Positions 1 to 64,000 of a stretch of 64,000 nucleotides of DNA are shown piece by piece. This stretch comes from a virus. Both the position numbers and the translations under genes were made by a program. Location: positions 19,601-83,600 of IMG/VR virus record IMGVR_UViG_3300037427_000542; one strand, 5' to 3'. The notes below the pieces were generated by a model. That model saw only the letters and a list, made by a program, of their open reading frames with translations, made no database searches and was not told the DNA's origin. Each line of letters opens with the position of its first letter. Position 1 is the stretch's first letter.

Positions 1-2
1 TA

Positions 3-236
3 CACTTAACACAAGAAAAATTAGAACACTTACTTAGGTATGCACCTAAGAATATTCCACATGCTGATACAGCAGATGTAAAAGGCTTGCCACTAGCAAT
101 GCCTGATGATGTAAAAGGTGAGAGTGTAGTCAACTCTTATCGTAGGTATTACAACAAATATAAAATTGACTTTGCTAAATATACAAACAGAGAGGAACCA
201 ACATGGCTAACAAGGCATACCGTAAACGCTATATAA
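3..236 (+). CDS. Pyrimidine-dimer DNA glycosylase-like protein, C-terminal part
   Basis: An open frame enters from the left edge and stops at 234-236, so only about 77 C-terminal residues are visible. They contain LPLAMPDD, then SYRRYYNKYK, FAKYTNR and EEPTWL. This resembles the end of the Pyr_excise/endonuclease V-like family found in marine T4-like phages (pattern AMPDxYK, then YRxYY, then a Lys/Trp-rich end closing on PxW). That family is linked to repair of UV-damaged DNA; the match is from recall of the pattern. The frame overlaps the next gene by 34 nt. The catalytic N-terminus lies outside the window, so the function is tentative. Confidence 0.45.
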   Translation, partial: HLTQEKLEHLLRYAPKNIPHADTADVKGLPLAMPDDVKGESVVNSYRRYYNKYKIDFAKYTNREEPTWLTRHTVNAI

Positions 237-598
237 AAGTAAGCTTTCAGAAAGAAGGAGTACACTTCTTCCCTGGAGCAGATACAAATCCTAAATATGC
301 TACAGGCGATTGGGATGATGTTAGCTTCTTAGGATATCCTCATAGGCACATGTTCCATTTCTATATTACATTAGGAGTTACACATAACGATCGTGATGTA
401 GAGTTCATACAATTTAAGCGTGAACTAGAAAGAACTTTTGATCAAGGTGTAATTAAACTAGACCACCAATCATGTGAAATGATTGGCGAATCACTTATAA
501 ATTATATAGAAGAGAAGTATCCTAACAGAGCTGTTAGAGTTGAAGTATTTGAGGATAATGAAAACGGAGGCATCATAGAAAATGATTTATTTAGTTGA
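203..598 (+). CDS. T-fold (6-pyruvoyl-tetrahydropterin synthase-like) conserved phage protein
   Basis: 131 aa. The order of motifs resembles a small tetrahydropterin-synthase (T-fold) protein: an HRHMFHF segment around residues 48-54, then NDRDVEF followed by a Lys-containing helix, then LDHQSCEMIGE in the position where QueD/PTPS has its DH and ptaEn motifs, then VRVEVFED where the family has its C-terminal Glu. The true zinc-site HxH of QueD is not clear, so this may be a non-catalytic or divergent paralogue. It starts inside the end of the previous gene and overlaps the following glycosyltransferase by 17 nt. A QueD-like gene lies two genes downstream, which supports a shared deazaguanine or pterin context. 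The fold assignment is inference. Confidence 0.5.
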   Translation: MANKAYRKRYIKVSFQKEGVHFFPGADTNPKYATGDWDDVSFLGYPHRHMFHFYITLGVTHNDRDVEFIQFKRELERTFDQGVIKLDHQSCEMIGESLINYIEEKYPNRAVRVEVFEDNENGGIIENDLFS

Positions 599-1655
599 TT
601 TAGAATATGTAGAAACTAGATATACTGCCCAATGGAAAACAGAATTCCCTCAGCAAATAGCAGATGAGACTGGACAAGACATTACAGTTATTGAAGGTCC
701 AGAAGAAATAGCAGCATGCACAACACCAGGTGCTTTTTTAAACTTTGCAGGCACAAACATTTATAAAGCAGAACAAGTAAAATTGTTAGCAGAGTACTTT
801 AATAATAATCAGATTAAGAATGGAGATCACTTTGTTTTTGCAGACGCTTGGCATCCAGGTATAATTAATCTTAAATATATGTTAGATCTATTTCAGATAG
901 ATGCAACAATACATGCACTATGGCATGCAGGCAGTTATGATCCACAAGATTTTTTAGGTAGAAAGATAGGCAATAAACCTTGGGTTAGACATACAGAATT
1001 AGCTTTCTTCGATGCTATAGATAAAAATTATTTTGCTAGTAATTTTCATATAGAAATGTTTGCTAGTACATTCTTTAATCCTTCAGACGAAGAATATATT
1101 AATAGTAAAATTGTTAGAACAGGCTGGCCTATGGAGTACTTAGGTAACTACATACAAGCAGGTAGAATAGAAAAAGACAATATTATTTTATTCCCTCACA
1201 GAGATGCACCTGAGAAACAACTAAGTATATTTAAAGATTTAGAAAAAGAATTACCACAATATAAATGGATTAATTGTAACGAATATAATTTAACTAAGGT
1301 TGAATATAATCAGTTACTTGAACAATCCAAGATGGTATTCTCAGCAAACTTACAAGAAACATTAGGCATTAGCTGTTATGAAATACTAATGGCAGGAGGT
1401 ATGCCTCTTGTTCCTAATAGACTATCTTATGTAGAAATGTATGAGGATATATTTAAGTACCCTACGCAATTTACAAAAGACTGGAAAGGATATCAAGACA
1501 ATAAAAGTATTCTATTAGGCAAGATAGAAACAATGATGGAAAATTTTAATTCACCTGAAATACAAGGTGCAATTAAGAGTAATAGAGACACGCTGAAGAC
1601 ACAATACTTCTCGGCAACAAACATATATCAGGAGTTAATGAATGAGAAAATTTAA
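582..1655 (+). CDS. Glycosyltransferase, GT-B fold (GT4-like)
   Basis: 357 aa. The C-terminal half has the usual GT-B donor-binding layout: RTGWPMEY, then a strand IILFPHR, then QETLGISCYEILMAGGMPLV around residues 257-276, where the ETLGISCYE pair resembles the acidic ExxxxxxxE signature of GT4-type retaining enzymes. The N-terminal half (residues 1-180) has short alternating strands and helices consistent with an acceptor Rossmann domain. Sugar donor and acceptor cannot be read from the sequence. In T4-like phages such enzymes may modify DNA bases or cell-surface sugars. Neighbours are T-fold proteins and the gp47/gp46 pair. The start overlaps the previous gene and the end overlaps queD by 14 nt, so these genes are probably co-translated. 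Confidence 0.7.
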   Translation: MIYLVDLEYVETRYTAQWKTEFPQQIADETGQDITVIEGPEEIAACTTPGAFLNFAGTNIYKAEQVKLLAEYFNNNQIKNGDHFVFADAWHPGIINLKYMLDLFQIDATIHALWHAGSYDPQDFLGRKIGNKPWVRHTELAFFDAIDKNYFASNFHIEMFASTFFNPSDEEYINSKIVRTGWPMEYLGNYIQAGRIEKDNIILFPHRDAPEKQLSIFKDLEKELPQYKWINCNEYNLTKVEYNQLLEQSKMVFSANLQETLGISCYEILMAGGMPLVPNRLSYVEMYEDIFKYPTQFTKDWKGYQDNKSILLGKIETMMENFNSPEIQGAIKSNRDTLKTQYFSATNIYQELMNEKI

Positions 1656-2097
1656 ATATTTATCTACAAAAACATATGGACATGAGGAAGGCTTATCATG
1701 TGTATTTAGACAACCCTTGGCCTTACATAGTCATTGCAGTTTATTACATGGATATGCTTTATCTTTTAGTTTTAAGTTTGGTTGTGAGAAATTAGACGAC
1801 AAGAATTGGGTAGTAGATTTTGGCAACTTAAAGGAATTAAAAAAGTGGTTGAAAGATTCTTTTGATCACAAACATGCAGTAGCAAAAGACGATCCTGAGA
1901 TGGGAACATTTCTTAAACTAGAAGAACAAGGATTGTCAGAAGTAGTAGTAATGAATGGTGTTGGTTGTGAGAAATTTGCAGAACAAGCATTTCATTATGC
2001 AGATGAATTAGTAAGTAACTTGACAGACGGCAGATGTTATGCTGTCTCATGTGAAGTTAGGGAACACGGGGCTAACAGCGCTATATACGAGGGCTAA
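1642..2097 (+). CDS. queD: 6-carboxytetrahydropterin synthase-like protein (QueD)
   Basis: 151 aa. QueD makes 6-carboxytetrahydropterin from 7,8-dihydroneopterin triphosphate, the second step of the preQ0/queuosine pathway. Visible motifs are Cys32 followed by LLHGY (residues 34-38), VVDFGNLKEL, the FDHKHAV His, GCEKFAEQ (the family's ptaEn helix) and a final CEVREHGANSAIYE. The usual HGH zinc ligand pair reads HGY here, so one His is replaced by Tyr38. Several phage homologues I recall have the same HGY, so it is probably a phage subfamily trait and not decay. It lies directly upstream of gp47. A QueC-like gene is present at 52.1 kb, but no clear QueE, FolE or tRNA/DNA transglycosylase is visible in this window. 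Confidence 0.8.
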   Translation: MRKFKYLSTKTYGHEEGLSCVFRQPLALHSHCSLLHGYALSFSFKFGCEKLDDKNWVVDFGNLKELKKWLKDSFDHKHAVAKDDPEMGTFLKLEEQGLSEVVVMNGVGCEKFAEQAFHYADELVSNLTDGRCYAVSCEVREHGANSAIYEG

Positions 2098-2100
2098 CTT

Positions 2101-3162
2101 ATGAAAGTAGCTCTAGTTACAGACACCCATTTTGGTGCCAGAAGTGATAGTCTAGCTTTCGATGCTTACTTTGCTAAGTTTTATGACGAAACATTCTTTC
2201 CTTATTTAAAAGAACATGATATTAAAACTGTATGCCACTTGGGTGACATATTTGATAGACGAAAGTATATAAATTTTAATACATTGAAGTCCTGTAAAAG
2301 ATACTTCTTTAAACAGGCAGAGGATTTAGGTATAGACATACACATGATTCCAGGTAATCATGATACCTATTTTAAAAATACAAATGATGTAAACAGCCCT
2401 GACTTATTGTTAGGAGAATATAACAACATAACATTATATCAGGAACCAACAGAAATAATGTTAGATAGAGAGAAGGTACTTTACCTTCCATGGATATGTG
2501 GTGAGAATTATGACAGGACTATGGCCAAAATTAAAGAATCTGACGCAAAGACTTGCTTCGGACATTTCGAGTTCGCAGGTTACTTCCTTCTTCCTGGAAT
2601 GCCTAATCTCCATGGCATGGATACTGACGCTTTTGTTGACTTTGATCTTGTGGTCAGTGGCCATTTCCATCATCGCCATAGCAGAGGGAATATTACATAT
2701 ATGGGCAACCCTTATGAAATCACTTGGTCTGACTATAAAGACCCTAGAGGTTTCGCCATATATGACACGGTTAAAAGAGATTTGGAGTACATCAACAACC
2801 CGTTTAGAATCTTCCACAAGATTTATTACGACGATTCAGATTTCGAGGGGAGCAATGCCATTAGCAATTTTGATTTTACTAGTGTCGTTGGTTCTAATGT
2901 TAAACTAATTGTAAATAAAAAGACAGACTATAAAAAGTTTGATGTCTTTGTAGACAAATTATACACATGCAATCTAATTGATCTAAAAATTATTGAAGAC
3001 TTCTCAGAGTTTGAGGATGAGGCATTGGGTGAGGAAATAGATCTAGAAGATACAATGACATTGCTAAAAGAATATGTTGATGTTGTTGAAACAGATTTAG
3101 ACAAACAACGAATTAAAAATTTACTACAGAGCCTATACATCGAGGCACAAGATACAGTATGA
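2101..3162 (+). CDS. 47: Recombination endonuclease subunit gp47 (SbcD/Mre11-like)
   Basis: 353 aa. This is the nuclease subunit of the gp46/gp47 complex, which resects double-strand ends for T4-type recombination-dependent replication. Calcineurin-like phosphoesterase motifs are in order: VTDTHFG (residues 6-12), HLGDIFDRR (about 46-54), IPGNHDTY (about 83-90), FGHFEFAG (about 154-161) and VSGHFHHRHS (about 184-193). Length is close to T4 gp47 (339 aa). It begins 3 nt after queD and its stop overlaps the gp46 start by 4 nt, which implies translational coupling of the two subunits. Confidence 0.95.
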   Translation: MKVALVTDTHFGARSDSLAFDAYFAKFYDETFFPYLKEHDIKTVCHLGDIFDRRKYINFNTLKSCKRYFFKQAEDLGIDIHMIPGNHDTYFKNTNDVNSPDLLLGEYNNITLYQEPTEIMLDREKVLYLPWICGENYDRTMAKIKESDAKTCFGHFEFAGYFLLPGMPNLHGMDTDAFVDFDLVVSGHFHHRHSRGNITYMGNPYEITWSDYKDPRGFAIYDTVKRDLEYINNPFRIFHKIYYDDSDFEGSNAISNFDFTSVVGSNVKLIVNKKTDYKKFDVFVDKLYTCNLIDLKIIEDFSEFEDEALGEEIDLEDTMTLLKEYVDVVETDLDKQRIKNLLQSLYIEAQDTV

Positions 3163-4856
3163 TACAATTTAAAAATATTAAATGGAAAAATTTCCTGTCG
3201 ACTGGTAATGCTTATACAGAGATTGATTTTACAAAGTCTCCTAGTACATTAATTATAGGTGAGAACGGTTCAGGTAAATCTACATTATTAGATGCTTTGA
3301 CATTTGCATTATTTAATAAACCTTTTAGGAATGTATCTAAGCCCCAACTTATTAATACTATTAATGGCAAGAATTGTTTAGTAGAAATAGCATTTAGTAT
3401 AGGCACAAAGAACTATACTATTAAGAGAGGACTACAACCTAGAGTATTTGATATTACAATTAATGGAGACTTGTTAGATAAGAATGCTAACATAAGAGAC
3501 TTCCAAAAATATCTAGAAGAGAATATTCTAAAACTTAATTACAAGTCTTTTACACAAATTGTTATGTTAGGTAGTGCCTCATTTACACCTTTCATGCAGT
3601 TACACTTGGGTGCTAGGCGAGAGATTATTGAGGATATATTAGACATCAGTATCTTTACAAGCATGAATGCTGTACTTAAAGGCAAGCTTACACAATTAGA
3701 AAACGATAAAAGAATTATAGAAGGTGAGATAGATGTTGCAAAACAAAAGTGTAATCTTCAAGAAACATATATAAAAACATTGGAGGATGATAAATCATCT
3801 AAAGTCACACAGATCTTAAAAGACATTAAGGAGACTGATAATGCGATCGAGACGGCTACTGAAGAAGCTCAGCGATTCGGGAAGGAGAAGCAGGAGGTTG
3901 GTCCTGTTAGCGAAAAGAAAAGAAAACTTGAAGAATTTAGAAGCAAGTTCGAAAGTCAAATTGCCAACCACAGAAAAGAACTAGAGTTCTTCCACAACAA
4001 TGAAGAGTGTCCTACTTGCCAGCAAGGCATAGAACACGATCACAAAGATTTAATGACACAAAGAGATGAACAAAAAATCTCTGAACTTGAAACAGCTCTA
4101 GAAGAACTGAATACGAAGTATAGCGAGGTAGAAGTATTAGTACAAAAGGTTCAAGAGTTAGATGAAAAGATAATAGAAACAAACAATGAAGTCATTACAC
4201 AACAAAGAATACAACAGCGCCTACAGTTAGAACTTAGTGATACAGAACACAAGACAGGCAACATTAAAGATGAGAAAACAAAACTTAAAACTCTAGCAAA
4301 GAGTACACTTAAAAAGGTTGAAAGTAGAAGTGAACTAAGCAACAACGAACATTATTTTAATGTTGCTAAGTCTATGTTACAGGATACCGGAATCAAGACA
4401 AAGATTATAAAAGCATATCTACCTATAATAAATAAATTAGTTAACAAATATTTAGCAGCAATGGATTTCTTTGTTCAGTTTGATTTAGACGAAACATTTA
4501 AAGAAACTATTAAGAGTAGAGGCAGAGATAAATTTAGTTACGCATCTTTTAGTGAAGGTGAAAAACAAAGAATAGATTTAGCATTAGTTTTTACATGGAG
4601 AACTATTGCTAAGATGAAGAACAGCGCTAGTACAAATATTTTATTATTAGATGAAGTGTTTGATAGTAGTTTAGATGTTAATGGTACAGACTATGTTATG
4701 GAATTGTTGAACACAATAGGCGAAGATACAAATGTCTTTGTAATCTCGCACAAGGGTGATCAACTATTTGACAAGTTTAGATCTGTAGTTAGATTTGAAA
4801 AAAGACAAAACTATTCTGTATTAGAGAATAGGAAAAAAGAAAATGAAATACACTGA
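3159..4856 (+). CDS. 46: Recombination endonuclease subunit gp46 (SbcC/Rad50-like ATPase)
   Basis: 565 aa, close to T4 gp46 (560 aa). Walker A is GENGSGKST (residues 34-42). A long coiled coil (about 170-400) is interrupted by a zinc hook CPTC at residues 284-287. The ABC signature SEGEKQRID is near 465 and Walker B ILLLDEVFD near 494, followed by the H-loop SHKGD. This SMC-like ATPase pairs with gp47 to process DNA ends. It overlaps gp47 by 4 nt at the start and the methyltransferase by 14 nt at the end. Confidence 0.95.
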   Translation: MIQFKNIKWKNFLSTGNAYTEIDFTKSPSTLIIGENGSGKSTLLDALTFALFNKPFRNVSKPQLINTINGKNCLVEIAFSIGTKNYTIKRGLQPRVFDITINGDLLDKNANIRDFQKYLEENILKLNYKSFTQIVMLGSASFTPFMQLHLGARREIIEDILDISIFTSMNAVLKGKLTQLENDKRIIEGEIDVAKQKCNLQETYIKTLEDDKSSKVTQILKDIKETDNAIETATEEAQRFGKEKQEVGPVSEKKRKLEEFRSKFESQIANHRKELEFFHNNEECPTCQQGIEHDHKDLMTQRDEQKISELETALEELNTKYSEVEVLVQKVQELDEKIIETNNEVITQQRIQQRLQLELSDTEHKTGNIKDEKTKLKTLAKSTLKKVESRSELSNNEHYFNVAKSMLQDTGIKTKIIKAYLPIINKLVNKYLAAMDFFVQFDLDETFKETIKSRGRDKFSYASFSEGEKQRIDLALVFTWRTIAKMKNSASTNILLLDEVFDSSLDVNGTDYVMELLNTIGEDTNVFVISHKGDQLFDKFRSVVRFEKRQNYSVLENRKKENEIH

Positions 4857-5496
4857 ACAATTTGCCAAACACGAATACTTAACAGACAAATGCTGGCCAC
4901 ATACATATGGTCCTAAGATTTATGATGACTTGTTTGAACCTATACAACATACAGTTAGAAATTATTTAGAGTTAGGCTCTGCTTATGGTGGGTCTGCTTT
5001 ATTAGCTAGAGATTATTTTACTAGGGCTACAGTATGGACAGTAGATATTGTTAGTCCTAATAGAAGAATACAATCCTCAGATAGAATTATTACATTACAA
5101 GCAGACGCATATCAAAAACGAATAGCTGATATGTTTCCACCTGACATGGATATTATTATTGATGATGCCTCACATAATATAGAGCATCAACAAAAAGCAA
5201 TTGAATTATATCTTTCTAAACTAACAGTAGGTGGACATTTTATTATAGAAGATGTAGAGTCTCCAACAAACTCTTTTAAATTGTTTGATAAAAAAGTAGA
5301 CGAGGTTTATAACAAATTAAAGACTCGAGGTAATATGTATCTTGACTATGAAGTATCTACATACGAAGGCCCAGAGTACTATGCTAATGTAAAACCTGGA
5401 AGAGAAGAACAAGCAGAAGAAGAAATGAAAGAGTATGGTGAGTTAAGACTAAAAGCAAAGAATGATAACTTATACATTGTAAAGAGAAAAGTATGA
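4843..5496 (+). CDS. Class I SAM-dependent methyltransferase (CmcI/Methyltransf_24-like)
   Basis: 217 aa. The SAM-binding loop LELGSAYGGSALLA is at about residues 43-56, followed by an acidic strand end WTVDIVS, then DMDIIIDDASHNIEHQQ and GGHFIIEDV. The IDDASH-x7-to-9 followed by GGhfIIED layout is typical of cephalosporin-hydroxylase/rhamnosyl O-methyltransferase-like enzymes, which act on small molecules or sugars. The substrate is unknown. It lies between gp46 and an unknown protein with overlaps of 14 and 4 nt, and may work with the nearby glycosyltransferase, though that link is inference from location. Confidence 0.75.
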   Translation: MKYTEQFAKHEYLTDKCWPHTYGPKIYDDLFEPIQHTVRNYLELGSAYGGSALLARDYFTRATVWTVDIVSPNRRIQSSDRIITLQADAYQKRIADMFPPDMDIIIDDASHNIEHQQKAIELYLSKLTVGGHFIIEDVESPTNSFKLFDKKVDEVYNKLKTRGNMYLDYEVSTYEGPEYYANVKPGREEQAEEEMKEYGELRLKAKNDNLYIVKRKV

Positions 5497-6581
5497 ATAA
5501 TGAAAATATCAAAGTTATATTAAGAAATCCATTACAAGTAAAAGTCCAAGAAGGTTATAGTGACTTTTTAGAATACACTATTCATCCTTTAGATACACCT
5601 ATTAAAGAAGCTTGGTTAGAAAAACTTAGAGATATACTTAGACAAAATTTACCTATTGACAATGACTTTTGCCACTTAGGTTTCCCACAGACACATAGGG
5701 ACTTACCTTTTCTATGTAATAGACTCAACGATTGTAAAAGAATAATAAATGAATTTCCCTGGGAAGACTTTGTACTCAGACCAATAAAAATAACAGAAAC
5801 ATTTACACCTGAATTATGTGTAAGAGAAGAGTCGGTTCATACAGGTATCACAGGAGGCGCAGACGATTGGGTTAATCATGATGTAATGAATACTCTTCAT
5901 AACTATTTTGAGAAAATGAATGGTACAATAGAAAATCCTTCTCCCTATATAGCAGCAGCACAAAAATGGCCAGAGATAATAATTGATGATGTTATACATT
6001 ATCCTAAAAATGTAGATCAAAATACACCATGCGCACAGGCAATAAAAGATCTAAATTTAATATGTCATGAGATGGAATCATTAATTAACGCAATGAAAGC
6101 AGGGCTAGATGCTACATCAACAACTATTGTACAATGGAACAGATCAGATAGATGGCCTTTAGAAGACTATATGAGAGATGGATTCGTACAAAATAGATAC
6201 AAAAGAGTTCCTGGTGGTGTATATTTACATTGGAGTCAAGTAGGTAAAACATTATTAGAAGTATTCAATGATGAAGGTGCTCCTAAGTTAGACAAAACAA
6301 CCTGTGAGGCTATAACACATTTGGATTATTATAGTGCAATGTTTGATATACATTGGGGACCTGATCAAGACTGGGCACCGGATACTTTCTGGCCTTGGTT
6401 AGAAGAGAATGGATTAGATCCTAATGATAAATATCTTTCATTAGGATTCATGCCTATAGGTCAAGTAAACTTAGAACAATCTTTCGGAACGGAAGATCCC
6501 AAGAAAATTTTAGCTATTAAAGGCAGGTATCTACATATACATAGTATAGAGTTCGATGGTATTAAAGCTGTGTATGAGTAA
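5493..6581 (+). CDS. Conserved phage protein of unknown function
   Basis: 362 aa, not recognised. It has no signal peptide or membrane segment. It is mixed acidic with many Trp, His and Pro (HLGFPQTHRDLPF near 60; QWNRSDRWPLED near 213; HWGPDQDWAPDTFWPWLEE near 288), suggesting a compact globular enzyme-like protein. The start codon overlaps the methyltransferase stop (ATGA-type overlap) and the end overlaps the next gene by 8 nt, so it is part of the same operon. No catalytic signature can be assigned. Confidence 0.7.
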   Translation: MNNENIKVILRNPLQVKVQEGYSDFLEYTIHPLDTPIKEAWLEKLRDILRQNLPIDNDFCHLGFPQTHRDLPFLCNRLNDCKRIINEFPWEDFVLRPIKITETFTPELCVREESVHTGITGGADDWVNHDVMNTLHNYFEKMNGTIENPSPYIAAAQKWPEIIIDDVIHYPKNVDQNTPCAQAIKDLNLICHEMESLINAMKAGLDATSTTIVQWNRSDRWPLEDYMRDGFVQNRYKRVPGGVYLHWSQVGKTLLEVFNDEGAPKLDKTTCEAITHLDYYSAMFDIHWGPDQDWAPDTFWPWLEENGLDPNDKYLSLGFMPIGQVNLEQSFGTEDPKKILAIKGRYLHIHSIEFDGIKAVYE

Positions 6582-6888
6582 ATGGCACGGTGGTAAAGGT
6601 AGTAAGCGACGACAAGGTAATGAAGATGCTTATAGAGATAATTGGGATTTAATTTTTAAAAGGAAAAAAATGATAGAGATATATGGAAAACCAAGGTGTC
6701 CTTTTTGTGATAGAGCTAAAGCACTATGCGAACAGAAAGGATTAGATTATACTTATAAAATGTTGGATGCAGACTTTACTGCTGAGGAGATGTTTGAAAG
6801 AGCACCTAACGCTAAAACATTCCCACAAATTTTTATAGACGGTGAAGCTATTGGAGGCTTTACAGAACTGGAGAAACTACATGGCTGA
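6574..6888 (+). CDS. Glutaredoxin, with an in-frame N-terminal small-protein extension
   Basis: Reads 104 aa from ATG 6574. Residues 33-104 form a glutaredoxin: strand IEIYGK, CPFC active site (Cys42, Cys45), TFPQIFIDG with the cis-Pro, and GGFTELEKL. It would reduce disulfides, for instance supplying electrons to the phage NrdA. Residues 1-32 (beginning MSKWHGGKGSKRR and ending DNWDLIFKRKK) resemble a separate tiny protein known from T4-like marine phages. Here no stop divides the two. An internal ATG at 6670 has a good AGGA Shine-Dalgarno at 6661-6664, so a standalone 72-aa glutaredoxin could also be made. Overlaps the upstream gene by 8 nt. Confidence 0.8.
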   Translation: MSKWHGGKGSKRRQGNEDAYRDNWDLIFKRKKMIEIYGKPRCPFCDRAKALCEQKGLDYTYKMLDADFTAEEMFERAPNAKTFPQIFIDGEAIGGFTELEKLHG

Positions 6889-7246
6889 GTTTACTGGCAC
6901 AGGTTATATTGCTTTGCCGCTAACAGTACATATAAAGGACAGTCCTATCCATGGACAAGGTCTTTTTGCTAAGGAAGACATTCCTGTAGACACAGAGCTA
7001 GGAGAGGCACATGCTTTTCTAATGCAGGATTGGGATGGAGAAGGAGAGTGGGGTAGAAAAGAATGGATGAGAACTCCTTTAGGAGCTTTTATTAATCATA
7101 GTAATACACCTAATGCTCTTGTAGAAGTAAGAACTCCTGTAGAGTATCCTAATACCACAACACTAATTACAACCACTAATATTTTAGCTGGCGAAGAAAT
7201 AACAGTATCATATGATGAAGGTACATTTTCATTACTAGGACTATGA
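6881..7246 (+). CDS. SET-domain protein 1
   Basis: 121 aa from ATG 6881, which has GGAG at 6870-6873; an upstream in-frame ATG at 6842 lacks a site. SET-domain hallmarks are present in order: IHGQGLFAKEDI (the GxG strand), TPLGAFINHSNTPNA (the NHS/NHSxxPN SAM-binding knot) and ILAGEEITVSYDEG (the ELxxDY-like end). SET proteins usually methylate protein lysines. The protein is short, with little beyond the core. It overlaps the glutaredoxin by 8 nt and is followed directly by a second SET gene. Confidence 0.75.
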   Translation: MAEFTGTGYIALPLTVHIKDSPIHGQGLFAKEDIPVDTELGEAHAFLMQDWDGEGEWGRKEWMRTPLGAFINHSNTPNALVEVRTPVEYPNTTTLITTTNILAGEEITVSYDEGTFSLLGL

Positions 7247-7596
7247 GTTTTAGTAAAGAAACATATCGTCCGTTACCAGAAGGGTTGACAATATCTCAAT
7301 CCAAAATAGATGGACTAGGGCTACACGCCTTAAAAGATTTCGAGGCAGGAGAGAAGTTTGGTGAGACACATGTATTAGTACATAGTAGAGACAGACATGA
7401 ATGGATTAGAACACCTCTTGGTGGATTTATAAATCATAGTGATAATCCTAATTGTTTTATTACTACAGACGCAGGTGATAGAACATTATATGCAACGATG
7501 CCTATTAAAGAAGGCGATGAAATTACAGTCTATTATAGATTCAAAGGTTACGACGGCATTATACATAATGATACAGAACCAGATATAGGATGTTAA
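7243..7596 (+). CDS. SET-domain protein 2 (tandem paralogue)
   Basis: 117 aa. It shares the plan of the upstream gene: IDGLGLHALKDFEAG, then RTPLGGFINHSDNPNC and MPIKEGDEITVYYRF. The two are divergent but clearly related (RTPLGxFINHSxxPN in both), so they look like an old tandem duplication. The predicted activity is SAM-dependent lysine methylation; the target is unknown. It overlaps the first SET gene by 4 nt and the deformylase start follows after a single base. Confidence 0.75.
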   Translation: MSFSKETYRPLPEGLTISQSKIDGLGLHALKDFEAGEKFGETHVLVHSRDRHEWIRTPLGGFINHSDNPNCFITTDAGDRTLYATMPIKEGDEITVYYRFKGYDGIIHNDTEPDIGC

Positions 7597-7597
7597 A

Positions 7598-8170
7598 ATG
7601 GAAGAAGCAACGATAACAGAAAGTGAAACAACAGTATTGGATAAATTAGAGTTAATACCTTTTAACGATCCTTTATTAAAAAGAAAACCTAAACCTTTTG
7701 ACTTTGATAAAGACAATGCAAAAGAACTTAAACAAAAACTTCTCAAGGCAATGCACGAACTTGGAGGTGTAGGACTATCAGCTAACCAAGTAGGAATAGA
7801 TAAGGCAGTATTTGTTATAGGCGACGGTAAAGAAGAAGGACTACAAAAAGCATTCTTTAATCCTGAGATACTAGGTATAGGAAAAGACATGGAGTCTATG
7901 AAAGAAGGATGTTTATCCTTCCCAGGTTTGTGGCTTATGGTAAGTAGACCTAAACAGGCTATGATAAAATATTGGGACGAAGAAGGTGAAGAACATATGG
8001 AAACTTATGAAGGTGTAACGAGTCGTGTTATACAACATGAGTACGATCACATGTTAGGCCATAATTTTACATACAGAGTGTCTAAAATAAAATTAGATCG
8101 TGCTCTTAAAGCAATAGATAAAAAGATTAAGAAGTACCAAAGACGCCAGGCTCAGGCCAAACAGGCATAA
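7598..8170 (+). CDS. def: Peptide deformylase
   Basis: 190 aa. It removes the N-formyl group from nascent proteins. All three family motifs are intact: GVGLSANQVG (57-66; motif I GxGLAAxQ with Ser61), EGCLS with metal ligand Cys105, and QHEYDHMLG with His147, Glu148 and His151. The basic C-terminus (KIKKYQRRQAQAKQA) is longer than in minimal phage deformylases. Phage copies are common in marine T4-like viruses and are thought to help rapid maturation of newly made proteins. Confidence 0.95.
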   Translation: MEEATITESETTVLDKLELIPFNDPLLKRKPKPFDFDKDNAKELKQKLLKAMHELGGVGLSANQVGIDKAVFVIGDGKEEGLQKAFFNPEILGIGKDMESMKEGCLSFPGLWLMVSRPKQAMIKYWDEEGEEHMETYEGVTSRVIQHEYDHMLGHNFTYRVSKIKLDRALKAIDKKIKKYQRRQAQAKQA

Positions 8171-8173
8171 ATA
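8166..8173 (+). promoter_or_regulatory. Possible late promoter (CATAAATA)
   Basis: CATAAATA matches the T4 late element TATAAATA at 7 of 8 positions. It overlaps the deformylase stop and lies upstream of the 8192 gene, which has its own Shine-Dalgarno (AAGGAG at 8180-8185). Confidence 0.4.
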
Positions 8174-8191
8174 GTATTAAAGGAGAAACAG

Positions 8192-8545
8192 ATGGCAGAT
8201 GACATATTTGACTTTGGTTTTACAGCAGTAGACGAACCTGATACACAGGCTTCTGCTCCTGCGCAACCAACTGTAGACTCAGACGCAATCTTAGATAAAC
8301 TAGCACAACTAGAAGCTAAGGTATTGAACGCAGATAACTCTGGAATGGTTAATGAACACAGGGCATTAATAGAATCAGATGTATCTAGCAAACTTCGTGA
8401 TGTAGAGGATCTTGTCCTCCCTTTACTTTACAATTTGCAAAAAAATCCTGAAAAGGAATATATTCATTGGCCAAATAGAACGGCTATTATTGACAAACAA
8501 ATTGAAAAGATAAAGGCGGTAACAAGATACTATGAGCGAGTCTAA
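8192..8545 (+). CDS. Conserved T4-like phage protein of unknown function
   Basis: 117 aa, acidic. It begins MADDIFDFGFTAVDE and ends with IHWPNRTAIIDKQIEKIKAVTRYY, a C-terminal helix pattern (IHWPNR plus amphipathic helix) that recurs beside ClpP-like genes in marine T4-like phages. A Ser/Ala/Pro-rich linker (about residues 18-30) and a short coiled coil (about 30-60) are visible. The stop overlaps the ClpP-like start by 14 nt. It might be an adaptor or virion protein; nothing in the sequence decides. Confidence 0.75.
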   Translation: MADDIFDFGFTAVDEPDTQASAPAQPTVDSDAILDKLAQLEAKVLNADNSGMVNEHRALIESDVSSKLRDVEDLVLPLLYNLQKNPEKEYIHWPNRTAIIDKQIEKIKAVTRYYERV

Positions 8546-9143
8546 CGGATTAAATAAAAACCAATTACAAAACGCATACCAAAGACCAGTAGCTAACATC
8601 TATGACTTGTACCTTACAGGTGCAATAGGAGATGCCAAAGACTATCAAGATTGGAATCAAATGATGAGATCAGCTACGGAAAATGATGTTGTTTACATAC
8701 ACATTAATTCTAATGGCGGTGAGATATTTACAGCTATACAATTAATGAGAACAATGCAGGAGACACAAGCAACAGTCATAGCTTCTGTGGAAGGTATGTG
8801 CATGTCAGCAGCCACATTACTATTCCTAACAGCAGATGTATGTGAAGTCTCAGAACATAGTCATTTTATGTTCCATACATACAGTTCAGGTAATTGGGGT
8901 AAGGGTAGTGAACAATTAGCCAATGTAATGGCAGATGATAAGTGGGCACGACATTTATTCAATACAGTTTATAAAGGATTTTTAGATCCTAAAGAGATGG
9001 AGTCAATGATTGATGGTAAAGATTTATGGATGAATCCTGCAGAAGTAGGCAAAAGACTAGAAAAAAGAAACAACCTGGCTAAGAAAGCTAGAGGACCAAA
9101 AAAGAAACAAAAAGCTTTACTTTCACCTACAAAGGCTTCATAA
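8532..9143 (+). CDS. ClpP-like serine protease
   Basis: 203 aa. This is a ClpP/crotonase-fold peptidase with IHINSNGGEIFTAIQL (56-71), a nucleophile region EGMCMSAATLLFLTAD (Ser92) and catalytic His115 in HFMFHTY. The third acidic residue is not certain. The C-terminus is Lys-rich (KKARGPKKKQKA). In T4-like phages such proteins may act as prohead proteases or host-protein degraders. No ClpX partner is visible. It overlaps the upstream small gene by 14 nt. Confidence 0.85.
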   Translation: MSESNGLNKNQLQNAYQRPVANIYDLYLTGAIGDAKDYQDWNQMMRSATENDVVYIHINSNGGEIFTAIQLMRTMQETQATVIASVEGMCMSAATLLFLTADVCEVSEHSHFMFHTYSSGNWGKGSEQLANVMADDKWARHLFNTVYKGFLDPKEMESMIDGKDLWMNPAEVGKRLEKRNNLAKKARGPKKKQKALLSPTKAS

Positions 9144-9166
9144 TAATAAGCGTAATAGGAGAAACT

Positions 9167-9610
9167 ATGATGAGAGAATTAAAAATATTTTTTACGGCAA
9201 TGTTTATATTTGCTTTACTAGCAGCTTGGGCACCAAGAGCTAACGCAGCAGATACATCAGATGTAATTGGAGCACTTTTATTTGGAGGTTGGTTAGGTAG
9301 TGAAATACAAAAAGACAGACGACCTATTGAACCTTATGTAACACATTTTCCTCATGGAACAATCATTGTTCCTGGATTCAAACAAAGAACAAACATGCAA
9401 TGCTTTTTTGAAATAGAAGCAGATGGCATGCCCAAGTATGCTGTACCTAACTGTTCTACTACTGGTAGCAGTTATTATAACAGACACACTAACACAAAAA
9501 TCCTGCAACAGGATATGTATCCTTGTGGTAGTTATTGGGGATATGGTTGTCAGTACTTAGTTCAAAAGCTAAAAGCTGGAACCATTACAGGGGTATTTAA
9601 TTTTAATTAA
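9167..9610 (+). CDS. Secreted Cys-containing protein upstream of the TonB-dependent receptor
   Basis: 147 aa. The N-terminal 27 residues form a clear Sec signal peptide (basic start, hydrophobic FFTAMFIFALLAAW, then APRANA before the predicted cut). The mature part has a short Gly-rich hydrophobic segment (GALLFGGWLGSE) and four to five Cys (QCFF, NCS, PCGSYWGYGCQ), which suits a disulfide-bonded periplasmic or surface protein. No family recognised. It has a good AGGAG site, and the receptor gene starts 8 nt after its stop, so the two are probably made together and may act together. Confidence 0.7.
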   Translation: MMRELKIFFTAMFIFALLAAWAPRANAADTSDVIGALLFGGWLGSEIQKDRRPIEPYVTHFPHGTIIVPGFKQRTNMQCFFEIEADGMPKYAVPNCSTTGSSYYNRHTNTKILQQDMYPCGSYWGYGCQYLVQKLKAGTITGVFNFN

Positions 9611-9618
9611 GGAGTAAG

Positions 9619-11166
9619 ATGAAACACTTAAATGTGAAAGCCCTACTATTAGTAGGACTATTTTTCGTTATGACACCAGTAAAGGCGTCAGATGTAGAAG
9701 AAGTGATAGTGATCGGAGCTAATATAGCTCAAGGTTATTCTCAGCCAGAGTATGATGGCTCTGTAATAGAAGCATTAGATCCCACAAGAGTCTTTCAGCC
9801 AGGAGGCGTAGGCGGATTTGTAGGAGCAACAACACATGGAACAGATGTAAAACATACAGCTGTATATAGGAACGGAATTCCTGTTAACGACCCTGGCTCA
9901 GGGTGGTATGACTTTGGAACAGAAGTGCCTACATTCCAAACATTTAAAACAATCTCAGGACCTAATAGTACTTTGTATGGTAGTTCTTCAATGGCAGGAA
10001 CAATACTTATGGAAGATACTTTTGATGGCAATAACTTTTTTACTAAAGGAGGAGACGGATTATTCTTTGTACAAGGTGGAACAGACTGGTTTCACATATC
10101 TAGATACAAAGGTTCCAACGGCTCTGTAAAAACAGATAACAACGAAGAAGATTGGTTTGAGAATGTAACACTTAAAACAAAAACAGAACTTGGTAATTGG
10201 AAAATAATTAATGTCCTACAGGATTACAAATATGATTATGATTCCTGTTACGACAGCAGTTGGTCTAAGATAGATACATGTACACAAGAAGGCACTAAGA
10301 CAGATATTTCAGTAAGAAATGATTGGCTTACTGCTGGTTATAGTATGAATGATGTAACACATAACACAGGCTGGTCTGCTAAAAGTGAACGCTATTTTGT
10401 AGATGCTAATAAAGAAGTATTACCTGGTTTAATTCTAGGAGCACAGAACAATCAAGAAAAATATAATGATAAGTGGGATAATAGAACAGGTGTCTATGCC
10501 AACTACAATTTAAATGAATTTGGTTTTGGATATAGATTTGAGGAAAACGAACACATTTATAGAGTAGGTTATACTACACAAGGATTTAATCTATCCCTGG
10601 CAAATAGTTTTAGAAAGCCAAACTTATATGAAAGATATGGTGACGACTGGACATTTGCTAATCCTAATCTAAAACCTGAGAAAGGAAAAGGTGTTGAAGC
10701 ATCTTATGGAGATGTTACAGCATGGTACTACGAATTTTCTGAAGGTATTGATTATAGTTACATGACATCTAGCTATGTGAATGTTGGTTCATACGATAGC
10801 AAGGGCATTAAATATAGTAATCATATTCTAACAGACAAAGGAGCCTTCCATGTGTTCGTACAATACACAGATTCAGACAGAATTAGAGTACCCAAATATA
10901 AAACAAAACTATCCTGGTATGGTGGTTCTGTATATGGATTTGACTACATGTTATCTTATGTAGGACAATTTGAAAAAGGATTAGAGTTTGATGGCAGACC
11001 TATTGATGATGTGTCTACATTCAACTTTAATATGGGATATTATCTAACACCCAGATACCGCGTAGGACTCCAAATTACTGACATTTTAGACAGAAATTTT
11101 GAGATTTTACCCGATTATTCAGCAGGTGGAAGGACAATTTCCTTGTCCTTAGACCTAAGTCTTTGA
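9619..11166 (+). CDS. TonB-dependent outer-membrane receptor (BtuB-like)
   Basis: 515 aa. The signal peptide (1-23, ending VKA) is followed by an EEVIVIGAN TonB-box-like start (27-35). The plug domain has VYRNGIPVNDPGSGWYDFG, then FKTISGPNSTLYGSSSMAGTILM, the classic IDGVxV plus GPxSxLYGxxAxGGxI motif. The rest is a beta barrel with FRKPNLYERYG and NPNLKPEKGKGVEASYG (FRAPN/NPxLKPE motifs) and ends in ISLSLDLSL. It is shorter than typical receptors (about 600-700 aa), suggesting trimmed loops. It would import a TonB substrate (cobalamin, siderophore or similar) or alter phage adsorption. The BtuB-like plan and the CobT/CobS-like genes next door suggest cobalamin, but substrate is inference. 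Confidence 0.85.
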   Translation: MKHLNVKALLLVGLFFVMTPVKASDVEEVIVIGANIAQGYSQPEYDGSVIEALDPTRVFQPGGVGGFVGATTHGTDVKHTAVYRNGIPVNDPGSGWYDFGTEVPTFQTFKTISGPNSTLYGSSSMAGTILMEDTFDGNNFFTKGGDGLFFVQGGTDWFHISRYKGSNGSVKTDNNEEDWFENVTLKTKTELGNWKIINVLQDYKYDYDSCYDSSWSKIDTCTQEGTKTDISVRNDWLTAGYSMNDVTHNTGWSAKSERYFVDANKEVLPGLILGAQNNQEKYNDKWDNRTGVYANYNLNEFGFGYRFEENEHIYRVGYTTQGFNLSLANSFRKPNLYERYGDDWTFANPNLKPEKGKGVEASYGDVTAWYYEFSEGIDYSYMTSSYVNVGSYDSKGIKYSNHILTDKGAFHVFVQYTDSDRIRVPKYKTKLSWYGGSVYGFDYMLSYVGQFEKGLEFDGRPIDDVSTFNFNMGYYLTPRYRVGLQITDILDRNFEILPDYSAGGRTISLSLDLSL

Positions 11167-11207
11167 TCTAACAGGAGAAAAGACTTCAAAAGATTAGCAT
11201 AAAGTGC

Positions 11208-11236
11208 TTGACTCTTGGTTCTTAAGAGTGCATAAT
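11208..11236 (+). promoter_or_regulatory. Sigma70-like promoter with palindromic spacer (cobT)
   Basis: -35 TTGACT (11208-11213), 17-bp spacer, -10 CATAAT (11231-11236). The spacer region carries ACTCTT-N7-AAGAGT, a perfect 6-bp inverted repeat from the second half of the -35 box to just before the -10, which suggests an operator. A downstream leader holds AGTGAGGAC before ATG 11277. Confidence 0.8.
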
Positions 11237-11276
11237 AGTATACATAATAAAGAAACAAGTAAAAAGTGAGGACTTT

Positions 11277-13829
11277 ATGCCAAATCAAATAGAAGTAAAA
11301 TCAATATTAGCCAAGTTATTAGCTACTGAAGACATCAGTGTTGAGCATGATGCGAAAGCACCAACAGCAGCATTTGATGTTAAAAACAGAAAGCTATATC
11401 TTCCAATGTGGAAGGACATGTCTAATGATATGTACGATCTATTTGTTGGACATGAAGTAGGACATGCACACGAAACTCCAGAAGAAGGATGGCATGATAC
11501 AGTTATTGATAACCCTTCACTTAAAGGCTTTCTTAACATTATAGAAGACGCTAGAATTGAGCGTAAAGTAAAAGAAAGATATCCTGGACTTGTTAAGTCA
11601 TTCCACAAAGGCTACCAAGAATTATTCGACAAAGACTTTTTTGGTGTTAAGGATAGAGACTTAACCAAACTTCCATTTGTAGATAGAGTAAATCTTCATT
11701 TTAAAATTGGACACTTACTTGGTCTTAAATTTACAGAAACAGAACAGAACTTCCTAGACAGAGTTGCAAAGACTGAAACATGGGAAGATGTAGAGTTACT
11801 TGCTAATGAACTAGCAGACATTTCCAAACAAGAAGCTGAGGACAGACAAGACGAACTAGAACCACTTCAACAGATGTTAGATGATTTAATGTCAGAAATG
11901 AATGATGCTCAAGAACAACAACCTTCATGGGACGACTATCAACCAGCTCACCAGAAAGAAGAAGAGTCAGAAGATGGCGAGGGTGAAGGCGAAGGCGAAG
12001 GTGAGGAAGACGATACTAAAGATGAATGGGGTAACCCTAAGCCAGGTACTCCAGGCGGTTCACAAGGCGAAGACGAGACAGAAGAAGAGTACTTAAAAAG
12101 AAACGAGAAAGAATGGGAAGCAGAACAACTAAAACGCCAAGAAGAAAGAGCTCGTAGACAAAAAGAATGGGAAGCAGAACAAAAAGCTGAAGAACTTTTT
12201 GCCAAAGACAAACAAGAAAACAAAAAGAAACAAGAAGAGCTTAAAGAAGCTATTGAAGAAGTTGAAAAGATGCATGGCTTCCTAGACAACGAAGGCCAAA
12301 AATCAATTACAGATGAGGAGTTTAGAAGAAACGAATCAGAACTTGTTGATGTAGACGCTAAACCAATCCAATACATTAGCCCTCAGAAAATGTTCAAGTC
12401 TAAAGACTGGATTGTTTCAATGGACGAACTATATGATTGGGAAAAATCAATTGAATTATCAGAAGTTACAAAGACTAGCGATGAATATTATGGTTATGAC
12501 GATAAAGAAGTTCCTAACTCAGAACTTAAAGGCATAGCTTCTAAGTTATATCAAGAGTTTCTTAAGGACACAGCTCCAGTAATAGCATCCATGGCTCAAC
12601 AGTTTGAACTTAAAAAAGCAGCAGCTGCTAACAAGAAGGCTAGAGAAGCTAAGTCAGGTGATCTTAATGAGGACAAGCTTTGGGCTTACAAATTGACTGA
12701 GGATTTATTCCAAAAGAATATGATTGTTCCTAACGGTAAGAATCATGGTATCATAATGTATGTTGATTTATCAGGTAGCATGCACAGACAAATGGAAGGT
12801 ACTCTAGAACAGATGATGAATATGGCAATGTTCTGCAGAAAAGTTAACATTCCATTTGATGTATATGGTTTCTCAAACAATCGTCCATATGATTATGATA
12901 CTAGAGAGTCTACTAGTCCTTGGAGTGAGAATAGAGACATGAACAAAAAGGCAATGCAGAATGTAGAAGACGGCGAAATCCTAATGACGGATGAGAATTT
13001 TGCACTTGTTCATATGTTAAGCTCAACATGTAAGAAAACAGATTTCATCAACGCAATGTCATACTTATTACTTATGAAAATAGGTTATGGTAGAGGTAGA
13101 TATTACTCAGATGTTTATAATAATGATAACCCTTACCATGGAAATATCAGTAACGAATACTTTAGACTAGGAGGCACACCTCTTAATTCAGCAGTAATAC
13201 TAGCAACTGAAGTGGCTAAGACTTTCCAAAAGAAATACAATGTAGAATTACTTACTACAATATTCTTAACAGACGGTGGTGCTACAGACGGTGTTACATA
13301 CAGAAAAGCAGAAAGAGACTCTGAGGACAGAGTAGGAACTGATAGTGTATACTCAGATCAGATTGCTATTAAAGACGGTCCAATAGTAACTAGACTTCCA
13401 CAGAAAGATGGTTACTCCAGAAGAGATAATGTTACTACACAGACACTCTTAGAACATTACAAAAGAGTTACTGGCTCTACACTAATCAACTTCCACATTG
13501 TTGACGGTAAAAGAGATGCCTTCCACTCAGAACATCAAGCAGATGTTTGGATGGATGAAGGTAAAGAAGCAGATTACTATATGTCCAGCGATTGGATTGA
13601 GAATGTATGGAAAGATGTACTTGCCAAGAAGTTTGCAGTTACTACTCCTAAATTTGGATACGACGCTAGGTTCCTTCTTAAAGGCAGAGATGATCTTAAG
13701 ATTGAGAACAAAGAGTTAACTGTTAAGTCTAATAAGAAAGGAGACTTACTTAGAGGTTTCAGAAACTTCAACAAAGGCAAGAAGACTTCTAGAACATTCC
13801 TTAACCAAATCATCGATATGGTAGCTTAG
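11277..13829 (+). CDS. CobT-like VWA protein with N-terminal HEVGH metallopeptidase-like domain
   Basis: 850 aa. The N-terminal domain carries HEVGH (59-63) and, about 30 residues later, IIEDARIERK (Glu90 region), a zincin-like arrangement. A very acidic Glu/Gly/Asp-rich linker follows (about 195-350, with EGEGEGEGE), then a C-terminal VWA domain with the MIDAS motif DLSGSM (Asp497, Ser499, Ser501), a GGTPLN Thr and TDGG Asp. This matches the architecture of CobT, the VWA subunit that works with the AAA+ protein CobS in aerobic cobaltochelatase, and also of wider MoxR/VWA pairs. The CobS-like partner is the next gene. It has its own promoter at 11208. Real substrate (cobalt insertion versus protein remodelling) is not decided by sequence. 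Confidence 0.8.
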   Translation: MPNQIEVKSILAKLLATEDISVEHDAKAPTAAFDVKNRKLYLPMWKDMSNDMYDLFVGHEVGHAHETPEEGWHDTVIDNPSLKGFLNIIEDARIERKVKERYPGLVKSFHKGYQELFDKDFFGVKDRDLTKLPFVDRVNLHFKIGHLLGLKFTETEQNFLDRVAKTETWEDVELLANELADISKQEAEDRQDELEPLQQMLDDLMSEMNDAQEQQPSWDDYQPAHQKEEESEDGEGEGEGEGEEDDTKDEWGNPKPGTPGGSQGEDETEEEYLKRNEKEWEAEQLKRQEERARRQKEWEAEQKAEELFAKDKQENKKKQEELKEAIEEVEKMHGFLDNEGQKSITDEEFRRNESELVDVDAKPIQYISPQKMFKSKDWIVSMDELYDWEKSIELSEVTKTSDEYYGYDDKEVPNSELKGIASKLYQEFLKDTAPVIASMAQQFELKKAAAANKKAREAKSGDLNEDKLWAYKLTEDLFQKNMIVPNGKNHGIIMYVDLSGSMHRQMEGTLEQMMNMAMFCRKVNIPFDVYGFSNNRPYDYDTRESTSPWSENRDMNKKAMQNVEDGEILMTDENFALVHMLSSTCKKTDFINAMSYLLLMKIGYGRGRYYSDVYNNDNPYHGNISNEYFRLGGTPLNSAVILATEVAKTFQKKYNVELLTTIFLTDGGATDGVTYRKAERDSEDRVGTDSVYSDQIAIKDGPIVTRLPQKDGYSRRDNVTTQTLLEHYKRVTGSTLINFHIVDGKRDAFHSEHQADVWMDEGKEADYYMSSDWIENVWKDVLAKKFAVTTPKFGYDARFLLKGRDDLKIENKELTVKSNKKGDLLRGFRNFNKGKKTSRTFLNQIIDMVA

Positions 13830-13861
13830 ATGATAGAACTACTAGAAAACGGCTCTACTAG

Positions 13862-13941
13862 CACCCCTCTAAGGGGTGGCCTAGTACCAGGTAATACACT
13901 AGGTACCCTGGATTTAGCCCCTGCCATAGCCCCTCTAAGGG
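13862..13941 (+). repeat. Repeated GC-rich hairpins in the cobT-cobS intergenic region
   Basis: A perfect 7-bp stem (CACCCCT at 13862-13868, AGGGGTG at 13872-13878, 3-nt loop) is followed by CCTAGT (13880-13885) pairing with ACTAGG (13898-13903). CCCCTCTAAGGG then recurs at 13930-13941. No U-tract follows, so a simple intrinsic terminator is not supported; a structured leader or transcript 3' end is possible. Confidence 0.5.
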
Positions 13942-13974
13942 AGAAAAAGATTTCAAAAGAATGTAATAAAATGC

Positions 13975-14003
13975 TTGACTCTTGGTTCGCCAGAGTGCAT
14001 AAT
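13975..14003 (+). promoter_or_regulatory. Sigma70-like promoter with palindromic spacer (cobS)
   Basis: TTGACT (13975-13980), 17-bp spacer, CATAAT (13998-14003). ACTCT-N9-AGAGT is the inverted repeat. The upstream A-rich GATTTCAAAAGA and the downstream leader AGTGAGGAC closely match the copy before cobT. Confidence 0.8.
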
Positions 14004-14040
14004 ACATGTATATTAAATAATAAAAGTGAGGACTTATATA

Positions 14041-15228
14041 ATGAAAGCAATAGATAGAGAAAACTTAATCCAGACCCTACAGTCACAGGACAACGGTACT
14101 GGAGTTTTTACCCGTAAACAAATCATCGAAACAGCTAGCTCAATAGGCTTAGGTTTCCCAGCATGGTTGGTGAACGGCAAGCCAGAAGTCAAAGTTGACA
14201 GAGGCGTTTATAATTTAACCAGTATGTTTGGTGGACAGGTTGCTCAGGCACAGCCCATTGAACAGGCTCAACAAGCACCTTTAGCAGTGGTTGAAACCCA
14301 AGCTCCACAGGTGTTGGTACAAGCTAAATTAGCTGTAGAAGTAGACGATCTTATCCCAGGAAAAGATGCTACTTTTGTACCATTTGGATTTTACAAGGAC
14401 TTGAAAACAGTTCTTAGCACTAGCATGTTCTACCCAATATTCATTTCAGGCTTATCAGGTAATGGTAAGACTACAATGGTTGAACAAGTATGTGCAAACC
14501 TAAAGCGTGAGGCTATTAGAGTAAATATTAGTATTGAAACTGATGAGGATGATTTAATCGGTGGCAATACACTAGTTGACGGTAATGTCGTCTATAGAGA
14601 AGGGCCCGTCCTCACCGCGATGAAGCGGGGCGCTGTTCTCATACTTGATGAAGTGGATAGGGGTTCGAACAAGCTGATGTGCTTACAAGCCATCCTTGAG
14701 GGGAAGCCTTACTTCAACAAGAAGACTGGCGAAACCGTAACTCCTGCTCCTGGATTTAACTTAGTGGCCACGGCCAATACTAAGGGTCGAGGTTCAGATG
14801 ATGGCAAATTTATTTCTGCCAACATACTCGACGAGGCATTCCTTGAAAGGTTTGCAATCACAGTCGAGCAGGAGTACCCTACAATGGCTACCGAGAAGAA
14901 GATTATTGTTAAGAAGATGGAAAAGGTCAACAATGTAGACCAAGACTTCGCGACACACCTTGTTACTTGGAGTGATGTTATTCGTAAAACATATTACGAA
15001 GGTGCCATCGACGAACTTATTTCAACTCGTAGGTTGGAGCACATTGTTAACGCTTTTGCAGTGTTCAAGGACAAGCAAAAGGCTGTTCAACTTTGTGTTA
15101 ATAGGTTCGACGAAGACACAAAAGAGGCATTCATTGATTTGTATGCCAAGGTTGATCCAACTGTTGAATTAGAACAGCAGATGGAAGAAAATGCAGAACA
15201 GGAGATACATGAAGATGGCGAAGAATAA
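14041..15228 (+). CDS. cobS: CobS-like AAA+ ATPase (MoxR family)
   Basis: 395 aa from ATG 14041 (GTGAGG site upstream). The AAA+ core has Walker A GLSGNGKTT (137-145), Walker B LILDEVDRG (about 202-210), sensor-1 ATANTKG and an arginine-finger-type LERFAITVE. The N-terminal 60 residues form a small domain (FTRKQIIETASSIGLG), followed by a Gln/Ala/Pro-rich linker (about 68-105). It is common in marine T4-like phages as 'porphyrin biosynthesis CobS'. It probably forms a ring with the CobT-like protein encoded just upstream. A short GC-rich stretch lies near 14600-14720 around Walker B. The C-terminus is very acidic (EENAEQEIHEDGEE). Confidence 0.9.
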   Translation: MKAIDRENLIQTLQSQDNGTGVFTRKQIIETASSIGLGFPAWLVNGKPEVKVDRGVYNLTSMFGGQVAQAQPIEQAQQAPLAVVETQAPQVLVQAKLAVEVDDLIPGKDATFVPFGFYKDLKTVLSTSMFYPIFISGLSGNGKTTMVEQVCANLKREAIRVNISIETDEDDLIGGNTLVDGNVVYREGPVLTAMKRGAVLILDEVDRGSNKLMCLQAILEGKPYFNKKTGETVTPAPGFNLVATANTKGRGSDDGKFISANILDEAFLERFAITVEQEYPTMATEKKIIVKKMEKVNNVDQDFATHLVTWSDVIRKTYYEGAIDELISTRRLEHIVNAFAVFKDKQKAVQLCVNRFDEDTKEAFIDLYAKVDPTVELEQQMEENAEQEIHEDGEE

Positions 15229-15523
15229 AACGCCAGAGTATAAGTTCAACGAAGGAGCTCTCATTAGGGAGCTCCAATCGTATATCGACAAGACATACTC
15301 TGGACATTACAGCAGAAACAAATTTCAATCCACAGAATTTATTAGTGATTGTGGACATGGAATTGGATTTACAATTGGAAACATTCTGAAATACGCACAA
15401 CGATATGGTAGAAAAGGCACCACAGAGGACCATAGAAAGGATCTTATGAAGGTATTACACTACGGCATTATAGCGCTCTCAGAACACGACAAAAATACCG
15501 TAAAGCATTATTTAGACGATTAA
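15209..15523 (+). CDS. SaV-like/DUF3310 small protein
   Basis: 104 aa from ATG 15209 (AGGAG at 15199-15203); a further ATG at 15215 is possible. The segment GNILKYAQRYGRKG followed by EDLxK-like HRKDLMKVLHYGI matches the DUF3310/SaV-like pattern of small phage proteins often loosely annotated as nucleotide kinase, although no P-loop is present. It overlaps the CobS-like gene by 20 nt. Role unknown. Confidence 0.7.
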   Translation: MKMAKNKTPEYKFNEGALIRELQSYIDKTYSGHYSRNKFQSTEFISDCGHGIGFTIGNILKYAQRYGRKGTTEDHRKDLMKVLHYGIIALSEHDKNTVKHYLDD

Positions 15524-15528
15524 ACTCT

Positions 15529-15536
15529 TATAAATA
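15529..15536 (+). promoter_or_regulatory. T4-type late promoter TATAAATA
   Basis: Exact TATAAATA just after the DUF3310 stop. The 15571 gene follows with its own AAGGA site, so a conventional leader is expected. Confidence 0.65.
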
Positions 15537-15570
15537 AGATAGTAAGTACAGTTTAACTAAAGGAAAAACA

Positions 15571-15897
15571 ATGGCGTATACAGTAACAATGACATTTACG
15601 AGACCAGATGAGTCAACTGAATTGCCTACTTTACAGGCGATCAATTCATCTCACAAGACATCTGCTGACACAGTAATGTCAGAGAACGGTGTTGCTAAAA
15701 CTTATGATATAGATGGACTAGTAACAAGAGTCATCTATACTGCAGAAGATAAAGCTACATACGATAGTGCTAAGGCACTTGCTGATGATTTATCAGATGA
15801 ATCAACAGTTAGAACAACATATAAATCGCAATGTGAAGCAGCTAATATTACTTGTTCAGTGGTAGATTCAGACGGTACTACAATCACAAGTTTCTAA
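15571..15897 (+). CDS. Small late protein, unknown function
   Basis: 108 aa. Thr/Ser/Asp-rich with alternating strands (YTVTMTFTRPDES; VTRVIYTAEDKATYDSA) and a C-terminal ITCSVVDSDGTTITSF. No family recognised. It is preceded by an exact late-promoter element, so it may be a virion component or decoration. The crotonase gene follows after 19 nt and may share the late transcript. Confidence 0.6.
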   Translation: MAYTVTMTFTRPDESTELPTLQAINSSHKTSADTVMSENGVAKTYDIDGLVTRVIYTAEDKATYDSAKALADDLSDESTVRTTYKSQCEAANITCSVVDSDGTTITSF

Positions 15898-15916
15898 AAC
15901 AACAGAGGTTTATATT

Positions 15917-16678
15917 ATGAATTTTGGTGAAAGAATAAATTACGAGCTTGACAATCATGTCGCCGTTTTAACAGTAAACGGAGTAGGTCCTCTCAATATA
16001 ATCGACATACCGTTTTACAACGGATACAACGATGCTCTAGTAGAATTTAGAGAAGATGATTCTAGAGTTTTACTTATCAAGTCAGGCAATCCAGATCACT
16101 TTACAGCAGGTTTTGAAGTAGACACAATCATTGAAGGCATGAAGTCAGGCGCTGCTGGTAATACAATTACAGACAATGATATGGTTACACCTAAACCTAT
16201 TATATCAGCAATCAAAGGTTTTTGTATTGGAGAAGGTGTAGGTTTGATGTTGGCAAGTGATTTTGTATTTGCAGATTCTAATCTAAAAATTGCCTGTCCA
16301 GAAACAAAACTAGGATTTAATGCTGTTACAATGCAGGTTAAATTCACTCAAAGAATTGGACACAATAGAACAATGGAATTTATGATGGGAGACATGCACG
16401 ATGTTCATTGGTTAGATAGAGTAGGATTATGTACAAAGATATGTGATGGAGATGCTGAAGAACAAGCACTAGCATATGCACATAAAATTGCCAATAACAA
16501 TGCACCTATTGCAGTCAGAGGAACAAAAGGTGCCATATGGCATACAGTAAACTCTCATAAGGACGAAGCCATAGACTTTGCTTTGTGGGCTAAGGACATG
16601 ACATTAGACTCTAAAGATATACAAGAAGGTGTGGCAGCTTTCCTAGAAAAAAGAGCACCTGAATTTAAAAATGAATAA
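15917..16678 (+). CDS. Enoyl-CoA hydratase/isomerase (crotonase) family protein
   Basis: 253 aa, the normal crotonase length. Family blocks are clear: GNPDHFTAGFEVDT (58-70, first oxyanion strand), PKPIISAIKGFCIGEGVGLMLASDF (92-116) and IACPETKLGFNAVTMQ (125-140), ending EKRAPEFKN. Of the two catalytic Glu of rat hydratase, the PE(T)xLG Glu is present (Glu129) but the GGGCEL Glu is replaced by Gly (Gly109), so hydratase activity is doubtful and an isomerase, hydrolase or other acyl-CoA role is possible. This is a rare cargo for a T4-like phage. It lies between a late small gene and an SGNH-like gene, with an 8-nt overlap to the latter. Confidence 0.85.
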   Translation: MNFGERINYELDNHVAVLTVNGVGPLNIIDIPFYNGYNDALVEFREDDSRVLLIKSGNPDHFTAGFEVDTIIEGMKSGAAGNTITDNDMVTPKPIISAIKGFCIGEGVGLMLASDFVFADSNLKIACPETKLGFNAVTMQVKFTQRIGHNRTMEFMMGDMHDVHWLDRVGLCTKICDGDAEEQALAYAHKIANNNAPIAVRGTKGAIWHTVNSHKDEAIDFALWAKDMTLDSKDIQEGVAAFLEKRAPEFKNE

Positions 16679-17627
16679 AGAGGATCAACCTTTAAGACAA
16701 ACAAGACTAGGAGAGCATGGTTGTTTATCCTTTGCAGCTAGTCCTGGTTTAAAATATAAATGGTTATTACATGAGTCCCCAAGTTGGTTTGCCAGAGCTA
16801 AGAAAGTTCAAGGACCTGATTGGTATTGGAGTGGAGATGTAGAGCCAGTAGAATATGTATTTGATTCTTTAGGTTTTAGAAACAATAAAACAATACAAGA
16901 AATTAGCAACAATAAAAAATGGTGGTTAGTTGATGGTTCCTGTCTTGGCCTGGCTCCTGGAGTTCATACAAAAGATATGATGTCTAATGCTATAACTGAA
17001 TACACAGACATTCCTACCTATAATATGAGTATATATGGAGGAAGACCTGAGTTTATTGTTAATAATATATTAGAACTGTCTAAAAGATGGCAGAACCCAC
17101 CTAGTAAAATTATATTATACCTGGCAGAAAATCCTACAGGAACATACAAATTAAAAAATTCTAATCAAATTATAAATTTGGATTATGCTGGTTCTATGTT
17201 AAAGGGTGGCAAGGCTTTTGACTTTTTTAAATCCTATGAGGAAGAAAGTATTTCAGTAGGTCAACATAGGTTGGCATATAAAACGATAATAGATTTGTGT
17301 ATGAGTTTAAATATACCTTTAACTTGGCTCTACGCAGGATATGAATCCGATCTATCTATTCCTAATTTTGATATTTTTCAAGATCAGGATATTTTAGAGT
17401 GGTTCGGTTTTGCATCAACAGGATTTTTTGAAAAGGATGATTCTTTTGAAGTGAAACAAAACAAAGTTAAGGATATGATTATAAAACCTTTTATTGAATG
17501 CAAACAACCTTCAGATAAAACATTAGATGAAGTGGGGCGAGACTTATATCACCCTAGTGCAGCACAACAAAGGTTGTGGGCACAGAAAATTACACAACAT
17601 TTTCTGGAAACAAAAAGAAACTTTTAA
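16671..17627 (+). CDS. SGNH/GDSL-hydrolase-like protein
   Basis: 318 aa. It has a DSLGFRNN segment (about 61-68) typical of the region before SGNH domains, a strand ending WWLVDGSCLG (block I with Ser/Gly), YNMSIYGGRPEF (block II-like) and a C-terminal RDLYHPSAAQQRLWA (block V Asp-x-x-His). There is no signal peptide, so it would act in the cytoplasm or on virion release. Substrate unknown; the overlap with the crotonase suggests a two-gene acyl or ester metabolism unit (inference). Confidence 0.6.
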   Translation: MNKEDQPLRQTRLGEHGCLSFAASPGLKYKWLLHESPSWFARAKKVQGPDWYWSGDVEPVEYVFDSLGFRNNKTIQEISNNKKWWLVDGSCLGLAPGVHTKDMMSNAITEYTDIPTYNMSIYGGRPEFIVNNILELSKRWQNPPSKIILYLAENPTGTYKLKNSNQIINLDYAGSMLKGGKAFDFFKSYEEESISVGQHRLAYKTIIDLCMSLNIPLTWLYAGYESDLSIPNFDIFQDQDILEWFGFASTGFFEKDDSFEVKQNKVKDMIIKPFIECKQPSDKTLDEVGRDLYHPSAAQQRLWAQKITQHFLETKRNF

Positions 17628-17628
17628 A

Positions 17629-17672
17629 TGGTCCTATAGACCATTGACTTTTAGTATGTAAGAGCCTATAAT
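17629..17672 (+). promoter_or_regulatory. Sigma70-like promoter with upstream palindrome (gp45)
   Basis: Perfect palindrome TGGTC-CTATA-GACCA (17629-17643) abuts -35 TTGACT (17644-17649). A 17-bp spacer leads to -10 TATAAT (17667-17672). A partly decayed copy of the same palindrome precedes the promoter at 56543. Confidence 0.8.
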
Positions 17673-17703
17673 ACGGTTATAGGTTTAAAAATTGGAGTAT
17701 ATT

Positions 17704-18366
17704 ATGAAACTTAGCAAAGAAACACTTGATGTTCTCAAGAACTTCGCAACTATTAATACGAACATTCTTGTTCGTGAAGGAAATTCGCTCTCGACTATTA
17801 GCACAGGCAAAAACATTTTTGCTAAAGCTGATATTAAAGATCCATTTCCTAAAGAGTTTGCTGTTTATGATTTGAACAGCTTACTTTCCCTACTTACTGT
17901 AATGGAAGATACTGATGTTGGCTTTGGAGACGAAAGTCTTAAAGTTAGCAAAGGCAATTCTGTTTTTGAATATTTTTATGCAGACCCTAACATTATTGTT
18001 AGTGCCCCTGATAAGAATATCGAAGTAGACAACTTCTTCCAGTTCGACTTATCCAAAGATGACATTGACATGATAATGAAGGCAGCAGCTATTACAGCAG
18101 CTCCTATGTTAAGCGTGATAGGAGATGGATCTGAGGTAGTAGTTACAGTAGGAGACCCTGCTACACCTAAGTCTAATTCTTTTAGACAGGTTATAGGACA
18201 AACAGATAAAACATTTGATGCTAGACTAGCTGTTGAAAACTTTAAGGTTGTACCTTCAGGCTATACAGTTATTTTATCTCAGAAGAAATTTATGTTCTTA
18301 GAAAGCAGCAACAATAACTTAAAATATTGGTTGGCGCTTGAGCGTTCATCAGTTATTGGAGAATAA
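17704..18366 (+). CDS. 45: Sliding clamp gp45
   Basis: 220 aa from ATG 17704 (TTGGAG upstream), similar to T4 gp45 (228 aa). Start MKLSKETLDVLKNFATIN, then FAVYDLNSLLSLL and the C-terminal KFMFLESSNNNLKYWLALE are characteristic of T4-type PCNA-like trimeric clamps. It tethers gp43 to DNA and, in T4, also activates late transcription with gp33/gp55. It is first in a clamp-clamp loader operon and has its own promoter. Confidence 0.93.
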   Translation: MKLSKETLDVLKNFATINTNILVREGNSLSTISTGKNIFAKADIKDPFPKEFAVYDLNSLLSLLTVMEDTDVGFGDESLKVSKGNSVFEYFYADPNIIVSAPDKNIEVDNFFQFDLSKDDIDMIMKAAAITAAPMLSVIGDGSEVVVTVGDPATPKSNSFRQVIGQTDKTFDARLAVENFKVVPSGYTVILSQKKFMFLESSNNNLKYWLALERSSVIGE

Positions 18367-18368
18367 AG

Positions 18369-18545
18369 ATGGGAGAAGATCAACTAGAAGTAACTATCCG
18401 TGAAGCACAGAATGGCTGGGTAGTTGAATTAAACCGTGAAGGTGAGACAATGGAGTACATTTTCACAAGACCTAATCCAGCTATCAACTTGGTTAGGAAA
18501 GTAATGAAGGGAGAACTAGACCCTTTTGGAGGAGACGATGAGTAG
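18369..18545 (+). CDS. Small acidic protein between gp45 and peroxiredoxin
   Basis: 58 aa from ATG 18369 to TAG 18545. It begins MGEDQLEVTIREAQNGW and ends DPFGGDDE. The body has a beta-rich pattern (GWVVELNR, MEYIFTRPN) and a short helix INLVRKVMKGEL. A similar small gene follows gp45 in other marine T4-like phages. It starts 2 nt after the gp45 stop and overlaps the peroxiredoxin start by 8 nt, which argues that it is translated. Confidence 0.7.
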   Translation: MGEDQLEVTIREAQNGWVVELNREGETMEYIFTRPNPAINLVRKVMKGELDPFGGDDE

Positions 18546-19173
18546 TTTGACACCAGTAGTACCTGATTTCACAGTTAAGAAAACTGTGATGACTACAACA
18601 GGAGAAAGAAAGTGGGTTGAGATGAATAATGCTAATCTTTTCGACGGCAAGCGTGTCGTTGTTTTTGGTTTGCCTGGAGCATTTACACCTACATGTTCAA
18701 GCCAGCAATTGCCTGGTTATGAACAAGCGTATTCTCAATTTAGAGATGCAGGTATTGACGACATTTATTGTGTTACAGTAAATGATTCTTTTATTTGCCG
18801 TGAATGGGAAATAGATCAAAATTTAGTTAATGTAAAAATTATTCCTGATGGTAGCGCAGAGTTTACAGTTAAAATGGGTATGGATGTTCGTAAAGACAAT
18901 CTAGGGTTTGGAATTAGATCTTGGAGATACGCAGCTATTATAGACGATGGACATGTTATTCAAGAATTTGTAGAGCCTGGCTTCGCAGACAATTTTGAAG
19001 GCGACCCATATGATATAAGTGCACCTGACAATGTTTTAGATAATGTTAAGGCCTATGGATGGCCTAGCAAGTATGAACAAGGCGTAGATGCTAACGGTAG
19101 TCCAACTACTGAAGGTAAGCAAATTAATCTAGAGTTCTCAGAAACGACAGATGTTAAGGAGACTTTTTCCTAG
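18538..19173 (+). CDS. Peroxiredoxin (Prx5/AhpE-type)
   Basis: 211 aa from ATG 18538. It has VVVFGLPGAFTPTCSSQQLPGY with peroxidatic Cys53 in the PxxxTxxC motif, then CVTVNDSFICREW and a conserved GIRSWRYAAIIDDG strand pair, as in Prx5 proteins. It would detoxify peroxide during infection; the phage glutaredoxin could be its reductant. The C-terminal tail (about 170-211) is longer than the core family. It overlaps the preceding small gene and precedes gp44. Confidence 0.9.
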   Translation: MSSLTPVVPDFTVKKTVMTTTGERKWVEMNNANLFDGKRVVVFGLPGAFTPTCSSQQLPGYEQAYSQFRDAGIDDIYCVTVNDSFICREWEIDQNLVNVKIIPDGSAEFTVKMGMDVRKDNLGFGIRSWRYAAIIDDGHVIQEFVEPGFADNFEGDPYDISAPDNVLDNVKAYGWPSKYEQGVDANGSPTTEGKQINLEFSETTDVKETFS

Positions 19174-19196
19174 ACCTTTTTACCCTCGGAAAAAGT
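19162..19196 (+). repeat. Inverted repeat spanning the prx stop, upstream of gp44
   Basis: ACTTTTTCC (19162-19170) pairs perfectly with GGAAAAAGT (19188-19196) around a 17-nt loop. It could form a hairpin in the gp44 leader. The T-rich left arm makes a terminator unlikely on this strand. Confidence 0.45.
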
Positions 19197-19242
19197 GGCC
19201 AAGATTTTGGAGCAAAAAAAGTTCGCCTAATTTGGAGATGAT

Positions 19243-20187
19243 ATGACGACAACACCTGAACAGTTTTTATGGGTAGAGAGATACAGACCCAGGTTAATAC
19301 AAGATTGTGTATTACCCGAAAGTGTCAAGAAACAATTTGCACAGTTTATTAAGAAAGGTGAGATACCTAACCTATTACTGTCAGGTACTGCAGGTACTGG
19401 AAAAACAACTATTGCTCGTGCTTTATGTAATGAGCTAGATTGTGATTATATCATTATTAATGGTAGTGATGAAGGTAGGCAGATTGACACTCTAAGAACT
19501 AAAATTAGGCAGTTTGCCTCAGCTGTCTCATTCGAGGGTAAGACTAAGGTTGTTATTCTTGATGAGGCTGACTATATGAACAGAGATAGTGTACAACCTG
19601 CACTTAGAGGGTTCATAGAAACATTCTCTGAGAACTGTAGGTTTATATTTACATGTAACTATGCTAACAAGCTAATAGAACCCTTACACAGCAGGACTAC
19701 TGTTATAGACTTTAAATTAGCACCCTCAGATCGCCCTGTATTAGCCGCTAAGTTTATGGATAGAATGAAGTATATCCTTAATACAGAAGGCGTGGAGTAC
19801 ACGGAAAAGGTGCTTGCTGAGCTCCTAATGAAGTACTTTCCTGACTATAGAAGGGTGCTAAATGAGCTACAGAGGTACTCAGCAGGGGGTATTATAGATG
19901 AGGGTATACTAAGTAACTTCCAGGAAGTAAATGCTAAGGCGCTTATAGAGAGCCTCAGGGGAAAAGACTGGCGTAAGATGAGACAATGGGTGGCAAACAA
20001 TGTAGACACAGACCCTCAGGCTATATTCCGTCAGATATACGATATACTACTTCCAGAGGTTAAGAGTCCTGCTCGCTTAGTACTAGATATTGCAGATTAT
20101 CAGTATAAGGCAGCTTTTGTAGCAGATCAGGAGATTAATTTAACTGCTTGTCTAACACAGATTATGGTTGATTCGGAATTTAAATAA
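19243..20187 (+). CDS. 44: Clamp loader large subunit gp44
   Basis: 314 aa, as T4 gp44 (319 aa). It has an FLWVERYRP start, Walker A GTAGTGKTT (48-56), Walker B VVILDEADYMN (about 105-115), a sensor FTCNY and an SRT/IDF arginine-finger region. As the ATPase subunit it loads gp45 with gp62. TAA overlaps the next small gene's ATG (TAATG), so the downstream genes are probably translated by re-initiation. Confidence 0.95.
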   Translation: MTTTPEQFLWVERYRPRLIQDCVLPESVKKQFAQFIKKGEIPNLLLSGTAGTGKTTIARALCNELDCDYIIINGSDEGRQIDTLRTKIRQFASAVSFEGKTKVVILDEADYMNRDSVQPALRGFIETFSENCRFIFTCNYANKLIEPLHSRTTVIDFKLAPSDRPVLAAKFMDRMKYILNTEGVEYTEKVLAELLMKYFPDYRRVLNELQRYSAGGIIDEGILSNFQEVNAKALIESLRGKDWRKMRQWVANNVDTDPQAIFRQIYDILLPEVKSPARLVLDIADYQYKAAFVADQEINLTACLTQIMVDSEFK

Positions 20188-20339
20188 TGGCTAAAGACGC
20201 TTGGATTCAAGTTAGAGTAGAAAAGGCTAAAAGAGAAGAAATAAAGAAAGAAGCCGCTAAAAGAAAAATGTCTGTATCTCAATTAATGTTGGAGGGATAC
20301 GAAACATTAAAGGAGGGTAAGTATATTGACTTTAAGTAA
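20187..20339 (+). CDS. Small ribbon-helix-helix-like protein
   Basis: 50 aa, ATG 20187-20189 overlapping the gp44 stop. The layout WIQVRVEKAKREEIKKEAAKR followed by SVSQLMLEGYETL matches an Arc/CopG ribbon-helix-helix: one strand with alternating polar residues (IQVRV), then two helices with the xS-x-S-x-L turn. It would be a dimeric DNA-binding regulator. It is too short for the usual gene-size cutoff and sits within the clamp-loader operon before gp62, next to RegA, which is a translational regulator in T4. Confidence 0.6.
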   Translation: MAKDAWIQVRVEKAKREEIKKEAAKRKMSVSQLMLEGYETLKEGKYIDFK

Positions 20340-20490
20340 ATTGTGGAAATTATGGTGTATGTCGTTAGGCGAGAAAGCTAGCGACGATTCAACAGAAGCA
20401 GATGCAGTAGCAGTTATGAGAACTATCGTTGTTCTTGTTAATTTCTTCACCTGTTTCTTTATTATCTCAGGAGTATTAAGACATTGGTAG
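20326..20490 (+). CDS. Small single-pass membrane protein
   Basis: 54 aa from TTG 20326 (AAGGAGGG at 20310-20317), overlapping the previous stop by 14 nt; an internal ATG at 20359 is an alternative. Residues 1-30 are polar with WKLW and GEKASDDSTEADAVAVMR, then one transmembrane helix TIVVLVNFFTCFFIISGVL and a short tail RHW. A small protein of this plan sits at this place in other marine T4-like phages. Function unknown. Confidence 0.6.
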   Translation: MTLSKLWKLWCMSLGEKASDDSTEADAVAVMRTIVVLVNFFTCFFIISGVLRHW

Positions 20491-20942
20491 ACTCAATATT
20501 AGAAGGTTTCGGTGAGCCAGTCGAAGATATAAATGAAGAAGATTTCCAAGAGAAACTTAAAAAGATATCTCCTTTTGATTACGCTAACAGCATTTACACA
20601 AAAGATAACATTATAGTAGATGAAAGGACAGAAAAAGAATACAATCCTTTTATGGTAAATCGTGCAATGGGTATGGGTAAAGATACTTGTATTGCAGCTA
20701 ATGAAATGAATTCGAGACACCACTTAGATAATAAAATGCAGTATGATTTCCTTATGGATGTTGTAAGAGAAGGCAAACGATTTAATAAGTGGCTTAAAAA
20801 TGACGAAGAAAATATAGAGGCAATACAAAAGTTTTTTGGCTATTCTTTAATTAAAGCAAAACAGACCCTTAGTCTGTTAAATGATACACAAATTGATCTC
20901 ATAAAAATACATTTGAAGTCTTCTAAAGGTGGAAAAGTATAA
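20484..20942 (+). CDS. 62: Clamp loader small subunit gp62
   Basis: 152 aa from TTG 20484, shorter than T4 gp62 (187 aa). KISPFDYANSIYTKDN and YNPFMVNRAMGM (the SPFDY and YNPFMVNRxxS signature) followed by helices identify it. It completes the gp44/gp62 loader. It overlaps the upstream membrane-protein stop by 7 nt. The gene's final bases merge into the late promoter at 20938. Confidence 0.85.
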   Translation: MVDSILEGFGEPVEDINEEDFQEKLKKISPFDYANSIYTKDNIIVDERTEKEYNPFMVNRAMGMGKDTCIAANEMNSRHHLDNKMQYDFLMDVVREGKRFNKWLKNDEENIEAIQKFFGYSLIKAKQTLSLLNDTQIDLIKIHLKSSKGGKV

Positions 20943-20945
20943 ATA
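20938..20945 (+). promoter_or_regulatory. T4-type late promoter TATAAATA before regA
   Basis: Exact TATAAATA overlapping the gp62 stop, followed by CCTGT as in the late element at 43289. The regA ATG is 47 nt farther on, so a leader of about 40 nt is predicted. Confidence 0.55.
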
Positions 20946-20991
20946 CCTGTATAACTTAATTATTATTTAAGACATTACAGGCATATTGAGA

Positions 20992-21411
20992 ATGAGTGAT
21001 CAAGAGAATTACTTTAACATAGACTATCCAGGGTATTCACCTTTAGAAGTTACCTTAAACGACCCAGAAGATTTTTTGAAGGTTAGGGAAACATTGTCTC
21101 GAATTGGAGTAGCATCGAAAAAGGACCAAGTCCTTTATCAGTCTTGCCATATATTACACAAGAAAGGTAGATACTTTATAACACACTTTAAAGAACTATT
21201 TGCTCTTGATGGCAAGGAAGCAGACTTCCAGGATAACGATTTACAACGCAGAAATACTATTGCTAAACTTCTCCAAGATTGGGGTTTGGTAAAAATATTA
21301 GGCGAAGTAGAAGATTTAGCTCCATTGAGTCAAATCAAAATTATATCGTTTAAAGAGAAAGGTGAGTGGGAGCTAATCCCCAAATACAATATTGGAAAGA
21401 AAGTTAAATAA
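20992..21411 (+). CDS. regA: Translational repressor RegA
   Basis: 139 aa from ATG 20992. It aligns by eye with T4 RegA (122 aa): EVTLNDPEDFLKVRETLSRIG, QVLYQSCHILHKKGRYF, HFKELFALDGK, DWGLVKI and the end ISFKEKGEWELIPKYNIG. It carries an N-terminal extension of about 15 residues (SDQENYFNIDYPGYS). RegA binds translation initiation sites of early mRNAs to shut off early genes. It is in the same gene order as T4 (44-62-regA). The tail overlaps the next gene by 20 nt. Confidence 0.93.
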   Translation: MSDQENYFNIDYPGYSPLEVTLNDPEDFLKVRETLSRIGVASKKDQVLYQSCHILHKKGRYFITHFKELFALDGKEADFQDNDLQRRNTIAKLLQDWGLVKILGEVEDLAPLSQIKIISFKEKGEWELIPKYNIGKKVK

Positions 21412-22669
21412 AAACCAGATAGAAGCACTTCAGCTAATAAAGACAGAACAGGATAATGTTGGACCGGGTTTCTGCGTGCTAAAATGGTATCACCAAGAAA
21501 TGCACTTAGGCACTGGTAGAGCACACTCTTGTTATCATTGTCCTACACACCAAATACCCTTAGGTTCAGACTTACATAACACAAATCACAAAGTAGAAAA
21601 GAGAGCAGAGATGTTGCAAGGCAACAGACCTTCAGAGTGCTCTTATTGTTGGGATGTCGAAGATCTTGGATTGATTTCTGATAGACAAACTCTTGCAGTA
21701 CAATTTTTTAAACATAATCGTAATATAGTAGACGAGGCAGTAGATGCTGGAACAGGTTATGTTTATCCTAAGTATCTAGAAATATCGTTTACTAATAAAT
21801 GTCAAATGGCATGTAGTTATTGTGGTCCTGTTTTTAGCACAACATGGGAAAAGGAAATAGAAGAACACGGTCCTTACAAATTATCTAAAGACTATAATTC
21901 AATTCATACTCCTCAAATAGAAAACTCTCCATACATAACCAGGTTTTGGAAATGGTTTCCACAGGCATATGAACACTTATTTGTTCTTAGAGTTACAGGT
22001 GGTGAGCCTTTATTAGATAAGAACACATATAAGTTACTCCAATATGTAAAAGACAACCCAAGAAAAGGATTAACATTCCATTGTAATTCTAATCTTATGG
22101 TTTCAGAAAATAGAGTAAAAAAGTATATAGGTTTGGTTAAGGATATTCCTAATACAAAACTTTATGCTAGCATTGATTCATGGGGTAAACAGGCAGAGTA
22201 CATTAGACATGGATTAGATGTTTCTCACTTTGAACAAAATTTACATAGATTATTGGCTAACGGAATACCAGTAGGAATAATGAATACATATAATTTCTTA
22301 TCTATTCCTAATACCGAAGAGTTCATATTTAAAATGGCAGAACTTAAAAATACTTATGGTGATCTAATTACAATAGACATGCCTTTTATGGTAGAGCCAG
22401 ACCACCTTTCAGCACAAATCTCAGACGACTCTCATATAAGTATAATGGAGAAGGATTTAAAAACTATGGAAAGTTATCCTCAGTTTTCTACAGGCGAGAT
22501 AGAAAAATTTAGAAAAACTGTAGGATGGATAAAGGCAAATAGATTTAAAGATTTAGAACTGCTAAAACATAGAAGAGATTTTTGGCATTTTGTATATGAG
22601 CATGATAAAAGAAGAGGCACAGATTTTAAAGCTGCCTTTCCTAATTTAGGATTTGAAAATGAAACATGA
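21392..22669 (+). CDS. Radical SAM protein 1 (SPASM/twitch type)
   Basis: 425 aa from TTG 21392 (alternative GTG at 21475). The cluster motif CxxxCxxC is Cys137, Cys141, Cys144 (CQMACSYCG), preceded by LEISFTNK and followed by VTGGEPLL. An N-terminal Cys-containing region (GRAHSCYHCPTH; CSYCW) resembles auxiliary SPASM/twitch cluster binding. Such 'twitch' radical SAM proteins are common in marine T4-like phages, with unknown substrate. Overlaps regA by 20 nt and the oxygenase by 11 nt. Confidence 0.85.
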   Translation: MERKLNKNQIEALQLIKTEQDNVGPGFCVLKWYHQEMHLGTGRAHSCYHCPTHQIPLGSDLHNTNHKVEKRAEMLQGNRPSECSYCWDVEDLGLISDRQTLAVQFFKHNRNIVDEAVDAGTGYVYPKYLEISFTNKCQMACSYCGPVFSTTWEKEIEEHGPYKLSKDYNSIHTPQIENSPYITRFWKWFPQAYEHLFVLRVTGGEPLLDKNTYKLLQYVKDNPRKGLTFHCNSNLMVSENRVKKYIGLVKDIPNTKLYASIDSWGKQAEYIRHGLDVSHFEQNLHRLLANGIPVGIMNTYNFLSIPNTEEFIFKMAELKNTYGDLITIDMPFMVEPDHLSAQISDDSHISIMEKDLKTMESYPQFSTGEIEKFRKTVGWIKANRFKDLELLKHRRDFWHFVYEHDKRRGTDFKAAFPNLGFENET

Positions 22670-23318
22670 GATGGGTGAAAATAAATTATATTCAATTAAT
22701 AATCCGTTATTAATGACAATAGATGATTTCTTACCAGAAGAAGTAGTAGATCTATTATCCTCAGATATTGAGAAACATTGTATATTTAAAGGTGCCCAAG
22801 TATCTACAAATGATGGTACAGGTGAAAAATCTAATTTAAGAACAAATGAAACATCTAGTCTCCATTATCTACAATCCGAAGGAGCTAGAATATTTTTAGA
22901 CGCAGCCTCAGCTTCGTTAAGATTAAATCCAGCTCAAGCAGAACCTATATCAGTTATTAAATATAAAAAGGGTCAACAATTTGAACCTCACATGGATGCT
23001 TTTGGAGATGATAAATTAAATGCTTATTCTCCTCAAGCAGGCAATAGAATAGCAACAGCAATATTATATTTAAATGATGTACAACATGGAGGGGAAACAG
23101 ATTTTCCTAACATGAAAATTACAATACCAGCCAAGAAAGGAAGAGTAGTATTGTTTTCTAATTGCCACATGGGCACAACTCAGCCTCTTGAATTGTCAAT
23201 GCACGCAGGATTGCCAGTTATTCGAGGAGAAAAAACAGCAGTTAACTTGTGGTTTAGATCGGGTGTTTACGATAATAATATGTACCAAAAATGGTTAGAA
23301 CAGCAGCAGAGTGTATAA
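22659..23318 (+). CDS. 2OG-Fe(II) oxygenase (prolyl 4-hydroxylase-like)
   Basis: 219 aa from ATG 22659. The double-stranded beta-helix iron site is visible: PHMDAF (HxD), then ATAILYLNDVQHGGETDFP, GRVVLFSN and a distal His and Lys in LSMHAGLPVIRGEKTAVNLWFR. The layout matches the P4H subfamily (substrate unknown; proteins, or possibly others). It is coupled to the upstream radical SAM gene by an 11-nt overlap. Confidence 0.85.
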   Translation: MKHEMGENKLYSINNPLLMTIDDFLPEEVVDLLSSDIEKHCIFKGAQVSTNDGTGEKSNLRTNETSSLHYLQSEGARIFLDAASASLRLNPAQAEPISVIKYKKGQQFEPHMDAFGDDKLNAYSPQAGNRIATAILYLNDVQHGGETDFPNMKITIPAKKGRVVLFSNCHMGTTQPLELSMHAGLPVIRGEKTAVNLWFRSGVYDNNMYQKWLEQQQSV

Positions 23319-23321
23319 ATA
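23314..23321 (+). promoter_or_regulatory. T4-type late promoter TATAAATA (hsp20)
   Basis: Exact TATAAATA overlapping the oxygenase stop and 58 nt before the Hsp20 ATG, which has its own AGGAG. Confidence 0.65.
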
Positions 23322-23379
23322 GTATTGATACGCCGGAAGGGTATCATATTTTAATCTTGCTAAATAATAGGAGAAAACA

Positions 23380-23817
23380 ATGGTAAGCATAAACACGACA
23401 AATTGGAACGATTTCGTTTCAGCATTCCCACAAATAGAAAGTAGACTAATTGGATTTGACAGAGTCTTTGACGCTGTTCAAAGAGTCAATACCACCGAGG
23501 CTAACTTCCCACCTTATAATATTAAAAAAATAGACGATGAGAATTATGAAATTCAAATTGCTCTTGCAGGCTTTTCAAAGTCTGAACTTGATATTACTGT
23601 GGAAGACGGTAATCTAATCGTCAAAGGTGAACAGGCAGAGACTTCTAAAACAGAATATTTGCACAAAGGAATTGCAGAACGCAATTTCACAAGAACATGG
23701 TCTTTAGCAGATACTGTTAAAGTGTCAGGTTCTGAATTGAAGGACGGAGTATTAACAATTAATTTGGTAAACAAAATTCCAGAAGAATTAAAACCTCAGT
23801 CTATTAAAATTAAATAA
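23380..23817 (+). CDS. hsp20: Small heat-shock protein (Hsp20/IbpA-like)
   Basis: 145 aa. The alpha-crystallin domain runs from about residue 45 (FPPYNIKKIDDENYEIQIALAG) through DITVEDGNLIVKGE to LKDGVLTINLVNKIPEE, the typical A-x-x-x-n-GvL motif, with an IKIK end. It is a chaperone holding unfolded proteins, common in marine T4-like phages. It has a late promoter at 23314 and an AGGAG site. Confidence 0.93.
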   Translation: MVSINTTNWNDFVSAFPQIESRLIGFDRVFDAVQRVNTTEANFPPYNIKKIDDENYEIQIALAGFSKSELDITVEDGNLIVKGEQAETSKTEYLHKGIAERNFTRTWSLADTVKVSGSELKDGVLTINLVNKIPEELKPQSIKIK

Positions 23818-23838
23818 TTAAAACAGGAGATAAGGAGT

Positions 23839-24183
23839 ATGGCTACAAACATACAAATCGTTAAACTTACAACAGGTGAAGACTTGATTGGAGACATTAC
23901 AGAAGAGGAAATTGATGGTAGAGGTTTTCTACTTATCAAAAAACCAGCTATTATTATGATTATGCCTAAACCTGGAAGTGAAACTGATTATACTGTAGGG
24001 CTAGCTCCTTACGCTCCATTTGCAAAAGATCACAAAGTACCAATCTTTCCAGCTCATGTTGTTTCAGTCTACGATCCAGGAAAAGAAATGTTAAACACAT
24101 ATAATACAAAATTCGGTTCTGGAATTGTAACACCTGACTTTATAAATAAAAAGGTGTTGAACGAGACAATAAAAGGAAAGTAA
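23839..24183 (+). CDS. Sm-like conserved phage protein
   Basis: 114 aa. IQIVKLTTGEDLIGDITEEE, then FLLIKKPAIIMI, GLAPYAPFAKD and YNTKFGSGIVTP form the pattern of an Sm-like small beta-barrel protein widely conserved in T4-like marine phages. RNA or DNA binding is plausible for the fold but untested. It follows Hsp20 by 21 nt and abuts the SNase gene. Confidence 0.7.
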   Translation: MATNIQIVKLTTGEDLIGDITEEEIDGRGFLLIKKPAIIMIMPKPGSETDYTVGLAPYAPFAKDHKVPIFPAHVVSVYDPGKEMLNTYNTKFGSGIVTPDFINKKVLNETIKGK

Positions 24184-24603
24184 ATGTATGAATATAGAGT
24201 TAAGATCGTAAAGGTCGTAGATGGGGACACAGTAGATGTGGATATCGACTTGGGGTTTGGAGTCTGGCTTAAGAAACAAAGGGTCAGGTTATTCGGTATC
24301 GACACACCGGAAAGTAGAACCCGTGACCTCGTTGAAAAAAGATTTGGAAACATGGCGAAAGATTATCTTAAAAGTAGATTATCAAGTGGAGCTATACTCG
24401 GAACAAGGCTTGATAAAAAAGGCAAATTTGGACGGATACTTGGTGAATTTTTTGTGTTAGATAATGAGGGCCATCCTCAATTTGAAGTTAAAGTGAATGT
24501 AAACGAGGAATTGATTGCTAAACATCATGCCGTTGCATACCACGGACAATCTAAAGAAGAAATAAAAGAAGCACATTTGGTTAATAGGACCTTTTTTGAA
24601 TAA
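24184..24603 (+). CDS. Staphylococcal-nuclease-like (thermonuclease) protein
   Basis: 139 aa. The SNase fold is clear: VKIVKVVDGDTVDVDIDLG, KQRVRLFGIDTPES with the catalytic-loop Arg, then AKDYLKSRLSSG and a GRILGEFFV strand with the GR motif. It cuts nucleic acid, with Ca2+ in the family. No signal peptide, so it is cytoplasmic; it may help host DNA or RNA breakdown. It starts at the stop of the Sm-like gene. Confidence 0.88.
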   Translation: MYEYRVKIVKVVDGDTVDVDIDLGFGVWLKKQRVRLFGIDTPESRTRDLVEKRFGNMAKDYLKSRLSSGAILGTRLDKKGKFGRILGEFFVLDNEGHPQFEVKVNVNEELIAKHHAVAYHGQSKEEIKEAHLVNRTFFE

Positions 24604-24608
24604 AGTCC

Positions 24609-24637
24609 TTGACTCTTAGTCAGTAAGAGTGCATAAT
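24609..24637 (+). promoter_or_regulatory. Sigma70-like promoter with palindromic spacer (gp43)
   Basis: TTGACT (24609-24614), 17-bp spacer, CATAAT (24632-24637). ACTCTT-N7-AAGAGT is a perfect 6-bp repeat. Drives the DNA polymerase gene (ATG 24664, AAGGTG site). Confidence 0.8.
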
Positions 24638-24663
24638 GTGTATATTATGTTTAAGGTGTTGTT

Positions 24664-27159
24664 ATGAATTTTTATACTTATGCGAGACATTATGGAAATG
24701 ATATACTTTTCCGTGGTGTAAAAAATGGTAAGCGATTTACTGCAAGGCATGAATTTCAGCCTACTCTGTTTGTTAAGAGTAAAGAAAAATCTAAGTACAA
24801 AAGTATCTTTGGTGAGAATGTATCACCTATAAAGTTCCCCACAAATAAGGAGGCAACTGCCTTCTTTGACAGTTACAAAGATGTAGAAAATTTTCCAATA
24901 TTTGGACAAAACTATTACGCATACCAATATATCACCGAGAACTATCCTGGTGAGATACAATGGGATGCTAATGAGATGTTAATCTATTCTATCGATATTG
25001 AAACAACATCGGAAGGTGGATTTCCTAATGTAGACTCCCCTAGTGAGAAAGTTCTAGTTATCACACTTCAAAACAACAACACCAAGAAGATAACAACTTT
25101 TGGCCTGGGGGAGTTTACGCCTACTAAAGAAACAAATCATTTAGATATTGACTATCAAGGTTTTGACACAGAAGAACAACTATTAGATACTTTCCTCACT
25201 TGGTGGCAGGATAATTGTCCTGATATTATTACAGGTTGGAACAGTAATTTATTTGATATGCCTTATCTTATTACAAGAGTTCAACGAGTATTAGGTGAGA
25301 ATGAACATAAAAGATTCTCTCCTTTTAAATTAATTAACAAGCGTCCTATTAGATTTGCTAATCGTGAGATGACAGCATTCGAGATTACAGGTGTTGCACA
25401 ATTAGACTATTTGGACTTATATAAGAAGTTTACTTATGTGACTCGAGAGTCTTACAAACTAGACTTTATTGCAGAAACAGAACTAGGTAAGAATAAACTA
25501 GAGTCTGGCTTTGACACATTTAAAGAGTTTTATGATGGAGATTGGAATAGGTTTGTAGAATATAATATTATTGATACAGTTATTGTCGACGAACTAGAAG
25601 ACAAGATGAAACTTATTGAACTTGCTATTACAATGGCCTATGACGCTAAGTGTAATTATAATGATGTATTCTCAGCTGTTAGAACCTGGGATAGTTTATT
25701 ATATAATCATCTATGGGAAAAGGACATTGTTATTCACCAAGGTGGTGGTAGAAAGGATAGACAAATTGAAGGTGCGTTTGTACAGGAACCTAAACCTGGC
25801 AGTTATGAATGGGTGGCTAGTTTCGATGCTACAAGTCTATATCCTAGTATTCTAATGCAACACAATATGAGTCCTGAGACTATTGTTCCTGGGTTTAAAT
25901 ATAATGTTAGCGTTGACGATCAACTGGACAGATATCAGTTAGACAAGTTAAAAGAAAAGAACTATACTATGGCAGGCAATGGCTCTTGTTATACAAGAGA
26001 AAAGAAAGGTCTGTTTCCTGAGATTGTACAAAAGTTTTTTAATGATAGATTAAAATATAAGAAGTTGATGCAGAAGGCACAGAAAGATTTCCAAGAAACA
26101 GGTGCCCTACATCACAAGAACGAGATAAGTAAATATAACAACTTTCAGATGGCTCGTAAGATTCAATTAAACAGTTTATATGGTGCCCTAGCTAATCAGT
26201 ATTTTAGATTCTATGATGATAGAATTGCAGAAGGTATTACAATGTCGGGACAATTAGTTATCCGAGATACAGCTAAGGCTTTGGACAAGTATATGAACAA
26301 AGTATGTGGCACAGAAGATGAGATGTATTCTTTTTATAGTGATACAGATTCTTGTTATGTTACATGTAAAAAGATGGTAGATAATTTCTTCCCTGATAAA
26401 GACACAGATAAGGTTGTAGAACTTCTTGATAAGATAGGTACAGATAAAATAGAACCTGCTATTGCACAGGCAATGACAAAGTTAGGTAATTATACTAATG
26501 CCTTTGAACATAAGATAGACTTTAAGCGTGAGGTTATCGCAGATAAAGGTGTGTTTGTGGCTAAGAAAAGATATGCCTTAAATGTACTAGATGATGAAGG
26601 ACTAAGACTTAAAGAACCTAAGTTAAAAGTTATGGGTTTAGAAATTGTAAGGTCCTCGACTCCTGCTCCTATCCGAGATAGTTTGAAGGAGGCAGTCCGT
26701 CTTATTCTTACTAGTGATGAAGACAAGTTACAAACATATATTGCTGAGGCACAAAAACAATTTAATACATTATCTGCAGAAGAGATTGCCTTTCCTCGAG
26801 GTTGTAATAATCTTAAGAAATACTCATCTACAGCAGACATATATCAGAAAGGCACACCCATACATGTTCGAGGTTCCTTACTGTATAATAAGCTCTTAAA
26901 AGATAAGAGTTTGAACCTTAAGTATGAGAAAATACAAGAAGGTGATAAGATTAAGTTCCTTTATTTAAAAGAACCTAACAGTTTACATGAGAACACTATT
27001 GCCTTTGTAACTAAACTTCCTAAAGAGTTTGAGATTACAAAGTATGTAGATTATGATTTAATATTTCAGAAAGCATTTATTGATCCTTTAGAAAATATAT
27101 TGAAACCTTTAGGATGGAATACAGAACCTCAGGCTACACTCGAGGATTTATTTGCATAA
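24664..27159 (+). CDS. 43: DNA polymerase gp43 (family B)
   Basis: 831 aa (T4 gp43 is 898). The 3'-5' exonuclease motif is SIDIET (Asp111); Exo II is GWNSNLFDMPYL; motif A DATSLYPSI (Asp388); motif B KIQLNSLYGALANQY; motif C YSDTDS (Asp560, Asp562) and KKRYAL follows. It is the replicative polymerase with proofreading. It has its own palindromic-spacer promoter. TAATG overlap with the next small membrane gene. Confidence 0.96.
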   Translation: MNFYTYARHYGNDILFRGVKNGKRFTARHEFQPTLFVKSKEKSKYKSIFGENVSPIKFPTNKEATAFFDSYKDVENFPIFGQNYYAYQYITENYPGEIQWDANEMLIYSIDIETTSEGGFPNVDSPSEKVLVITLQNNNTKKITTFGLGEFTPTKETNHLDIDYQGFDTEEQLLDTFLTWWQDNCPDIITGWNSNLFDMPYLITRVQRVLGENEHKRFSPFKLINKRPIRFANREMTAFEITGVAQLDYLDLYKKFTYVTRESYKLDFIAETELGKNKLESGFDTFKEFYDGDWNRFVEYNIIDTVIVDELEDKMKLIELAITMAYDAKCNYNDVFSAVRTWDSLLYNHLWEKDIVIHQGGGRKDRQIEGAFVQEPKPGSYEWVASFDATSLYPSILMQHNMSPETIVPGFKYNVSVDDQLDRYQLDKLKEKNYTMAGNGSCYTREKKGLFPEIVQKFFNDRLKYKKLMQKAQKDFQETGALHHKNEISKYNNFQMARKIQLNSLYGALANQYFRFYDDRIAEGITMSGQLVIRDTAKALDKYMNKVCGTEDEMYSFYSDTDSCYVTCKKMVDNFFPDKDTDKVVELLDKIGTDKIEPAIAQAMTKLGNYTNAFEHKIDFKREVIADKGVFVAKKRYALNVLDDEGLRLKEPKLKVMGLEIVRSSTPAPIRDSLKEAVRLILTSDEDKLQTYIAEAQKQFNTLSAEEIAFPRGCNNLKKYSSTADIYQKGTPIHVRGSLLYNKLLKDKSLNLKYEKIQEGDKIKFLYLKEPNSLHENTIAFVTKLPKEFEITKYVDYDLIFQKAFIDPLENILKPLGWNTEPQATLEDLFA

Positions 27160-27284
27160 TGGAATTGCAATCGTTAGCAGGCTGGGGTTTATTTGTATGT
27201 ATGATAGTTTCCAATTGGGTAATGTTTATTCTTATAGATGGATTTTTTGAAGGGGATATAGAAGGAGTTAAATATGAAAAATAA
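27159..27284 (+). CDS. Very small single-pass membrane protein
   Basis: 41 aa, ATG overlapping the gp43 stop. A hydrophobic helix WGLFVCMIVSNWVMFILIDGFF (about residues 9-30) is followed by an acidic-basic tail. An overlap with the next ATG at 27274 by 11 nt and an AAGGAG ahead of it suggest a real coupled operon. Confidence 0.5.
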   Translation: MELQSLAGWGLFVCMIVSNWVMFILIDGFFEGDIEGVKYEK

Positions 27285-27444
27285 AGATGAAAGAAATACA
27301 CATTTCATATACAGTATATTGAAAAGTGGTTTTAGATGTGGAGGTTGTGTTATACCTTTTGTTATTAATGAGCCGTGGGCTTGGCAAGTATTTTTAGGAG
27401 CATTCTTTGTTGCTGAGATACTAGGAATTATGGAGGAGTTATAA
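27274..27444 (+). CDS. Small membrane-associated protein
   Basis: 56 aa from ATG 27274 (GAAGGAG at 27261-27267). It has CGGC in the middle (RCGGCVIPF) and a hydrophobic helix PWAWQVFLGAFFVAEILG. The stop overlaps the next gene's ATG (TAATG). Function unknown. Confidence 0.55.
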   Translation: MKNKDERNTHFIYSILKSGFRCGGCVIPFVINEPWAWQVFLGAFFVAEILGIMEEL

Positions 27445-27632
27445 TGGGAACACACGCATGGAAAAAGAAAAGCGTAAGAGCTAGAAGGGAAGGTGCTTTA
27501 GAAAGACTTAAAGCATCTAAATTTACACCAAAAATTGTGCAAGGAAAAGAACGCAATGAAGAGAACTGGACAAAGAAGAAAGAGAAACAAATTGAAACTC
27601 TTGAATCCAGAATTAGAGGGACACAAGGTTAA
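27444..27632 (+). CDS. Small basic protein
   Basis: 62 aa, highly basic (WKKKSVRARREGALERLKASKF and KKKEKQIETLESRIRG), with a long helix and possible nucleic-acid binding. The ATG overlaps the previous stop by 1 nt, and GGAGG is at 27432-27436. No family recognised. Confidence 0.6.
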   Translation: MGTHAWKKKSVRARREGALERLKASKFTPKIVQGKERNEENWTKKKEKQIETLESRIRGTQG

Positions 27633-27726
27633 GTTTCAACATAAGAAACTTTTAGATCAACAAAAAGAGATTGACGAACAATGGGAAAGAATAAAAAAAT
27701 TGCAGTCATTGGATATGGATTTGTAG
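27556..27726 (+). CDS. Possible small coiled-coil protein in an overlapping frame
   Basis: 56 aa from ATG 27556. It overlaps the basic 62-aa gene and the dehydrogenase start, so it may not be real. The sequence LLNPELEGHKVKFQHKKLL followed by DQQKEIDEQWERIKKLQ looks like a designed amphipathic helix and not random translation. Without it, 48 nt between neighbours would be empty. Confidence 0.35.
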   Translation: MKRTGQRRKRNKLKLLNPELEGHKVKFQHKKLLDQQKEIDEQWERIKKLQSLDMDL

Positions 27727-28445
27727 GCAAAGCCACATATTATTTTTTAACTGAAAAACTATATGGCGAACTTTCAGACGTCTATATTCATGATCCTGAT
27801 TTAGGTTACAACATAGATAATTGGAATGAAATTGATTATGCTTTTATTTGCGTTCCAACTAACCTAAAACAAGGAAAGTTAGACACAAGTATTATAGATA
27901 AGATACTATCAGAACTTTATGTAGGTGTACAACCTGTTATTAGAAGTACAATAGGTCCTGATCAATGTTTGGCTTATGCTAATAGAGGAATAATTATAAT
28001 GCCAGAGTTTTTAAGAGAAAAACATTGGAAGGAAGATATAGACAATCCTAACATTGATATTTTAATTGGTTGTTATAATTGTGATGAATTTGTTGATCTA
28101 ATGTCATGTGGTAATAAATTTGTAAAACAGGTTACACCATGCGAGGCAAGTGCAATAAAAATGTTTAGAAACGCTGCACTGGCTGTTAAAGTAGGTTTAG
28201 CAAATGACTTTAAAAATATATGTGAAGTACAAGATATAGACTATGAAGTCATAAAAGAGTTTCTAGAGAATGATGAGAACTTAGGAGGAACACATTGGGC
28301 TGTTCCAGGCCCAGATGGAGAGTACGGTTTTGGTGGCACTTGTTTACCAAAAGATTTGACACATGCTTCTGAGCTATGCTATAATTCTTTTAATATAATG
28401 AATACAGCCTTAGAGGCTAATAAAGGTAGGAGAAAAGATGGGTAA
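27681..28445 (+). CDS. Nucleotide-sugar dehydrogenase-like (UDP-glucose/GDP-mannose family)
   Basis: 254 aa, shorter than the usual 390-450. The N-terminal Rossmann motif VIGYGFVGKAT (residues 9-19) binds NAD. VPTNL, then RSTIGP, MPEFLRE and GFGGTCLPKDL with the catalytic Cys are all present. The C-terminal UDP-binding domain is largely missing (the chain ends soon after the active-site Cys). It may still work as a dimer, or be a trimmed phage form. It pairs logically with the window's glycosyltransferases. The end overlaps uvsX by 8 nt. Confidence 0.8.
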   Translation: MGKNKKIAVIGYGFVGKATYYFLTEKLYGELSDVYIHDPDLGYNIDNWNEIDYAFICVPTNLKQGKLDTSIIDKILSELYVGVQPVIRSTIGPDQCLAYANRGIIIMPEFLREKHWKEDIDNPNIDILIGCYNCDEFVDLMSCGNKFVKQVTPCEASAIKMFRNAALAVKVGLANDFKNICEVQDIDYEVIKEFLENDENLGGTHWAVPGPDGEYGFGGTCLPKDLTHASELCYNSFNIMNTALEANKGRRKDG

Positions 28446-29508
28446 TCTATTAGATAAATTACAAAAAAATTCCACAATTAGAGAAACAGATATTTTGACT
28501 GACTCTAAGTTTTTTAATGACAAAGACTTGATACAAACATCTGTTCCAGCAGTTAATGTTGCTTTAAGTGGTAAACTAGACGGTGGACTTACACCTGGAC
28601 TTACAGTATTTGCAGGTCCTAGTAAGCATTTTAAAACAGCATTTGCTATGTTATTAATTAAGGCACACCAAGAGAAATATCCTGATGGTGTTGTTTTATT
28701 TTATGATAGTGAGTTTGGTGCACCTAAGTCTTATTTTGAGACTTTTGATATTGATACTAGCAAAGTATTACATACACCTATTGCAGATATTGAACAATTA
28801 AAACATGATGTGATGCAACAGTTGAATGGTGTAGAACGAGGCGATAATATTATGGTTGTTGTTGACTCTGTAGGTAACTTGGCTTCTAAGAAAGAAGTAG
28901 AAGATGCCTTGGAAGGTAAGAGTGTAGCAGACATGACAAGGGCTAAACAAATGAAGTCCTTATTTAGAATGATTACTCCTCATCTAACAATTAAAGATAT
29001 TCCAGCTATTGTAGTTAACCATACATATAAAGAGATAGGATTGTTTCCTAAAGATGTGGTTAGTGGTGGCACAGGTATTTACTATTCTGCAGATAATATT
29101 TTTATTATTGGTAGACGACAACAAAAGACAGGAACAGAAGTTACAGGTTATGAATTTATAATTAATGTTGAAAAGTCTAGATTTGTTAGAGAGAAGTCTA
29201 AAATTCCTGTAGAAGTTACATGGGAGAACGGTATTAGTAAATGGTCTGGGTTACTAGACATGGCGATGGCTTCTGGACATGTAATTAAACCTAGTAATGG
29301 TTGGTATCAGAGAGTTGACATGGACACAGGTGAAGCAGTAGATCCTAAAGTTAGAGCTAAGGATCTAGGTAAAGATTTTTGGTTGCCTGTACTCTCAGAT
29401 AAAAGATTTGGAGACTGGGTTAAAAAGTCATATACTATTGGCTCTGTAGAAATGATGGCAGAGGAAATCAGTGATGAAGATATTCAACAAGAATACGAAA
29501 AAGTGTGA
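28438..29508 (+). CDS. uvsX: Recombinase UvsX (RecA-like)
   Basis: 356 aa (T4 UvsX is 391). Walker A reads GPSKHFKT (60-67), the unusual T4-type P-loop. Walker B is IMVVVDSVGNL (near 142-150). It catalyses strand exchange in recombination-dependent replication. It lies between the sugar dehydrogenase and gp41, as in other marine T4-like genomes. The end overlaps a zinc-binding small protein by 35 nt. Confidence 0.95.
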   Translation: MGNLLDKLQKNSTIRETDILTDSKFFNDKDLIQTSVPAVNVALSGKLDGGLTPGLTVFAGPSKHFKTAFAMLLIKAHQEKYPDGVVLFYDSEFGAPKSYFETFDIDTSKVLHTPIADIEQLKHDVMQQLNGVERGDNIMVVVDSVGNLASKKEVEDALEGKSVADMTRAKQMKSLFRMITPHLTIKDIPAIVVNHTYKEIGLFPKDVVSGGTGIYYSADNIFIIGRRQQKTGTEVTGYEFIINVEKSRFVREKSKIPVEVTWENGISKWSGLLDMAMASGHVIKPSNGWYQRVDMDTGEAVDPKVRAKDLGKDFWLPVLSDKRFGDWVKKSYTIGSVEMMAEEISDEDIQQEYEKV

Positions 29509-29644
29509 TAGGTGTGAAAAACCTATAGACAAAAAAGACAAAGCATATTGTTTTCATAATGGCGATGACGAAGTATATATTTGTGCTCCGTGTGTCATAG
29601 AAGTTTACAATGATTACAAGACAGAGGTAAAAAGAGATGCTTGA
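29474..29644 (+). CDS. Small zinc-ribbon protein between uvsX and gp41
   Basis: 56 aa from ATG 29474. Two CxxC pairs (Cys11/Cys14 in CDRC and Cys37/Cys40 in CAPC) with about 22 residues between make a treble-clef or zinc-ribbon likely. It overlaps uvsX by 35 nt and gp41 by 8 nt. An ORF this short with two well-spaced CxxC pairs is unlikely to be chance. Role unknown. Confidence 0.6.
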   Translation: MKIFNKNTKKCDRCEKPIDKKDKAYCFHNGDDEVYICAPCVIEVYNDYKTEVKRDA

Positions 29645-30992
29645 TACAATTATTCTAGTTAATTTAGTTAGAAACGAAAAGTATGTTAGAAAAGTTCTAC
29701 CCTTCATTAAAGAAGAGTATTTCTCAGATAACGAACATTCTTATGCGTTTAGACAGATTGCTGAATATATAGAAAAATATAACAACACACCTACACTAGA
29801 GGCAATGTCAGTTGCATTTGATAATGCTAGTGAGGAACAAAGAAGTTTATTAAAAACAGTATTTGAATATGAACAAGAGCCTCAGGAACTACAATGGTTG
29901 GTAGATGAAACAGAAAAGTTCTGTAAAGATAAAGCAGTTTTTAATGCAGTACTAGAAGGTATACAGATTATAGATGGTAAGAAAAAGGATATGACTCCTG
30001 ATGCTTTGCCTGATTTATTAACTGAGGCATTACAAGTAGGCTTTGATACTAATGTAGGACATGACTTTATTGAAGATGCTGATAAACGATTTGATTTTTA
30101 CAATAGAATAGAAAACAAAGTTCCTTTTGATCTGGATATGTTTAATAAAATTACAGATGGAGGACTATCTAACAAGACACTTAATATAGCATTAGCAGGC
30201 ACAGGTGTAGGTAAATCCCTGTTTATGTGTCATATGGCGTCAGCAGCTATTGCTAATGGACAGAATGTACTCTATATTACATTGGAAATGGCAGAAGAAA
30301 GAATTGCAGAAAGAATAGATGCTAACTTAATGAATGTTCCTATAGGAGATTTATCTAACATGTCTAAGCCTATGTTCCAAGATAGAATAGGCACATTAAA
30401 AGAGAAGTATGAAGGTAGATTAATTGTTAAAGAATATCCTACAGCATCTGCACATAGTGGACATTTTAAAGCATTGATTAATGAATTAAAACTAAAAAGA
30501 AACTTTCATCCTGAGATTATTTTTATTGATTATTTAAATATTTGCACAAGTTCTAGGTTTAGGCCTGGCAGTAGTGCTAACTCTTATACAATTATTAAAA
30601 GTATTGCAGAAGAACTTAGAGGTTTGGCAGTAGAACTAGATGTTCCTATTTTTAGTGCTACACAAACAACTAGAGGTGGTTATGGAAATAGTGATGTTGA
30701 CTTAACAGATACCTCAGAAAGTTTTGGTCTTCCAGCTACAGCAGATTTAATGTTTGCAATTATAAGTACTGAGGAGCTAGAACAACTTGGACAGTTTATG
30801 ATTAAACAGTTGAAAAACAGATATGCTGATCCTACAAGAAACAAAAGATTTATGATAGGTGTTGATCGTGCTAAAATGAAATTATTTGATTTGGAAGATT
30901 CAGCACAACAAGCTATAACGGACTCTAATATAGATGTTCCAGTATTTGACAGAGGCAAACAAGGAAGCGATTATGACAACCTTAAATTTTAA
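29637..30992 (+). CDS. 41: Replicative DNA helicase gp41 (DnaB-like)
   Basis: 451 aa (T4 gp41 is 475). An N-terminal helical domain (1-150) is followed by a RecA-like core with Walker A GTGVGKS (about 188-194), LYITLEMAEERIAERI, Walker B IIFIDYLNI and the end QLKNRYADPTRNKRFMIG. It unwinds DNA at the fork with gp61. The end overlaps the next gene by 20 nt. Confidence 0.95.
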   Translation: MLDTIILVNLVRNEKYVRKVLPFIKEEYFSDNEHSYAFRQIAEYIEKYNNTPTLEAMSVAFDNASEEQRSLLKTVFEYEQEPQELQWLVDETEKFCKDKAVFNAVLEGIQIIDGKKKDMTPDALPDLLTEALQVGFDTNVGHDFIEDADKRFDFYNRIENKVPFDLDMFNKITDGGLSNKTLNIALAGTGVGKSLFMCHMASAAIANGQNVLYITLEMAEERIAERIDANLMNVPIGDLSNMSKPMFQDRIGTLKEKYEGRLIVKEYPTASAHSGHFKALINELKLKRNFHPEIIFIDYLNICTSSRFRPGSSANSYTIIKSIAEELRGLAVELDVPIFSATQTTRGGYGNSDVDLTDTSESFGLPATADLMFAIISTEELEQLGQFMIKQLKNRYADPTRNKRFMIGVDRAKMKLFDLEDSAQQAITDSNIDVPVFDRGKQGSDYDNLKF

Positions 30993-31722
30993 TGATATAG
31001 AATTTGATGTAATAGATAATGTCTTGGCAAAAAGATATTCTAAGTTTCTAATGGAAAACATACATCAAAGTAAAGAGTTTTATTTCATGGGAGATAAAAT
31101 AGATGAGATTCTGTCTGAAATAGATAAAATTGTTTATATGTATGGCAAAGAGCCTACAAGAAACATGAATAAATTACATGATTATTTTGCAGACCATGAA
31201 GACGATCCTGAAATGAGTAGGTTGAATAATCTCATTCATTACTATGAATTAAGCTTAAACAACTTTCCACCTCGTTGGGGAATGATGGTAGGTGAGGCGA
31301 CAATGGAATTGTTTCCAGCAGACTATGAATACTTTACATTACTAAGGCAACCAGGTACTCTTTATGTGAATTATCCTCATGTAGGAAAACACTTTGCTGA
31401 GATTGCCTACTCTAGAGATTATGATATTCAAGAACATCAATATGTGCCTCAAGATATATGCAGGCCTAGTTTTCATATATGGTTAGGAGATGAAATAACT
31501 ATTGAAATGTTGAATACCAATGTTAATATATTGATTGATATAGCTCACGGAAAGTTAAAAGATAGGCTAAATTTGCCTAATATTGACGATCCTGCAATGA
31601 GAATAGGGTATATTCCATTTGCCACACTTAAAGATGATATAAATATAAATGAACTTACAAATCATCTTTTGAAGTGTAAGACTAAGAGTAAAAATCAATG
31701 GGAGTTATTTACAAATGGCTGA
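30973..31722 (+). CDS. Conserved phage protein, unknown function
   Basis: 249 aa from ATG 30973 (20-nt overlap with gp41). No family recognised. Acidic and rich in Tyr, Phe, His; it has HVGKHFAEIAYSRDYDI and PSFHIWLGDEITIEM mid-protein, suggesting a globular enzyme or binding protein. It has no membrane segment. It closes the uvsX-gp41 operon and overlaps the next membrane gene by 8 nt. Confidence 0.65.
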   Translation: MTTLNFNDIEFDVIDNVLAKRYSKFLMENIHQSKEFYFMGDKIDEILSEIDKIVYMYGKEPTRNMNKLHDYFADHEDDPEMSRLNNLIHYYELSLNNFPPRWGMMVGEATMELFPADYEYFTLLRQPGTLYVNYPHVGKHFAEIAYSRDYDIQEHQYVPQDICRPSFHIWLGDEITIEMLNTNVNILIDIAHGKLKDRLNLPNIDDPAMRIGYIPFATLKDDININELTNHLLKCKTKSKNQWELFTNG

Positions 31723-32062
31723 ATCAGAAGTAAATATTAGTTTAGAAGAATATGAGGCATTAAAGGCAGCAGCAGCGCCAGCCGAAGAAGAGGCAGCGCC
31801 ACCTGGCAAACCTTGGTGGAGTGCACCTGACGATAGAGGTTGGATTTGGATTGCACCAGAGTATTTTAGTAGATGGAGATTATTTCCTCGTGCATTTATT
31901 AGCATGTATATCTACTTATTGTATCAGGTGACAAACTGGTTTATGGATTTACCTTCACCAGGACCTGAACAAGCAGGTCTTGTTAGTGTTGTCGTAGGAG
32001 CTGGAGCAGCCTGGTTTGGACTATATGTTAATAGTACAAGCACAGGACAGGATAAGAAGTAA
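31715..32062 (+). CDS. Two-pass membrane protein, possible holin-like
   Basis: 115 aa. An N-terminal Ala/Glu-rich segment (ALKAAAAPAEEEAAPPG) is followed by a Trp-rich region (PWWSAPDDRGWIW) and two hydrophobic helices: AFISMYIYLLYQVTNWFM and GLVSVVVGAGAAWFGLYV. The WFMDLP-PxPxxxQAGLVS pattern between helices recurs in phage membrane proteins. Size and topology fit a holin but nothing proves it. It abuts an MscS-like small protein. Confidence 0.65.
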   Translation: MAESEVNISLEEYEALKAAAAPAEEEAAPPGKPWWSAPDDRGWIWIAPEYFSRWRLFPRAFISMYIYLLYQVTNWFMDLPSPGPEQAGLVSVVVGAGAAWFGLYVNSTSTGQDKK

Positions 32063-32475
32063 TGCCTGAGGTTGTTTTATCAGATTTCTATATTGAGTTT
32101 ATAGGGTTTTTGCTCACCCTAATAATCGGGCTCTCTATTAGAGATTATGCTGGCTCTTTTGTTAAAGGCGCTAAGTTTAGATTTAACCCCGCCTTCCAAG
32201 AAGGCGATAAGGTGCTACTTGATGGTAGCCCAGCACTCATAGTTAAAATAGGATTGAGTGAAACAGTTTTTGGAATCTACGGAGAAGATGGATATACATG
32301 GAGGTATGTTCCAAATACTAGAATAGAATTCTTGAAGTTAGAGAAGATAGTGGACCCCGATTTACATCGGGATACTGCACAAGAGAAGGCACAAAAGATG
32401 GTAGATGCTTTCCAAGATGCTAACATACAAAAGAATGGAGAAGAGATTAATAAATTAAAAAATGGAGAAAAGTGA
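32062..32475 (+). CDS. Miniature MscS-like membrane protein
   Basis: 137 aa. One hydrophobic helix, EFIGFLLTLIIGLSIRDYAG (about 11-30), is followed by FNPAFQEGDKVLLDGSPALIVKIGLSETVFGIYG and WRYVPNTRIEF. This order (TM3-like helix, PFxxGDxI, GxVxxIxLxxTxI, xPNxxI) matches the pore helix plus beta domain of MscS-type channels, without the N-terminal helices and C-terminal vestibule. It then ends in a charged helix. Possible channel, channel modifier or decoy subunit. Confidence 0.6.
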   Translation: MPEVVLSDFYIEFIGFLLTLIIGLSIRDYAGSFVKGAKFRFNPAFQEGDKVLLDGSPALIVKIGLSETVFGIYGEDGYTWRYVPNTRIEFLKLEKIVDPDLHRDTAQEKAQKMVDAFQDANIQKNGEEINKLKNGEK

Positions 32476-32708
32476 TGCCACCTAAATTTAAACCGAGTCA
32501 TAAAGAATATGTTAAAGGTCCAGACGGTAGACCAACAAAAAGAACAAGAATGAAACATTATTACCTAGCACAAACATCTACACAAGAGATTATTGACGGT
32601 ATAAATAAAGGTAAAAGAAAACATCGTAATAAATTTATTAATGAATTAACTAGGCGTGGAGTGAAATTAGTATGGAAGACGGAAGACGAGATAGCAACGG
32701 AACAGTAG
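32475..32708 (+). CDS. Small basic conserved phage protein
   Basis: 77 aa from ATG 32475 (TGATG overlap). The start PPKFKPSHKEYVKGPDG and the end RRGVKLVW recur in a small protein family of marine T4-like phages. It is strongly basic. Function unknown; overlaps the next oxygenase by 37 nt. Confidence 0.65.
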   Translation: MPPKFKPSHKEYVKGPDGRPTKRTRMKHYYLAQTSTQEIIDGINKGKRKHRNKFINELTRRGVKLVWKTEDEIATEQ

Positions 32709-33250
32709 GTGAAGGCCAAAAGCCTGGAGCTTTAAAAATATATGATGGAGCCTTAAGTGAAGGCTTTGCTGATGATCTAATTGAAATATTCAATGCTAAC
32801 AAAGAAGCACACATAGAAAATAAACACGAAACTCTCAATTTCGTAGAGTACAACTACACCCTGAATCACAAAGAAGAAGATGTGCATAAGAGGCTCATGG
32901 AACATACAGGGCAACTCTATAAACATTACCTCGGGGATTTAGGCACAACCAATATGATTCAAGTATCTGGTTTCGAGGAAATCAAAATATACAAATATGA
33001 AAAAGGAACAGGGTTTCACGATTTACATATAGATGCTGTAGATCATGAAAGTTCTATTCGAGCAGTAGCCTTTACCTGGTTTCTCAATGAAACTGATGGC
33101 AATGTGGATTACCCATTACAAAGAATCGGTGTCCAGGCTCGCAAAGGCAGGGTAATTATAACGCCTGTATCGTGGGAATACCCTTCAAATAACCACATTT
33201 CTCAAGAATCTGACAAATATATGTTACAAACTTTTCTACATTTAGCCTAA
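32672..33250 (+). CDS. 2OG-Fe(II) oxygenase 2
   Basis: 192 aa. The iron-binding HIDAVDH (HxD) lies in FHDLHIDAV, followed by AVAFTWFLNE, then RKGRVIITPVSWEYPSN and a distal His region in SNNHISQESDKYMLQTFLHL. The fold layout matches a double-stranded beta-helix oxygenase different from the prolyl-hydroxylase-like gene at 22.7 kb. Substrate unknown. No gene follows closely; a promoter begins at 33289. Confidence 0.75.
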   Translation: MEDGRRDSNGTVGEGQKPGALKIYDGALSEGFADDLIEIFNANKEAHIENKHETLNFVEYNYTLNHKEEDVHKRLMEHTGQLYKHYLGDLGTTNMIQVSGFEEIKIYKYEKGTGFHDLHIDAVDHESSIRAVAFTWFLNETDGNVDYPLQRIGVQARKGRVIITPVSWEYPSNNHISQESDKYMLQTFLHLA

Positions 33251-33288
33251 GTTACTGATATTACACCAAAAAAGATTTGAAAAAATGC

Positions 33289-33317
33289 TTGACTTATGGT
33301 CCTGTAGAGTGCATAAT
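33289..33317 (+). promoter_or_regulatory. Sigma70-like promoter, imperfect dyad in spacer
   Basis: TTGACT (33289-33294), 17-bp spacer containing ATGGTCCTGTAGAG, CATAAT (33312-33317). The spacer carries the ATGGTCCTRTAGA word that in the 17.6- and 56.5-kb promoters lies upstream of the -35. A-rich stretch AAAAAAGATTTGAAAA upstream. Confidence 0.75.
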
Positions 33318-33349
33318 AACGGTATATTAAATAAAAAGGTATAAAGATT

Positions 33350-33727
33350 ATGACAAATTGGGAAGACTTATCAGAAAGAGATCAACTTTTAACTTATATT
33401 AGTGATACTCACAAAGATGCTTACGGGTTTAGACCTAGAGGCCTCTACAATGATATGTCTGTCCAAGAGCTTAAGGTTGAGCTTGATAGACTCTATGAGG
33501 CAGCTTCTGAGGAAGCAGATCGCATACATAATATCGAGACTCGAGCTTGGAAGGCTTTGAAAAGTCATTATGCCGATTTAGTTAATATGGGAGCAAAAGA
33601 CTTTAGGCAAGCTCTTGCTTGGGATATGGAAGCTGAAGATTGTGAATCATGGGACTTTGGGTTCTACTGTTACCACAAAAACCTTTCTTATTCTAAGGAA
33701 AGAGTGCTAGAAAGATTAGCAGCTTAA
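33350..33727 (+). CDS. Early-promoter-driven protein of unknown function
   Basis: 125 aa, acidic. A helical N-terminus (VQELKVELDRLYEAASEEADRI) is followed by LKSHYADLVNMGAKDFRQALAWDME and an aromatic end (SWDFGFYCYHKN). Not recognised. It has its own sigma70-like promoter and another promoter follows it, which suggests an early single-gene unit aimed at the host. Confidence 0.6.
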   Translation: MTNWEDLSERDQLLTYISDTHKDAYGFRPRGLYNDMSVQELKVELDRLYEAASEEADRIHNIETRAWKALKSHYADLVNMGAKDFRQALAWDMEAEDCESWDFGFYCYHKNLSYSKERVLERLAA

Positions 33728-33751
33728 TAGCTCTTTTGGTCCACAAAGTGG

Positions 33752-33780
33752 TTGACTCTTGGTTGGCAAGAGTCTATAAT
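33752..33780 (+). promoter_or_regulatory. Sigma70-like promoter with palindromic spacer (33818 gene)
   Basis: TTGACT (33752-33757), 17-bp spacer, TATAAT (33775-33780). ACTCTT-N7-AAGAGT is a perfect repeat, as in the cobT and gp43 promoters. Confidence 0.8.
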
Positions 33781-33817
33781 GTAACTTGTAAATTAGAAAA
33801 TATGGAGAAACGCTGTT

Positions 33818-34144
33818 ATGACAGATCAACTATTTAAATATGCAGGATATTCAGTTACGGAAGCAGGCCAAACTAAGGCTAGGTTCGGTAATGATATGGT
33901 ATCACGCATAAAGAAACTTACGGCTAAGGGTAACCAAGATACTTGGTTCGCTGAATTGCCGCAAGCCATGACCAAGAAGGAAGCATCAAACTTCTTACTT
34001 GAAAAGGAGGAGATTAAATCCAACTTTGATGTAAGAGATGCTTTACAAAAGGTCGTGTATCGTAATGTGCCTAAGGGAACGACTCGTGTCGTGAACGAGG
34101 GTGCTGTTTCAACCGGCAATGATGCCAACAATATGGAGAGCTAA
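33818..34144 (+). CDS. Early-promoter-driven small basic protein
   Basis: 108 aa. It has KYAGYSVTEAGQTKARFGNDMVSRIKKLTAKG, then DTWFAELPQAMTKKEASNFLLEK and VRDALQKVVYRNVPKGTTR. No family recognised. The MTKKEA helix and basic patches suggest nucleic-acid contact. Transcribed from its own promoter together with the HTH gene that follows. Confidence 0.6.
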   Translation: MTDQLFKYAGYSVTEAGQTKARFGNDMVSRIKKLTAKGNQDTWFAELPQAMTKKEASNFLLEKEEIKSNFDVRDALQKVVYRNVPKGTTRVVNEGAVSTGNDANNMES

Positions 34145-34145
34145 T

Positions 34146-34397
34146 ATGGCTAATCGTAAAGTGACCCAAACTCAAAAGGTTCTAAACTTTTTGAACAAAG
34201 GGAATAGTTTGAGCAATGCAGTAGCAACGCACAAACTTAAAGTAAACAGACTACCTGCTAAGATTCATGTTCTTAGACAACAAGGGTATCCTATTTACAC
34301 AAATTCCAATGCAGTAGGTAATCCTACTTACCGTCTTGGTACACCTAGTAGAGCAATGGTAGCAGCAGCTTTTAAAGCTGGCGTATCATTTAGCTAA
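34146..34397 (+). CDS. Small winged-helix/HTH-like protein
   Basis: 83 aa from ATG 34146 (GGAG at 34135-34138). TQKVLNFLNKGNSLSNAVATHKL followed by VNRLPAKIHVLRQQGYPIYTN gives helix-helix-turn-recognition helix and a beta wing (PTYRLG) typical of small phage HTH proteins. Probable regulator. A strong terminator follows at 34406-34456. Confidence 0.65.
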   Translation: MANRKVTQTQKVLNFLNKGNSLSNAVATHKLKVNRLPAKIHVLRQQGYPIYTNSNAVGNPTYRLGTPSRAMVAAAFKAGVSFS

Positions 34398-34405
34398 GCT
34401 AACTA

Positions 34406-34456
34406 AATGGAGCCCTATATGAAACATAAGAACCCTGGGGCTCCATTACATTTTTT
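34406..34456 (+). terminator. Intrinsic terminator after the HTH gene
   Basis: Perfect 10-bp stem AATGGAGCCC (34406-34415) with GGGCTCCATT (34438-34447), loop of 22 nt, then ACATTTTTT. The U-tract starts 3 nt after the stem. Confidence 0.75.
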
Positions 34457-34498
34457 GAGGTTTGGTACACCGAGGTCGTCAGAGATCAAAAGACCAAC

Positions 34499-34506
34499 TA
34501 TAAATA
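34499..34506 (+). promoter_or_regulatory. Possible late promoter TATAAATA upstream of tRNA-Thr
   Basis: Exact TATAAATA in the non-coding stretch between the terminator and the tRNA. It could drive the tRNA and the following small genes late. Confidence 0.45.
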
Positions 34507-34595
34507 TAGGAGAAGAGCTAGGCAGACTCGAAAAAAAGGCCGTAACAAAAACATATATCCTGGATAATGATATAAAACTTATCCACCGAATTTTT

Positions 34596-34671
34596 GCTCG
34601 GATAGCTCAGTTGGTAGAGCAGATGATTTGTAATCATCAGGTCGTAGGTTCAAATCCTATTCCGAGCTCCA
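34596..34671 (+). tRNA. tRNA-Thr (UGU)
   Basis: The 7-bp acceptor stem GCTCGGA/TCCGAGC, D arm AGCTCAGTTGGTAGAGC, 5-bp anticodon stem GATGA/TCATC with loop TTTGTAA (anticodon TGT at 34629-34631), T arm with GGTTCAAATCC. Discriminator T34668 and an encoded CCA (34669-34671). It reads ACA, a codon used very often in this AT-rich genome. Confidence 0.95.
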
Positions 34672-34692
34672 GACAAACATAAAGGATAGGAA

Positions 34693-34938
34693 ATGGAAAA
34701 AATAGATTTAGCAAAAGAATTAATTGAAGCATTAAGCAATCAATATCGTGGCAATATACAAGCTGCAAGAGCTAATGTGAGAGTGTACCTAGAAAATCCA
34801 GCAGGGATTGGTGAGCACCCAGATATTATTCAATCTATTGACAGCCAGATCCAAATTATAGCAGACAACCAAGAGAAATTAGATATTCTCAATAGCCGTA
34901 GATTCAACTTTTCAGGGAGTAATTTTCCCGTTGAATAA
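34693..34938 (+). CDS. Small conserved phage protein
   Basis: 81 aa. MEKIDLAKELIEALSNQY, VYLENPAGIGEHPDIIQSIDSQI is a pattern (PxGIGEHPDI followed by a helix) shared by small proteins of many marine T4-like phages. Helical, soluble, unknown function. GGA site upstream; overlaps the next gene by 8 nt. Confidence 0.7.
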   Translation: MEKIDLAKELIEALSNQYRGNIQAARANVRVYLENPAGIGEHPDIIQSIDSQIQIIADNQEKLDILNSRRFNFSGSNFPVE

Positions 34939-35128
34939 TTTACAAGCTACCTTTGGTAACGAATTTTTCCGTGCAGAAGTGAGACCTTTTAAGGACACAG
35001 ATCTGTACAAAGTAGAGTTTTTTAGTAAGGACGATTTGGTCTTTACAGAATATGTGGCTGACATAGCCACCGCTGAGGATACAGCAAAAACATTCGTTAG
35101 ACAAAGGGAGCGACTACATGGCAAATAA
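34931..35128 (+). CDS. Small protein, unknown function
   Basis: 65 aa from TTG 34931. Strands FFRAEVRPF and YKVEFFSKDDLVF are followed by a helix ATAEDTAKTFVRQRERL. Overlaps both neighbours by 8 and 11 nt, which favours translation. Not recognised. Confidence 0.55.
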   Translation: MNNLQATFGNEFFRAEVRPFKDTDLYKVEFFSKDDLVFTEYVADIATAEDTAKTFVRQRERLHGK

Positions 35129-35603
35129 TGTATATTCTACTATTCAATTTCAAGAAGGCGACAATGAGGCAGAAAGAGAGTTCATAAGAATTTTTGAATT
35201 CATACAAACCTTCGATGAAAAAGGATTAGAGTTTGCAGACTTTTATCTCACCAATCAAGAAATTGTAGATGATGAGTTTATGGAAGATTGGGTAGGTCCT
35301 AGAAAAGCAGTCGTTACAAATTTTATGGGTACAGAAGTAGAGATAAAATCCTCTTGGATATCTCCTCGTGTATTTTTCGAAGGTTTATTAGAACATTTAA
35401 GAAACACAGATCCTGATGTTAAATTAAGTATGCAATATGAGGATGAATTTCTAATGTTCTGTGGTGTGTATGTTAACGACAAGAATATTGAAGAGTCAGG
35501 TGGTTGGTTCAAGGCACAATTCGATAAACTAGAAGATGACGAATTAGACTTCTTAGAGTTTGTAGAGGATATACAGATAGAATGGTTAGATGAATTGTGT
35601 TAA
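35118..35603 (+). CDS. Acidic small protein, unknown function
   Basis: 161 aa, strongly acidic (EDDELDFLEFVEDIQIEWLDEL at the end). The start NVYSTIQFQ and alternating strands and helices faintly resemble ferredoxin-fold Api92/YubB-like phage proteins, but this is not firm. Its acidity could fit a DNA mimic. Good RBS GGGAG upstream. Confidence 0.55.
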   Translation: MANNVYSTIQFQEGDNEAEREFIRIFEFIQTFDEKGLEFADFYLTNQEIVDDEFMEDWVGPRKAVVTNFMGTEVEIKSSWISPRVFFEGLLEHLRNTDPDVKLSMQYEDEFLMFCGVYVNDKNIEESGGWFKAQFDKLEDDELDFLEFVEDIQIEWLDELC

Positions 35604-35637
35604 TTTTGTGTTGATAGTATGTTAGGAGGATATATAA

Positions 35638-35730
35638 TGCGGTTTGTGGAAAAAATGGAGACATACGATTCACAATCTCCTACTTCTAACATTTTTATAT
35701 TTAATGGAGGAAGACTTGAGACTTGTTAAG
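35638..35730 (+). CDS. Possible 30-aa peptide
   Basis: ATG 35638 is preceded by a very strong AGGAGG (35625-35630). The 30-aa frame ends in IFIFNGGRLETC. Nothing recognisable; it may be a leader peptide or chance. The interval 35604-35777 otherwise has no gene. Confidence 0.35.
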
Positions 35731-35777
35731 ACGACTTCAACCAAAGGTCAACAAGACGTCAAGATGGAGATGGAGAT

Positions 35778-36290
35778 ATGAGGTTAGATTACAAAGACTG
35801 TGGCAAAATTGGCATTACATGTAGCACATTTGATTTGCTACATGCTGGACATGTCGTTATGTTAGAGGAGGCCAAAAGGCATTGTGATTACCTAATAGCA
35901 GCGCTGCAAGTCGATCCTACTCAAGACAGACAAACAAAGAACAAACCTATTCAAAGTATAGTAGAAAGACAAATACAGTTAGCTGCTGTGAAGTATGTTG
36001 ATGAGATAGTTATGTACTCTACAGAATCAGAATTAGAAGATTTATTCCTTACACTACCTTTAAATGTTAGAATACTAGGTACTGAATATAGGGACAAAGA
36101 GTTTACAGCTAAGCAGATATGTTTAGATCGTAATATAGAATTGTTTTATAATGTAAGAGATCATTCTTTCAGTAGTACATCTCTTAGAAACAGAATACAA
36201 AACAATGAAATACAAAAAATAACTGGTTATGCAGATGCAGTGATGCCTGAAGTGATAGCCGCTAACAAAAAGAGGAAAGATGATGAGTGA
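35778..36290 (+). CDS. Cytidylyltransferase-like nucleotidyltransferase (TagD-type)
   Basis: 170 aa. CSTFDLLHAGHVVMLEEAK holds the HxGH active-site motif, with VKYVDEIVMY and a C-terminal SSTSLRNRI in place of the RTxGISTT motif. This is close to glycerol-3-phosphate/phosphoethanolamine cytidylyltransferases, which make CDP-activated polyol or lipid head groups. It precedes a GT2-like glycosyltransferase, suggesting a surface or glycan module. Confidence 0.8.
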   Translation: MRLDYKDCGKIGITCSTFDLLHAGHVVMLEEAKRHCDYLIAALQVDPTQDRQTKNKPIQSIVERQIQLAAVKYVDEIVMYSTESELEDLFLTLPLNVRILGTEYRDKEFTAKQICLDRNIELFYNVRDHSFSSTSLRNRIQNNEIQKITGYADAVMPEVIAANKKRKDDE

Positions 36291-36501
36291 TGATAATAAA
36301 TATTTAGGTAAAAACACACCTGCCATTCGCAGAGTAGTTAATTGTTTAAATGCTGAGAAAAGAGCCTTACATGGTGAATTCAAGCACTATTGGAAGAACA
36401 CTGCTCAGAAAATAGCTAAATCAAATGATATAGATATAGAGCGTGTAAAAAATAATTTGGAGTTATACAATGCAGAACCTAAAAGTAGTAGCATCCACTA
36501 G
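36283..36501 (+). CDS. Small basic protein, unknown function
   Basis: 72 aa (ATG 36283; ATG 36280 also possible) with AGAGGA upstream. PAIRRVVNCLNAEKRALHGEFKHYW and IDIERVKNNLELY suggest an all-helical protein. Overlaps both neighbours. Confidence 0.55.
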   Translation: MSDDNKYLGKNTPAIRRVVNCLNAEKRALHGEFKHYWKNTAQKIAKSNDIDIERVKNNLELYNAEPKSSSIH

Positions 36502-36814
36502 AATTTGGGAAGCTAAAAATCCTAATCAACCTGACTTTCCTATGTGGCACCCTGTTGGAGGGAGTGAATATATTATAGGTTATATGGATCTACCTGACGG
36601 CGAAGCACCACAACTGGCTCATATAGCAGAACATGTTACTAAATTTATCCATGTATTAGAGGGTAAGATTACTCCTAATGTGGTAGAGGTATTTGCAGGC
36701 TATGAAATTTACTATAAAGATGCTTTAACACATAACGAAGCATTTCAACTACAACAAGGTGATTCTATTGACTTCCCAGCTGAAGATGTTACAAAAATCG
36801 AAGGCGAATCATAG
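36470..36814 (+). CDS. Conserved small protein, unknown function
   Basis: 114 aa. A HPVGGSEYIIGYMDLPDGEAPQ core and later EVFAGYEIYYKDA strands. The single His/Glu pattern faintly suggests a cupin-like barrel, not secure. The C-terminus overlaps the glycosyltransferase start. Confidence 0.5.
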   Translation: MQNLKVVASTRIWEAKNPNQPDFPMWHPVGGSEYIIGYMDLPDGEAPQLAHIAEHVTKFIHVLEGKITPNVVEVFAGYEIYYKDALTHNEAFQLQQGDSIDFPAEDVTKIEGES

Positions 36815-37532
36815 GTGGACATTTGGGTTTACATACTTTAATGAACCACATAAGCTAGAGATACAAATGGACACCTGGTCCAAATGGCCAGGCAATGTAG
36901 ATATCTTTATCGTTGACGATGGTTCAGATCTATATCCTGCCAAGCCATTACTAGAAAATTTTCATTTAGAAGATTGGCAACCTACTCTACAACTTTGGAG
37001 AGTCACAAGAAATATAGGCTTCAACTCTCATGGCTGTAGAAATCTTATAGCCAAATATGCAGACACAGATTGCATACAATTCTTAGATATAGATCATGTG
37101 ATGTATGCTCCCGATGTTGCTAAACTTAAACAAATGAAAGTAGGAAGTAAGGATATTATTCATCATAAAAACTATAATGAATATCAACAAACAGTAAAAG
37201 ATCATCCAGGCCATATGAATTGTTTTGGTATACACAAAGATTTATTTTGGGAAGCTGGAGGTTATGATGAATCTTTTACCGGCCATCATTATGGAGATAG
37301 AGAATTTTTAGATAGAGTATTTGAATTAGAACACAGGAAGATAAAATCTACTTGTATTACTTCAATGAACCGTGAAGGTAGACATGGAAGAGTAAATCCT
37401 AATAAGTCTATAACTGAATACGATCCAACCGATGATAAGTTTTTCTGGGTACCGTTGGCAGTAGATGAAGTTAAAAAACTTAGAGGAACAAAAACACAAA
37501 GATTAGATTTTCCGTTTATTAAAATATTATAA
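36786..37532 (+). CDS. Glycosyltransferase, GT-A fold (GT2-like)
   Basis: 248 aa from ATG 36786 (no clear RBS, 29-nt overlap upstream). NVDIFIVDDGSD gives the nucleotide-binding strand, FLDIDHVM the DxD-equivalent, and FWEAGGYDESFTGHHYGDREF the GGxDExF-type acceptor motif. Retention or inversion and the acceptor cannot be told. It follows the cytidylyltransferase gene cluster. A late promoter begins within its last codons. Confidence 0.75.
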   Translation: MLQKSKANHRWTFGFTYFNEPHKLEIQMDTWSKWPGNVDIFIVDDGSDLYPAKPLLENFHLEDWQPTLQLWRVTRNIGFNSHGCRNLIAKYADTDCIQFLDIDHVMYAPDVAKLKQMKVGSKDIIHHKNYNEYQQTVKDHPGHMNCFGIHKDLFWEAGGYDESFTGHHYGDREFLDRVFELEHRKIKSTCITSMNREGRHGRVNPNKSITEYDPTDDKFFWVPLAVDEVKKLRGTKTQRLDFPFIKIL

Positions 37533-37535
37533 ATA
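37528..37535 (+). promoter_or_regulatory. T4-type late promoter, leaderless configuration (37541 gene)
   Basis: TATAAATA, then CTGTT (5 nt), then ATG 37541. There is no Shine-Dalgarno. T4-type initiation about 6 nt past the element would place +1 at or next to the A of ATG. Confidence 0.75.
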
Positions 37536-37540
37536 CTGTT

Positions 37541-38716
37541 ATGCGCTTTACTGAATTTTTAAAAGAAGATAAAGAAGAAGATAAACTTAAACATCTAGAG
37601 CATGTTGAGGATCATGTAATCCATGCTGGACATGAAGGCTTTGGACATGCGTTCCATACAATTAATGATGTTCATAATGATTTACAAGGTAAAGGCAAAT
37701 CTCAGACACAAACAACTATTAAATATGATGGCAGTCCTGCCGTTGTATTTGGGAAACATCCTGAGAACGGAAAGTTCTTTGTAGCATCTAAATCAGCATT
37801 CAATAAAACACCAAAGATTAATCACACCCATGAAGATATAGATAAGAACCACGGGCACGCACCAGGTCTTGTATCTAAACTTAAAGCAGCTTTAGATCAT
37901 GCACACAAAATAGAGCCTAATGGAGTCTATCAAGCAGACATTATGCACGCTGGAGATGTTAAACACGATAAGAAAAATAATAGAGTAGACTTTACACCAC
38001 AGTTAATTACATATCATGCACCAGCAGATTCAGATCACGGTAAGGCAGCTCAGAAAGCTAAGCTAGGGTTAGCAATACATACGGAGTATGAGGGTAAGAC
38101 AATAGCCGATATGAAAGCCAAACACGGCGCTATTGACTCTAATACCTTCAAAAAGCACAAGGATGTGCACCTTATGAGTGCTAATCACGATCTTAGTACA
38201 CATAGGTATAGTTTAGAAGATCGTAAGCAAGTAGACCATCATTTAGAACAAGCTGTAGCACACTTTAAAAATACACCCAGAGAACACCACGATACAGTTC
38301 AAAAACATGCTACAGCCTTAAAGACTTATGTAAACCATACAGTACGAACAGGCGAACAACATTCACATGAGGGGTTCGTAGCACATCACAGTAAGAGTCA
38401 TCAGAAGAAGGTAGATGGTGTTAAGACAGATGTTGCTAAAGCAAGACATCAAACTACTATGGATAACACCTTAGGACATATAAATAAGAATAAGGAACAC
38501 TTCGAAGGTCCAATGAATATGCACAAACATCTTCAAGCGGCTAAGAATATTTTAACAACTACCATGTCTCAAAAGTCAGAATTTGGACATGAAGTAGACG
38601 GACAGAAAGTTAAACCAGAAGGTTTTGTTGCCATACGAAATGGCAGACCTTCTAAATTTGTAGACAGGAAGGAGTTTAGTGCGCTAAACTTTAACAAGAA
38701 TGACAACAGAAAATAA
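37541..38716 (+). CDS. Ligase/nucleotidyltransferase-like late protein
   Basis: 391 aa, His/Lys-rich. TTIKYDGSPAVVFG resembles the KxDG lysine-nucleotidyl motif of DNA/RNA ligases, followed by GKFFVASKSAF, NGVYQADIMH (a motif III/IIIa-like strand) and a C-terminal EGFVAIRNGRPSKFVDR that could carry the motif IV/V lysine. I recall an uncharacterised T4-like family (possibly DUF6267) with this plan. It is transcribed from a late promoter with its ATG at the predicted start site, so it may be a virion or maturation enzyme. Overlaps the next gene by 17 nt. Confidence 0.6.
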   Translation: MRFTEFLKEDKEEDKLKHLEHVEDHVIHAGHEGFGHAFHTINDVHNDLQGKGKSQTQTTIKYDGSPAVVFGKHPENGKFFVASKSAFNKTPKINHTHEDIDKNHGHAPGLVSKLKAALDHAHKIEPNGVYQADIMHAGDVKHDKKNNRVDFTPQLITYHAPADSDHGKAAQKAKLGLAIHTEYEGKTIADMKAKHGAIDSNTFKKHKDVHLMSANHDLSTHRYSLEDRKQVDHHLEQAVAHFKNTPREHHDTVQKHATALKTYVNHTVRTGEQHSHEGFVAHHSKSHQKKVDGVKTDVAKARHQTTMDNTLGHINKNKEHFEGPMNMHKHLQAAKNILTTTMSQKSEFGHEVDGQKVKPEGFVAIRNGRPSKFVDRKEFSALNFNKNDNRK

Positions 38717-39566
38717 AGATAAACATATAGTATTTTCATATGGTAGGATGAATCCACCAACTGCTGGACATTCTAAGGTAGTGGACAAAGTTAAGTCTCA
38801 CGCAGATGCTATTGGCGCTAATCACGCAGTTATAGTTAGTCATTCTCAAAATCAAAAAGACAATCCATTACATCACGAACACAAAAAAGAATTTCTAAAA
38901 CATGTACACCCTGATGTAAACTTTGAACATTCTACAAAAGAACACCCACACTTCTTGGCACAGCTTAAAAAGTTTCATCAAGAAGGACATACACACGCAA
39001 CAATGGTTGTTGGTAGTGATAGAGTAAAACAATTTAAAGCGTTGGCACATAAGTACAACGGCAAAGAATACGATTATAAAAAGATACATATCTTATCTGC
39101 AGGACAGAGAGACCCTGATGCAGAAGGAGTCACTGGTATAAGTGGAACAAAGATGAGAAATCATGCTAGCAATAATGATTACAAATCTTTTAAGGCAGGA
39201 TTACATGCCAATCATAATGATGAACAAGCTAAGAAACTCTTTAAGGCAACGCGCCAAGGTATGAACTTACAAAAAGAGGAGAGAGGCATGAAGGATTTTG
39301 CTACATTTTTAACAGAAGACATGGAAGGCATGTCTCAAAAGTCTGGAGATAAAAGAAGTACAGAGAGTGGTGCAGGCATGACAGCCAAAGGTGTCGCTAA
39401 ATACAACAGACGAACAGGTGGTAATCTAAAAACAGCAGTAACTACACCACCAAGCAAACTTAAAAAAGGCAGTAAAGCAGCAGGAAGGCGTAAGTCTTTT
39501 TGTGCCAGGTCCAAAGGTTGGACAGGCGAGAGAGGCAAAGCTGCTAGAAGGAGATGGAATTGCTAA
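38700..39566 (+). CDS. Nucleotidyltransferase fused to a basic C-terminal tail
   Basis: 288 aa. The N-terminus has FSYGRMNPPTAGHSKVV (TxGH variant of the HxGH motif) and GISGTKMRNH (ISSTxxR-type), matching NMNAT/cytidylyltransferase-fold proteins. From about residue 195 a short linker leads to a separate basic module ending RRKSFCARSKGW and GKAARRRWNC. In other phages a similar Cys/Arg tail is a separate small structural-type protein (possibly DUF6321). This is a fusion; the tail may target it to the capsid or DNA. Confidence 0.7.
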   Translation: MTTENKDKHIVFSYGRMNPPTAGHSKVVDKVKSHADAIGANHAVIVSHSQNQKDNPLHHEHKKEFLKHVHPDVNFEHSTKEHPHFLAQLKKFHQEGHTHATMVVGSDRVKQFKALAHKYNGKEYDYKKIHILSAGQRDPDAEGVTGISGTKMRNHASNNDYKSFKAGLHANHNDEQAKKLFKATRQGMNLQKEERGMKDFATFLTEDMEGMSQKSGDKRSTESGAGMTAKGVAKYNRRTGGNLKTAVTTPPSKLKKGSKAAGRRKSFCARSKGWTGERGKAARRRWNC

Positions 39567-39868
39567 TACTTACTAGACTAGCTATAGCATGTGTAACAGC
39601 AGTATTTGGAAACGCTTTTAGTAAATGGTTTCTTAATACAAAAGTAGGCGCATGGTTTCAACTTAAAATAAACAAACTAATGTCATTCTTAGCAGATAGA
39701 TATAACATAGAGGTTGCTAAGAAAGAAGCTAAATGGAGATCAGATTATCCTATGTTAGCTGAAAGAATAGATTTATTAGAAGATAAGGCACATTACAAAT
39801 GTGGACTTTCAGACTTTGACGGCTTTGAACAGATCGATGAAAGAATTAGGAAGTTAGAGAAGAAATGA
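39554..39868 (+). CDS. Membrane protein with cytoplasmic coiled segment
   Basis: 104 aa, AAGGAG site. N-terminal helix LLILTRLAIACVTAVFGNAF is hydrophobic, followed by a charged helix region (IEVAKKEAKWRSDYPMLAERIDLLED) and EQIDERIRKLEKK. It is directly upstream of the spanin genes (4-nt overlap), so it could be part of the lysis cassette. Confidence 0.55.
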   Translation: MELLILTRLAIACVTAVFGNAFSKWFLNTKVGAWFQLKINKLMSFLADRYNIEVAKKEAKWRSDYPMLAERIDLLEDKAHYKCGLSDFDGFEQIDERIRKLEKK

Positions 39869-40233
39869 GTAAGATATTAATAGGAATTATTGTAGCCATG
39901 TGCTTAGGCTTTGGTGGCTACTACTGGATGACAGAAAAGCGTCTTACAGTTCTAACTGAGAACAACGCTAAACTATCAATAGCAAATCAAACAAATCAAC
40001 AAACAATAGACAAACTTTCACAGGATTATGAGGAACAACAAGTACTTAATAAAGAGTTAGGTATAAAGTTAAAAGCCTCAGAAGCTTATGGAGATAACTT
40101 AGCTAAAAAACTAAGGGAACATGATTTAACAATGCTAACCCTAAAGAAACCAGGGTTAATTGAACGGAGGGTGAATAGTGCCACAGATAAGATTCTTAAA
40201 GATCTCGAGTCTAGTACTGCTACTGTTAATTAG
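39865..40233 (+). CDS. i-spanin (Rz-like)
   Basis: 122 aa. A single N-terminal transmembrane helix (ILIGIIVAMCLGFGGYYWM) is followed by a periplasmic coiled coil (ENNAKLSIANQTNQQTIDKLSQ; EEQQVLNKELGIKLKA) and a basic, Ser/Thr-rich end. The out-of-frame overlap with a lipoprotein gene is the standard Rz/Rz1 arrangement. It links to o-spanin across the periplasm to fuse inner and outer membranes. Confidence 0.8.
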   Translation: MSKILIGIIVAMCLGFGGYYWMTEKRLTVLTENNAKLSIANQTNQQTIDKLSQDYEEQQVLNKELGIKLKASEAYGDNLAKKLREHDLTMLTLKKPGLIERRVNSATDKILKDLESSTATVN

Positions 40234-40576
40234 TAGTGGTTGTAGTCTTATACCTGCACAGGTAGAAGTACAAACTAAATTCGTAGAGAAACAAATACCA
40301 ATACAAGGACATCCTAAGGGTGTAACTATGTATCCTATGCAGTTTTATGCTGTAACAAGCGAGAACTACGAGGAGTTCAAAGAGAAATTTGAGAAAGAAA
40401 ATGCAGATTTAGTATATTTTGCATTGAGTGTTCCGGATTATGAGAACTTATCTTTAAATATAGGTGAACTAAAACGCTACATAGAACAACAAAAGACAAT
40501 CATTATATATTACGAACAATCCATAACAGGAATTAAGGCAGAAATAGTTTTGGAAGACGACAAAGCCAAAGACTAA
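40178..40576 (+). CDS. o-spanin (Rz1-like lipoprotein)
   Basis: 132 aa from GTG 40178. A signal helix (SSLVLLLLISSGC) with a lipobox LISSGC gives a lipid-anchored outer-membrane protein. It is longer than lambda Rz1 and has a helix-rich mature part (YIEQQKTIIIYYEQ). Begins 56 nt inside the i-spanin gene, in another frame. Together they form a spanin pair, consistent with a Gram-negative host. Confidence 0.75.
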   Translation: MPQIRFLKISSLVLLLLISSGCSLIPAQVEVQTKFVEKQIPIQGHPKGVTMYPMQFYAVTSENYEEFKEKFEKENADLVYFALSVPDYENLSLNIGELKRYIEQQKTIIIYYEQSITGIKAEIVLEDDKAKD

Positions 40577-40581
40577 TCTTG

Positions 40582-40589
40582 TATAAATA
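40582..40589 (+). promoter_or_regulatory. T4-type late promoter, leaderless configuration (40595 gene)
   Basis: TATAAATA, AGAGT (5 nt), ATG 40595. No separate Shine-Dalgarno except the weak AGAG inside the 5-nt gap, which would be at +1 or upstream of the transcript. Confidence 0.75.
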
Positions 40590-40594
40590 AGAGT

Positions 40595-41977
40595 ATGAAG
40601 ACTTTTACAACATTCATGGAAGACTTAGCTTCAGGTAGACCAATGAAGAAACCTGTATCTAGTAATTTGTTACAACAAAGAGCTAAAGAAAATACTAAAG
40701 CTCTAAAGTCAGGTTTTATGAAGTTAACAAAACAAGAAAGAGATAAAGAAGCTCGAAGAATGTCAGAAGAGAAAAAGAATTGTGGGTGTGGCCAAGATCC
40801 TTGTATCACATATGGCAAAAAACAAATGAAAGAAGAAGACGGTTCGTATTATGGTAAACCATCACCAAGACTTAAAAAGAAAGTAAAAGGTGCCAAAGAA
40901 GTCGTTAATAATCCTTATTCTAAAGACGATGGTAAAACTGTTGTTGCAAAGCAGAAAAAATATCAGCCACAGCTGTCAAAAAGCAAACAAGGTATAAATA
41001 ATGTACTGAAGTTTTTAAAGAAAAATCCGGATTATAAGATTGGAGCCCATAGCCTAAAGAAAAAATCTAAAAGACTAGGTGAAGCTACAGCATCAGAAGT
41101 ATTAAAGAAAAGATATGCTTCCGATCATCCAGATGATAATCCACATAATCAGAAAAGAATTAAAGATCACCTTCCTGGTATGAAAACTTATAAATTGCAC
41201 CCAGGTGCTAAAGCAACTGATGGTGGTGAATGGTCTAAGAAAGGCAAAATGAAAGCTTTAAAGAAACAAATTAAAAGACGCCCTGAACAATATGGAGTAA
41301 CAGAATCAGCCAGAGATAATTACGATCCTGTAATTTCAGATAAAAGAACAAAAGAAAAACTTAAGAAGGCAGGGTTACCACCGGAGTCTCCTAAAGTAAT
41401 GGAAGCTAAGAAACCTGTAGTACACAGCACAAAGCCAGACAGTCTTAAAACAATTAAGATTAAATATAACAAACCTATTAGAACTAAAGTAACAGACATT
41501 GGAGCTGGCGGAAAAGAGTATGTCAGAAAAGATTGGTCTGAAGAAACATTTAAACCTCATGATATGTGGAGTCCTAAAGGCGAGAAGAAATTTGCTAAAA
41601 CAGAAAAAGAACATTTAGCATTAAAAGACAAAGGCTGGGGACATAATAATCCTAACAAATCAGAAGAAAAGAAAAAAGGATTAGACGGCAAAGCATGTTG
41701 GGACGGTTATAAGCAAATGGGCACCAAGAAAAAAGGTGGCAAAACTGTAGATAATTGTGTTAAGATGAAAGAAGAACAAATTCAAATAGTAACTAACTTA
41801 GATTTTAATGAAAGTATTGGTAACTTGGTAAGACGTGGGTTAGGTAAAGTTAGATCAGCTATTAAAGATTCAGAAAAGAGAACAGGCTTATCCGTAGACG
41901 CAAGTAAAAACAATACAAACAATCCAGTATCTGGCAAGAACATTGCTAAAAGACTGGCATCGCAAAAAAAAAGGTAG
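40595..41977 (+). CDS. Lys-rich late protein A; probable frameshift with the next ORF
   Basis: 460 aa, very basic. It contains NCGCGQDPC (Cys cluster near 62-70), GLDGKACWDGYKQMGTKKKGGKTVDNC, and many KK/KS repeats, a composition typical of virion-associated or DNA-packaged phage proteins. It ends at a run of nine A (41964-41972), where the zero frame hits TAG at 41975. The -1 frame is open from 41950 through the run into ORF B with no Shine-Dalgarno for ORF B. A -1 slip would give a single protein of about 895 aa. Driven by a leaderless-type late promoter. Confidence 0.65.
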   Translation: MKTFTTFMEDLASGRPMKKPVSSNLLQQRAKENTKALKSGFMKLTKQERDKEARRMSEEKKNCGCGQDPCITYGKKQMKEEDGSYYGKPSPRLKKKVKGAKEVVNNPYSKDDGKTVVAKQKKYQPQLSKSKQGINNVLKFLKKNPDYKIGAHSLKKKSKRLGEATASEVLKKRYASDHPDDNPHNQKRIKDHLPGMKTYKLHPGAKATDGGEWSKKGKMKALKKQIKRRPEQYGVTESARDNYDPVISDKRTKEKLKKAGLPPESPKVMEAKKPVVHSTKPDSLKTIKIKYNKPIRTKVTDIGAGGKEYVRKDWSEETFKPHDMWSPKGEKKFAKTEKEHLALKDKGWGHNNPNKSEEKKKGLDGKACWDGYKQMGTKKKGGKTVDNCVKMKEEQIQIVTNLDFNESIGNLVRRGLGKVRSAIKDSEKRTGLSVDASKNNTNNPVSGKNIAKRLASQKKR

Positions 41978-41985
41978 CAATACCT
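41964..41985 (+). promoter_or_regulatory. Candidate -1 frameshift site: A9 run with adjacent stem-loop
   Basis: A9 at 41964-41972 gives an A_AAA_AAA slippery heptamer in the zero frame just before TAG 41975. It overlaps the start of AGGTA-GCAA-TACCT (41972-41985), a 5-bp stem with a GNRA-type loop. Function inferred. Confidence 0.5.
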
Positions 41986-42060
41986 AACTCCGCTAAGAAA
42001 GACTTAGACAAACAATCCAAATCCAGAGATAAAAATTGGTGGAAACACCAAGACAAATCT

Positions 42061-43281
42061 ATGTCTGAGGCAAGCACAAACAAATTTAGTCTAAAGGGAA
42101 CAGAGGACGGGCCTTTAAGTTCTATGCCAAAAGGTACTAAGCCTATAGGAAGTCGAACTAAAAAGAACAAAGTATATGAAGATGCTCGATATGATCCTAC
42201 ACCAGGTGGTATGGAATGGGGCACACCTCAAGGCACAGATTATTTTAAATCCTTAACACCAGGCGAAGGTAAGGAAAGAGAAAAACCTTTAAAGCCTTTA
42301 AACATTAAAGCAAGAAAACCTGAAGACGAGAAGGGTGTTAAAGTTACAGAAGGCTATTGGCAAGATAGAAATGCCAAACAAAAAGAAACATTAGCTAAAC
42401 ATGATAAAGCAATGATAGACTCAGCAAAGAAGTCTATTAAGAAGTATGATGTTGCTAAAAAGATAAAAGAAAATTTAGATCTATCTCATATAGAAGATAA
42501 ACAGGCAGACCATAGTAAACATCAATACCCTATTAACAATGAAGTAGAGACACACGACACAGGTGATAAGGGACATTGGCTAACAGGTAAAGATGGTGAT
42601 TGGTATATAGAACAAGATGATATTACAGAGTTAGATAAAGAGGCAGAAAACTTTTCATTTAAGGATGCTGTAGATCTAGGACTATATGACGATGATGAAC
42701 TAACTTATGATGACTACGATAATACACCAGGTTTTGATAATGAGACAGAAATTACTGAGGCACTATCAGTACAGGGTCGTTTAAAAAGACGATTTAATGC
42801 ACGAAGAAACAAACAAAAATTAAAAGTAGCTAGGCGTATAGCATTACGAAGAGGATCTACTCCAGACAGACTTAAGAAGAGAGCAACCAGGGGTGCAAGG
42901 CTCATGGTTTACAAACGACTTCTCAGGGGTAGAGATAGAGCAGGATTACCACCAGCAGAGAAGGCTCGTTTAGAGAGAATGATTACTAGATTCCAACCAC
43001 TAGTAAGTCGTATATCTGTTAAACTATTACCTCAGATGAGACAGAATGAAATTAAAAGACTTACATCAAGAGGTAAGTTAAAAGCCAAAACTAGTAAGAA
43101 ATTTAAAGCAGCTAAACCAGTGAAGAGCGCTTCACAGAAAAGAGCTAAGAAGTTTAAAATAAAGGTTAACAAATATAAAGCACCTAAGAAGAAAGCAGTT
43201 AAAGCTAAATATGCTTCAGGTGGACCTACACTTAAGAAAGCAAGTAAAGCCTATAAAGCCTTTTCATATTCCATAGGTTAA
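42061..43281 (+). CDS. Lys/Arg-rich late protein B (may be translated by frameshift)
   Basis: 406 aa from ATG 42061, but the frame is open upstream to 41950 and no Shine-Dalgarno precedes the ATG, so it is probably the C-terminal part of protein A. The acidic middle (FKDAVDLGLYDDDELTYDDYDNTPG) is followed by a very basic domain from about residue 235: LSVQGRLKRRFNARRNKQKLKVARRIALRRG, then GARLMVYKRLLRGRDRAGLP and LPQMRQNEIKRL. A domain of this type recurs in marine T4-like virion proteins. DNA or RNA binding is likely. Confidence 0.6.
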   Translation: MSEASTNKFSLKGTEDGPLSSMPKGTKPIGSRTKKNKVYEDARYDPTPGGMEWGTPQGTDYFKSLTPGEGKEREKPLKPLNIKARKPEDEKGVKVTEGYWQDRNAKQKETLAKHDKAMIDSAKKSIKKYDVAKKIKENLDLSHIEDKQADHSKHQYPINNEVETHDTGDKGHWLTGKDGDWYIEQDDITELDKEAENFSFKDAVDLGLYDDDELTYDDYDNTPGFDNETEITEALSVQGRLKRRFNARRNKQKLKVARRIALRRGSTPDRLKKRATRGARLMVYKRLLRGRDRAGLPPAEKARLERMITRFQPLVSRISVKLLPQMRQNEIKRLTSRGKLKAKTSKKFKAAKPVKSASQKRAKKFKIKVNKYKAPKKKAVKAKYASGGPTLKKASKAYKAFSYSIG

Positions 43282-43288
43282 TCCAACA

Positions 43289-43296
43289 TATAAATA
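43289..43296 (+). promoter_or_regulatory. T4-type late promoter, leaderless configuration (43302 gene)
   Basis: TATAAATA, CCTGT (5 nt), ATG 43302. No Shine-Dalgarno upstream. Confidence 0.75.
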
Positions 43297-43301
43297 CCTG
43301 T

Positions 43302-44873
43302 ATGAACCACGGTATTATAATGGGTGGTGTGGTTGACTATTATTATGATTCAATCAAACGAGCACCCGGCGCACATAAAATTGCTACACATCTTAGACGA
43401 GAAGGATGGGACGTCGAGGTATTAGATTTTGTTCAATCATGGACATTAGAAGAACTGCAAGAGTTCACAAGACAAAGAGTACATTCAGGTACAAAGTTCC
43501 TCGGCCTTAGTGCTACATTTTCCATTAGATTTAAAATACTATTTGAATTCGCCAGATGGTTTAAGAAAGAATATCCAGACATTCTAATCATAGGAGGCTC
43601 GCAGGCATTCCATAATTGTGAGGGACTGCCTTTAGATTATATGGTACATGGCTACGGAGAACTGGCTATGAGTGCTATTCTTAGAGGAGATGTTAAGTAT
43701 CAGACACATAAATGGCTTAATGGACACAAATTTAGGCGCGTAGACGCTACACATGACTATATGGCAGCGCGTATGAAAGACCTAAGTACATATTACGAGG
43801 AAAGGGACTATATAGAGCCACAGGAGGTCCTTACAGTAGAGTTTGGTCGTGGGTGTATATTTAATTGCCACTTTTGTACCCTCACTTACAGGAACATTAA
43901 GGACGATCACAGCAGGGCTGAGGACAACTTATATAAGGAAATGTTGGAGAACTATAATAAATGGGGCACAACAAACTATTCTATATCAGACGAGACAGTA
44001 AATGATTATACAGAAAAGATAGAAAGATTTGCTGGTGCTATTAGAAAGTTACCTTTCAAACCTAATATGGCAGGTTATATTCGTGGAGACTTATTAGTAC
44101 ATAAACAAAAAGACTGGCAAGCAATCGAGGATATAGGACTCAATACACAATTCTATGGTATAGAATCTTTTCATACACCTTCAGCAAAGTCTGTAGGTAA
44201 AGGTATGCAGTCAGGTAAACTACAAGATGGTTTACTAGAATATAAAGATCACATGAGAAGTAAAGGACACTTTCAGGCACATTTAAGTTTAATAGCAGGC
44301 CTCCCACATGAAACATTAGATACATTAAGAACTACAAAGAAATGGATAGTAGAAAATTGGGTGGGACAATCATCACAAATAATGCCTTTATGGATTCCAG
44401 ATCAACATAGGATATATGAGGAACAGAGTAGATTTGCAATGAACCCAGGCAAATATGGCTATACAAAAACAACAATGGAAGAAACTAGTAATGGATTCTG
44501 GGAAGACGCTCCTCATAAAAGATTTGGAAACTTGTATAGAGGCATAAAGTTTAGAGAGGAAAAACAAGAAGGCAAAGTAATATACAATACAGAAGAGAGT
44601 ACATTCCAAGAAGAAATGTCTTTTATGAACTGGAAAAATGATACAACTAATTTATATCAGATACTTAATTTCTTAGAACATGAGTGGTATGTTGGTGATG
44701 AACAGTTATTCAAAGAACCTCCCTTACCCTTCTCATATCATAATTGGCTAATAGATCCTAATTATAAGTGGGAGGATATGTCTAAGCCTAAAGGAGAATT
44801 AAAAGTCCCTCAGGAATTAGCTAAAAACTTTATAGAAAATTATAAAAGGAAAAAGTTAGGATTAACTTCCTGA
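43302..44873 (+). CDS. B12-binding-domain radical SAM protein
   Basis: 523 aa. N-terminal region (about 20-120) has the Rossmann pattern of cobalamin-binding radical SAM enzymes (HKIATHLRREGWDVEVLDF, LGLSATFSIRF, ILIIGGSQAF, DYMVHGYGE), lacking the DxHxxG motif as many members do. The cluster motif is GRGCIFNCHFC with Cys185, Cys189, Cys192. GIESFHTPS and LIAGLPHET are typical of the B12-dependent class (PhpK/TsrM/HpnP types). Possible methyl transfer or other radical chemistry. Expressed late, leaderless. It would need cobalamin, which fits the BtuB-like receptor and CobS/CobT-like genes. Confidence 0.8.
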   Translation: MNHGIIMGGVVDYYYDSIKRAPGAHKIATHLRREGWDVEVLDFVQSWTLEELQEFTRQRVHSGTKFLGLSATFSIRFKILFEFARWFKKEYPDILIIGGSQAFHNCEGLPLDYMVHGYGELAMSAILRGDVKYQTHKWLNGHKFRRVDATHDYMAARMKDLSTYYEERDYIEPQEVLTVEFGRGCIFNCHFCTLTYRNIKDDHSRAEDNLYKEMLENYNKWGTTNYSISDETVNDYTEKIERFAGAIRKLPFKPNMAGYIRGDLLVHKQKDWQAIEDIGLNTQFYGIESFHTPSAKSVGKGMQSGKLQDGLLEYKDHMRSKGHFQAHLSLIAGLPHETLDTLRTTKKWIVENWVGQSSQIMPLWIPDQHRIYEEQSRFAMNPGKYGYTKTTMEETSNGFWEDAPHKRFGNLYRGIKFREEKQEGKVIYNTEESTFQEEMSFMNWKNDTTNLYQILNFLEHEWYVGDEQLFKEPPLPFSYHNWLIDPNYKWEDMSKPKGELKVPQELAKNFIENYKRKKLGLTS

Positions 44874-44877
44874 TTTG

Positions 44878-44885
44878 TATAAATA
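44878..44885 (+). promoter_or_regulatory. T4-type late promoter TATAAATA (44912 gene)
   Basis: Exact TATAAATA followed by CCGGT; the ATG at 44912 is 27 nt downstream with a weak AAGAAG site, so this copy has a normal leader. Confidence 0.7.
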
Positions 44886-44911
44886 CCGGTATAAACTTAA
44901 AGAAGTGTAAT

Positions 44912-46657
44912 ATGGCATACGACAGAAAAAGACTAGACACTCTAATTAGGCAAGGCATGATGCCCGCCAAATCATTACCTATTTTACATAGGGCTTTAGA
45001 CAAACTAAAAAGCGGTGTTAATTTAACACCATATGAGAGAGAAGGTATTTCTAAGTTAATGGATAAAGTAATGGGTTTCCAATTTGGAGATGATATTACA
45101 TATAACCGTGCTAGATTACATACACAAAGAACAAGATATCAAACCGAGGAGAAGACAGTGGCAAAAGAAAAAGAAGGCGACATTATCATACATGACGGCT
45201 CAGAAGATGAGGCAGATGTATCAAGAGATAAGAAAGTTAAGAAAAATGCTAAGTCTAAACTTCTCAAAACTAACAAAGGAGATGGTATGAAACCTGAAGA
45301 AGAAATAAAAGAGGCTTCAGCTAGTAGACCCGCAGATAAAGAAATTGGGGATAAAGAATCTCCTAAGCAAGGGTCTTCTGTTAAGCCAGAAATAACGGAC
45401 GGACCTAAACAAGATTCTAAACCTTCGATTAAGGAAGGCTTAATATCTGATTTAGATTCAGAAGGAATGAGAACAAGAGCTAGTAGACTAGGTAAGAGAA
45501 AAGGTAGAGTTTCTAAAGAGAAATTAGCCAAAGAACTTCCAGCAGCTCTTAGAAAAGAAAAACAAAAAGCAGGATTGTCAGAAGACATGGCTAAGTTCAA
45601 TGAACTTTACAAAGAAAATCTAGAAAGAGCATTAGCTAATAACAATGTAGATAATGTTAGAGATATTCCTCTTAAAATTAAATCAGATCTTTTCAAACAT
45701 GTAGAAGAAGCTACATACTCAGACAAACAAATTAAAATGGCTAAGGGTATAGCATTTGATCCTAGACATAAAGGCGGAGATTACTCAGGCGCTGCTAAAA
45801 AGGCAGAGAAAATTAAGAAAGGCCTATCAGATCATCCAGCAGTTTCAAACGCACTTAGACGAGCTAATGAAGAACTAGAACTAGGGTTAGATGAGGGAGC
45901 ATTAAAAAACTTTGCCATGGACCATGGCTATGATTTTAAAAATCCACCAAAAAATCCAGATTCATGGTTAGCTAAGAAAGCAATTAAACATGGAATTGGA
46001 CCTAAGAAAAAACCAGCAGCTAAGCCTGTTAAAGAATCTAAAATGGCTACTAAAGACCATGACGGAGACGGCAAAATAGAATCTGGTAAAGATGAATATT
46101 TTGGTTCTAAAGACAAAGCTATTAAGAAAGCTCTTAAGAAAGTGCCTGCTCTCAAGAAAGAAGAAACAGAAGTTAAGAAAACACCTAACCAAGCAGTTAG
46201 AGATGTTCATAGAACTGTAGCTGATGTACTTGCCGGCAGAACAATAGAAATTTCAGACGAACCATTAGTAGTAGATCCTAATGTAGAAATGCAAGCAGAA
46301 CTAGATAGAACTGTTAATGTACAAGAAGGCGCCAGAGAAGACGCAATGAGAGACATTAAGAGAGATAAAGGCCATGGATTGGCTCCTATTAAAAAGGACC
46401 CTAAACCAGGTAAGTCAAAGCATGACGGTTCAGAGAATAAAGGCCCAGACCATATAGTAGCTCAATTAAGAAAAGCTGTTAGTTTAGGCGACAAACATGA
46501 TGGTGTTAAATTCCAAGATGGAAAAACACATAAAGTCAGTGCAGCACATGCTCATAAATTTTTAAATAAATATATGAGAGGTAAGCCAGCAGACAAAGAG
46601 AAAATGCAGTCTCATGGACATGCGTCTCACGATAACTTTAAAAAACACATAGATTAA
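44912..46657 (+). CDS. Lys-rich late protein with EF-hand-like motif (probable virion protein)
   Basis: 581 aa. N-terminal helices (DTLIRQGMMPAKSLPILHRAL; PYEREGISKLMDKVMGF), a long charged disordered region (about 75-200), then YSDKQIKMAKGIAFD, NPDSWLAKKAIKHGIG, an EF-hand or dockerin-like calcium loop DHDGDGKIESGKDE (about residues 382-395) and a C-terminal VSAAHAHKFLNKYM domain. The modules recur separately in marine T4-like virion proteins. Function is structural by inference. Confidence 0.65.
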   Translation: MAYDRKRLDTLIRQGMMPAKSLPILHRALDKLKSGVNLTPYEREGISKLMDKVMGFQFGDDITYNRARLHTQRTRYQTEEKTVAKEKEGDIIIHDGSEDEADVSRDKKVKKNAKSKLLKTNKGDGMKPEEEIKEASASRPADKEIGDKESPKQGSSVKPEITDGPKQDSKPSIKEGLISDLDSEGMRTRASRLGKRKGRVSKEKLAKELPAALRKEKQKAGLSEDMAKFNELYKENLERALANNNVDNVRDIPLKIKSDLFKHVEEATYSDKQIKMAKGIAFDPRHKGGDYSGAAKKAEKIKKGLSDHPAVSNALRRANEELELGLDEGALKNFAMDHGYDFKNPPKNPDSWLAKKAIKHGIGPKKKPAAKPVKESKMATKDHDGDGKIESGKDEYFGSKDKAIKKALKKVPALKKEETEVKKTPNQAVRDVHRTVADVLAGRTIEISDEPLVVDPNVEMQAELDRTVNVQEGAREDAMRDIKRDKGHGLAPIKKDPKPGKSKHDGSENKGPDHIVAQLRKAVSLGDKHDGVKFQDGKTHKVSAAHAHKFLNKYMRGKPADKEKMQSHGHASHDNFKKHID

Positions 46658-46669
46658 TAGGAGAAAAAT

Positions 46670-47254
46670 ATGTCAAATTGGGGAGCAACTGACGCGGACG
46701 AAAGTAAGCCTAAGTATCTTACAACCGCTCAGAAAAAAGAAGTATATGCTAACGCCAGTGGTTGGGTAGTTGAAGCAGGTTCTACTATGACAGGAAATGG
46801 CCGTACAGGCGCTGATCCAGAAGTTCTAGTAGCCATGTCTTCTCTTACAACTAACCTAGGTGCAGCAGATATTACACAAATTGAATGGGTTACAACAGCA
46901 GCAGATAAGTCAGCAGGCTTTACGCTTTCAGCTATTGTAGGATTCAATGAAGAAGTAGATGTAACAGGAACACCACAACTATCAGTAACTAACGGCAACG
47001 AAGGTACTGGTTCAGGTCGTGGCCCACATGTACTTTCATACGCTAGTGGAACAGGTTCAAACGAACTTACATTCTCACTAGTTATAGCAGCAGCAAACGC
47101 AGCTACTAACGCAGACGATGTATTAAGCTTTGGAGCTAATCCACTTGCCTTAAACGGTGGCACAATTAAAGATAAAGGAACTTCAACAGTTTCTACTATC
47201 ACAAGTGTAGCTGGTATTGGTACAGCAGCTGGTACATTAACAGTCGTAGCGTAA
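46670..47254 (+). CDS. Ig-like structural protein
   Basis: 194 aa, Gly/Thr/Ser/Ala-rich beta protein. The segment AIVGFNEEVDVTGTPQLSV, LSYASGTGSNELTFSLVI and DVLSFGANPLALNGGTIKD resembles SwmB-type bacterial Ig-like domains found in phage decoration or surface proteins. AGGAG site. Ends in AGTLTVVA. Probably a head or tail decoration protein. Confidence 0.65.
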   Translation: MSNWGATDADESKPKYLTTAQKKEVYANASGWVVEAGSTMTGNGRTGADPEVLVAMSSLTTNLGAADITQIEWVTTAADKSAGFTLSAIVGFNEEVDVTGTPQLSVTNGNEGTGSGRGPHVLSYASGTGSNELTFSLVIAAANAATNADDVLSFGANPLALNGGTIKDKGTSTVSTITSVAGIGTAAGTLTVVA

Positions 47255-47264
47255 GGAATAAGTA

Positions 47265-47711
47265 ATGGCAGATAGTAAACTTTCAGAGTTAACAGCAGCT
47301 ACAACAGCAGCTGCAACGGATACAACTTATTTGGTTCAGAGTTCAGTCTCTAAACAAATAACAGTAGCAAACTTGTTTGGGAATGTATCTACTCCTGTAC
47401 AGTTTACTAACTCCATTCAAATCGGAGATCATAATACAATAACAGCAGCTAGTGCAATTAACACAGCTTATAATGTTACATATATTAATGATCCTTCAGG
47501 CGGAGGTACTTGTTCTATAGGAGCAGGACTAGACGGCCAAATAGTAATTTTAATTATGTCTTCCAATAGTGGAGGCCACACAATCCAATTATCAGGAGCT
47601 AATGTGGTTAATACAATAAGTTTCGACGCAGCAGGCGAGAGTGCCACAATGTTGTATGATACAGGACTTAGTAAGTGGTTCTTCATTGGGGGAAGTGCAA
47701 CAGTGACTTAA
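47265..47711 (+). CDS. Small beta-rich structural/fibre-type protein
   Basis: 148 aa. Begins MADSKLSELTAATTAAATDTTYLV, the common N-terminal KLSELxxxxxxxxxDxxxVV pattern of phage tail/virion proteins, followed by beta-rich Gly/Asn/Ser repeats. Last strand LSKWFFIGGSATVT. Probable tail-fibre-like or decoration component. Confidence 0.6.
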   Translation: MADSKLSELTAATTAAATDTTYLVQSSVSKQITVANLFGNVSTPVQFTNSIQIGDHNTITAASAINTAYNVTYINDPSGGGTCSIGAGLDGQIVILIMSSNSGGHTIQLSGANVVNTISFDAAGESATMLYDTGLSKWFFIGGSATVT

Positions 47712-47714
47712 ACT

Positions 47715-48101
47715 ATGATTGAACTTAATGATGATAACTTTTTGATCTTTGCTATAAAAAACTACCAAAATCCTTCATGCACAGGGATGGCGGAGTTAGA
47801 AGATGATTTAAAAAGATTTAAATATTTAAAACGCTTGTTAAATAGATATGATAAAACAGGTGAGCCAAATGAAAGGCTAATTATAAATCATTTAATTCTT
47901 CTATACAATGTTTTTGGTAAGGGAACGACAGAGATGTTGTTTTATAAATTAGAAGAAAAATATTGGTCTAATTTAAAAACTTACTTGGTGTTCTTAAATA
48001 GAATGCCGTTAGAAGAAGTATATACGCAAGGTTTAAAATTAAATAAAGGTGTACATACACCAATGAATGAAGAACTAATTAAAGTATTAAGGAAAATTTA
48101 A
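47715..48101 (+). CDS. Conserved T4-like phage protein
   Basis: 128 aa. AIKNYQNPSCTGMAELEDDLKRFKYLKRLLNRY, INHLILLYNVFG and YLVFLNRMP form a helical pattern that recurs next to virion genes in marine T4-like phages. Function unknown. The stop overlaps the next ATG (ATTTAATGAG). Confidence 0.65.
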   Translation: MIELNDDNFLIFAIKNYQNPSCTGMAELEDDLKRFKYLKRLLNRYDKTGEPNERLIINHLILLYNVFGKGTTEMLFYKLEEKYWSNLKTYLVFLNRMPLEEVYTQGLKLNKGVHTPMNEELIKVLRKI

Positions 48102-48622
48102 TGAGTAGAGCATTAGATGCAGTCGTAGGAATTAGGTTACTAAAATTATTAAGTACACCTATTCAAAAGTCTAAAGCATTCCAATTAGGAATTATAGATG
48201 CCGACGGCAAAAAACTCAAGAAACCTTCTAATACAAATGAAAGAAATGCTTATACATTACTTAATAGATTTGTATTTAAAGTTCAAAAGTCCTTAACAAG
48301 ATCTTCTGATATGAATTCTCGTAGGCTGTTATCATTTGCAGCTGCTATGGCATTATTAAGAGAGTATGAAGAAAAAGATGATGAATTGGATGTAGGCGTT
48401 TTATTAGAACTTTACATGCAGGACGAAACGGTACAACAGCAGGCTAGACTTTTGGAATCCAATGTGTTATCATTAAAAAACTATATGGAAGAAATGAACG
48501 GAGTAGGTGGAGGAGCAGTAGCCGGTATAGGTGTAGGCCCTCAAGGTGAACCAGGAAGAGATCCTGTGTTTATGCCAATGAACAGAAGAAAAAAGAAGAA
48601 AAAGAATGCCGACAACAAATAA
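48101..48622 (+). CDS. Conserved T4-like phage protein with Gly-rich/basic tail
   Basis: 173 aa. LDAVVGIRLLKLLSTPIQKSKAFQLGIID is conserved in phage homologues. Helical middle, then Gly-rich GVGGGAVAGIGVGPQGEPGRDP and a terminal RRKKKKK. Probably virion-associated. It overlaps the following coiled-coil gene by 17 nt. Confidence 0.65.
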   Translation: MSRALDAVVGIRLLKLLSTPIQKSKAFQLGIIDADGKKLKKPSNTNERNAYTLLNRFVFKVQKSLTRSSDMNSRRLLSFAAAMALLREYEEKDDELDVGVLLELYMQDETVQQQARLLESNVLSLKNYMEEMNGVGGGAVAGIGVGPQGEPGRDPVFMPMNRRKKKKKNADNK

Positions 48623-49082
48623 ATATGATAGAGAAATAGCAACTATTAAAGCAGATGTAGCTGCTATAGGACATTTGTTCGGTAAACTAGACGATGCTAT
48701 AGAAAAGATAGGGACAGCAAGTGCCAATATCAGTTCTATCCTGGCTGTTCACGAGGAACGGTTAGAAACTAACGAGAAGATTAACTTGGAAAGAAGAAGA
48801 GAATCAGAGGCAGCTGTAAAGGAGCTACATAGTAGAATCTCAACTTCTACAAGAGAAAACCTGGAGCAACACAATCGCATGTCAGAAAATTTAAAAAATT
48901 CAGAAGATAAAATTTTAGCAGCTATTAATGAATTGCGTAAAGATGTGAATCGTGAACAGGAACACTTAGAAGAAAGAATATCTAAGTTGGAACAATGGAG
49001 ATGGATACTTATAGGTGTCTTAATAGCCATATCAGCCGTAGTACCAAACATGGGCAAAATCGTGTCCATGCTAGCAAATTAA
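48606..49082 (+). CDS. Coiled-coil protein with C-terminal membrane anchor
   Basis: 158 aa. Long heptad-like region (about 8-130, including ERLETNEKINLERRRE and LEERISKLEQ) then a hydrophobic C-terminal helix WILIGVLIAISAVVPNMG. Tail-anchored topology. Similar small anchored coiled coils are seen in this part of marine T4-like genomes. Role unknown. Confidence 0.65.
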   Translation: MPTTNKYDREIATIKADVAAIGHLFGKLDDAIEKIGTASANISSILAVHEERLETNEKINLERRRESEAAVKELHSRISTSTRENLEQHNRMSENLKNSEDKILAAINELRKDVNREQEHLEERISKLEQWRWILIGVLIAISAVVPNMGKIVSMLAN

Positions 49083-49107
49083 TTTTACCAAACGGTACAA
49101 TAACTAC

Positions 49108-49144
49108 TAGACAAACACTTCACTAGGTCGTATAATTACGACTA
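49108..49144 (+). promoter_or_regulatory. Promoter with palindrome over the -10 (primase), possibly leaderless
   Basis: TAGACA (49108-49113), 17-bp spacer, TATAAT (49131-49136). The -10 sits in GTCGTA-TAAT-TACGAC, a perfect palindrome. Initiation 7-8 nt past the -10 would begin at or beside ATG 49144. Confidence 0.6.
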
Positions 49145-50172
49145 TGTTACACATTGATTTGAAATATATTAATATGATCTCGCATCGGTTTGATAGATTC
49201 AAACGGAAGGATGATTACTTGTTTAATTTCCGTTGCCCTATCTGTGGCGACAGTAGTACCAAAAAGTCTAAAGCTCGAGGATACCTATATAAAAAGAAGA
49301 ACGATATGTTCTATAAGTGCCATAACTGTGGTGCAGGTAAGACTTTTGGTGGATTATTAGAAAGTACTGATCCTATGCTACATAAGGACTATGTGCTAGA
49401 AAGATATAAAGCAGGTGTAACAGCTCCTCGAGCTAATACAGAACCAGATTTCTCAGGTATATTCACACAGCCTGAGTTTGGTAAGGAATCCTTAATAGAC
49501 GAGTTAATGGATAGAGTCGACAAAATATATGAGCAATGTGAACTTTCAGACTCTAATCATATGGCTGTGGACTATTGTAAGAAAAGAAGGATTCCTAGAG
49601 AGAAATGGGATAGGCTATATCATATAGATGACATCTCAAAGATACATCAGTTAGCTCCTAAATATAAAAATAGGATTACAACAAATGAGCCTCGTCTTGC
49701 TATCCCATTCTTCTCTCGTTCTGGTAAGTTAACAGGGCTTACACTAAGAGACTATGGTAACAATCCTTTAAGATACATTATGGTAAAAATAAATGAGGAA
49801 TCTCCTACAATTTTTGGCCTAGATTGTATAAGTAATGTTACACCTGTTAAAATAGTAGAAGGACCGTTGGACAGTTTATTTTTAGATAACTGTATAGCAG
49901 CAGCAGGTTCTTCATTTAACAAAATAAAAGACTTAGGTTTAGACAATCCAATAATTATTGTGGATAATGAGCCTAGAAACGAAGCAATTTGTAAGATCTT
50001 ACACAACAATATTAAAGAAGGCCACAGGGTAGTTATATGGCCTGATTCTATTACAGAGAAGGATATTAATGATATGGTAATAGCAAATCTAGATGTTGAA
50101 GAAATTATAAATTATAATACATTCCAAAATTTAGAGGCAGAATTAAAGTTTAGATCCTGGAGAAAATGTTAA
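49144..50172 (+). CDS. 61: DNA primase gp61
   Basis: 342 aa (T4 gp61 is 342). N-terminal zinc ribbon CPICGDS and CHNCGAG (about residues 31-63), then a toprim-like core: AIPFFSRSGKLTGLTLRD, VKIVEGPLDSLF and IIIVDNEP with the DxD-type acids. It makes RNA primers with gp41. No Shine-Dalgarno precedes the ATG, which is at the predicted transcription start. Stop overlaps next ATG (TAATG). Confidence 0.93.
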   Translation: MLHIDLKYINMISHRFDRFKRKDDYLFNFRCPICGDSSTKKSKARGYLYKKKNDMFYKCHNCGAGKTFGGLLESTDPMLHKDYVLERYKAGVTAPRANTEPDFSGIFTQPEFGKESLIDELMDRVDKIYEQCELSDSNHMAVDYCKKRRIPREKWDRLYHIDDISKIHQLAPKYKNRITTNEPRLAIPFFSRSGKLTGLTLRDYGNNPLRYIMVKINEESPTIFGLDCISNVTPVKIVEGPLDSLFLDNCIAAAGSSFNKIKDLGLDNPIIIVDNEPRNEAICKILHNNIKEGHRVVIWPDSITEKDINDMVIANLDVEEIINYNTFQNLEAELKFRSWRKC

Positions 50173-50324
50173 TGAGTTTAAATAACCCTACAAACGAAAG
50201 AGAAATGAACCAAAGAAATATACGAGACTTACAACATCAACTCCACGAAGCGTACAAAAGAATCACCGCCTTAAATAATGAAATTAACAATTTACAAATA
50301 CAGTTAGATAAAAAGGACAAGTAA
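50172..50324 (+). CDS. Small coiled-coil protein between primase and nrdA
   Basis: 50 aa, ATG overlapping the primase stop and TAA overlapping the nrdA ATG. EREMNQRNIRDLQHQLHEAYKRI and LNNEINNLQIQLDKK form one long amphipathic helix. A similar small gene lies here in other marine T4-like phages. Possibly a scaffold for primase or NrdA; no evidence. Confidence 0.6.
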   Translation: MSLNNPTNEREMNQRNIRDLQHQLHEAYKRITALNNEINNLQIQLDKKDK

Positions 50325-52120
50325 TGGCAAAGGCGGAGTATCACGGCATCACGGTTGATTTGGATAGAGATAAATTATTTGACTCCCTAGGCGTCCAAAG
50401 ATTAAAAGAAAGTTACATGAAAGAAGAGGAGGGAAGTCCTCAAGAACGATTTGCTTTTGTTAGTTCCAAATTTAGTTCTAATCCAGAACACGCACAAAGA
50501 TTATATGAGTACAGCAGTAAACATTGGCTGTCTTATTCTACACCCATTTTATCTTTTGGACGGTCCAAAAGAGGCATGCCTATATCATGTTTTTTGAATT
50601 ATATAGATGATACAGCGGAGGGTTTAGTTGAAAACTTATCAGAAACAAACTGGCTTAGCATGCTTGGCGGTGGTGTCGGCATTGGGTTTGGTATTAGGTC
50701 AAGCGACGATAAGTCTACTGGGGTTATGCCTCATCTTAAGACTTACGATGCCTCGTGCCTCGCGTACCGTCAAGGGCGTACTAGACGGGGTAGCTATGCT
50801 ACTTACCTTGATATTAGTCATCCAGATGTACTAATGTTCCTCGAAATGAGGAAGCCAACAGGCGATCCTAATATGAGATGTCTTAATCTACACCACGGTA
50901 TAAACATTACAGATAATTTTATGCAAGTGATTGAAAGATGTATGACAGATCCAGAGGCAGACGACGGCTGGAACTTAGTAGATCCTAATTCAGGATTGAT
51001 TAAGGATACAGTATCAGCCAAAGAACTATGGCAGAAGATATTAGAACTTAGAATGGAAACAGGGGAACCTTACATTCATTATATCGATACAAGTAATCGT
51101 GAAATGAAAGACTTCCAAAAAGAACTAGGACTACGAATAAACCAGAGTAATCTATGCTCTGAGATTATATTGCCCACTAACGAACAACGAACAGCGGTGT
51201 GCTGTCTATCATCAGTTAATCTAGAATACTATGATGCCTGGAGTAGACAACCACTATTTTTAAAAGATGTAGCAGAAATGCTAGATAATGTATTAACATT
51301 CTTTATTGATAATGCCCCTGATGAAGTAGGTAGAGCTAAATACTCAGCAAAACAAGAACGGAGTATTGGAGTAGGCGCTCTAGGCTTTCATGCCTATCTT
51401 CAGAAGAACGGTTTAGCTTGGGAAAGTAATGAAGCCAAAGGTGCTAACCTTAGAATGTTTAGACATATAAGGAGTAAATTAGATGAGGCAAATACATCTA
51501 TTGGAAAGGAAAGAGGAGAGGCTCCAGACGCTAAAGGGACAGGGAACCGTTTTAGTCATCTTATGGCTATCGCTCCTAATGCTTCCAGTTCTATTATTAT
51601 GGGTAACACTTCGCCTTCTATTGAACCTTGGAGGGCTAATGCTTATAGGCAAGATACACTTAGTGGAGCTTATCTCAATAAGAATAAATACTTGGATGCT
51701 CTCATTAAAGAGTATTGTGAGAAACATCCAAGAACAAATTACGACGAGGTTTGGTCCTCGATCATAAGTAATGATGGTTCAGTACAACATATAACACAAT
51801 TATCAGACGAACAAAAAGCTATCTTTAAAACATCTATGGAAATAGATCAACGATGGTTAATTGAACACGCAGCAGATAGACAGATGTATGTAGATCAGGC
51901 ACAAAGTTTAAATCTATTCTTCAGGCCAGATACACATATATCTTATTTGCACGCAGTACACTTCCTAGCATGGAAGTCAGGAGTCAAGACATTATATTAT
52001 TGTCGTTCAGAGAAGTTAGGTAAAGCGGATAAAGTTTCTAAACGAATTGAAAGAGAAATTATACAAGAGCTTGACATGACAGCTATTGCAGATGGGGAGT
52101 GTTTGGCTTGCGAGGGATAG
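50324..52120 (+). CDS. nrdA: Ribonucleotide reductase large subunit (class I NrdA)
   Basis: 598 aa, shorter than E. coli NrdA (761) because the N-terminal ATP-cone is missing, which removes the usual dATP-inhibition domain. Active-site NLCSEI gives Cys278 and Glu280, the second pair lies at VCCLSSVNL, and the C-terminal redox pair is CLAC (Cys593, Cys596). It makes dNTP precursors with NrdB. A local GC-rich stretch lies at about 50640-50800. The 3' end overlaps queC by 22 nt. Confidence 0.95.
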   Translation: MAKAEYHGITVDLDRDKLFDSLGVQRLKESYMKEEEGSPQERFAFVSSKFSSNPEHAQRLYEYSSKHWLSYSTPILSFGRSKRGMPISCFLNYIDDTAEGLVENLSETNWLSMLGGGVGIGFGIRSSDDKSTGVMPHLKTYDASCLAYRQGRTRRGSYATYLDISHPDVLMFLEMRKPTGDPNMRCLNLHHGINITDNFMQVIERCMTDPEADDGWNLVDPNSGLIKDTVSAKELWQKILELRMETGEPYIHYIDTSNREMKDFQKELGLRINQSNLCSEIILPTNEQRTAVCCLSSVNLEYYDAWSRQPLFLKDVAEMLDNVLTFFIDNAPDEVGRAKYSAKQERSIGVGALGFHAYLQKNGLAWESNEAKGANLRMFRHIRSKLDEANTSIGKERGEAPDAKGTGNRFSHLMAIAPNASSSIIMGNTSPSIEPWRANAYRQDTLSGAYLNKNKYLDALIKEYCEKHPRTNYDEVWSSIISNDGSVQHITQLSDEQKAIFKTSMEIDQRWLIEHAADRQMYVDQAQSLNLFFRPDTHISYLHAVHFLAWKSGVKTLYYCRSEKLGKADKVSKRIEREIIQELDMTAIADGECLACEG

Positions 52121-52770
52121 TAGAAACATTACCTAAAGGAGTAATAGGTGTCGTAGTATCAGGAGGCTTTGACAGCACAATACTATGGCATTATCTTTAT
52201 GGTTTGTGTAGGGAAAGGAAACAAAAGATTATTCCTTTTACTGTACCTAAAAATGATGGTGCACTAACATACGCTACAAGAATGTTAGAATGGAGTGCTA
52301 AACGATATAATGATAAAGTCTTACATCCTATTGTAATAAATTCTAAAGGTGTTGATTGGAGTAAGAAAGACTATCAAGGAGAGGAAGTAGCACAACAGTT
52401 ACTTGGTGGTATAAAAGATATAATGAATATGGGACTTGCTGGCTATGTATATACAGGAGTTAACGAGTATCCACCACATTATGAGACATTATGTTCGTAT
52501 CATACACCCGGCCCTAGGAAATTATCTAGGGAGAGTGATGCGCTTTATAGAGGCAGACCTGTAAGTGATTTTGTAAGACAACCTTTTGCGGATTTAACTA
52601 AGATAGATATAGTTAACTTTGCAAATGAACTAGGCATATTAGAAGAGGTAGCAGAACTATCTCATAGTTGCGTTGAGCTTATAAGAGGCAGGTGTGGAGA
52701 ATGTTTTTGGTGTAAAGAACGGGAATGGGGTTTTGCTGAGGCAGGACTATTAGACAACGGAACAAACTAA
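52099..52770 (+). CDS. queC: QueC-like PP-loop ATPase (7-cyano-7-deazaguanine synthase)
   Basis: 223 aa from GTG 52099. PP-loop SGGFDST (about 21-27) and a C-terminal zinc site SCxxxxxGRCGECFWC (Cys-x8-Cys-x2-Cys-x2-Cys) followed by REWGFAEAG, as in QueC. It would make preQ0 from 7-carboxy-7-deazaguanine. With the QueD-like gene at 1.6 kb it suggests a deazaguanine pathway for tRNA or DNA modification. It is embedded between nrdA and nrdB, which couples it with nucleotide metabolism. Other PP-loop roles cannot be ruled out. Confidence 0.75.
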   Translation: MFGLRGIVETLPKGVIGVVVSGGFDSTILWHYLYGLCRERKQKIIPFTVPKNDGALTYATRMLEWSAKRYNDKVLHPIVINSKGVDWSKKDYQGEEVAQQLLGGIKDIMNMGLAGYVYTGVNEYPPHYETLCSYHTPGPRKLSRESDALYRGRPVSDFVRQPFADLTKIDIVNFANELGILEEVAELSHSCVELIRGRCGECFWCKEREWGFAEAGLLDNGTN

Positions 52771-52780
52771 GAGGAATACG

Positions 52781-53773
52781 ATGGTGGCAAAACCTAAACT
52801 AACAGACGAAAGAGATTATTTCAAACCATTTAATTATCCATGGGCTTACGAGGCATGGCTAAAACATGAACAATCACATTGGTTACATACAGAAGTACCA
52901 ATGGCAGAGGATGCAAAGGATTGGAAGGACAAGTGTACTGATCCTGAGAAAGCATTCCTTACAAACATATTTAGATTCTTTGTACAAGGAGATATAGATG
53001 TAGCTGGTGGTTACATTAATAACTATCTACCTTATTTCCCACAACCAGAAGTTCGTATGATGTTATCAGGGTTTGCAGCTAGAGAGGCATTACATGTTGC
53101 TGCCTATGCACATTTAATTGAAACATTAGGTATGCCTGAAAGTACATACAGCGAATTTTTAGAGTATCAAACGATGGCAGACAAACATGATTACTTCATG
53201 GAATTGTCAGCAGCTAATGGCACAAAAGAATCTGTAGCTACAAACATAGCTGCCTTCTCAGCATTTACAGAAGGTATGCAGTTATTCTCATCTTTTATTA
53301 TGTTATTAAACTTCCCACGACATGGTAAGATGAAAGGTATGGGACAAATTATTACATGGTCTATTGTAGATGAAACAATGCACGCAGAGTCTATGATTAA
53401 ACTATTTAAGACCTATATTAATGAGAACAAAGAACTATGGAATGATAAACTTAAAAAAGAGATATATGATATCGCAGAGAAAATGGTAGAACTAGAAGAG
53501 AAGTTTATTGATCTAGCATTCTCCATGGGCGATATGGAAAACCTAACACCTAAAGATGTTAAACAATACATTAGATATATTGCTGATAGAAGGCTTATAA
53601 GTATGGGTATGCGAGGTATCTTTAAGGTGAAAAGAAATCCATTATTGTGGGTAGAAGAGATGATTAATGCTCCTACTCATACAAACTTTTTTGAAAATAG
53701 ATCAACAGATTATGCTCGAGGAGCTTTAAAAGGTGACTGGGGTGATGTCTGGGGAGTGGCTAATAGTGCCTAA
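52781..53773 (+). CDS. nrdB: Ribonucleotide reductase small subunit (NrdB)
   Basis: 330 aa. Di-iron ligands in order: FVQGDIDVAGGY (Asp), AAREALHVAAYAHL (Glu and His, with the radical-tyrosine position Tyr present), FTEGMQLFSSF (Glu) and IVDETMHAESM (Glu, His). Partner of NrdA. GAGGA site upstream. The end overlaps the zinc-ribbon gene. Confidence 0.93.
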   Translation: MVAKPKLTDERDYFKPFNYPWAYEAWLKHEQSHWLHTEVPMAEDAKDWKDKCTDPEKAFLTNIFRFFVQGDIDVAGGYINNYLPYFPQPEVRMMLSGFAAREALHVAAYAHLIETLGMPESTYSEFLEYQTMADKHDYFMELSAANGTKESVATNIAAFSAFTEGMQLFSSFIMLLNFPRHGKMKGMGQIITWSIVDETMHAESMIKLFKTYINENKELWNDKLKKEIYDIAEKMVELEEKFIDLAFSMGDMENLTPKDVKQYIRYIADRRLISMGMRGIFKVKRNPLLWVEEMINAPTHTNFFENRSTDYARGALKGDWGDVWGVANSA

Positions 53774-53945
53774 ATATATAGAATGCGTTCATTGTGAAGG
53801 GACTGCTCATATTGAACATGAGCAAGAACACACTTTCTATCAAATAAAATTCTGTCCCTTCTGTGGTGAAGAACTAGAACTAGAAGAGGAGTTACACATT
53901 GAAGAATTTGAAGACTCAGACGAGTATAAAGCAAACAATCAATGA
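53766..53945 (+). CDS. Small zinc-ribbon protein
   Basis: 59 aa from GTG 53766 (GGGGAG at 53750). Two Cys pairs (ECVHC and FCPFCGEE) about 20 residues apart form a zinc ribbon, followed by an acidic tail. Overlaps nrdB by 8 nt and the cupin by 47 nt. It could serve as a small regulator or cofactor. Confidence 0.6.
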   Translation: MPKYIECVHCEGTAHIEHEQEHTFYQIKFCPFCGEELELEEELHIEEFEDSDEYKANNQ

Positions 53946-54255
53946 TATAGGTGGTGAGATTGTAAAAGATAGTGATGTATATACTGTCAAAGATAATACA
54001 CACTTAAAGAACCTGGTACTTAGTAGTACATTTTTAAGAGCTACCAAGTCTACATCAGGACACAAACATGAAGGCCAAGAGGAAATATATCTCTTTATAA
54101 AAGGCAAAGGTGAAATGACTATAGATGATGATACATTTCCAGTCGAGGCAGGTGATGCTATTCTTATAGAAGATGGTGTGTTTCATAAGGTACATAATAC
54201 AGGACACTTAGGTTTATATTTTGTATGTGTATTTGATGGAGGGCGAAACCATTAA
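53899..54255 (+). CDS. Cupin-domain protein
   Basis: 118 aa from TTG 53899 (GAGGAG 7 nt upstream). GHKHEGQEEIYLFIKGKGEM and a second motif PVEAGDAILIEDGVFHKVHN are the classic cupin motifs 1 and 2 (GxxxHxHxxxxExxxxxxG / GDxxxxPxGxxHxxxN) with metal-binding His/Glu. Substrate unknown; sugar or small-molecule epimerase/dioxygenase possible. Confidence 0.75.
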   Translation: MKNLKTQTSIKQTINDIGGEIVKDSDVYTVKDNTHLKNLVLSSTFLRATKSTSGHKHEGQEEIYLFIKGKGEMTIDDDTFPVEAGDAILIEDGVFHKVHNTGHLGLYFVCVFDGGRNH

Positions 54256-54385
54256 TATAATACAAAAAATAGCATTAATATTCTCAGCGATAGCAGCCTT
54301 TCTTTTGTTAATAACCAACCTACCTCACCCAGATCCCTGTGCTAAAGATAGGTATAGCAGGTTCTGTATAATGAATAGCCACTAA
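54236..54385 (+). CDS. Small membrane protein
   Basis: 49 aa from ATG 54236, overlapping the cupin end by 20 nt. Transmembrane helix KIALIFSAIAAFLLLITNL, then PHPDPCAKDRYSRFC, with two Cys. A similar short protein appears in other marine T4-like phages. The GGAGG-like context is weak. Confidence 0.5.
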   Translation: MEGETINIIQKIALIFSAIAAFLLLITNLPHPDPCAKDRYSRFCIMNSH

Positions 54386-54393
54386 TATAAATA
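54386..54393 (+). promoter_or_regulatory. T4-type late promoter, leaderless configuration (54399 gene)
   Basis: TATAAATA, CATAG (5 nt), ATG 54399. No Shine-Dalgarno. Confidence 0.75.
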
Positions 54394-54398
54394 CATAG

Positions 54399-54731
54399 AT
54401 GGCTAAAAGAAAAGTAAAAGAGAAGAAAAAACATAGAGTATATTGTACCTACTTCCCAGATGGAAGGTATTATATAGGTTACTCATGTAAGACAGATAAA
54501 CAATTTGAGAAGTATTTTGGAAGTTCTACGATTGTTAAAGAGTATGAAGAAGAATTAAAGAAGGAAATTATAAAGGAATTTCCTACTAGAGCCCCAGCAA
54601 AGATGCAGGAGTTTCTATTACAATGGCAACAACGACACGACGATAGGTGTGTTAATGATATGTTGCATGTTAGAATAAGGAGTAGTTTCCTAAAAGATTT
54701 CGAACCTATCGAATGGAGGCCAAATGGTTAA
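54399..54731 (+). CDS. GIY-YIG-like small protein
   Basis: 110 aa. VYCTYFPDGRYYIGYS matches the GIY-x10-YIG core (VYC...YIG), followed by FGSSTIVKEY and a basic tail. The catalytic Arg and Glu of GIY-YIG nucleases are not confidently seen, so it may be a small nuclease or a DNA-binding relative. It is a late gene with a leaderless-type promoter. Overlaps the next gene by 8 nt. Confidence 0.6.
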   Translation: MAKRKVKEKKKHRVYCTYFPDGRYYIGYSCKTDKQFEKYFGSSTIVKEYEEELKKEIIKEFPTRAPAKMQEFLLQWQQRHDDRCVNDMLHVRIRSSFLKDFEPIEWRPNG

Positions 54732-56205
54732 GCAAAGTAATTTATCATTTATTATAATGACTCTATTCTCTGCACTGGCAGTATCAGCAGTAGCTGCATA
54801 CTTTTCTATTGTAGGACTAATGGCAATATTTTCTGCCCTACCTATGTCTATACTTGCAATGGGAATTGTATTAGAAATAGCAAAACTTGTAACAGCATCA
54901 TGGGTATATCAGTATTGGGAACGAATCCAGTTCATGATGAAAGCATATATGATATTGGCAGTAATAGTTCTATCCTTAATCACATCAATAGGTATATTTG
55001 GATTTCTAAGTAAAGCACATATGGACCAAGCAGCAAGTGCTGGTGATGCAGGAGCACAAGTAACTAGACTAGAAGATCTAGTATTAAGAGAACAAGGAAA
55101 GATAACAGCATTAGAAGATAGAATTACTAGAATCGACGATGGTGGTGTATTAGATATAACACAATCTATACGACAGCAGGAAGAGATACGAGATACGGCG
55201 TGGGATAGAATACAGGGAGACATAGAGTACTCCGAAGAACAAATAGATAAGATTAGAGCCTCATTAGACACAGATTTGGCACTACAGCAGTCAAAAATAG
55301 ATGGTTTGGATGCTATAGTAGCATCTTATACGAGCCAAGGTACTACGGGTGGAGCGTTTAATCGTAGAGATAATGTAGCAGCAGGATTAGAAGTTAGGGA
55401 AGAACAAAAGACTGAGAGAGATGCTATTGATGTTAAGATGACAGAGCTTAGAAATTATGCAGAGACACAAATAGCAGGCTATCGTAATCAAATATCACAA
55501 TATCGAGCAGACACCCAAACAACTATAGACAATGCCAATGCTGAGATAAACAGATTAAGAGATACTGAGACAACAGCACAAACAGGAAGAGATGTACAAA
55601 TAGATGAACTGCAAGGACAAATAGACGCAGTTTATATTACAATAGAAGATTATAATGAGACTTTATTTGAGAAACGAGCTATTGTAAGAGAGTTAGACAA
55701 TGAAGTAGGACCAGTTAAATATATAGCTCAACTACTTTATGGCGAGAATGGTACAGCAGCGGTTGATTCTGCCGTACAATTTGTTATAATGCTACTTATA
55801 TTTGTATTTGATCCTTTAGCGATTATATTAGTTATAGCAGCTAATTTAAGTTTTAAGGAAAGAAATGGTGGTAGGATTACAGCAATGTCAGCACCGGAAG
55901 TAGATTTTGTTGAAGAACTAACACCAGTAGATAAACCAGAGGAAGGCTCATGGGCTGCTACAACAACAGCACTACCGCCAGACTTTAGTTTAGAAGACAG
56001 AGTAGGTATAACTGAAGATTTACATATTGATATGGAATTGCCACCTGATGGTACAATGACAGAAGATATGTTAGAGACACAGGAAACACCTAAAGAGTTA
56101 GAGTCGTGGGTAACAGACAAATATGGAAAAGAGTCTGCCATGGACGCTAAAAAAGAAATAGATTTACAATGGTTAATTGATAAAAAGAGGAAGAAAGATG
56201 CCTAA
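54724..56205 (+). CDS. Large multi-pass membrane protein with coiled-coil middle
   Basis: 493 aa. Three hydrophobic helices at the N-terminus (IIMTLFSALAVSAVAAYF; MSILAMGIVLEIAKLV; YMILAVIVLSLITSIGIFG), a long coiled coil (about 105-340), then another strong helix (VIMLLIFVFDPLAIILVIAA), and an acidic, Pro/Thr-rich C-terminus. Similar predicted membrane proteins occur in marine T4-like phages. Role unknown. Confidence 0.65.
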   Translation: MVKQSNLSFIIMTLFSALAVSAVAAYFSIVGLMAIFSALPMSILAMGIVLEIAKLVTASWVYQYWERIQFMMKAYMILAVIVLSLITSIGIFGFLSKAHMDQAASAGDAGAQVTRLEDLVLREQGKITALEDRITRIDDGGVLDITQSIRQQEEIRDTAWDRIQGDIEYSEEQIDKIRASLDTDLALQQSKIDGLDAIVASYTSQGTTGGAFNRRDNVAAGLEVREEQKTERDAIDVKMTELRNYAETQIAGYRNQISQYRADTQTTIDNANAEINRLRDTETTAQTGRDVQIDELQGQIDAVYITIEDYNETLFEKRAIVRELDNEVGPVKYIAQLLYGENGTAAVDSAVQFVIMLLIFVFDPLAIILVIAANLSFKERNGGRITAMSAPEVDFVEELTPVDKPEEGSWAATTTALPPDFSLEDRVGITEDLHIDMELPPDGTMTEDMLETQETPKELESWVTDKYGKESAMDAKKEIDLQWLIDKKRKKDA

Positions 56206-56527
56206 TGTTACAGAGTTTCACCCAGAGAGAAACAACGATGAATGGAGAACTAATGTAGAAAGTCTACTTAAAACAGGTAATGGTAAGTTCCATTTCCAGA
56301 AAGTAGATGGCAGTTTACGAGATATGTACTGCACATTAAACCCTAATGTCTTACCAGAATCAGGTAATACTGAACCACCAAGCCAAGCAAAGCCTGGTAT
56401 ATTAACAGTATTTGATATTGAGAAAGATGGTTGGCGTTCAATGAGATATGAGAATGTCATTGGTTTTAAGTTTTTGGGTGATCAAACAACTGATCCAGAA
56501 CACGAATCCACATTTATTCAGCAATAA
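56198..56527 (+). CDS. SH3-like small-barrel protein
   Basis: 109 aa from ATG 56198. The pattern FHFQKVDGSLRDMYCTLNPNVLP, then LTVFDIEKDGWRSMRYENVIGF matches small phage proteins annotated as SH3-like (KxDGSxRxMxCTL ... FDxxxxGWRxxR). Function unknown. Confidence 0.7.
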   Translation: MPNVTEFHPERNNDEWRTNVESLLKTGNGKFHFQKVDGSLRDMYCTLNPNVLPESGNTEPPSQAKPGILTVFDIEKDGWRSMRYENVIGFKFLGDQTTDPEHESTFIQQ

Positions 56528-56571
56528 TGGTCCTATAGAGTATTGACCTTTACTTACATAGCTCTTATAAT
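56528..56571 (+). promoter_or_regulatory. Sigma70-like promoter with upstream half-palindrome
   Basis: TGGTCCTATAGA (56528-56539), the same word as the palindrome before gp45, precedes -35 TTGACC (56543-56548); 17-bp spacer; -10 TATAAT (56566-56571). Confidence 0.75.
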
Positions 56572-56601
56572 TAGTACTATGAATAATAAAGGAGTCCTTA
56601 C

Positions 56602-57723
56602 ATGGCAAAATCTAAGAAACGCAGTCAATACCTTTTGGCTGAACCGAACTGGGCTGAACTCAGCCTAATTGAAAATGAAGAAGAAAGAGCTAAAGCCTTT
56701 CAGCAAACACAATACTGGATACACCAGGAAATAGCAAACAAAGAGACTTACAAAGAGTTTCGAACCTGGGTTAAGAAACATTCTGGTTGGGATAAGAAAG
56801 CACAGACATCTGTACTTGGTTGTCCTGATTGGAGATACTTAACAATAGGACAGTACGCTTACTTTCAGAACAAGACAGGCTGGATGCCAGCTCAATCTAG
56901 AATTTGGATTGATGCTAAACAACCTGAGCTTATTGAACAAGGCGATAAAGAGATTTCTGAGAAAGCTCTTAAGAAGAAGGTTGTTGCAATTAAACCTAAG
57001 ATAATTAGAACACAATTACCTGACTTCCTGGCAGCATTTGATGAGATGCTAGACAATCTAGTCGAAGGTAAGAAGGCAGGTACTGTTGAAGGCTTACTTA
57101 GGCAAATAACTATGCTGCCTGCTGAGACAGCAGAAGCTAGATCTGAGATATCTAAAATTAAAGACGAGTATGATGAACTTGTAAGAGTTCGTAAGATTAG
57201 AGGTGGTAGAAGTGATTGGGACGAACAACTGATTGAAGGTTATAGTCATATCAATACACCACAGTTAAGAAAGATTATGGCATACTTTGATGAAGGCTTA
57301 CAGTCTCTTGATACATTTACAGCATCTAAACGAACTGTAAGACGTAAGAAGCCTGTTGATCCTCGTAAGATAGTAGCACGATTGAGGCATTTAAAAGCAG
57401 ATAAGGACTTTAATATAGCATCTATTAACCCTGTAGATATCCTAGGTAGTACCGAGGTGTGGGTATATGATGTTAAACGCAAGAGATTAGGGCTATACAT
57501 GTCTGAGAACCCTGGAGGACTAGGTGTACACGGCACAAGTATAACAGGTTATGATGATAAACTGTCTTATGAGAAGACTCTACGGAAGCCTGATGAGCAG
57601 TTACCACTTATAACTAAAAAGTCTAAGAAGGCACTACATGAACAAGTAGGTAAGATACGAGGTAAACAAATGAAAGTTAAGACTCGTATTAATCCTAATA
57701 TGCTACTATTGAAGGTGCAGTAA
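56602..57723 (+). CDS. Conserved T4-like phage protein, unknown function
   Basis: 373 aa, basic, helical. DWRYLTIGQYAYFQNKTGWM and a Lys/Arg-rich middle, then a C-terminal barrel-like segment EVWVYDVKRKRLGLY. Not recognised. It has its own promoter with the gp45-type element, so it is probably an early/middle protein. Abuts the nuclease-like gene (stop/start overlap). Confidence 0.7.
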   Translation: MAKSKKRSQYLLAEPNWAELSLIENEEERAKAFQQTQYWIHQEIANKETYKEFRTWVKKHSGWDKKAQTSVLGCPDWRYLTIGQYAYFQNKTGWMPAQSRIWIDAKQPELIEQGDKEISEKALKKKVVAIKPKIIRTQLPDFLAAFDEMLDNLVEGKKAGTVEGLLRQITMLPAETAEARSEISKIKDEYDELVRVRKIRGGRSDWDEQLIEGYSHINTPQLRKIMAYFDEGLQSLDTFTASKRTVRRKKPVDPRKIVARLRHLKADKDFNIASINPVDILGSTEVWVYDVKRKRLGLYMSENPGGLGVHGTSITGYDDKLSYEKTLRKPDEQLPLITKKSKKALHEQVGKIRGKQMKVKTRINPNMLLLKVQ

Positions 57724-58250
57724 TGGATGATTCAATTCCAATAGAAAATTTATTGTGTCTAACAAGAAATGGTTTACCTGATGATGAAGAACTTAGAAAA
57801 GCAATATCAGGCAGAGAAAATAATAAACTTAAAGGTACTTATGTGGAACTGGAACTTAGAGAAGGATTACTAGGAGCAGGACATACATTACTAGGCACTC
57901 ATGTTAAAAGAACTGATGGACTATCTAAAGTAGATACAGTATGGCAAAAGAAAGGTTGCAATAGGAAAGAACCTGTCTTTATAGAATCCAAATCAGGCGA
58001 TGGATTATCTACTTTTATAAAAGCTGGAGGTAGTAGTGTTCATTGGGATTATAAGTTACATGAGTTTCATTTTATGTCTATATTTTTCAATAGCATGGAT
58101 GATAAACCTATTGTCTGTATTGTTCCTTGGCAATGGTTACATGGGTTACTAAGTAATAAAAAAGCTGAAGGTTTAGGTAGCTCTGTATCATATAAAGATG
58201 TAAAACAATGGGAAAATAATTGGGATCTTTATAGTGGAGAATTAATATGA
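57723..58250 (+). CDS. Putative PD-(D/E)XK nuclease-like protein
   Basis: 175 aa. KGTYVELELREGLLGAGHTLLGTHVK, then KVDTVWQ and PVFIESKSGDG have the spacing of a restriction-endonuclease fold (Asp, then ExK with Glu and Lys, in IESK). The catalytic assignment is inference. It precedes RNase H with a 4-nt overlap. Confidence 0.5.
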   Translation: MDDSIPIENLLCLTRNGLPDDEELRKAISGRENNKLKGTYVELELREGLLGAGHTLLGTHVKRTDGLSKVDTVWQKKGCNRKEPVFIESKSGDGLSTFIKAGGSSVHWDYKLHEFHFMSIFFNSMDDKPIVCIVPWQWLHGLLSNKKAEGLGSSVSYKDVKQWENNWDLYSGELI

Positions 58251-59137
58251 TTGTTATAGATTATAATCAGGTAGCAATTGGTGCCTTTATGGCAGAGCTC
58301 CGTAATCGTTCAGATGTAGAGGTTAACTTACCTTTACTTAGACACATGATACTCAACACTATTAGATCTTATAATAAGAAACATAGAGAAGAGTTTGGTG
58401 GAGTAGTTATAGCCTGTGATAACAGACATTACTGGCGAAGGCAAGTCTTTCCTCAATACAAAGCAGGTAGGAAGACTACAAGGGAGGCATCTAGTTTAGA
58501 CTGGAGTATTATATTTGAGTCTCTCAATATAATTAGAGATGAATTGTCTGAAGTCTTTCCTTATCCTTTAATAGATGTTGATGGTGCTGAGGCAGATGAT
58601 GTAATAGGCACATTAGCAGAGTATAGTCAGACAATAGGAGAGCCAGGTCCTCTATTTGAAGATGAGATAACACCAGAGCCTTTTCTTATTGTATCAGGAG
58701 ATCATGACTTTAAACAATTACAAAAGTTTCCTAATGTAAAACAATGGGCACCTGCACAAAAGAAATGGGTAACACTACCTGAGACACCAGAACAGTATCT
58801 TATGGAACATATTATTACAGGCGATAAGGGTGACGGCATACCTAACATGCTATCAGCAGATAATGTATTTGTTGATGGTATAAGACAACGACCTGTTCGT
58901 AAGAAACTATTAGCTGAATGGAAACTACAAAGGCCAGAAGAATTTGTTACAGGTGAAACAGCACATGGCTGGAATCGTAATCGATTACTAATTGATCTGT
59001 CCAAAACACCAGAAGACATTAAAGAAGGTATTATACATAGTTATACAACTCAAACAAATAAGGACAAGACAGCCTTATTAGACTATTTTCTTAAACATAA
59101 TATGAGAACAATGGTTGAAGTAATTGATGAATTTTAA
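58247..59137 (+). CDS. rnh: RNase H / 5'-3' exonuclease (T4 Rnh-like, FEN family)
   Basis: 296 aa (T4 Rnh is 305). YWRRQVFPQYKAGRK (helical arch/first acids), DVDGAEADDVIGTLAE (the EADD cluster), SGDHDFKQLQ and GDKGDGIPN match the T4 RNase H family that removes RNA primers. All metal-binding acidic blocks are present. Confidence 0.93.
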   Translation: MIVIDYNQVAIGAFMAELRNRSDVEVNLPLLRHMILNTIRSYNKKHREEFGGVVIACDNRHYWRRQVFPQYKAGRKTTREASSLDWSIIFESLNIIRDELSEVFPYPLIDVDGAEADDVIGTLAEYSQTIGEPGPLFEDEITPEPFLIVSGDHDFKQLQKFPNVKQWAPAQKKWVTLPETPEQYLMEHIITGDKGDGIPNMLSADNVFVDGIRQRPVRKKLLAEWKLQRPEEFVTGETAHGWNRNRLLIDLSKTPEDIKEGIIHSYTTQTNKDKTALLDYFLKHNMRTMVEVIDEF

Positions 59138-59152
59138 CAAATAAGGAAACAA

Positions 59153-59743
59153 ATGAAGAAAATTTTAATACTAGCTACATTAATAGTGGCACCATTTTAT
59201 GCAACAGCAGTAGATGTTGGGGGTAGCGTAACAGTAGGGTCTGATTACTTATGGAGAGGAGCAAGCCAAAAGGGCAGTCCAGCAATCTCAGCAGGAGTTG
59301 AAGTAGGACATAATGGTTTATATGCAGGTACATGGGTATCACAAGTAGACTATGGTGACAATTCAGATTATGAGTACGACTTTTATGCTGGATATGGATA
59401 CGATATAACAGACGAATTGTCAGTAGATGTAGGTTTAATCCAATATAACTTTAATAATGAGTCTGGAAACCAATTAGAAGAATGGTATACCAGTGCAACC
59501 TTTAGGAGATTTACAGCAATATATTATCAAGACTTAGACAATAGTGATAATCATTTTGCAGAATACAGCTATGAGATACCTGTTGATAATGTAAGCCTAT
59601 CGGTATTCTATCAAGATCCTATGGATTTTTATGGTATAAATATAAGTAAGGATATAAACAGTTACACATTAGCAGCTACAGTAGGACAAGGACGAGATGA
59701 ATTGGGCTCAGAAGCTGTTGTAAGTGTAGCATATAATTTTTAA
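59153..59743 (+). CDS. Outer-membrane barrel protein (TIGR02001/Gcw_chp-like)
   Basis: 196 aa. Signal peptide MKKILILATLIVAPFYATA, then SVTVGSDYLWRGASQKGSPA (the family's SDYxxRGxSQ signature), DYEYDFYAGYGYDI and alternating aromatic strands, ending SVAYNF with terminal Phe as in outer-membrane barrels. Bacterial members are porin-like. Second outer-membrane protein in the window. Confidence 0.8.
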   Translation: MKKILILATLIVAPFYATAVDVGGSVTVGSDYLWRGASQKGSPAISAGVEVGHNGLYAGTWVSQVDYGDNSDYEYDFYAGYGYDITDELSVDVGLIQYNFNNESGNQLEEWYTSATFRRFTAIYYQDLDNSDNHFAEYSYEIPVDNVSLSVFYQDPMDFYGINISKDINSYTLAATVGQGRDELGSEAVVSVAYNF

Positions 59744-59757
59744 ATATGGAGAACACA

Positions 59758-60255
59758 ATGGAACCAACAAAGTTTAGACAAGTTAACGAAGCTTTTGATT
59801 GGGTATTTGAAGCGCCTAAAAAGGATCAGGTTGATAGGCTTAAAACAATAGCATCTAAGAATCAGACTATTGTTCCTTTTACAAGATGGGGCGTGGGTGC
59901 TGAAGACATAGACTGGAAACTACCAGAAGGAATACCTGATGCAACTAAAATTAAAGATGATATACCAGATGATATGGGCGAGTCTACTCTTACACTAGAG
60001 TTTAGACGAATTAAATCCTTTACAGATCCTACATCTAATATGGCAAACTTAGCACCTTGGAAGCGTGAGATGAATTGGATGTCTATTATTGAAGGTGTAC
60101 ATCACAAAGAGGCAGAGTTCTTAACAGCAGTTAAGGATAAACAACTTCTAAATCTCTATCCTAAACTTGAAGCTATCCTAGGCGACTTAGGTATTACAGA
60201 ATATGTAAAGCCTAAGAAGACAAGGAAGAAGGCTGTCAAGAAGAGTGCCAAGTAA
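59758..60255 (+). CDS. Conserved T4-like phage protein
   Basis: 165 aa from ATG 59758 (GGAG 6 nt upstream; ATG 59746 is an alternative). VNEAFDWVFEAPKKDQVDRL, FTRWGVGAEDIDWKLPEG, a FRRIKSF element and a C-terminal basic tail KPKKTRKKAVKKSAK. Not assigned. The end overlaps radical SAM 3 by 11 nt. Confidence 0.65.
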   Translation: MEPTKFRQVNEAFDWVFEAPKKDQVDRLKTIASKNQTIVPFTRWGVGAEDIDWKLPEGIPDATKIKDDIPDDMGESTLTLEFRRIKSFTDPTSNMANLAPWKREMNWMSIIEGVHHKEAEFLTAVKDKQLLNLYPKLEAILGDLGITEYVKPKKTRKKAVKKSAK

Positions 60256-61348
60256 ATATTGGAAATACGAAAATATAAAGAGCGTACATTTAGAGGTATC
60301 AACTCTTTGTAACTCTATTTGTCCGTGGTGTCCTAGATATGAGAACTTCTCACCTAATCTAAATCCTAATATCGTTGAAGGCTCTTACACACTTCAACGA
60401 TTTACATCTGACTTCCCGATTAATTTTATAAAACAAATAAGGCATTGGACATTTGCTGGGGACTATGGAGATCCTTGTACTGCGCCAGAGCTGTTAGATA
60501 TATTATACTACATTAATGAACACAACTCTAAATGTAGCATTCAGATTAATACCAATGGTGGTATGAAAACAGAAAGATTTTGGTATGACTTGGGTATGCT
60601 GTTTACTAAAAACAAGAGTAGGTATGTTATATTTTCTGTTGATGGCTTGGAAGATACTAATCACATATACAGACGAAATGTTAAATGGCATAAGGTTGTA
60701 AGAGCCATGAGAACTTATAGCAACACAGGAGCCACAGGTATATGGGAGTATCTAAAATTTAAACACAATGAACACCAGCTATCTACAGCAGAGGATATGG
60801 CAAAAGACTTAGGCTTTGAGATTAGATTCAAGAACCCTAATGGTTTTGAGGGAGCGCCAATGCCTGCTAGGGATAAGGATTACAATATAGAATATGAGAT
60901 ATATCCTCAAACAGGTAATGAGATAAAGGCTATTGATGAGAGAACTAAGAACTGGATAAAGACTCTTGATGTAACAGATACATATAAAGTATATAACAAA
61001 AGACAAACTAAGGTTAATTGTAGTGCTAATCATAAGTTTGGTGGAGGCTATGAGGTTAGAATAAACTATGACGGCACAGTTTGGCCTTGTAGTTTCTTTG
61101 GACACTTATCCAGCAAGGACTTAACTAATAGATATGTAGGCAAACCACAACAGGCACAGATGTATGACTTATTTAAGGATACAGACAACAATTTAAACAA
61201 CAGAAGTCTAAAGGAAATATTAGATGCTGATCCTTTTAAGAATGTTTACGAGGGTTGGGAAGGTAATAATATAATGTTATGTTCAGACTCTTGTGGTGAA
61301 TTTAAAACAATGGAGAAGATATATGGAAGTTCTGCTGACAGGCGGTAA
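60245..61348 (+). CDS. Radical SAM protein 3 (SPASM-like)
   Basis: 367 aa from GTG 60245. Cluster motif at Cys22, Cys26, Cys29 (CNSICPWC), GGDxxxxP-equivalent AGDYGDPC, INTNGG and a C-terminal Cys set (TKVNCS; VWPCSFFGH; MLCSDSCGEF), resembling SPASM auxiliary clusters. Substrate unknown. Overlaps the SDR-like gene by 26 nt. Confidence 0.8.
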   Translation: MPSKYWKYENIKSVHLEVSTLCNSICPWCPRYENFSPNLNPNIVEGSYTLQRFTSDFPINFIKQIRHWTFAGDYGDPCTAPELLDILYYINEHNSKCSIQINTNGGMKTERFWYDLGMLFTKNKSRYVIFSVDGLEDTNHIYRRNVKWHKVVRAMRTYSNTGATGIWEYLKFKHNEHQLSTAEDMAKDLGFEIRFKNPNGFEGAPMPARDKDYNIEYEIYPQTGNEIKAIDERTKNWIKTLDVTDTYKVYNKRQTKVNCSANHKFGGGYEVRINYDGTVWPCSFFGHLSSKDLTNRYVGKPQQAQMYDLFKDTDNNLNNRSLKEILDADPFKNVYEGWEGNNIMLCSDSCGEFKTMEKIYGSSADRR

Positions 61349-61811
61349 TAGTAAGTTTGGTGCTGAACTAGCAAAGCAAATGCACTTCCAAATGAATTGG
61401 AATGTAGAACTTGTTCCTCGACAACATTTAGATGAGGCAATACAAGTATCAAAGAAACATTATGATCTTATATTCTTTAATCATAATAAGCCTGTAGTTG
61501 ATTGGAACTTTGATAAGTATCCTTCAGAGTTATTAAAACAAGTAACTGCTGATAAAGTGGGTTGGATGATTACTTATGCTGCACTTACACCAACAGAACA
61601 AGGCGATTATAATATAGGTTTCTGGCAGTATGTGGCACAGAAAGGAGTATATATTAATCAGATGAAGTTTTACTCTAAACGATTCACAACCTTTGTATTT
61701 GATCCTGGTATTATTACAGAGGACAATAGATCTAGTATTGCAAGTGAGTTTATTGAAGTGTGCCCAACGATTAAAGATGTCTACAGAAGTTCTGTAGGAT
61801 CAGGCCTATAA
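61323..61811 (+). CDS. Short-chain dehydrogenase-like Rossmann protein
   Basis: 162 aa from ATG 61323. MEVLLTGGNSKFGAELAKQM is a TGxxxxxG-type NAD(P) motif, with a NH-D pair and Tyr regions later. It is too short for a full SDR (about 250), so it is a reduced or divergent form. Convergent with the - strand gene, overlapping it by 31 nt. Confidence 0.5.
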   Translation: MEVLLTGGNSKFGAELAKQMHFQMNWNVELVPRQHLDEAIQVSKKHYDLIFFNHNKPVVDWNFDKYPSELLKQVTADKVGWMITYAALTPTEQGDYNIGFWQYVAQKGVYINQMKFYSKRFTTFVFDPGIITEDNRSSIASEFIEVCPTIKDVYRSSVGSGL

Positions 61812-62311
61812 GGATCGTAGAACCTACCCCATTGATATCCTTCTGGTAGTGGTTCGCTAACAGCTATTGTAGTAGTTACACCCTCAGGCGATACACACCA
61901 TCGTCTCTTCTCTTTAAAGTTAGAAGCATAAGACATTTTTATACGAGTGTCTTTACTATGTTGTTTACCATACATTGGATTGTTCTCACCGCCTCGAGTA
62001 TTAGTCATAGTCTTAGATACTTTCTCTCTAAACTCTGGGCTCCTACCATTCTTTACTGCTGGATGATTCTTACCTAACTTGGCTTGTCTTATTCTTTCCA
62101 GGCCTTCAGGTGTGTGGTGTTTGGTTCGTTCTCGCGCTGTATCGTTTACAACAGGCAATCCTAGATGTAGTGCATGCTCTCTTATTTGTTCAATAGTAGA
62201 GAACCTTCTTATCAGTTCACGAGGCTTTGGAACATCCTGTACATGATTGTTGTCTACGATATATAGACTGCCTTTGTGATTAAATAGAAAGAATAACGAA
62301 GCTTTAGACAT
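61781..62311 (-). CDS. NUMOD3-type DNA-binding protein (homing-endonuclease relative)
   Basis: 176 aa on the - strand. GKNHPAVKNGRS followed by ENNPMYGKQHSKDTRIKMS matches NUMOD3 motifs found in GIY-YIG and HNH homing endonucleases. No catalytic GIY-YIG or HNH core is visible in the 50-residue N-terminal part (SLYIVDNNHV), so the nuclease may be degraded, or this is a NUMOD3-only protein. It follows the 513-aa gene immediately (start overlaps by 1 nt). Confidence 0.6.
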   Translation of the reverse strand: MSKASLFFLFNHKGSLYIVDNNHVQDVPKPRELIRRFSTIEQIREHALHLGLPVVNDTARERTKHHTPEGLERIRQAKLGKNHPAVKNGRSPEFREKVSKTMTNTRGGENNPMYGKQHSKDTRIKMSYASNFKEKRRWCVSPEGVTTTIAVSEPLPEGYQWGRFYDPYRPDPTELL

Positions 62312-63852
62312 TAAGCACCTTCAATATAGTCTATGTCTACGCCTGTTAATTTAGCAGTATCTTTAGAATTTTCAACAACAGATCTATAATAGATATATTC
62401 TCTTGGTGTGCCTTTATTTTTAGTTTCTATCTTAACACGAAGTTCTAATATGGCAATGCCTTTTGTGTCTGTTATATCTGAATGAGCTCTAATTATATGT
62501 CTAGGTAATCTACCACCTTTACTATCTGTTTCTACATTTTCAATACTGAAATACTCATACCTTTTAATGTTATCATGTATTAGATTAAAGTCTTTGAGTG
62601 TTGGTATACCAGAGTCTAATAAGTTTAATTGAGGAACCTCTCCATCTTCTTTTTGTGCGTGATATTTTGTGGCATCTGCAAATCTTGTAACTGATGCTTT
62701 ATCCCATTTTGTTATTTTATTATAACCACCTCTTTTCATTGCTCCTGTTTTATATGCTAGACTTAAGGCCTTGTCAGCTTCTTGTGGTATTGCATTCATA
62801 TGTTTTTTATATGTTGGTCCTATACTGTTTATATCTGCACCATAAAATTCAGACATTAGCTTTTTTAATGTAGGGAACTCTGTACCACCACGCTGTCCAA
62901 ATTGTTTTATTCCTGCTACCTTAACTGATATTTCCATAGAAGTTTCTTTATTGTTACCATTCTCATCTGTAAACGATACATCTATATCTTTCTTTGTACC
63001 TTTTTGATCCTCGAGTCCCTGAGCTTTTACTGTAATAATATCTCTTCTGCCATTTTCATAAAAGAGTCTATCCCACCCAACAACATTTTCAGAATTAGCA
63101 TATTTTACAGCGGCATCATATATACCATCCATTTTACCTGAACGAACTCTAGGCGTTACCAGTGCTTTCATATCTGCTGTTGCTAATCCTAGTATCCAAA
63201 TAATTGCATCGGGATCAAGAACATCTGTCTTACTTCCTTCTTTAGGAGGCATGTTAGGAGAACTAAACTTATCGCCTATGGTTACAACATTTGCTGGATT
63301 TGTTCCTAAAGCCTCAATAACTTTTTCTACATCATGTCTTTGTACAATCATTCCTGGTTTTTCTTTCCTAAACCTAGCCACAATAGCTGCACTCATTATT
63401 CCTTCAGCAACATTACCTCTATTGTAAGGTGTCTTTCCATCTTTAAAGTTCTCATCTTTATATAATCTCTTTAACTTTAAAATGTTTTCAGACTCTCCGC
63501 CTTCTGAAGCACTCTTACCTAATTTTTTTGCTTGTGTTGAACCATATTCTTCTGCATTTTCTATTGCCTTTTTCCAAGCAGTTTTAGCTGTAGAGTCTAA
63601 AGTAACTTCCATGAATATATTATTACCTGCATTTTGCATTCTATTAATTATAGTAGCATCGGTATTAAGGTTTATCTTATTCATTTTACCTGCTATTAAT
63701 TCATATAGATTCTTTATAACTGCTTTGCCTGTGGGATTCTTGCTTGTAGGAGTAAAGTCTACAGTAAATGGCGTACCATTCTTTAGCATAGTCCAAAAGA
63801 CAACTTGTCTTGTATCATATTTTATTATCTCATTAGCATCTAACTTTGCCAT
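62311..63852 (-). CDS. Putative restriction-nuclease-like protein
   Basis: 513 aa on the - strand, AGGAG site. RGNVAEGIMSAAIVARF (about 144-160), then ITVKAQG, KDIDVSFTDENG and ETSMEISVKVAGIKQFGQRGGTEF (acidic residues, then S-V-K, then Gln) suggest a PD-(D/E)XK-type nuclease core. I recall a T4-like phage family with the RGNxAEGI pattern. Catalysis and target are inference. It is led by its own promoter and is one of only two genes on this strand. Confidence 0.55.
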   Translation of the reverse strand: MAKLDANEIIKYDTRQVVFWTMLKNGTPFTVDFTPTSKNPTGKAVIKNLYELIAGKMNKINLNTDATIINRMQNAGNNIFMEVTLDSTAKTAWKKAIENAEEYGSTQAKKLGKSASEGGESENILKLKRLYKDENFKDGKTPYNRGNVAEGIMSAAIVARFRKEKPGMIVQRHDVEKVIEALGTNPANVVTIGDKFSSPNMPPKEGSKTDVLDPDAIIWILGLATADMKALVTPRVRSGKMDGIYDAAVKYANSENVVGWDRLFYENGRRDIITVKAQGLEDQKGTKKDIDVSFTDENGNNKETSMEISVKVAGIKQFGQRGGTEFPTLKKLMSEFYGADINSIGPTYKKHMNAIPQEADKALSLAYKTGAMKRGGYNKITKWDKASVTRFADATKYHAQKEDGEVPQLNLLDSGIPTLKDFNLIHDNIKRYEYFSIENVETDSKGGRLPRHIIRAHSDITDTKGIAILELRVKIETKNKGTPREYIYYRSVVENSKDTAKLTGVDIDYIEGA

Positions 63853-63873
63853 CTGTATCTCCTTTATTTAACA

Positions 63874-63902
63874 AGTATGCACTTTAGGGCACCAAATGTC
63901 AA
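63874..63902 (-). promoter_or_regulatory. Sigma70-like promoter for the - strand island
   Basis: Reading the - strand: TTGACA (63897-63902), 17-bp spacer, CATACT (63874-63879). The spacer ends AAAGTG before CATA, like the GTGCATAAT of the + strand promoters. Confidence 0.7.
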
Positions 63903-63920
63903 CCTATTGTTTCTTTTATT

Positions 63921-63928
63921 TATAAATA
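63921..63928 (+). promoter_or_regulatory. T4-type late promoter TATAAATA (63959 gene)
   Basis: Exact TATAAATA, 30 nt before the next + strand ATG, which has its own AAGGAG. Confidence 0.65.
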
Positions 63929-63958
63929 AGAATAGGACTTATATAAAAAGGAGATATC

Positions 63959-64000
63959 ATGAGTAAGTTTAATAAACTACTAGATGCTAAATTTGAACCG
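63959..64000 (+). CDS. Start of a late gene, cut by the window end
   Basis: ATG 63959 with AAGGAG upstream opens a frame (MSKFNKLLDAKFEP) that runs off the window. Downstream of a late promoter. Too short to identify. Confidence 0.55.
   Translation, partial: MSKFNKLLDAKFEP

What the first reader, a model, noticed from the sequence alone, without database searches (positions are those of the whole stretch)
61781..63902. Only - strand island: NUMOD3 protein without nuclease core plus nuclease-like partner
In a 64-kb run of + strand genes, two - strand genes with their own promoter lie convergent to a Rossmann gene. The NUMOD3 protein lacks a visible nuclease core and the 513-aa protein looks like a PD-(D/E)XK fold. 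It may be a mobile or defence/anti-competitor module with the DNA-binding and cutting parts separated.
Basis: partly seen in the sequence, partly recalled or inferred. Interest (0 to 1): 0.52.

Follow-up and report, generated by a model that had tools for sequence, protein, structure and literature searches.

The report
Swappable nuclease gene beside constant DNA-binder
In a group of uncultured marine T4-like phages, one fixed late-expressed slot holds a nuclease-like gene that is exchanged whole between relatives, next to a constant DNA-binding protein derived from homing enzymes; this suggests a dedicated, regulated slot for changeable DNA-cutting weapons.

Summary
The two genes are real. 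NUM (61781-62311) is a NUMOD3 protein without a nuclease domain. p513 (62311-63852) belongs to phrog_3560, has an invariant N-x-G-x3-E ... D-x19-S-x-K pattern, and its predicted fold matches restriction enzymes HinP1I and MspI best (Z about 6, suggestive only).

The island is not a mobile unit. It is a conserved, syntenic operon in marine T4-like phages: p513 precedes NUM in 29 of 33 assessable contigs. p513 is swapped ORF for ORF (28% identity where flanking genes are 89-96% identical). Four contigs hold another protein there; two of these three kinds also look like nucleases.

A T4-type late promoter (TATAAATA) precedes p513 in 20 of 21 loci, so the operon is probably late. NUM evolves with core genes, not with p513 (Spearman 0.80 vs 0.05), which argues against a split homing endonuclease.

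Best reading: a late slot for interchangeable DNA-cutting enzymes, with NUM as constant DNA-binding regulator, as I-TevI represses its own late promoter. Nuclease activity is inferred from motif and fold; NUM's regulatory role and the target are hypotheses. An own-genome site purge linked to p513 alleles was sought and not found.

The parts
62311..63852 (-). p513: predicted PD-(D/E)XK-type DNA endonuclease, family phrog_3560; the swappable first gene of the operon
   Evidence: ORF; phrog_3560 E 1.8e-24; 21 invariant columns in 44 sequences, incl. N144, G146, E150, D289, S309, K311; model; best PDB matches HinP1I and MspI
61781..62311 (-). NUM: NUMOD3 DNA-binding protein without nuclease domain, the constant second gene; its start overlaps the p513 stop by one base
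   Evidence: PF07460 E 4e-10; I-TevI DNA-binding domain 1i3j, E 0.0038; 86% and 64% mean column identity
63917..63924 (-). T4-type late promoter TATAAATA before p513-NUM, the only one on the - strand of the window
   Evidence: 20 of 21 loci have TATAAATA on the p513 strand within 160 nt; 102 of 6300 random windows
63921..63928 (+). late promoter TATAAATA of the divergent gene, sharing the 12-bp palindrome 63917-63928 with the p513 promoter
63930..63935 (-). CTATTC element 5 nt upstream of the late promoter in p513 direction; candidate operator (inferred)
   Evidence: 8 of 238 TATAAATA sites in fetched phage DNA have it, all 8 at p513; caveat: here also the start of the divergent transcript
63874..63902 (-). 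sigma-70-like TTGACA-17-CATACT, conserved mainly in the window's own clade
63959..64000 (+). start of the divergent neighbour (DUF1353; phrog_1158 tail assembly chaperone), truncated by the record end
   Evidence: complete copy in L004:3576-4076
61293..61811 (+). convergent Rossmann-like ORF (GTG start listed; ATG at 61323 also possible); variable neighbour, not part of the operon

Best explanation
The pair is a late-expressed operon with an exchangeable first gene and a fixed second gene. SHOWN by sequence: p513 is a conserved family with an invariant nuclease-like motif; it is replaced from start to stop codon between close relatives; in four relatives a different protein sits in the same slot, and two of those three protein kinds carry nuclease-like motifs; a T4-type late promoter precedes the slot; NUM stays constant and follows the core genome. 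INFERRED: p513 cuts DNA (restriction-enzyme-like fold, E150/D289/S-x-K311 active site). INFERRED, weaker: it is used late in infection against foreign DNA (co-infecting phage, satellite or host), and this conflict drives the swapping. INFERRED, weakest: NUM is not the targeting half of p513 but a DNA-binding regulator of the locus that represses or tunes the late promoter, as the NUMOD3-type enzyme I-TevI does to its own late promoter; this would explain why NUM and the promoter stay whichever nuclease is present.
For: Nuclease: N144-x-G146-x3-E150, D289, S309-x-K311 invariant in 44 of 44 aligned members; model core confident, E150 in a helix, D289 at a strand start, S-x-K in the next strand; top two PDB matches are the REases HinP1I (Z 6.1, 204 residues, rmsd 4.6) and MspI (Z 6.0, 193 residues, rmsd 4.4), next best Z 4.5; MspI is also Foldseek rank 1 (E 0.038). 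The strict pattern N.G...E..D.{18,19}S.K is in 40 of 56 non-redundant p513 members and 3 of 4 members of slot family phrog_8438, against 2 of 266 other long ORFs, one of which (L166) is itself a slot protein. Swapping: window-type L004 vs L007 flanking proteins 89-96% identical, p513 28%; DNA identity stops 5-15 bases inside p513 and resumes at its stop codon against L006, L007, L010 and L011. L016-L017: p513 dS 0.155 vs NUM dS 0.738, a recent exchange. Slot: p513 in 29 of 33 assessable NUM contigs, other proteins in 4. The same two families replace each other in the cyanophage slot after mazG. Late: TATAAATA in 20 of 21 loci and before the partners in L167 and L186. NUM: Spearman 0.80 with core gene d59746, 0.05 with p513. 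I-TevI autorepression: passages of PMC2988022.
Against: No activity is measured. Z 6 is in the range the tool warns may be only a common arrangement, and no PDB hit reaches Foldseek E 0.001. The usual D/E of the second motif is Ser. p513, phrog_8438 and the L186 protein are not linked by profile comparison, and the L170 occupant is an unclassified fragment. No short motif is purged in an allele-specific way in the window's clade. NUM binding near the promoter is untested; CTATTC is absent from 9 of 21 loci, and in the window it also belongs to the divergent transcript. In a second group of phages NUM follows a SpeD-like gene with no nuclease seen, so its role cannot be only nuclease control.
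Confidence: 0.42

Rival explanations
1. p513 is a free-standing homing or marker-exclusion endonuclease: it cuts the rival allele in a co-infecting phage and the break is repaired with its own copy, so the gene spreads by gene conversion. NUM is a leftover of an earlier homing enzyme.
For: ORF-for-ORF replacement between conserved flanks; NUM relatives are GIY-YIG+NUMOD3 enzymes; middle and late promoters are known for T4 intron homing enzymes (PMC2988022, passages); no purged short site, as expected for a long target.
Against: The slot before NUM is never empty (33 of 33 assessable contigs), unlike patchy homing genes; NUM identity does not follow p513 type, so there is no sign of co-conversion of the flank.
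Confidence: 0.2
2. p513 is a virion-delivered nuclease: made late, loaded into the head and injected, like T4 internal proteins, to act on the next host's DNA.
For: Late promoter. Six p513-family loci of other phages (L109, L129, L143, L150, L156, L159) begin with a capsid-targeting-like peptide ending in LxEAS, and in L159 three neighbouring genes have such starts too (motif drawn from recall of T4). In phage Syn19 the gene two places downstream of the p513 relative is T4-GC190, a family detected in S-SM1 virions (PMC3037559 section 26), and it starts MKKFSAFLNEAE. T4 internal proteins are poorly conserved and carry targeting peptides; EcoRI and a staphylococcal nuclease have been packaged by fusion (PMC9026906, passages).
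Against: The window's p513 and the other NUM-linked members listed start MAxL or similar without such a peptide. No virion proteomics was found for this group.
Confidence: 0.13
3. One reading: NUM finds the DNA site and p513 cuts it; a split homing or anti-competitor nuclease.
For: One operon, overlapping start and stop; one protein has the DNA-binding motif, the other the nuclease motif.
Against: No co-evolution of the two (Spearman 0.05, Mantel p 0.32, 20 loci); the 98%-identical NUMs of L010 and L012 sit with p513 proteins 32% identical; p513 relatives in cyanophages have no NUM in the regions read; NUM lives without p513 in the SpeD-linked group.
Confidence: 0.1
4. p513 is a stand-alone short-site restriction enzyme whose site has been purged from the phage's own genome.
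For: Fold match to two 4-bp cutters (their sites are recalled); ACGT 8 observed vs 137 expected in this record, GTAC 0 vs 211 in G010.
Against: The purged site does not follow p513 phylogeny (4 changes vs 3.9 in shuffles); phages with different p513 types share the ACGT purge, and p513 phages G012, G014, G016, G017, G031 have no strongly purged 4-6-mer.
Confidence: 0.06
5. p513 and NUM are ordinary DNA-processing or virion-assembly proteins with no conflict role.
For: Late promoter, conserved synteny, divergent neighbour matches phrog_1158 (tail assembly chaperone).
Against: Housekeeping genes do not normally show 28% identity between flanks at 89-96%, nor replacement by other families.
Confidence: 0.09

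Closest known systems
Type II restriction endonucleases HinP1I and MspI (PD-(D/E)XK fold)
   Same: Best two PDB matches of the p513 model (Z 6.1 and 6.0); conserved E ... D ... SxK pattern. The similar D-X17/18-N/Q-X-K spacing of those enzymes is recalled, not tested.
   Different: p513 is about twice as long, no detectable sequence similarity, Ser in place of D/E/N/Q, no DNA methyltransferase motif found in ORFs of this record, carried by a phage as an exchanged cassette.
T4 I-TevI and GIY-YIG/NUMOD3 homing endonucleases
   Same: NUM shares the NUMOD3 region and following segment with GIY-YIG+NUMOD3 enzymes and matches the I-TevI DNA-binding domain; I-TevI is expressed from a late promoter and represses it (PMC2988022 passages).
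   Different: NUM has no GIY-YIG domain, is fixed beside core genes instead of patchy, and is coupled to an unrelated nuclease-like gene.
T4 internal protein (IP) genes
   Same: Poorly conserved proteins acting in the phage-host arms race (PMC9026906 passages); late expression of IPs is recalled.
   Different: T4 IPs are small and carry capsid-targeting peptides; the window's p513 is large and has none.
ICP1 Odn (origin-directed nuclease) and phage HEG exchange boundaries
   Same: A nuclease replaces another anti-parasite system in one phage locus; nuclease genes at exchange boundaries (PMC8263062 abstract; PMC10448857 passages).
   Different: Odn is one chimeric T5orf172 protein; here nuclease-like and DNA-binding proteins are separate and do not co-evolve.
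phrog_3560 / phrog_8438 proteins of cyanomyoviruses
   Same: p513 belongs to phrog_3560; phrog_8438 replaces it in both the NUM slot (L166, L167) and the cyanophage mazG slot.
   Different: In cyanophages the gene is not followed by NUM; both families are listed as unknown function.

Membership tests
Type II restriction endonuclease (MspI/HinP1I-like) | PD-(D/E)XK fold of this branch | tested here: inconclusive
   ranks 1 and 2 by Z, but Z about 6 and Foldseek E 0.038
Type II restriction endonuclease (MspI/HinP1I-like) | conserved catalytic residues | tested here: met
   E150, D289, S309, K311 invariant in 44 of 44; Ser is a variant of the second acidic position
Type II restriction endonuclease (MspI/HinP1I-like) | sequence similarity to the family (PDB chains; PF11463) | tested here: not met
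   no PDB chain at E <= 10; no R-HINP1I match in the record
Type II restriction endonuclease (MspI/HinP1I-like) | partner methyltransferase or own-site purge | tested here: not met
   no [DNS]PP[YFW] motif in ORFs of 100 aa or more of the record (other methyltransferase kinds not excluded); purge not linked to p513 type
Type II restriction endonuclease (MspI/HinP1I-like) | site-specific DNA cleavage | not testable with these tools
   needs purified protein
NUMOD3 homing endonuclease (NUM) | NUMOD3 DNA-binding motif | tested here: met
   E 4e-10
NUMOD3 homing endonuclease (NUM) | GIY-YIG or HNH nuclease domain | tested here: not met
   none in the window NUM nor in the L186 and L190 NUMs, while GIY-YIG is found in the L023, L024 and L053 proteins
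NUMOD3 homing endonuclease (NUM) | patchy presence or mobility among relatives | tested here: not met
   syntenic and evolving with core genes
Free-standing homing endonuclease (p513) | present/absent at its site, with empty alleles | tested here: not met
   slot filled in 33 of 33 assessable NUM contigs; the second NUM group has mostly a SpeD-like gene instead
Free-standing homing endonuclease (p513) | biased inheritance in mixed infection | not testable with these tools
   needs cultured phages
T4-type internal head protein | late promoter | tested here: met
   20 of 21 loci
T4-type internal head protein | N-terminal capsid-targeting peptide | tested here: not met
   absent in the window p513; CTS-like only in six loci of other phages (regex from recall)
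Mobile genetic island | different insertion sites or absence in close relatives | tested here: not met

The most novel reading that the evidence does not exclude
Marine T4-like phages keep a dedicated, regulated weapon slot: a late promoter with an upstream operator, a constant nuclease-less NUMOD3 protein that controls it, and a first gene into which unrelated PD-(D/E)XK nucleases are swapped ORF for ORF; in other branches of the same nuclease family the enzyme is loaded into the head and injected.
Probability: 0.22. Interest if true: 0.78.

Novelty: new variant of a known kind. Interest (0 to 1): 0.5.

Why it matters
It gives a concrete function guess for two large unknown-function phage families (phrog_3560, phrog_8438) and points to a fixed locus where phages exchange nuclease-like genes whole, so the rules of phage-phage and phage-host DNA conflict in the ocean could be read from one slot. 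It also offers a case of a homing enzyme's DNA-binding half kept beside core phage genes without its nuclease, with a testable role as late-promoter regulator. The constant NUM, the late promoter and the many natural p513 alleles make both claims directly testable in vitro. In the papers searched (listings; passages; one section) I saw no description of this operon.

Tried and rejected
Mobile island: rejected, because synteny and slot occupancy are conserved. Split nuclease: tested by matrix correlation, not supported. Purged-site restriction enzyme: looked promising at first (ACGT 5 vs 100.5 in the window; GTAC 0 vs 211 in G010) but failed the tree test and the allele-specific motif scan; the ACGT, GTAC and CGCG purges remain unexplained. 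Early takeover operon: weakened, as TTGACA is conserved in 9 of 21 loci only and TATAAATA in 20 of 21. Bacterial origin of p513: a genome-contig scan by one short motif gave 9 stretches and no relative; weak evidence of absence. NUM in bacterial genomes: only 7 NUMOD3-region matches of 27-41%. Profile links between p513, phrog_8438 and the L186 protein: none. R-HINP1I family in the record: no match. PADLOC: nothing for p513, a homing-endonuclease match for NUM (E 3.5e-5). NCBIfam: nothing for p513. The NUM N-terminus resembles MbtH-like folds at Z 4.9 or less; not interpreted. Viral structure library: the ACG-2014f and S-RIM8 relatives match strongly, and three further uncharacterised proteins pass E 0.001. 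VIA rows other than REases (ThrRS, PYL and others, Z 4.5 or less) were taken as background. The PD-(D/E)XK-like ORF 57723-58250 was considered as cause of the ACGT purge and dropped, since it was not found in the relatives. Rows dropped before counts: L085 (the window's own record), fragments and near-copies in the p513 set, L085 in the NUM list. The scans kept only the best 80 of 108, 251 and 128 relatives, so the surveys are partial; many loci are near-copies, also among the 21 and 20 loci. Pages 'freshwater' in my notes was a guess from memory for the SpeD-linked NUM contigs and is not used here.
Full report
OBSERVATION. The window is bases 19601-83600 of an 83.6-kb uncultured virus record. 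Its DNA polymerase is 49% identical to that of cyanophage S-MbCM6 and its RNase H is T4-like, so it is a T4-like phage with no close isolate found; the host is unknown. Both minus-strand genes are real and are the only clear ones in the window. They overlap by one base and share an operon.

NUM. The 176-aa protein has NUMOD3, matches the DNA-binding domain of I-TevI (E 0.0038) and shares its C-terminal half with GIY-YIG+NUMOD3 homing enzymes (35-41% identity for loci L023-L051; Pfam for three of them), but has no nuclease domain. Twelve close copies have 86% mean column identity, 33 copies incl. the more distant SpeD-linked group 64%; dN/dS is 0.065-0.143 in 6 pairs. So it is a conserved gene that has lost, or never had, the catalytic half.

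p513. It belongs to phrog_3560, unknown function. tblastn finds 49 cyanophage records, all below 60% identity; a motif scan finds 251 viral contigs with relatives, 80 kept. In 44 aligned members 21 columns are invariant, including N144, G146, E150, D289, S309, K311 and the QFGQ block 317-320. The AlphaFold2 model is mostly confident for about 144-510 (mean pLDDT 77.4, pTM 0.73). VIA-align places HinP1I (Z 6.1) and MspI (Z 6.0) first among 994 chains, next 4.5; Foldseek puts MspI first with E 0.038. That two restriction enzymes known to resemble each other (title of a paper cited in PMC4081073) top the list is suggestive; the Z values alone are not proof.

SYNTENY AND SWAPPING. In relatives found through NUM the order RNase H - phrog_461 protein - [variable genes] - NUM - p513 - divergent gene is kept in those listed. 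Where the slot before NUM can be read, p513 is there in 29 of 33 contigs; the other four hold phrog_8438 (L166, L167), a 274-aa protein with FPDFGF...IEYK (L186) and an unclassified fragment (L170). The window's p513 is 27-30% identical to those of L006, L007, L010, L011 and L012 (29-55% among these), while NUM is 91-98% and the divergent neighbour 80-99% identical among the same six. DNA identity between L004 (the window's twin) and L006, L007, L010 and L011 stops 5-15 bases into the p513 ORF and resumes at its stop codon. For L016 and L017, p513 dS is 0.155 but NUM dS 0.738: p513 moved recently. p513 dN/dS is 0.09-0.97 in 5 same-type pairs. In cyanophages the slot after mazG is filled by phrog_3560 in ACG-2014f, Syn19, Syn2 and S-RIM8 and by phrog_8438 in S-RIM44, S-RSM4 and S-CAM1. 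Profiles of the two families do not match, yet both carry N-x-G-x3-E and D-x17-19-S-x-K.

LATE OPERON. TATAAATA occurs 16 times on the + strand of the window and once on the - strand, where 4.5 and 5.4 are expected; the single - strand copy is 72 nt before p513 and forms a palindrome with the late promoter of the divergent gene. TATAAATA lies within 160 nt upstream of p513 on its strand in 20 of 21 loci (102 of 6300 random windows; several loci are near-copies) and before the partners in L167 and L186. In the second NUM group, NUM usually follows a SpeD-like gene and TATAAATA lies 422-427 nt before NUM in 11 of 14 distinct loci. So NUM sits in late operons in both groups. CTATTC 3-8 nt upstream of TATAAATA is found at 8 of 238 TATAAATA sites in fetched phage DNA, and all 8 are followed by the p513 leader; it is in 12 of 21 p513 loci.

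NUM AND p513 DO NOT CO-EVOLVE. Over 20 loci, NUM identity follows core gene d59746 (Spearman 0.80, p 0.001) and RNase H (0.49, p 0.001), not p513 (0.05, p 0.32). Within the window's own six close loci none of the correlations is significant (NUM-d59746 0.21, p 0.13). Whole-record searches find p513 once in 22 of 32 records and in none of the five SpeD-group NUM records searched (G024-G028). This speaks against NUM as the dedicated targeting half of p513.

MECHANISM. I infer a late nuclease whose gene is changed as a cassette, and a constant DNA-binding protein for the locus. The I-TevI precedent (it represses its own late promoter; PMC2988022, passages) makes autoregulation the most economical role for a nuclease-less NUMOD3 protein in such an operon. 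Target and benefit are unknown; conflict with other DNA is the simplest reason for swapping, with ICP1 Odn as a precedent for alternative anti-parasite systems in one locus (PMC8263062 abstract; PMC10448857 passages).

RESULTS AGAINST. A purged-site model was tested: ACGT is 8 vs 137 expected in this record, GTAC 0 vs 211 in G010, CGCG 0 vs 43 in G022, but the purge does not follow the p513 tree. Among G000, G001 and G002 the shared strong purge is ACGT; only G001 has further words under the thresholds (GGATCC 0 vs 13.5, ATGCAT 3 vs 18, and some gapped palindromes), which is no clear allele-specific site. The window p513 has no capsid-targeting-like start, unlike six loci of other phages. No enzymatic evidence exists.

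NOVELTY. The parts are of known kinds; the arrangement (constant nuclease-less NUMOD3 gene plus swappable nuclease-like gene under a late promoter) was not seen in the papers searched. I rate it a new variant of a known kind.

Noticed in passing
window 1-64000 and L230; G010 (L235-L238); G022 (L262-L264); G030 (L275-L278): Near-total loss of single 4-bp palindromes: ACGT 8 vs 137 expected in this record, GTAC 0 vs 211 in G010, CGCG 0 vs 43 in G022, CCGG 0 vs 52 in G030. It does not follow p513 type; cause unknown.
   Followed up: partly
L109, L129, L143, L150, L156, L159; Syn19 L002:8863-10023: p513 relatives of other phages start with capsid-targeting-like peptides (e.g. MRDLLDRLDQLDEAS), and a nearby cyanophage virion protein family (T4-GC190) starts MKKFSAFLNEAE: possible head-packaged nucleases.
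   Followed up: partly
57723-58250: 175-aa + strand ORF with KVDTVW...VFIESKSG, PD-(D/E)XK-like by eye, tightly packed between the 56602 gene and RNase H; no relative found in viral contigs nor in the fetched loci: a singleton nuclease-like insertion.
   Followed up: partly
60245-61811: Radical SAM gene (best NCBIfam matches TIGR04317 and N_Twi_rSAM, below cut-off) plus Rossmann-like ORF; present next to NUM in many but not all relatives (absent in L007, L008, L014-L016).
   Followed up: no
L016:3883-4797, L017:4049-5008, L179:3027-3815, L086:9298-9825, L098:4956-5303, L020:598-1197: Different small genes (DUF6473-like, Fe-S biosynthesis, methyltransferase-like, unknowns) are inserted between p513 and NUM in some phages.
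   Followed up: partly
59153-59743 and 9619-11166: Phage genes for apparent membrane proteins: Gcw_chp family (E 5e-15) and a TonB Plug-like domain (E 4.1e-5).
   Followed up: no
L001:6716-8952 (ACG-2014f): The p513 relative is directly followed by a D12-class adenine methyltransferase (PF02086, E 1e-24), resembling a restriction-modification pair.
   Followed up: no
34596-34671: One tRNA-Thr(tgt) gene.
   Followed up: no
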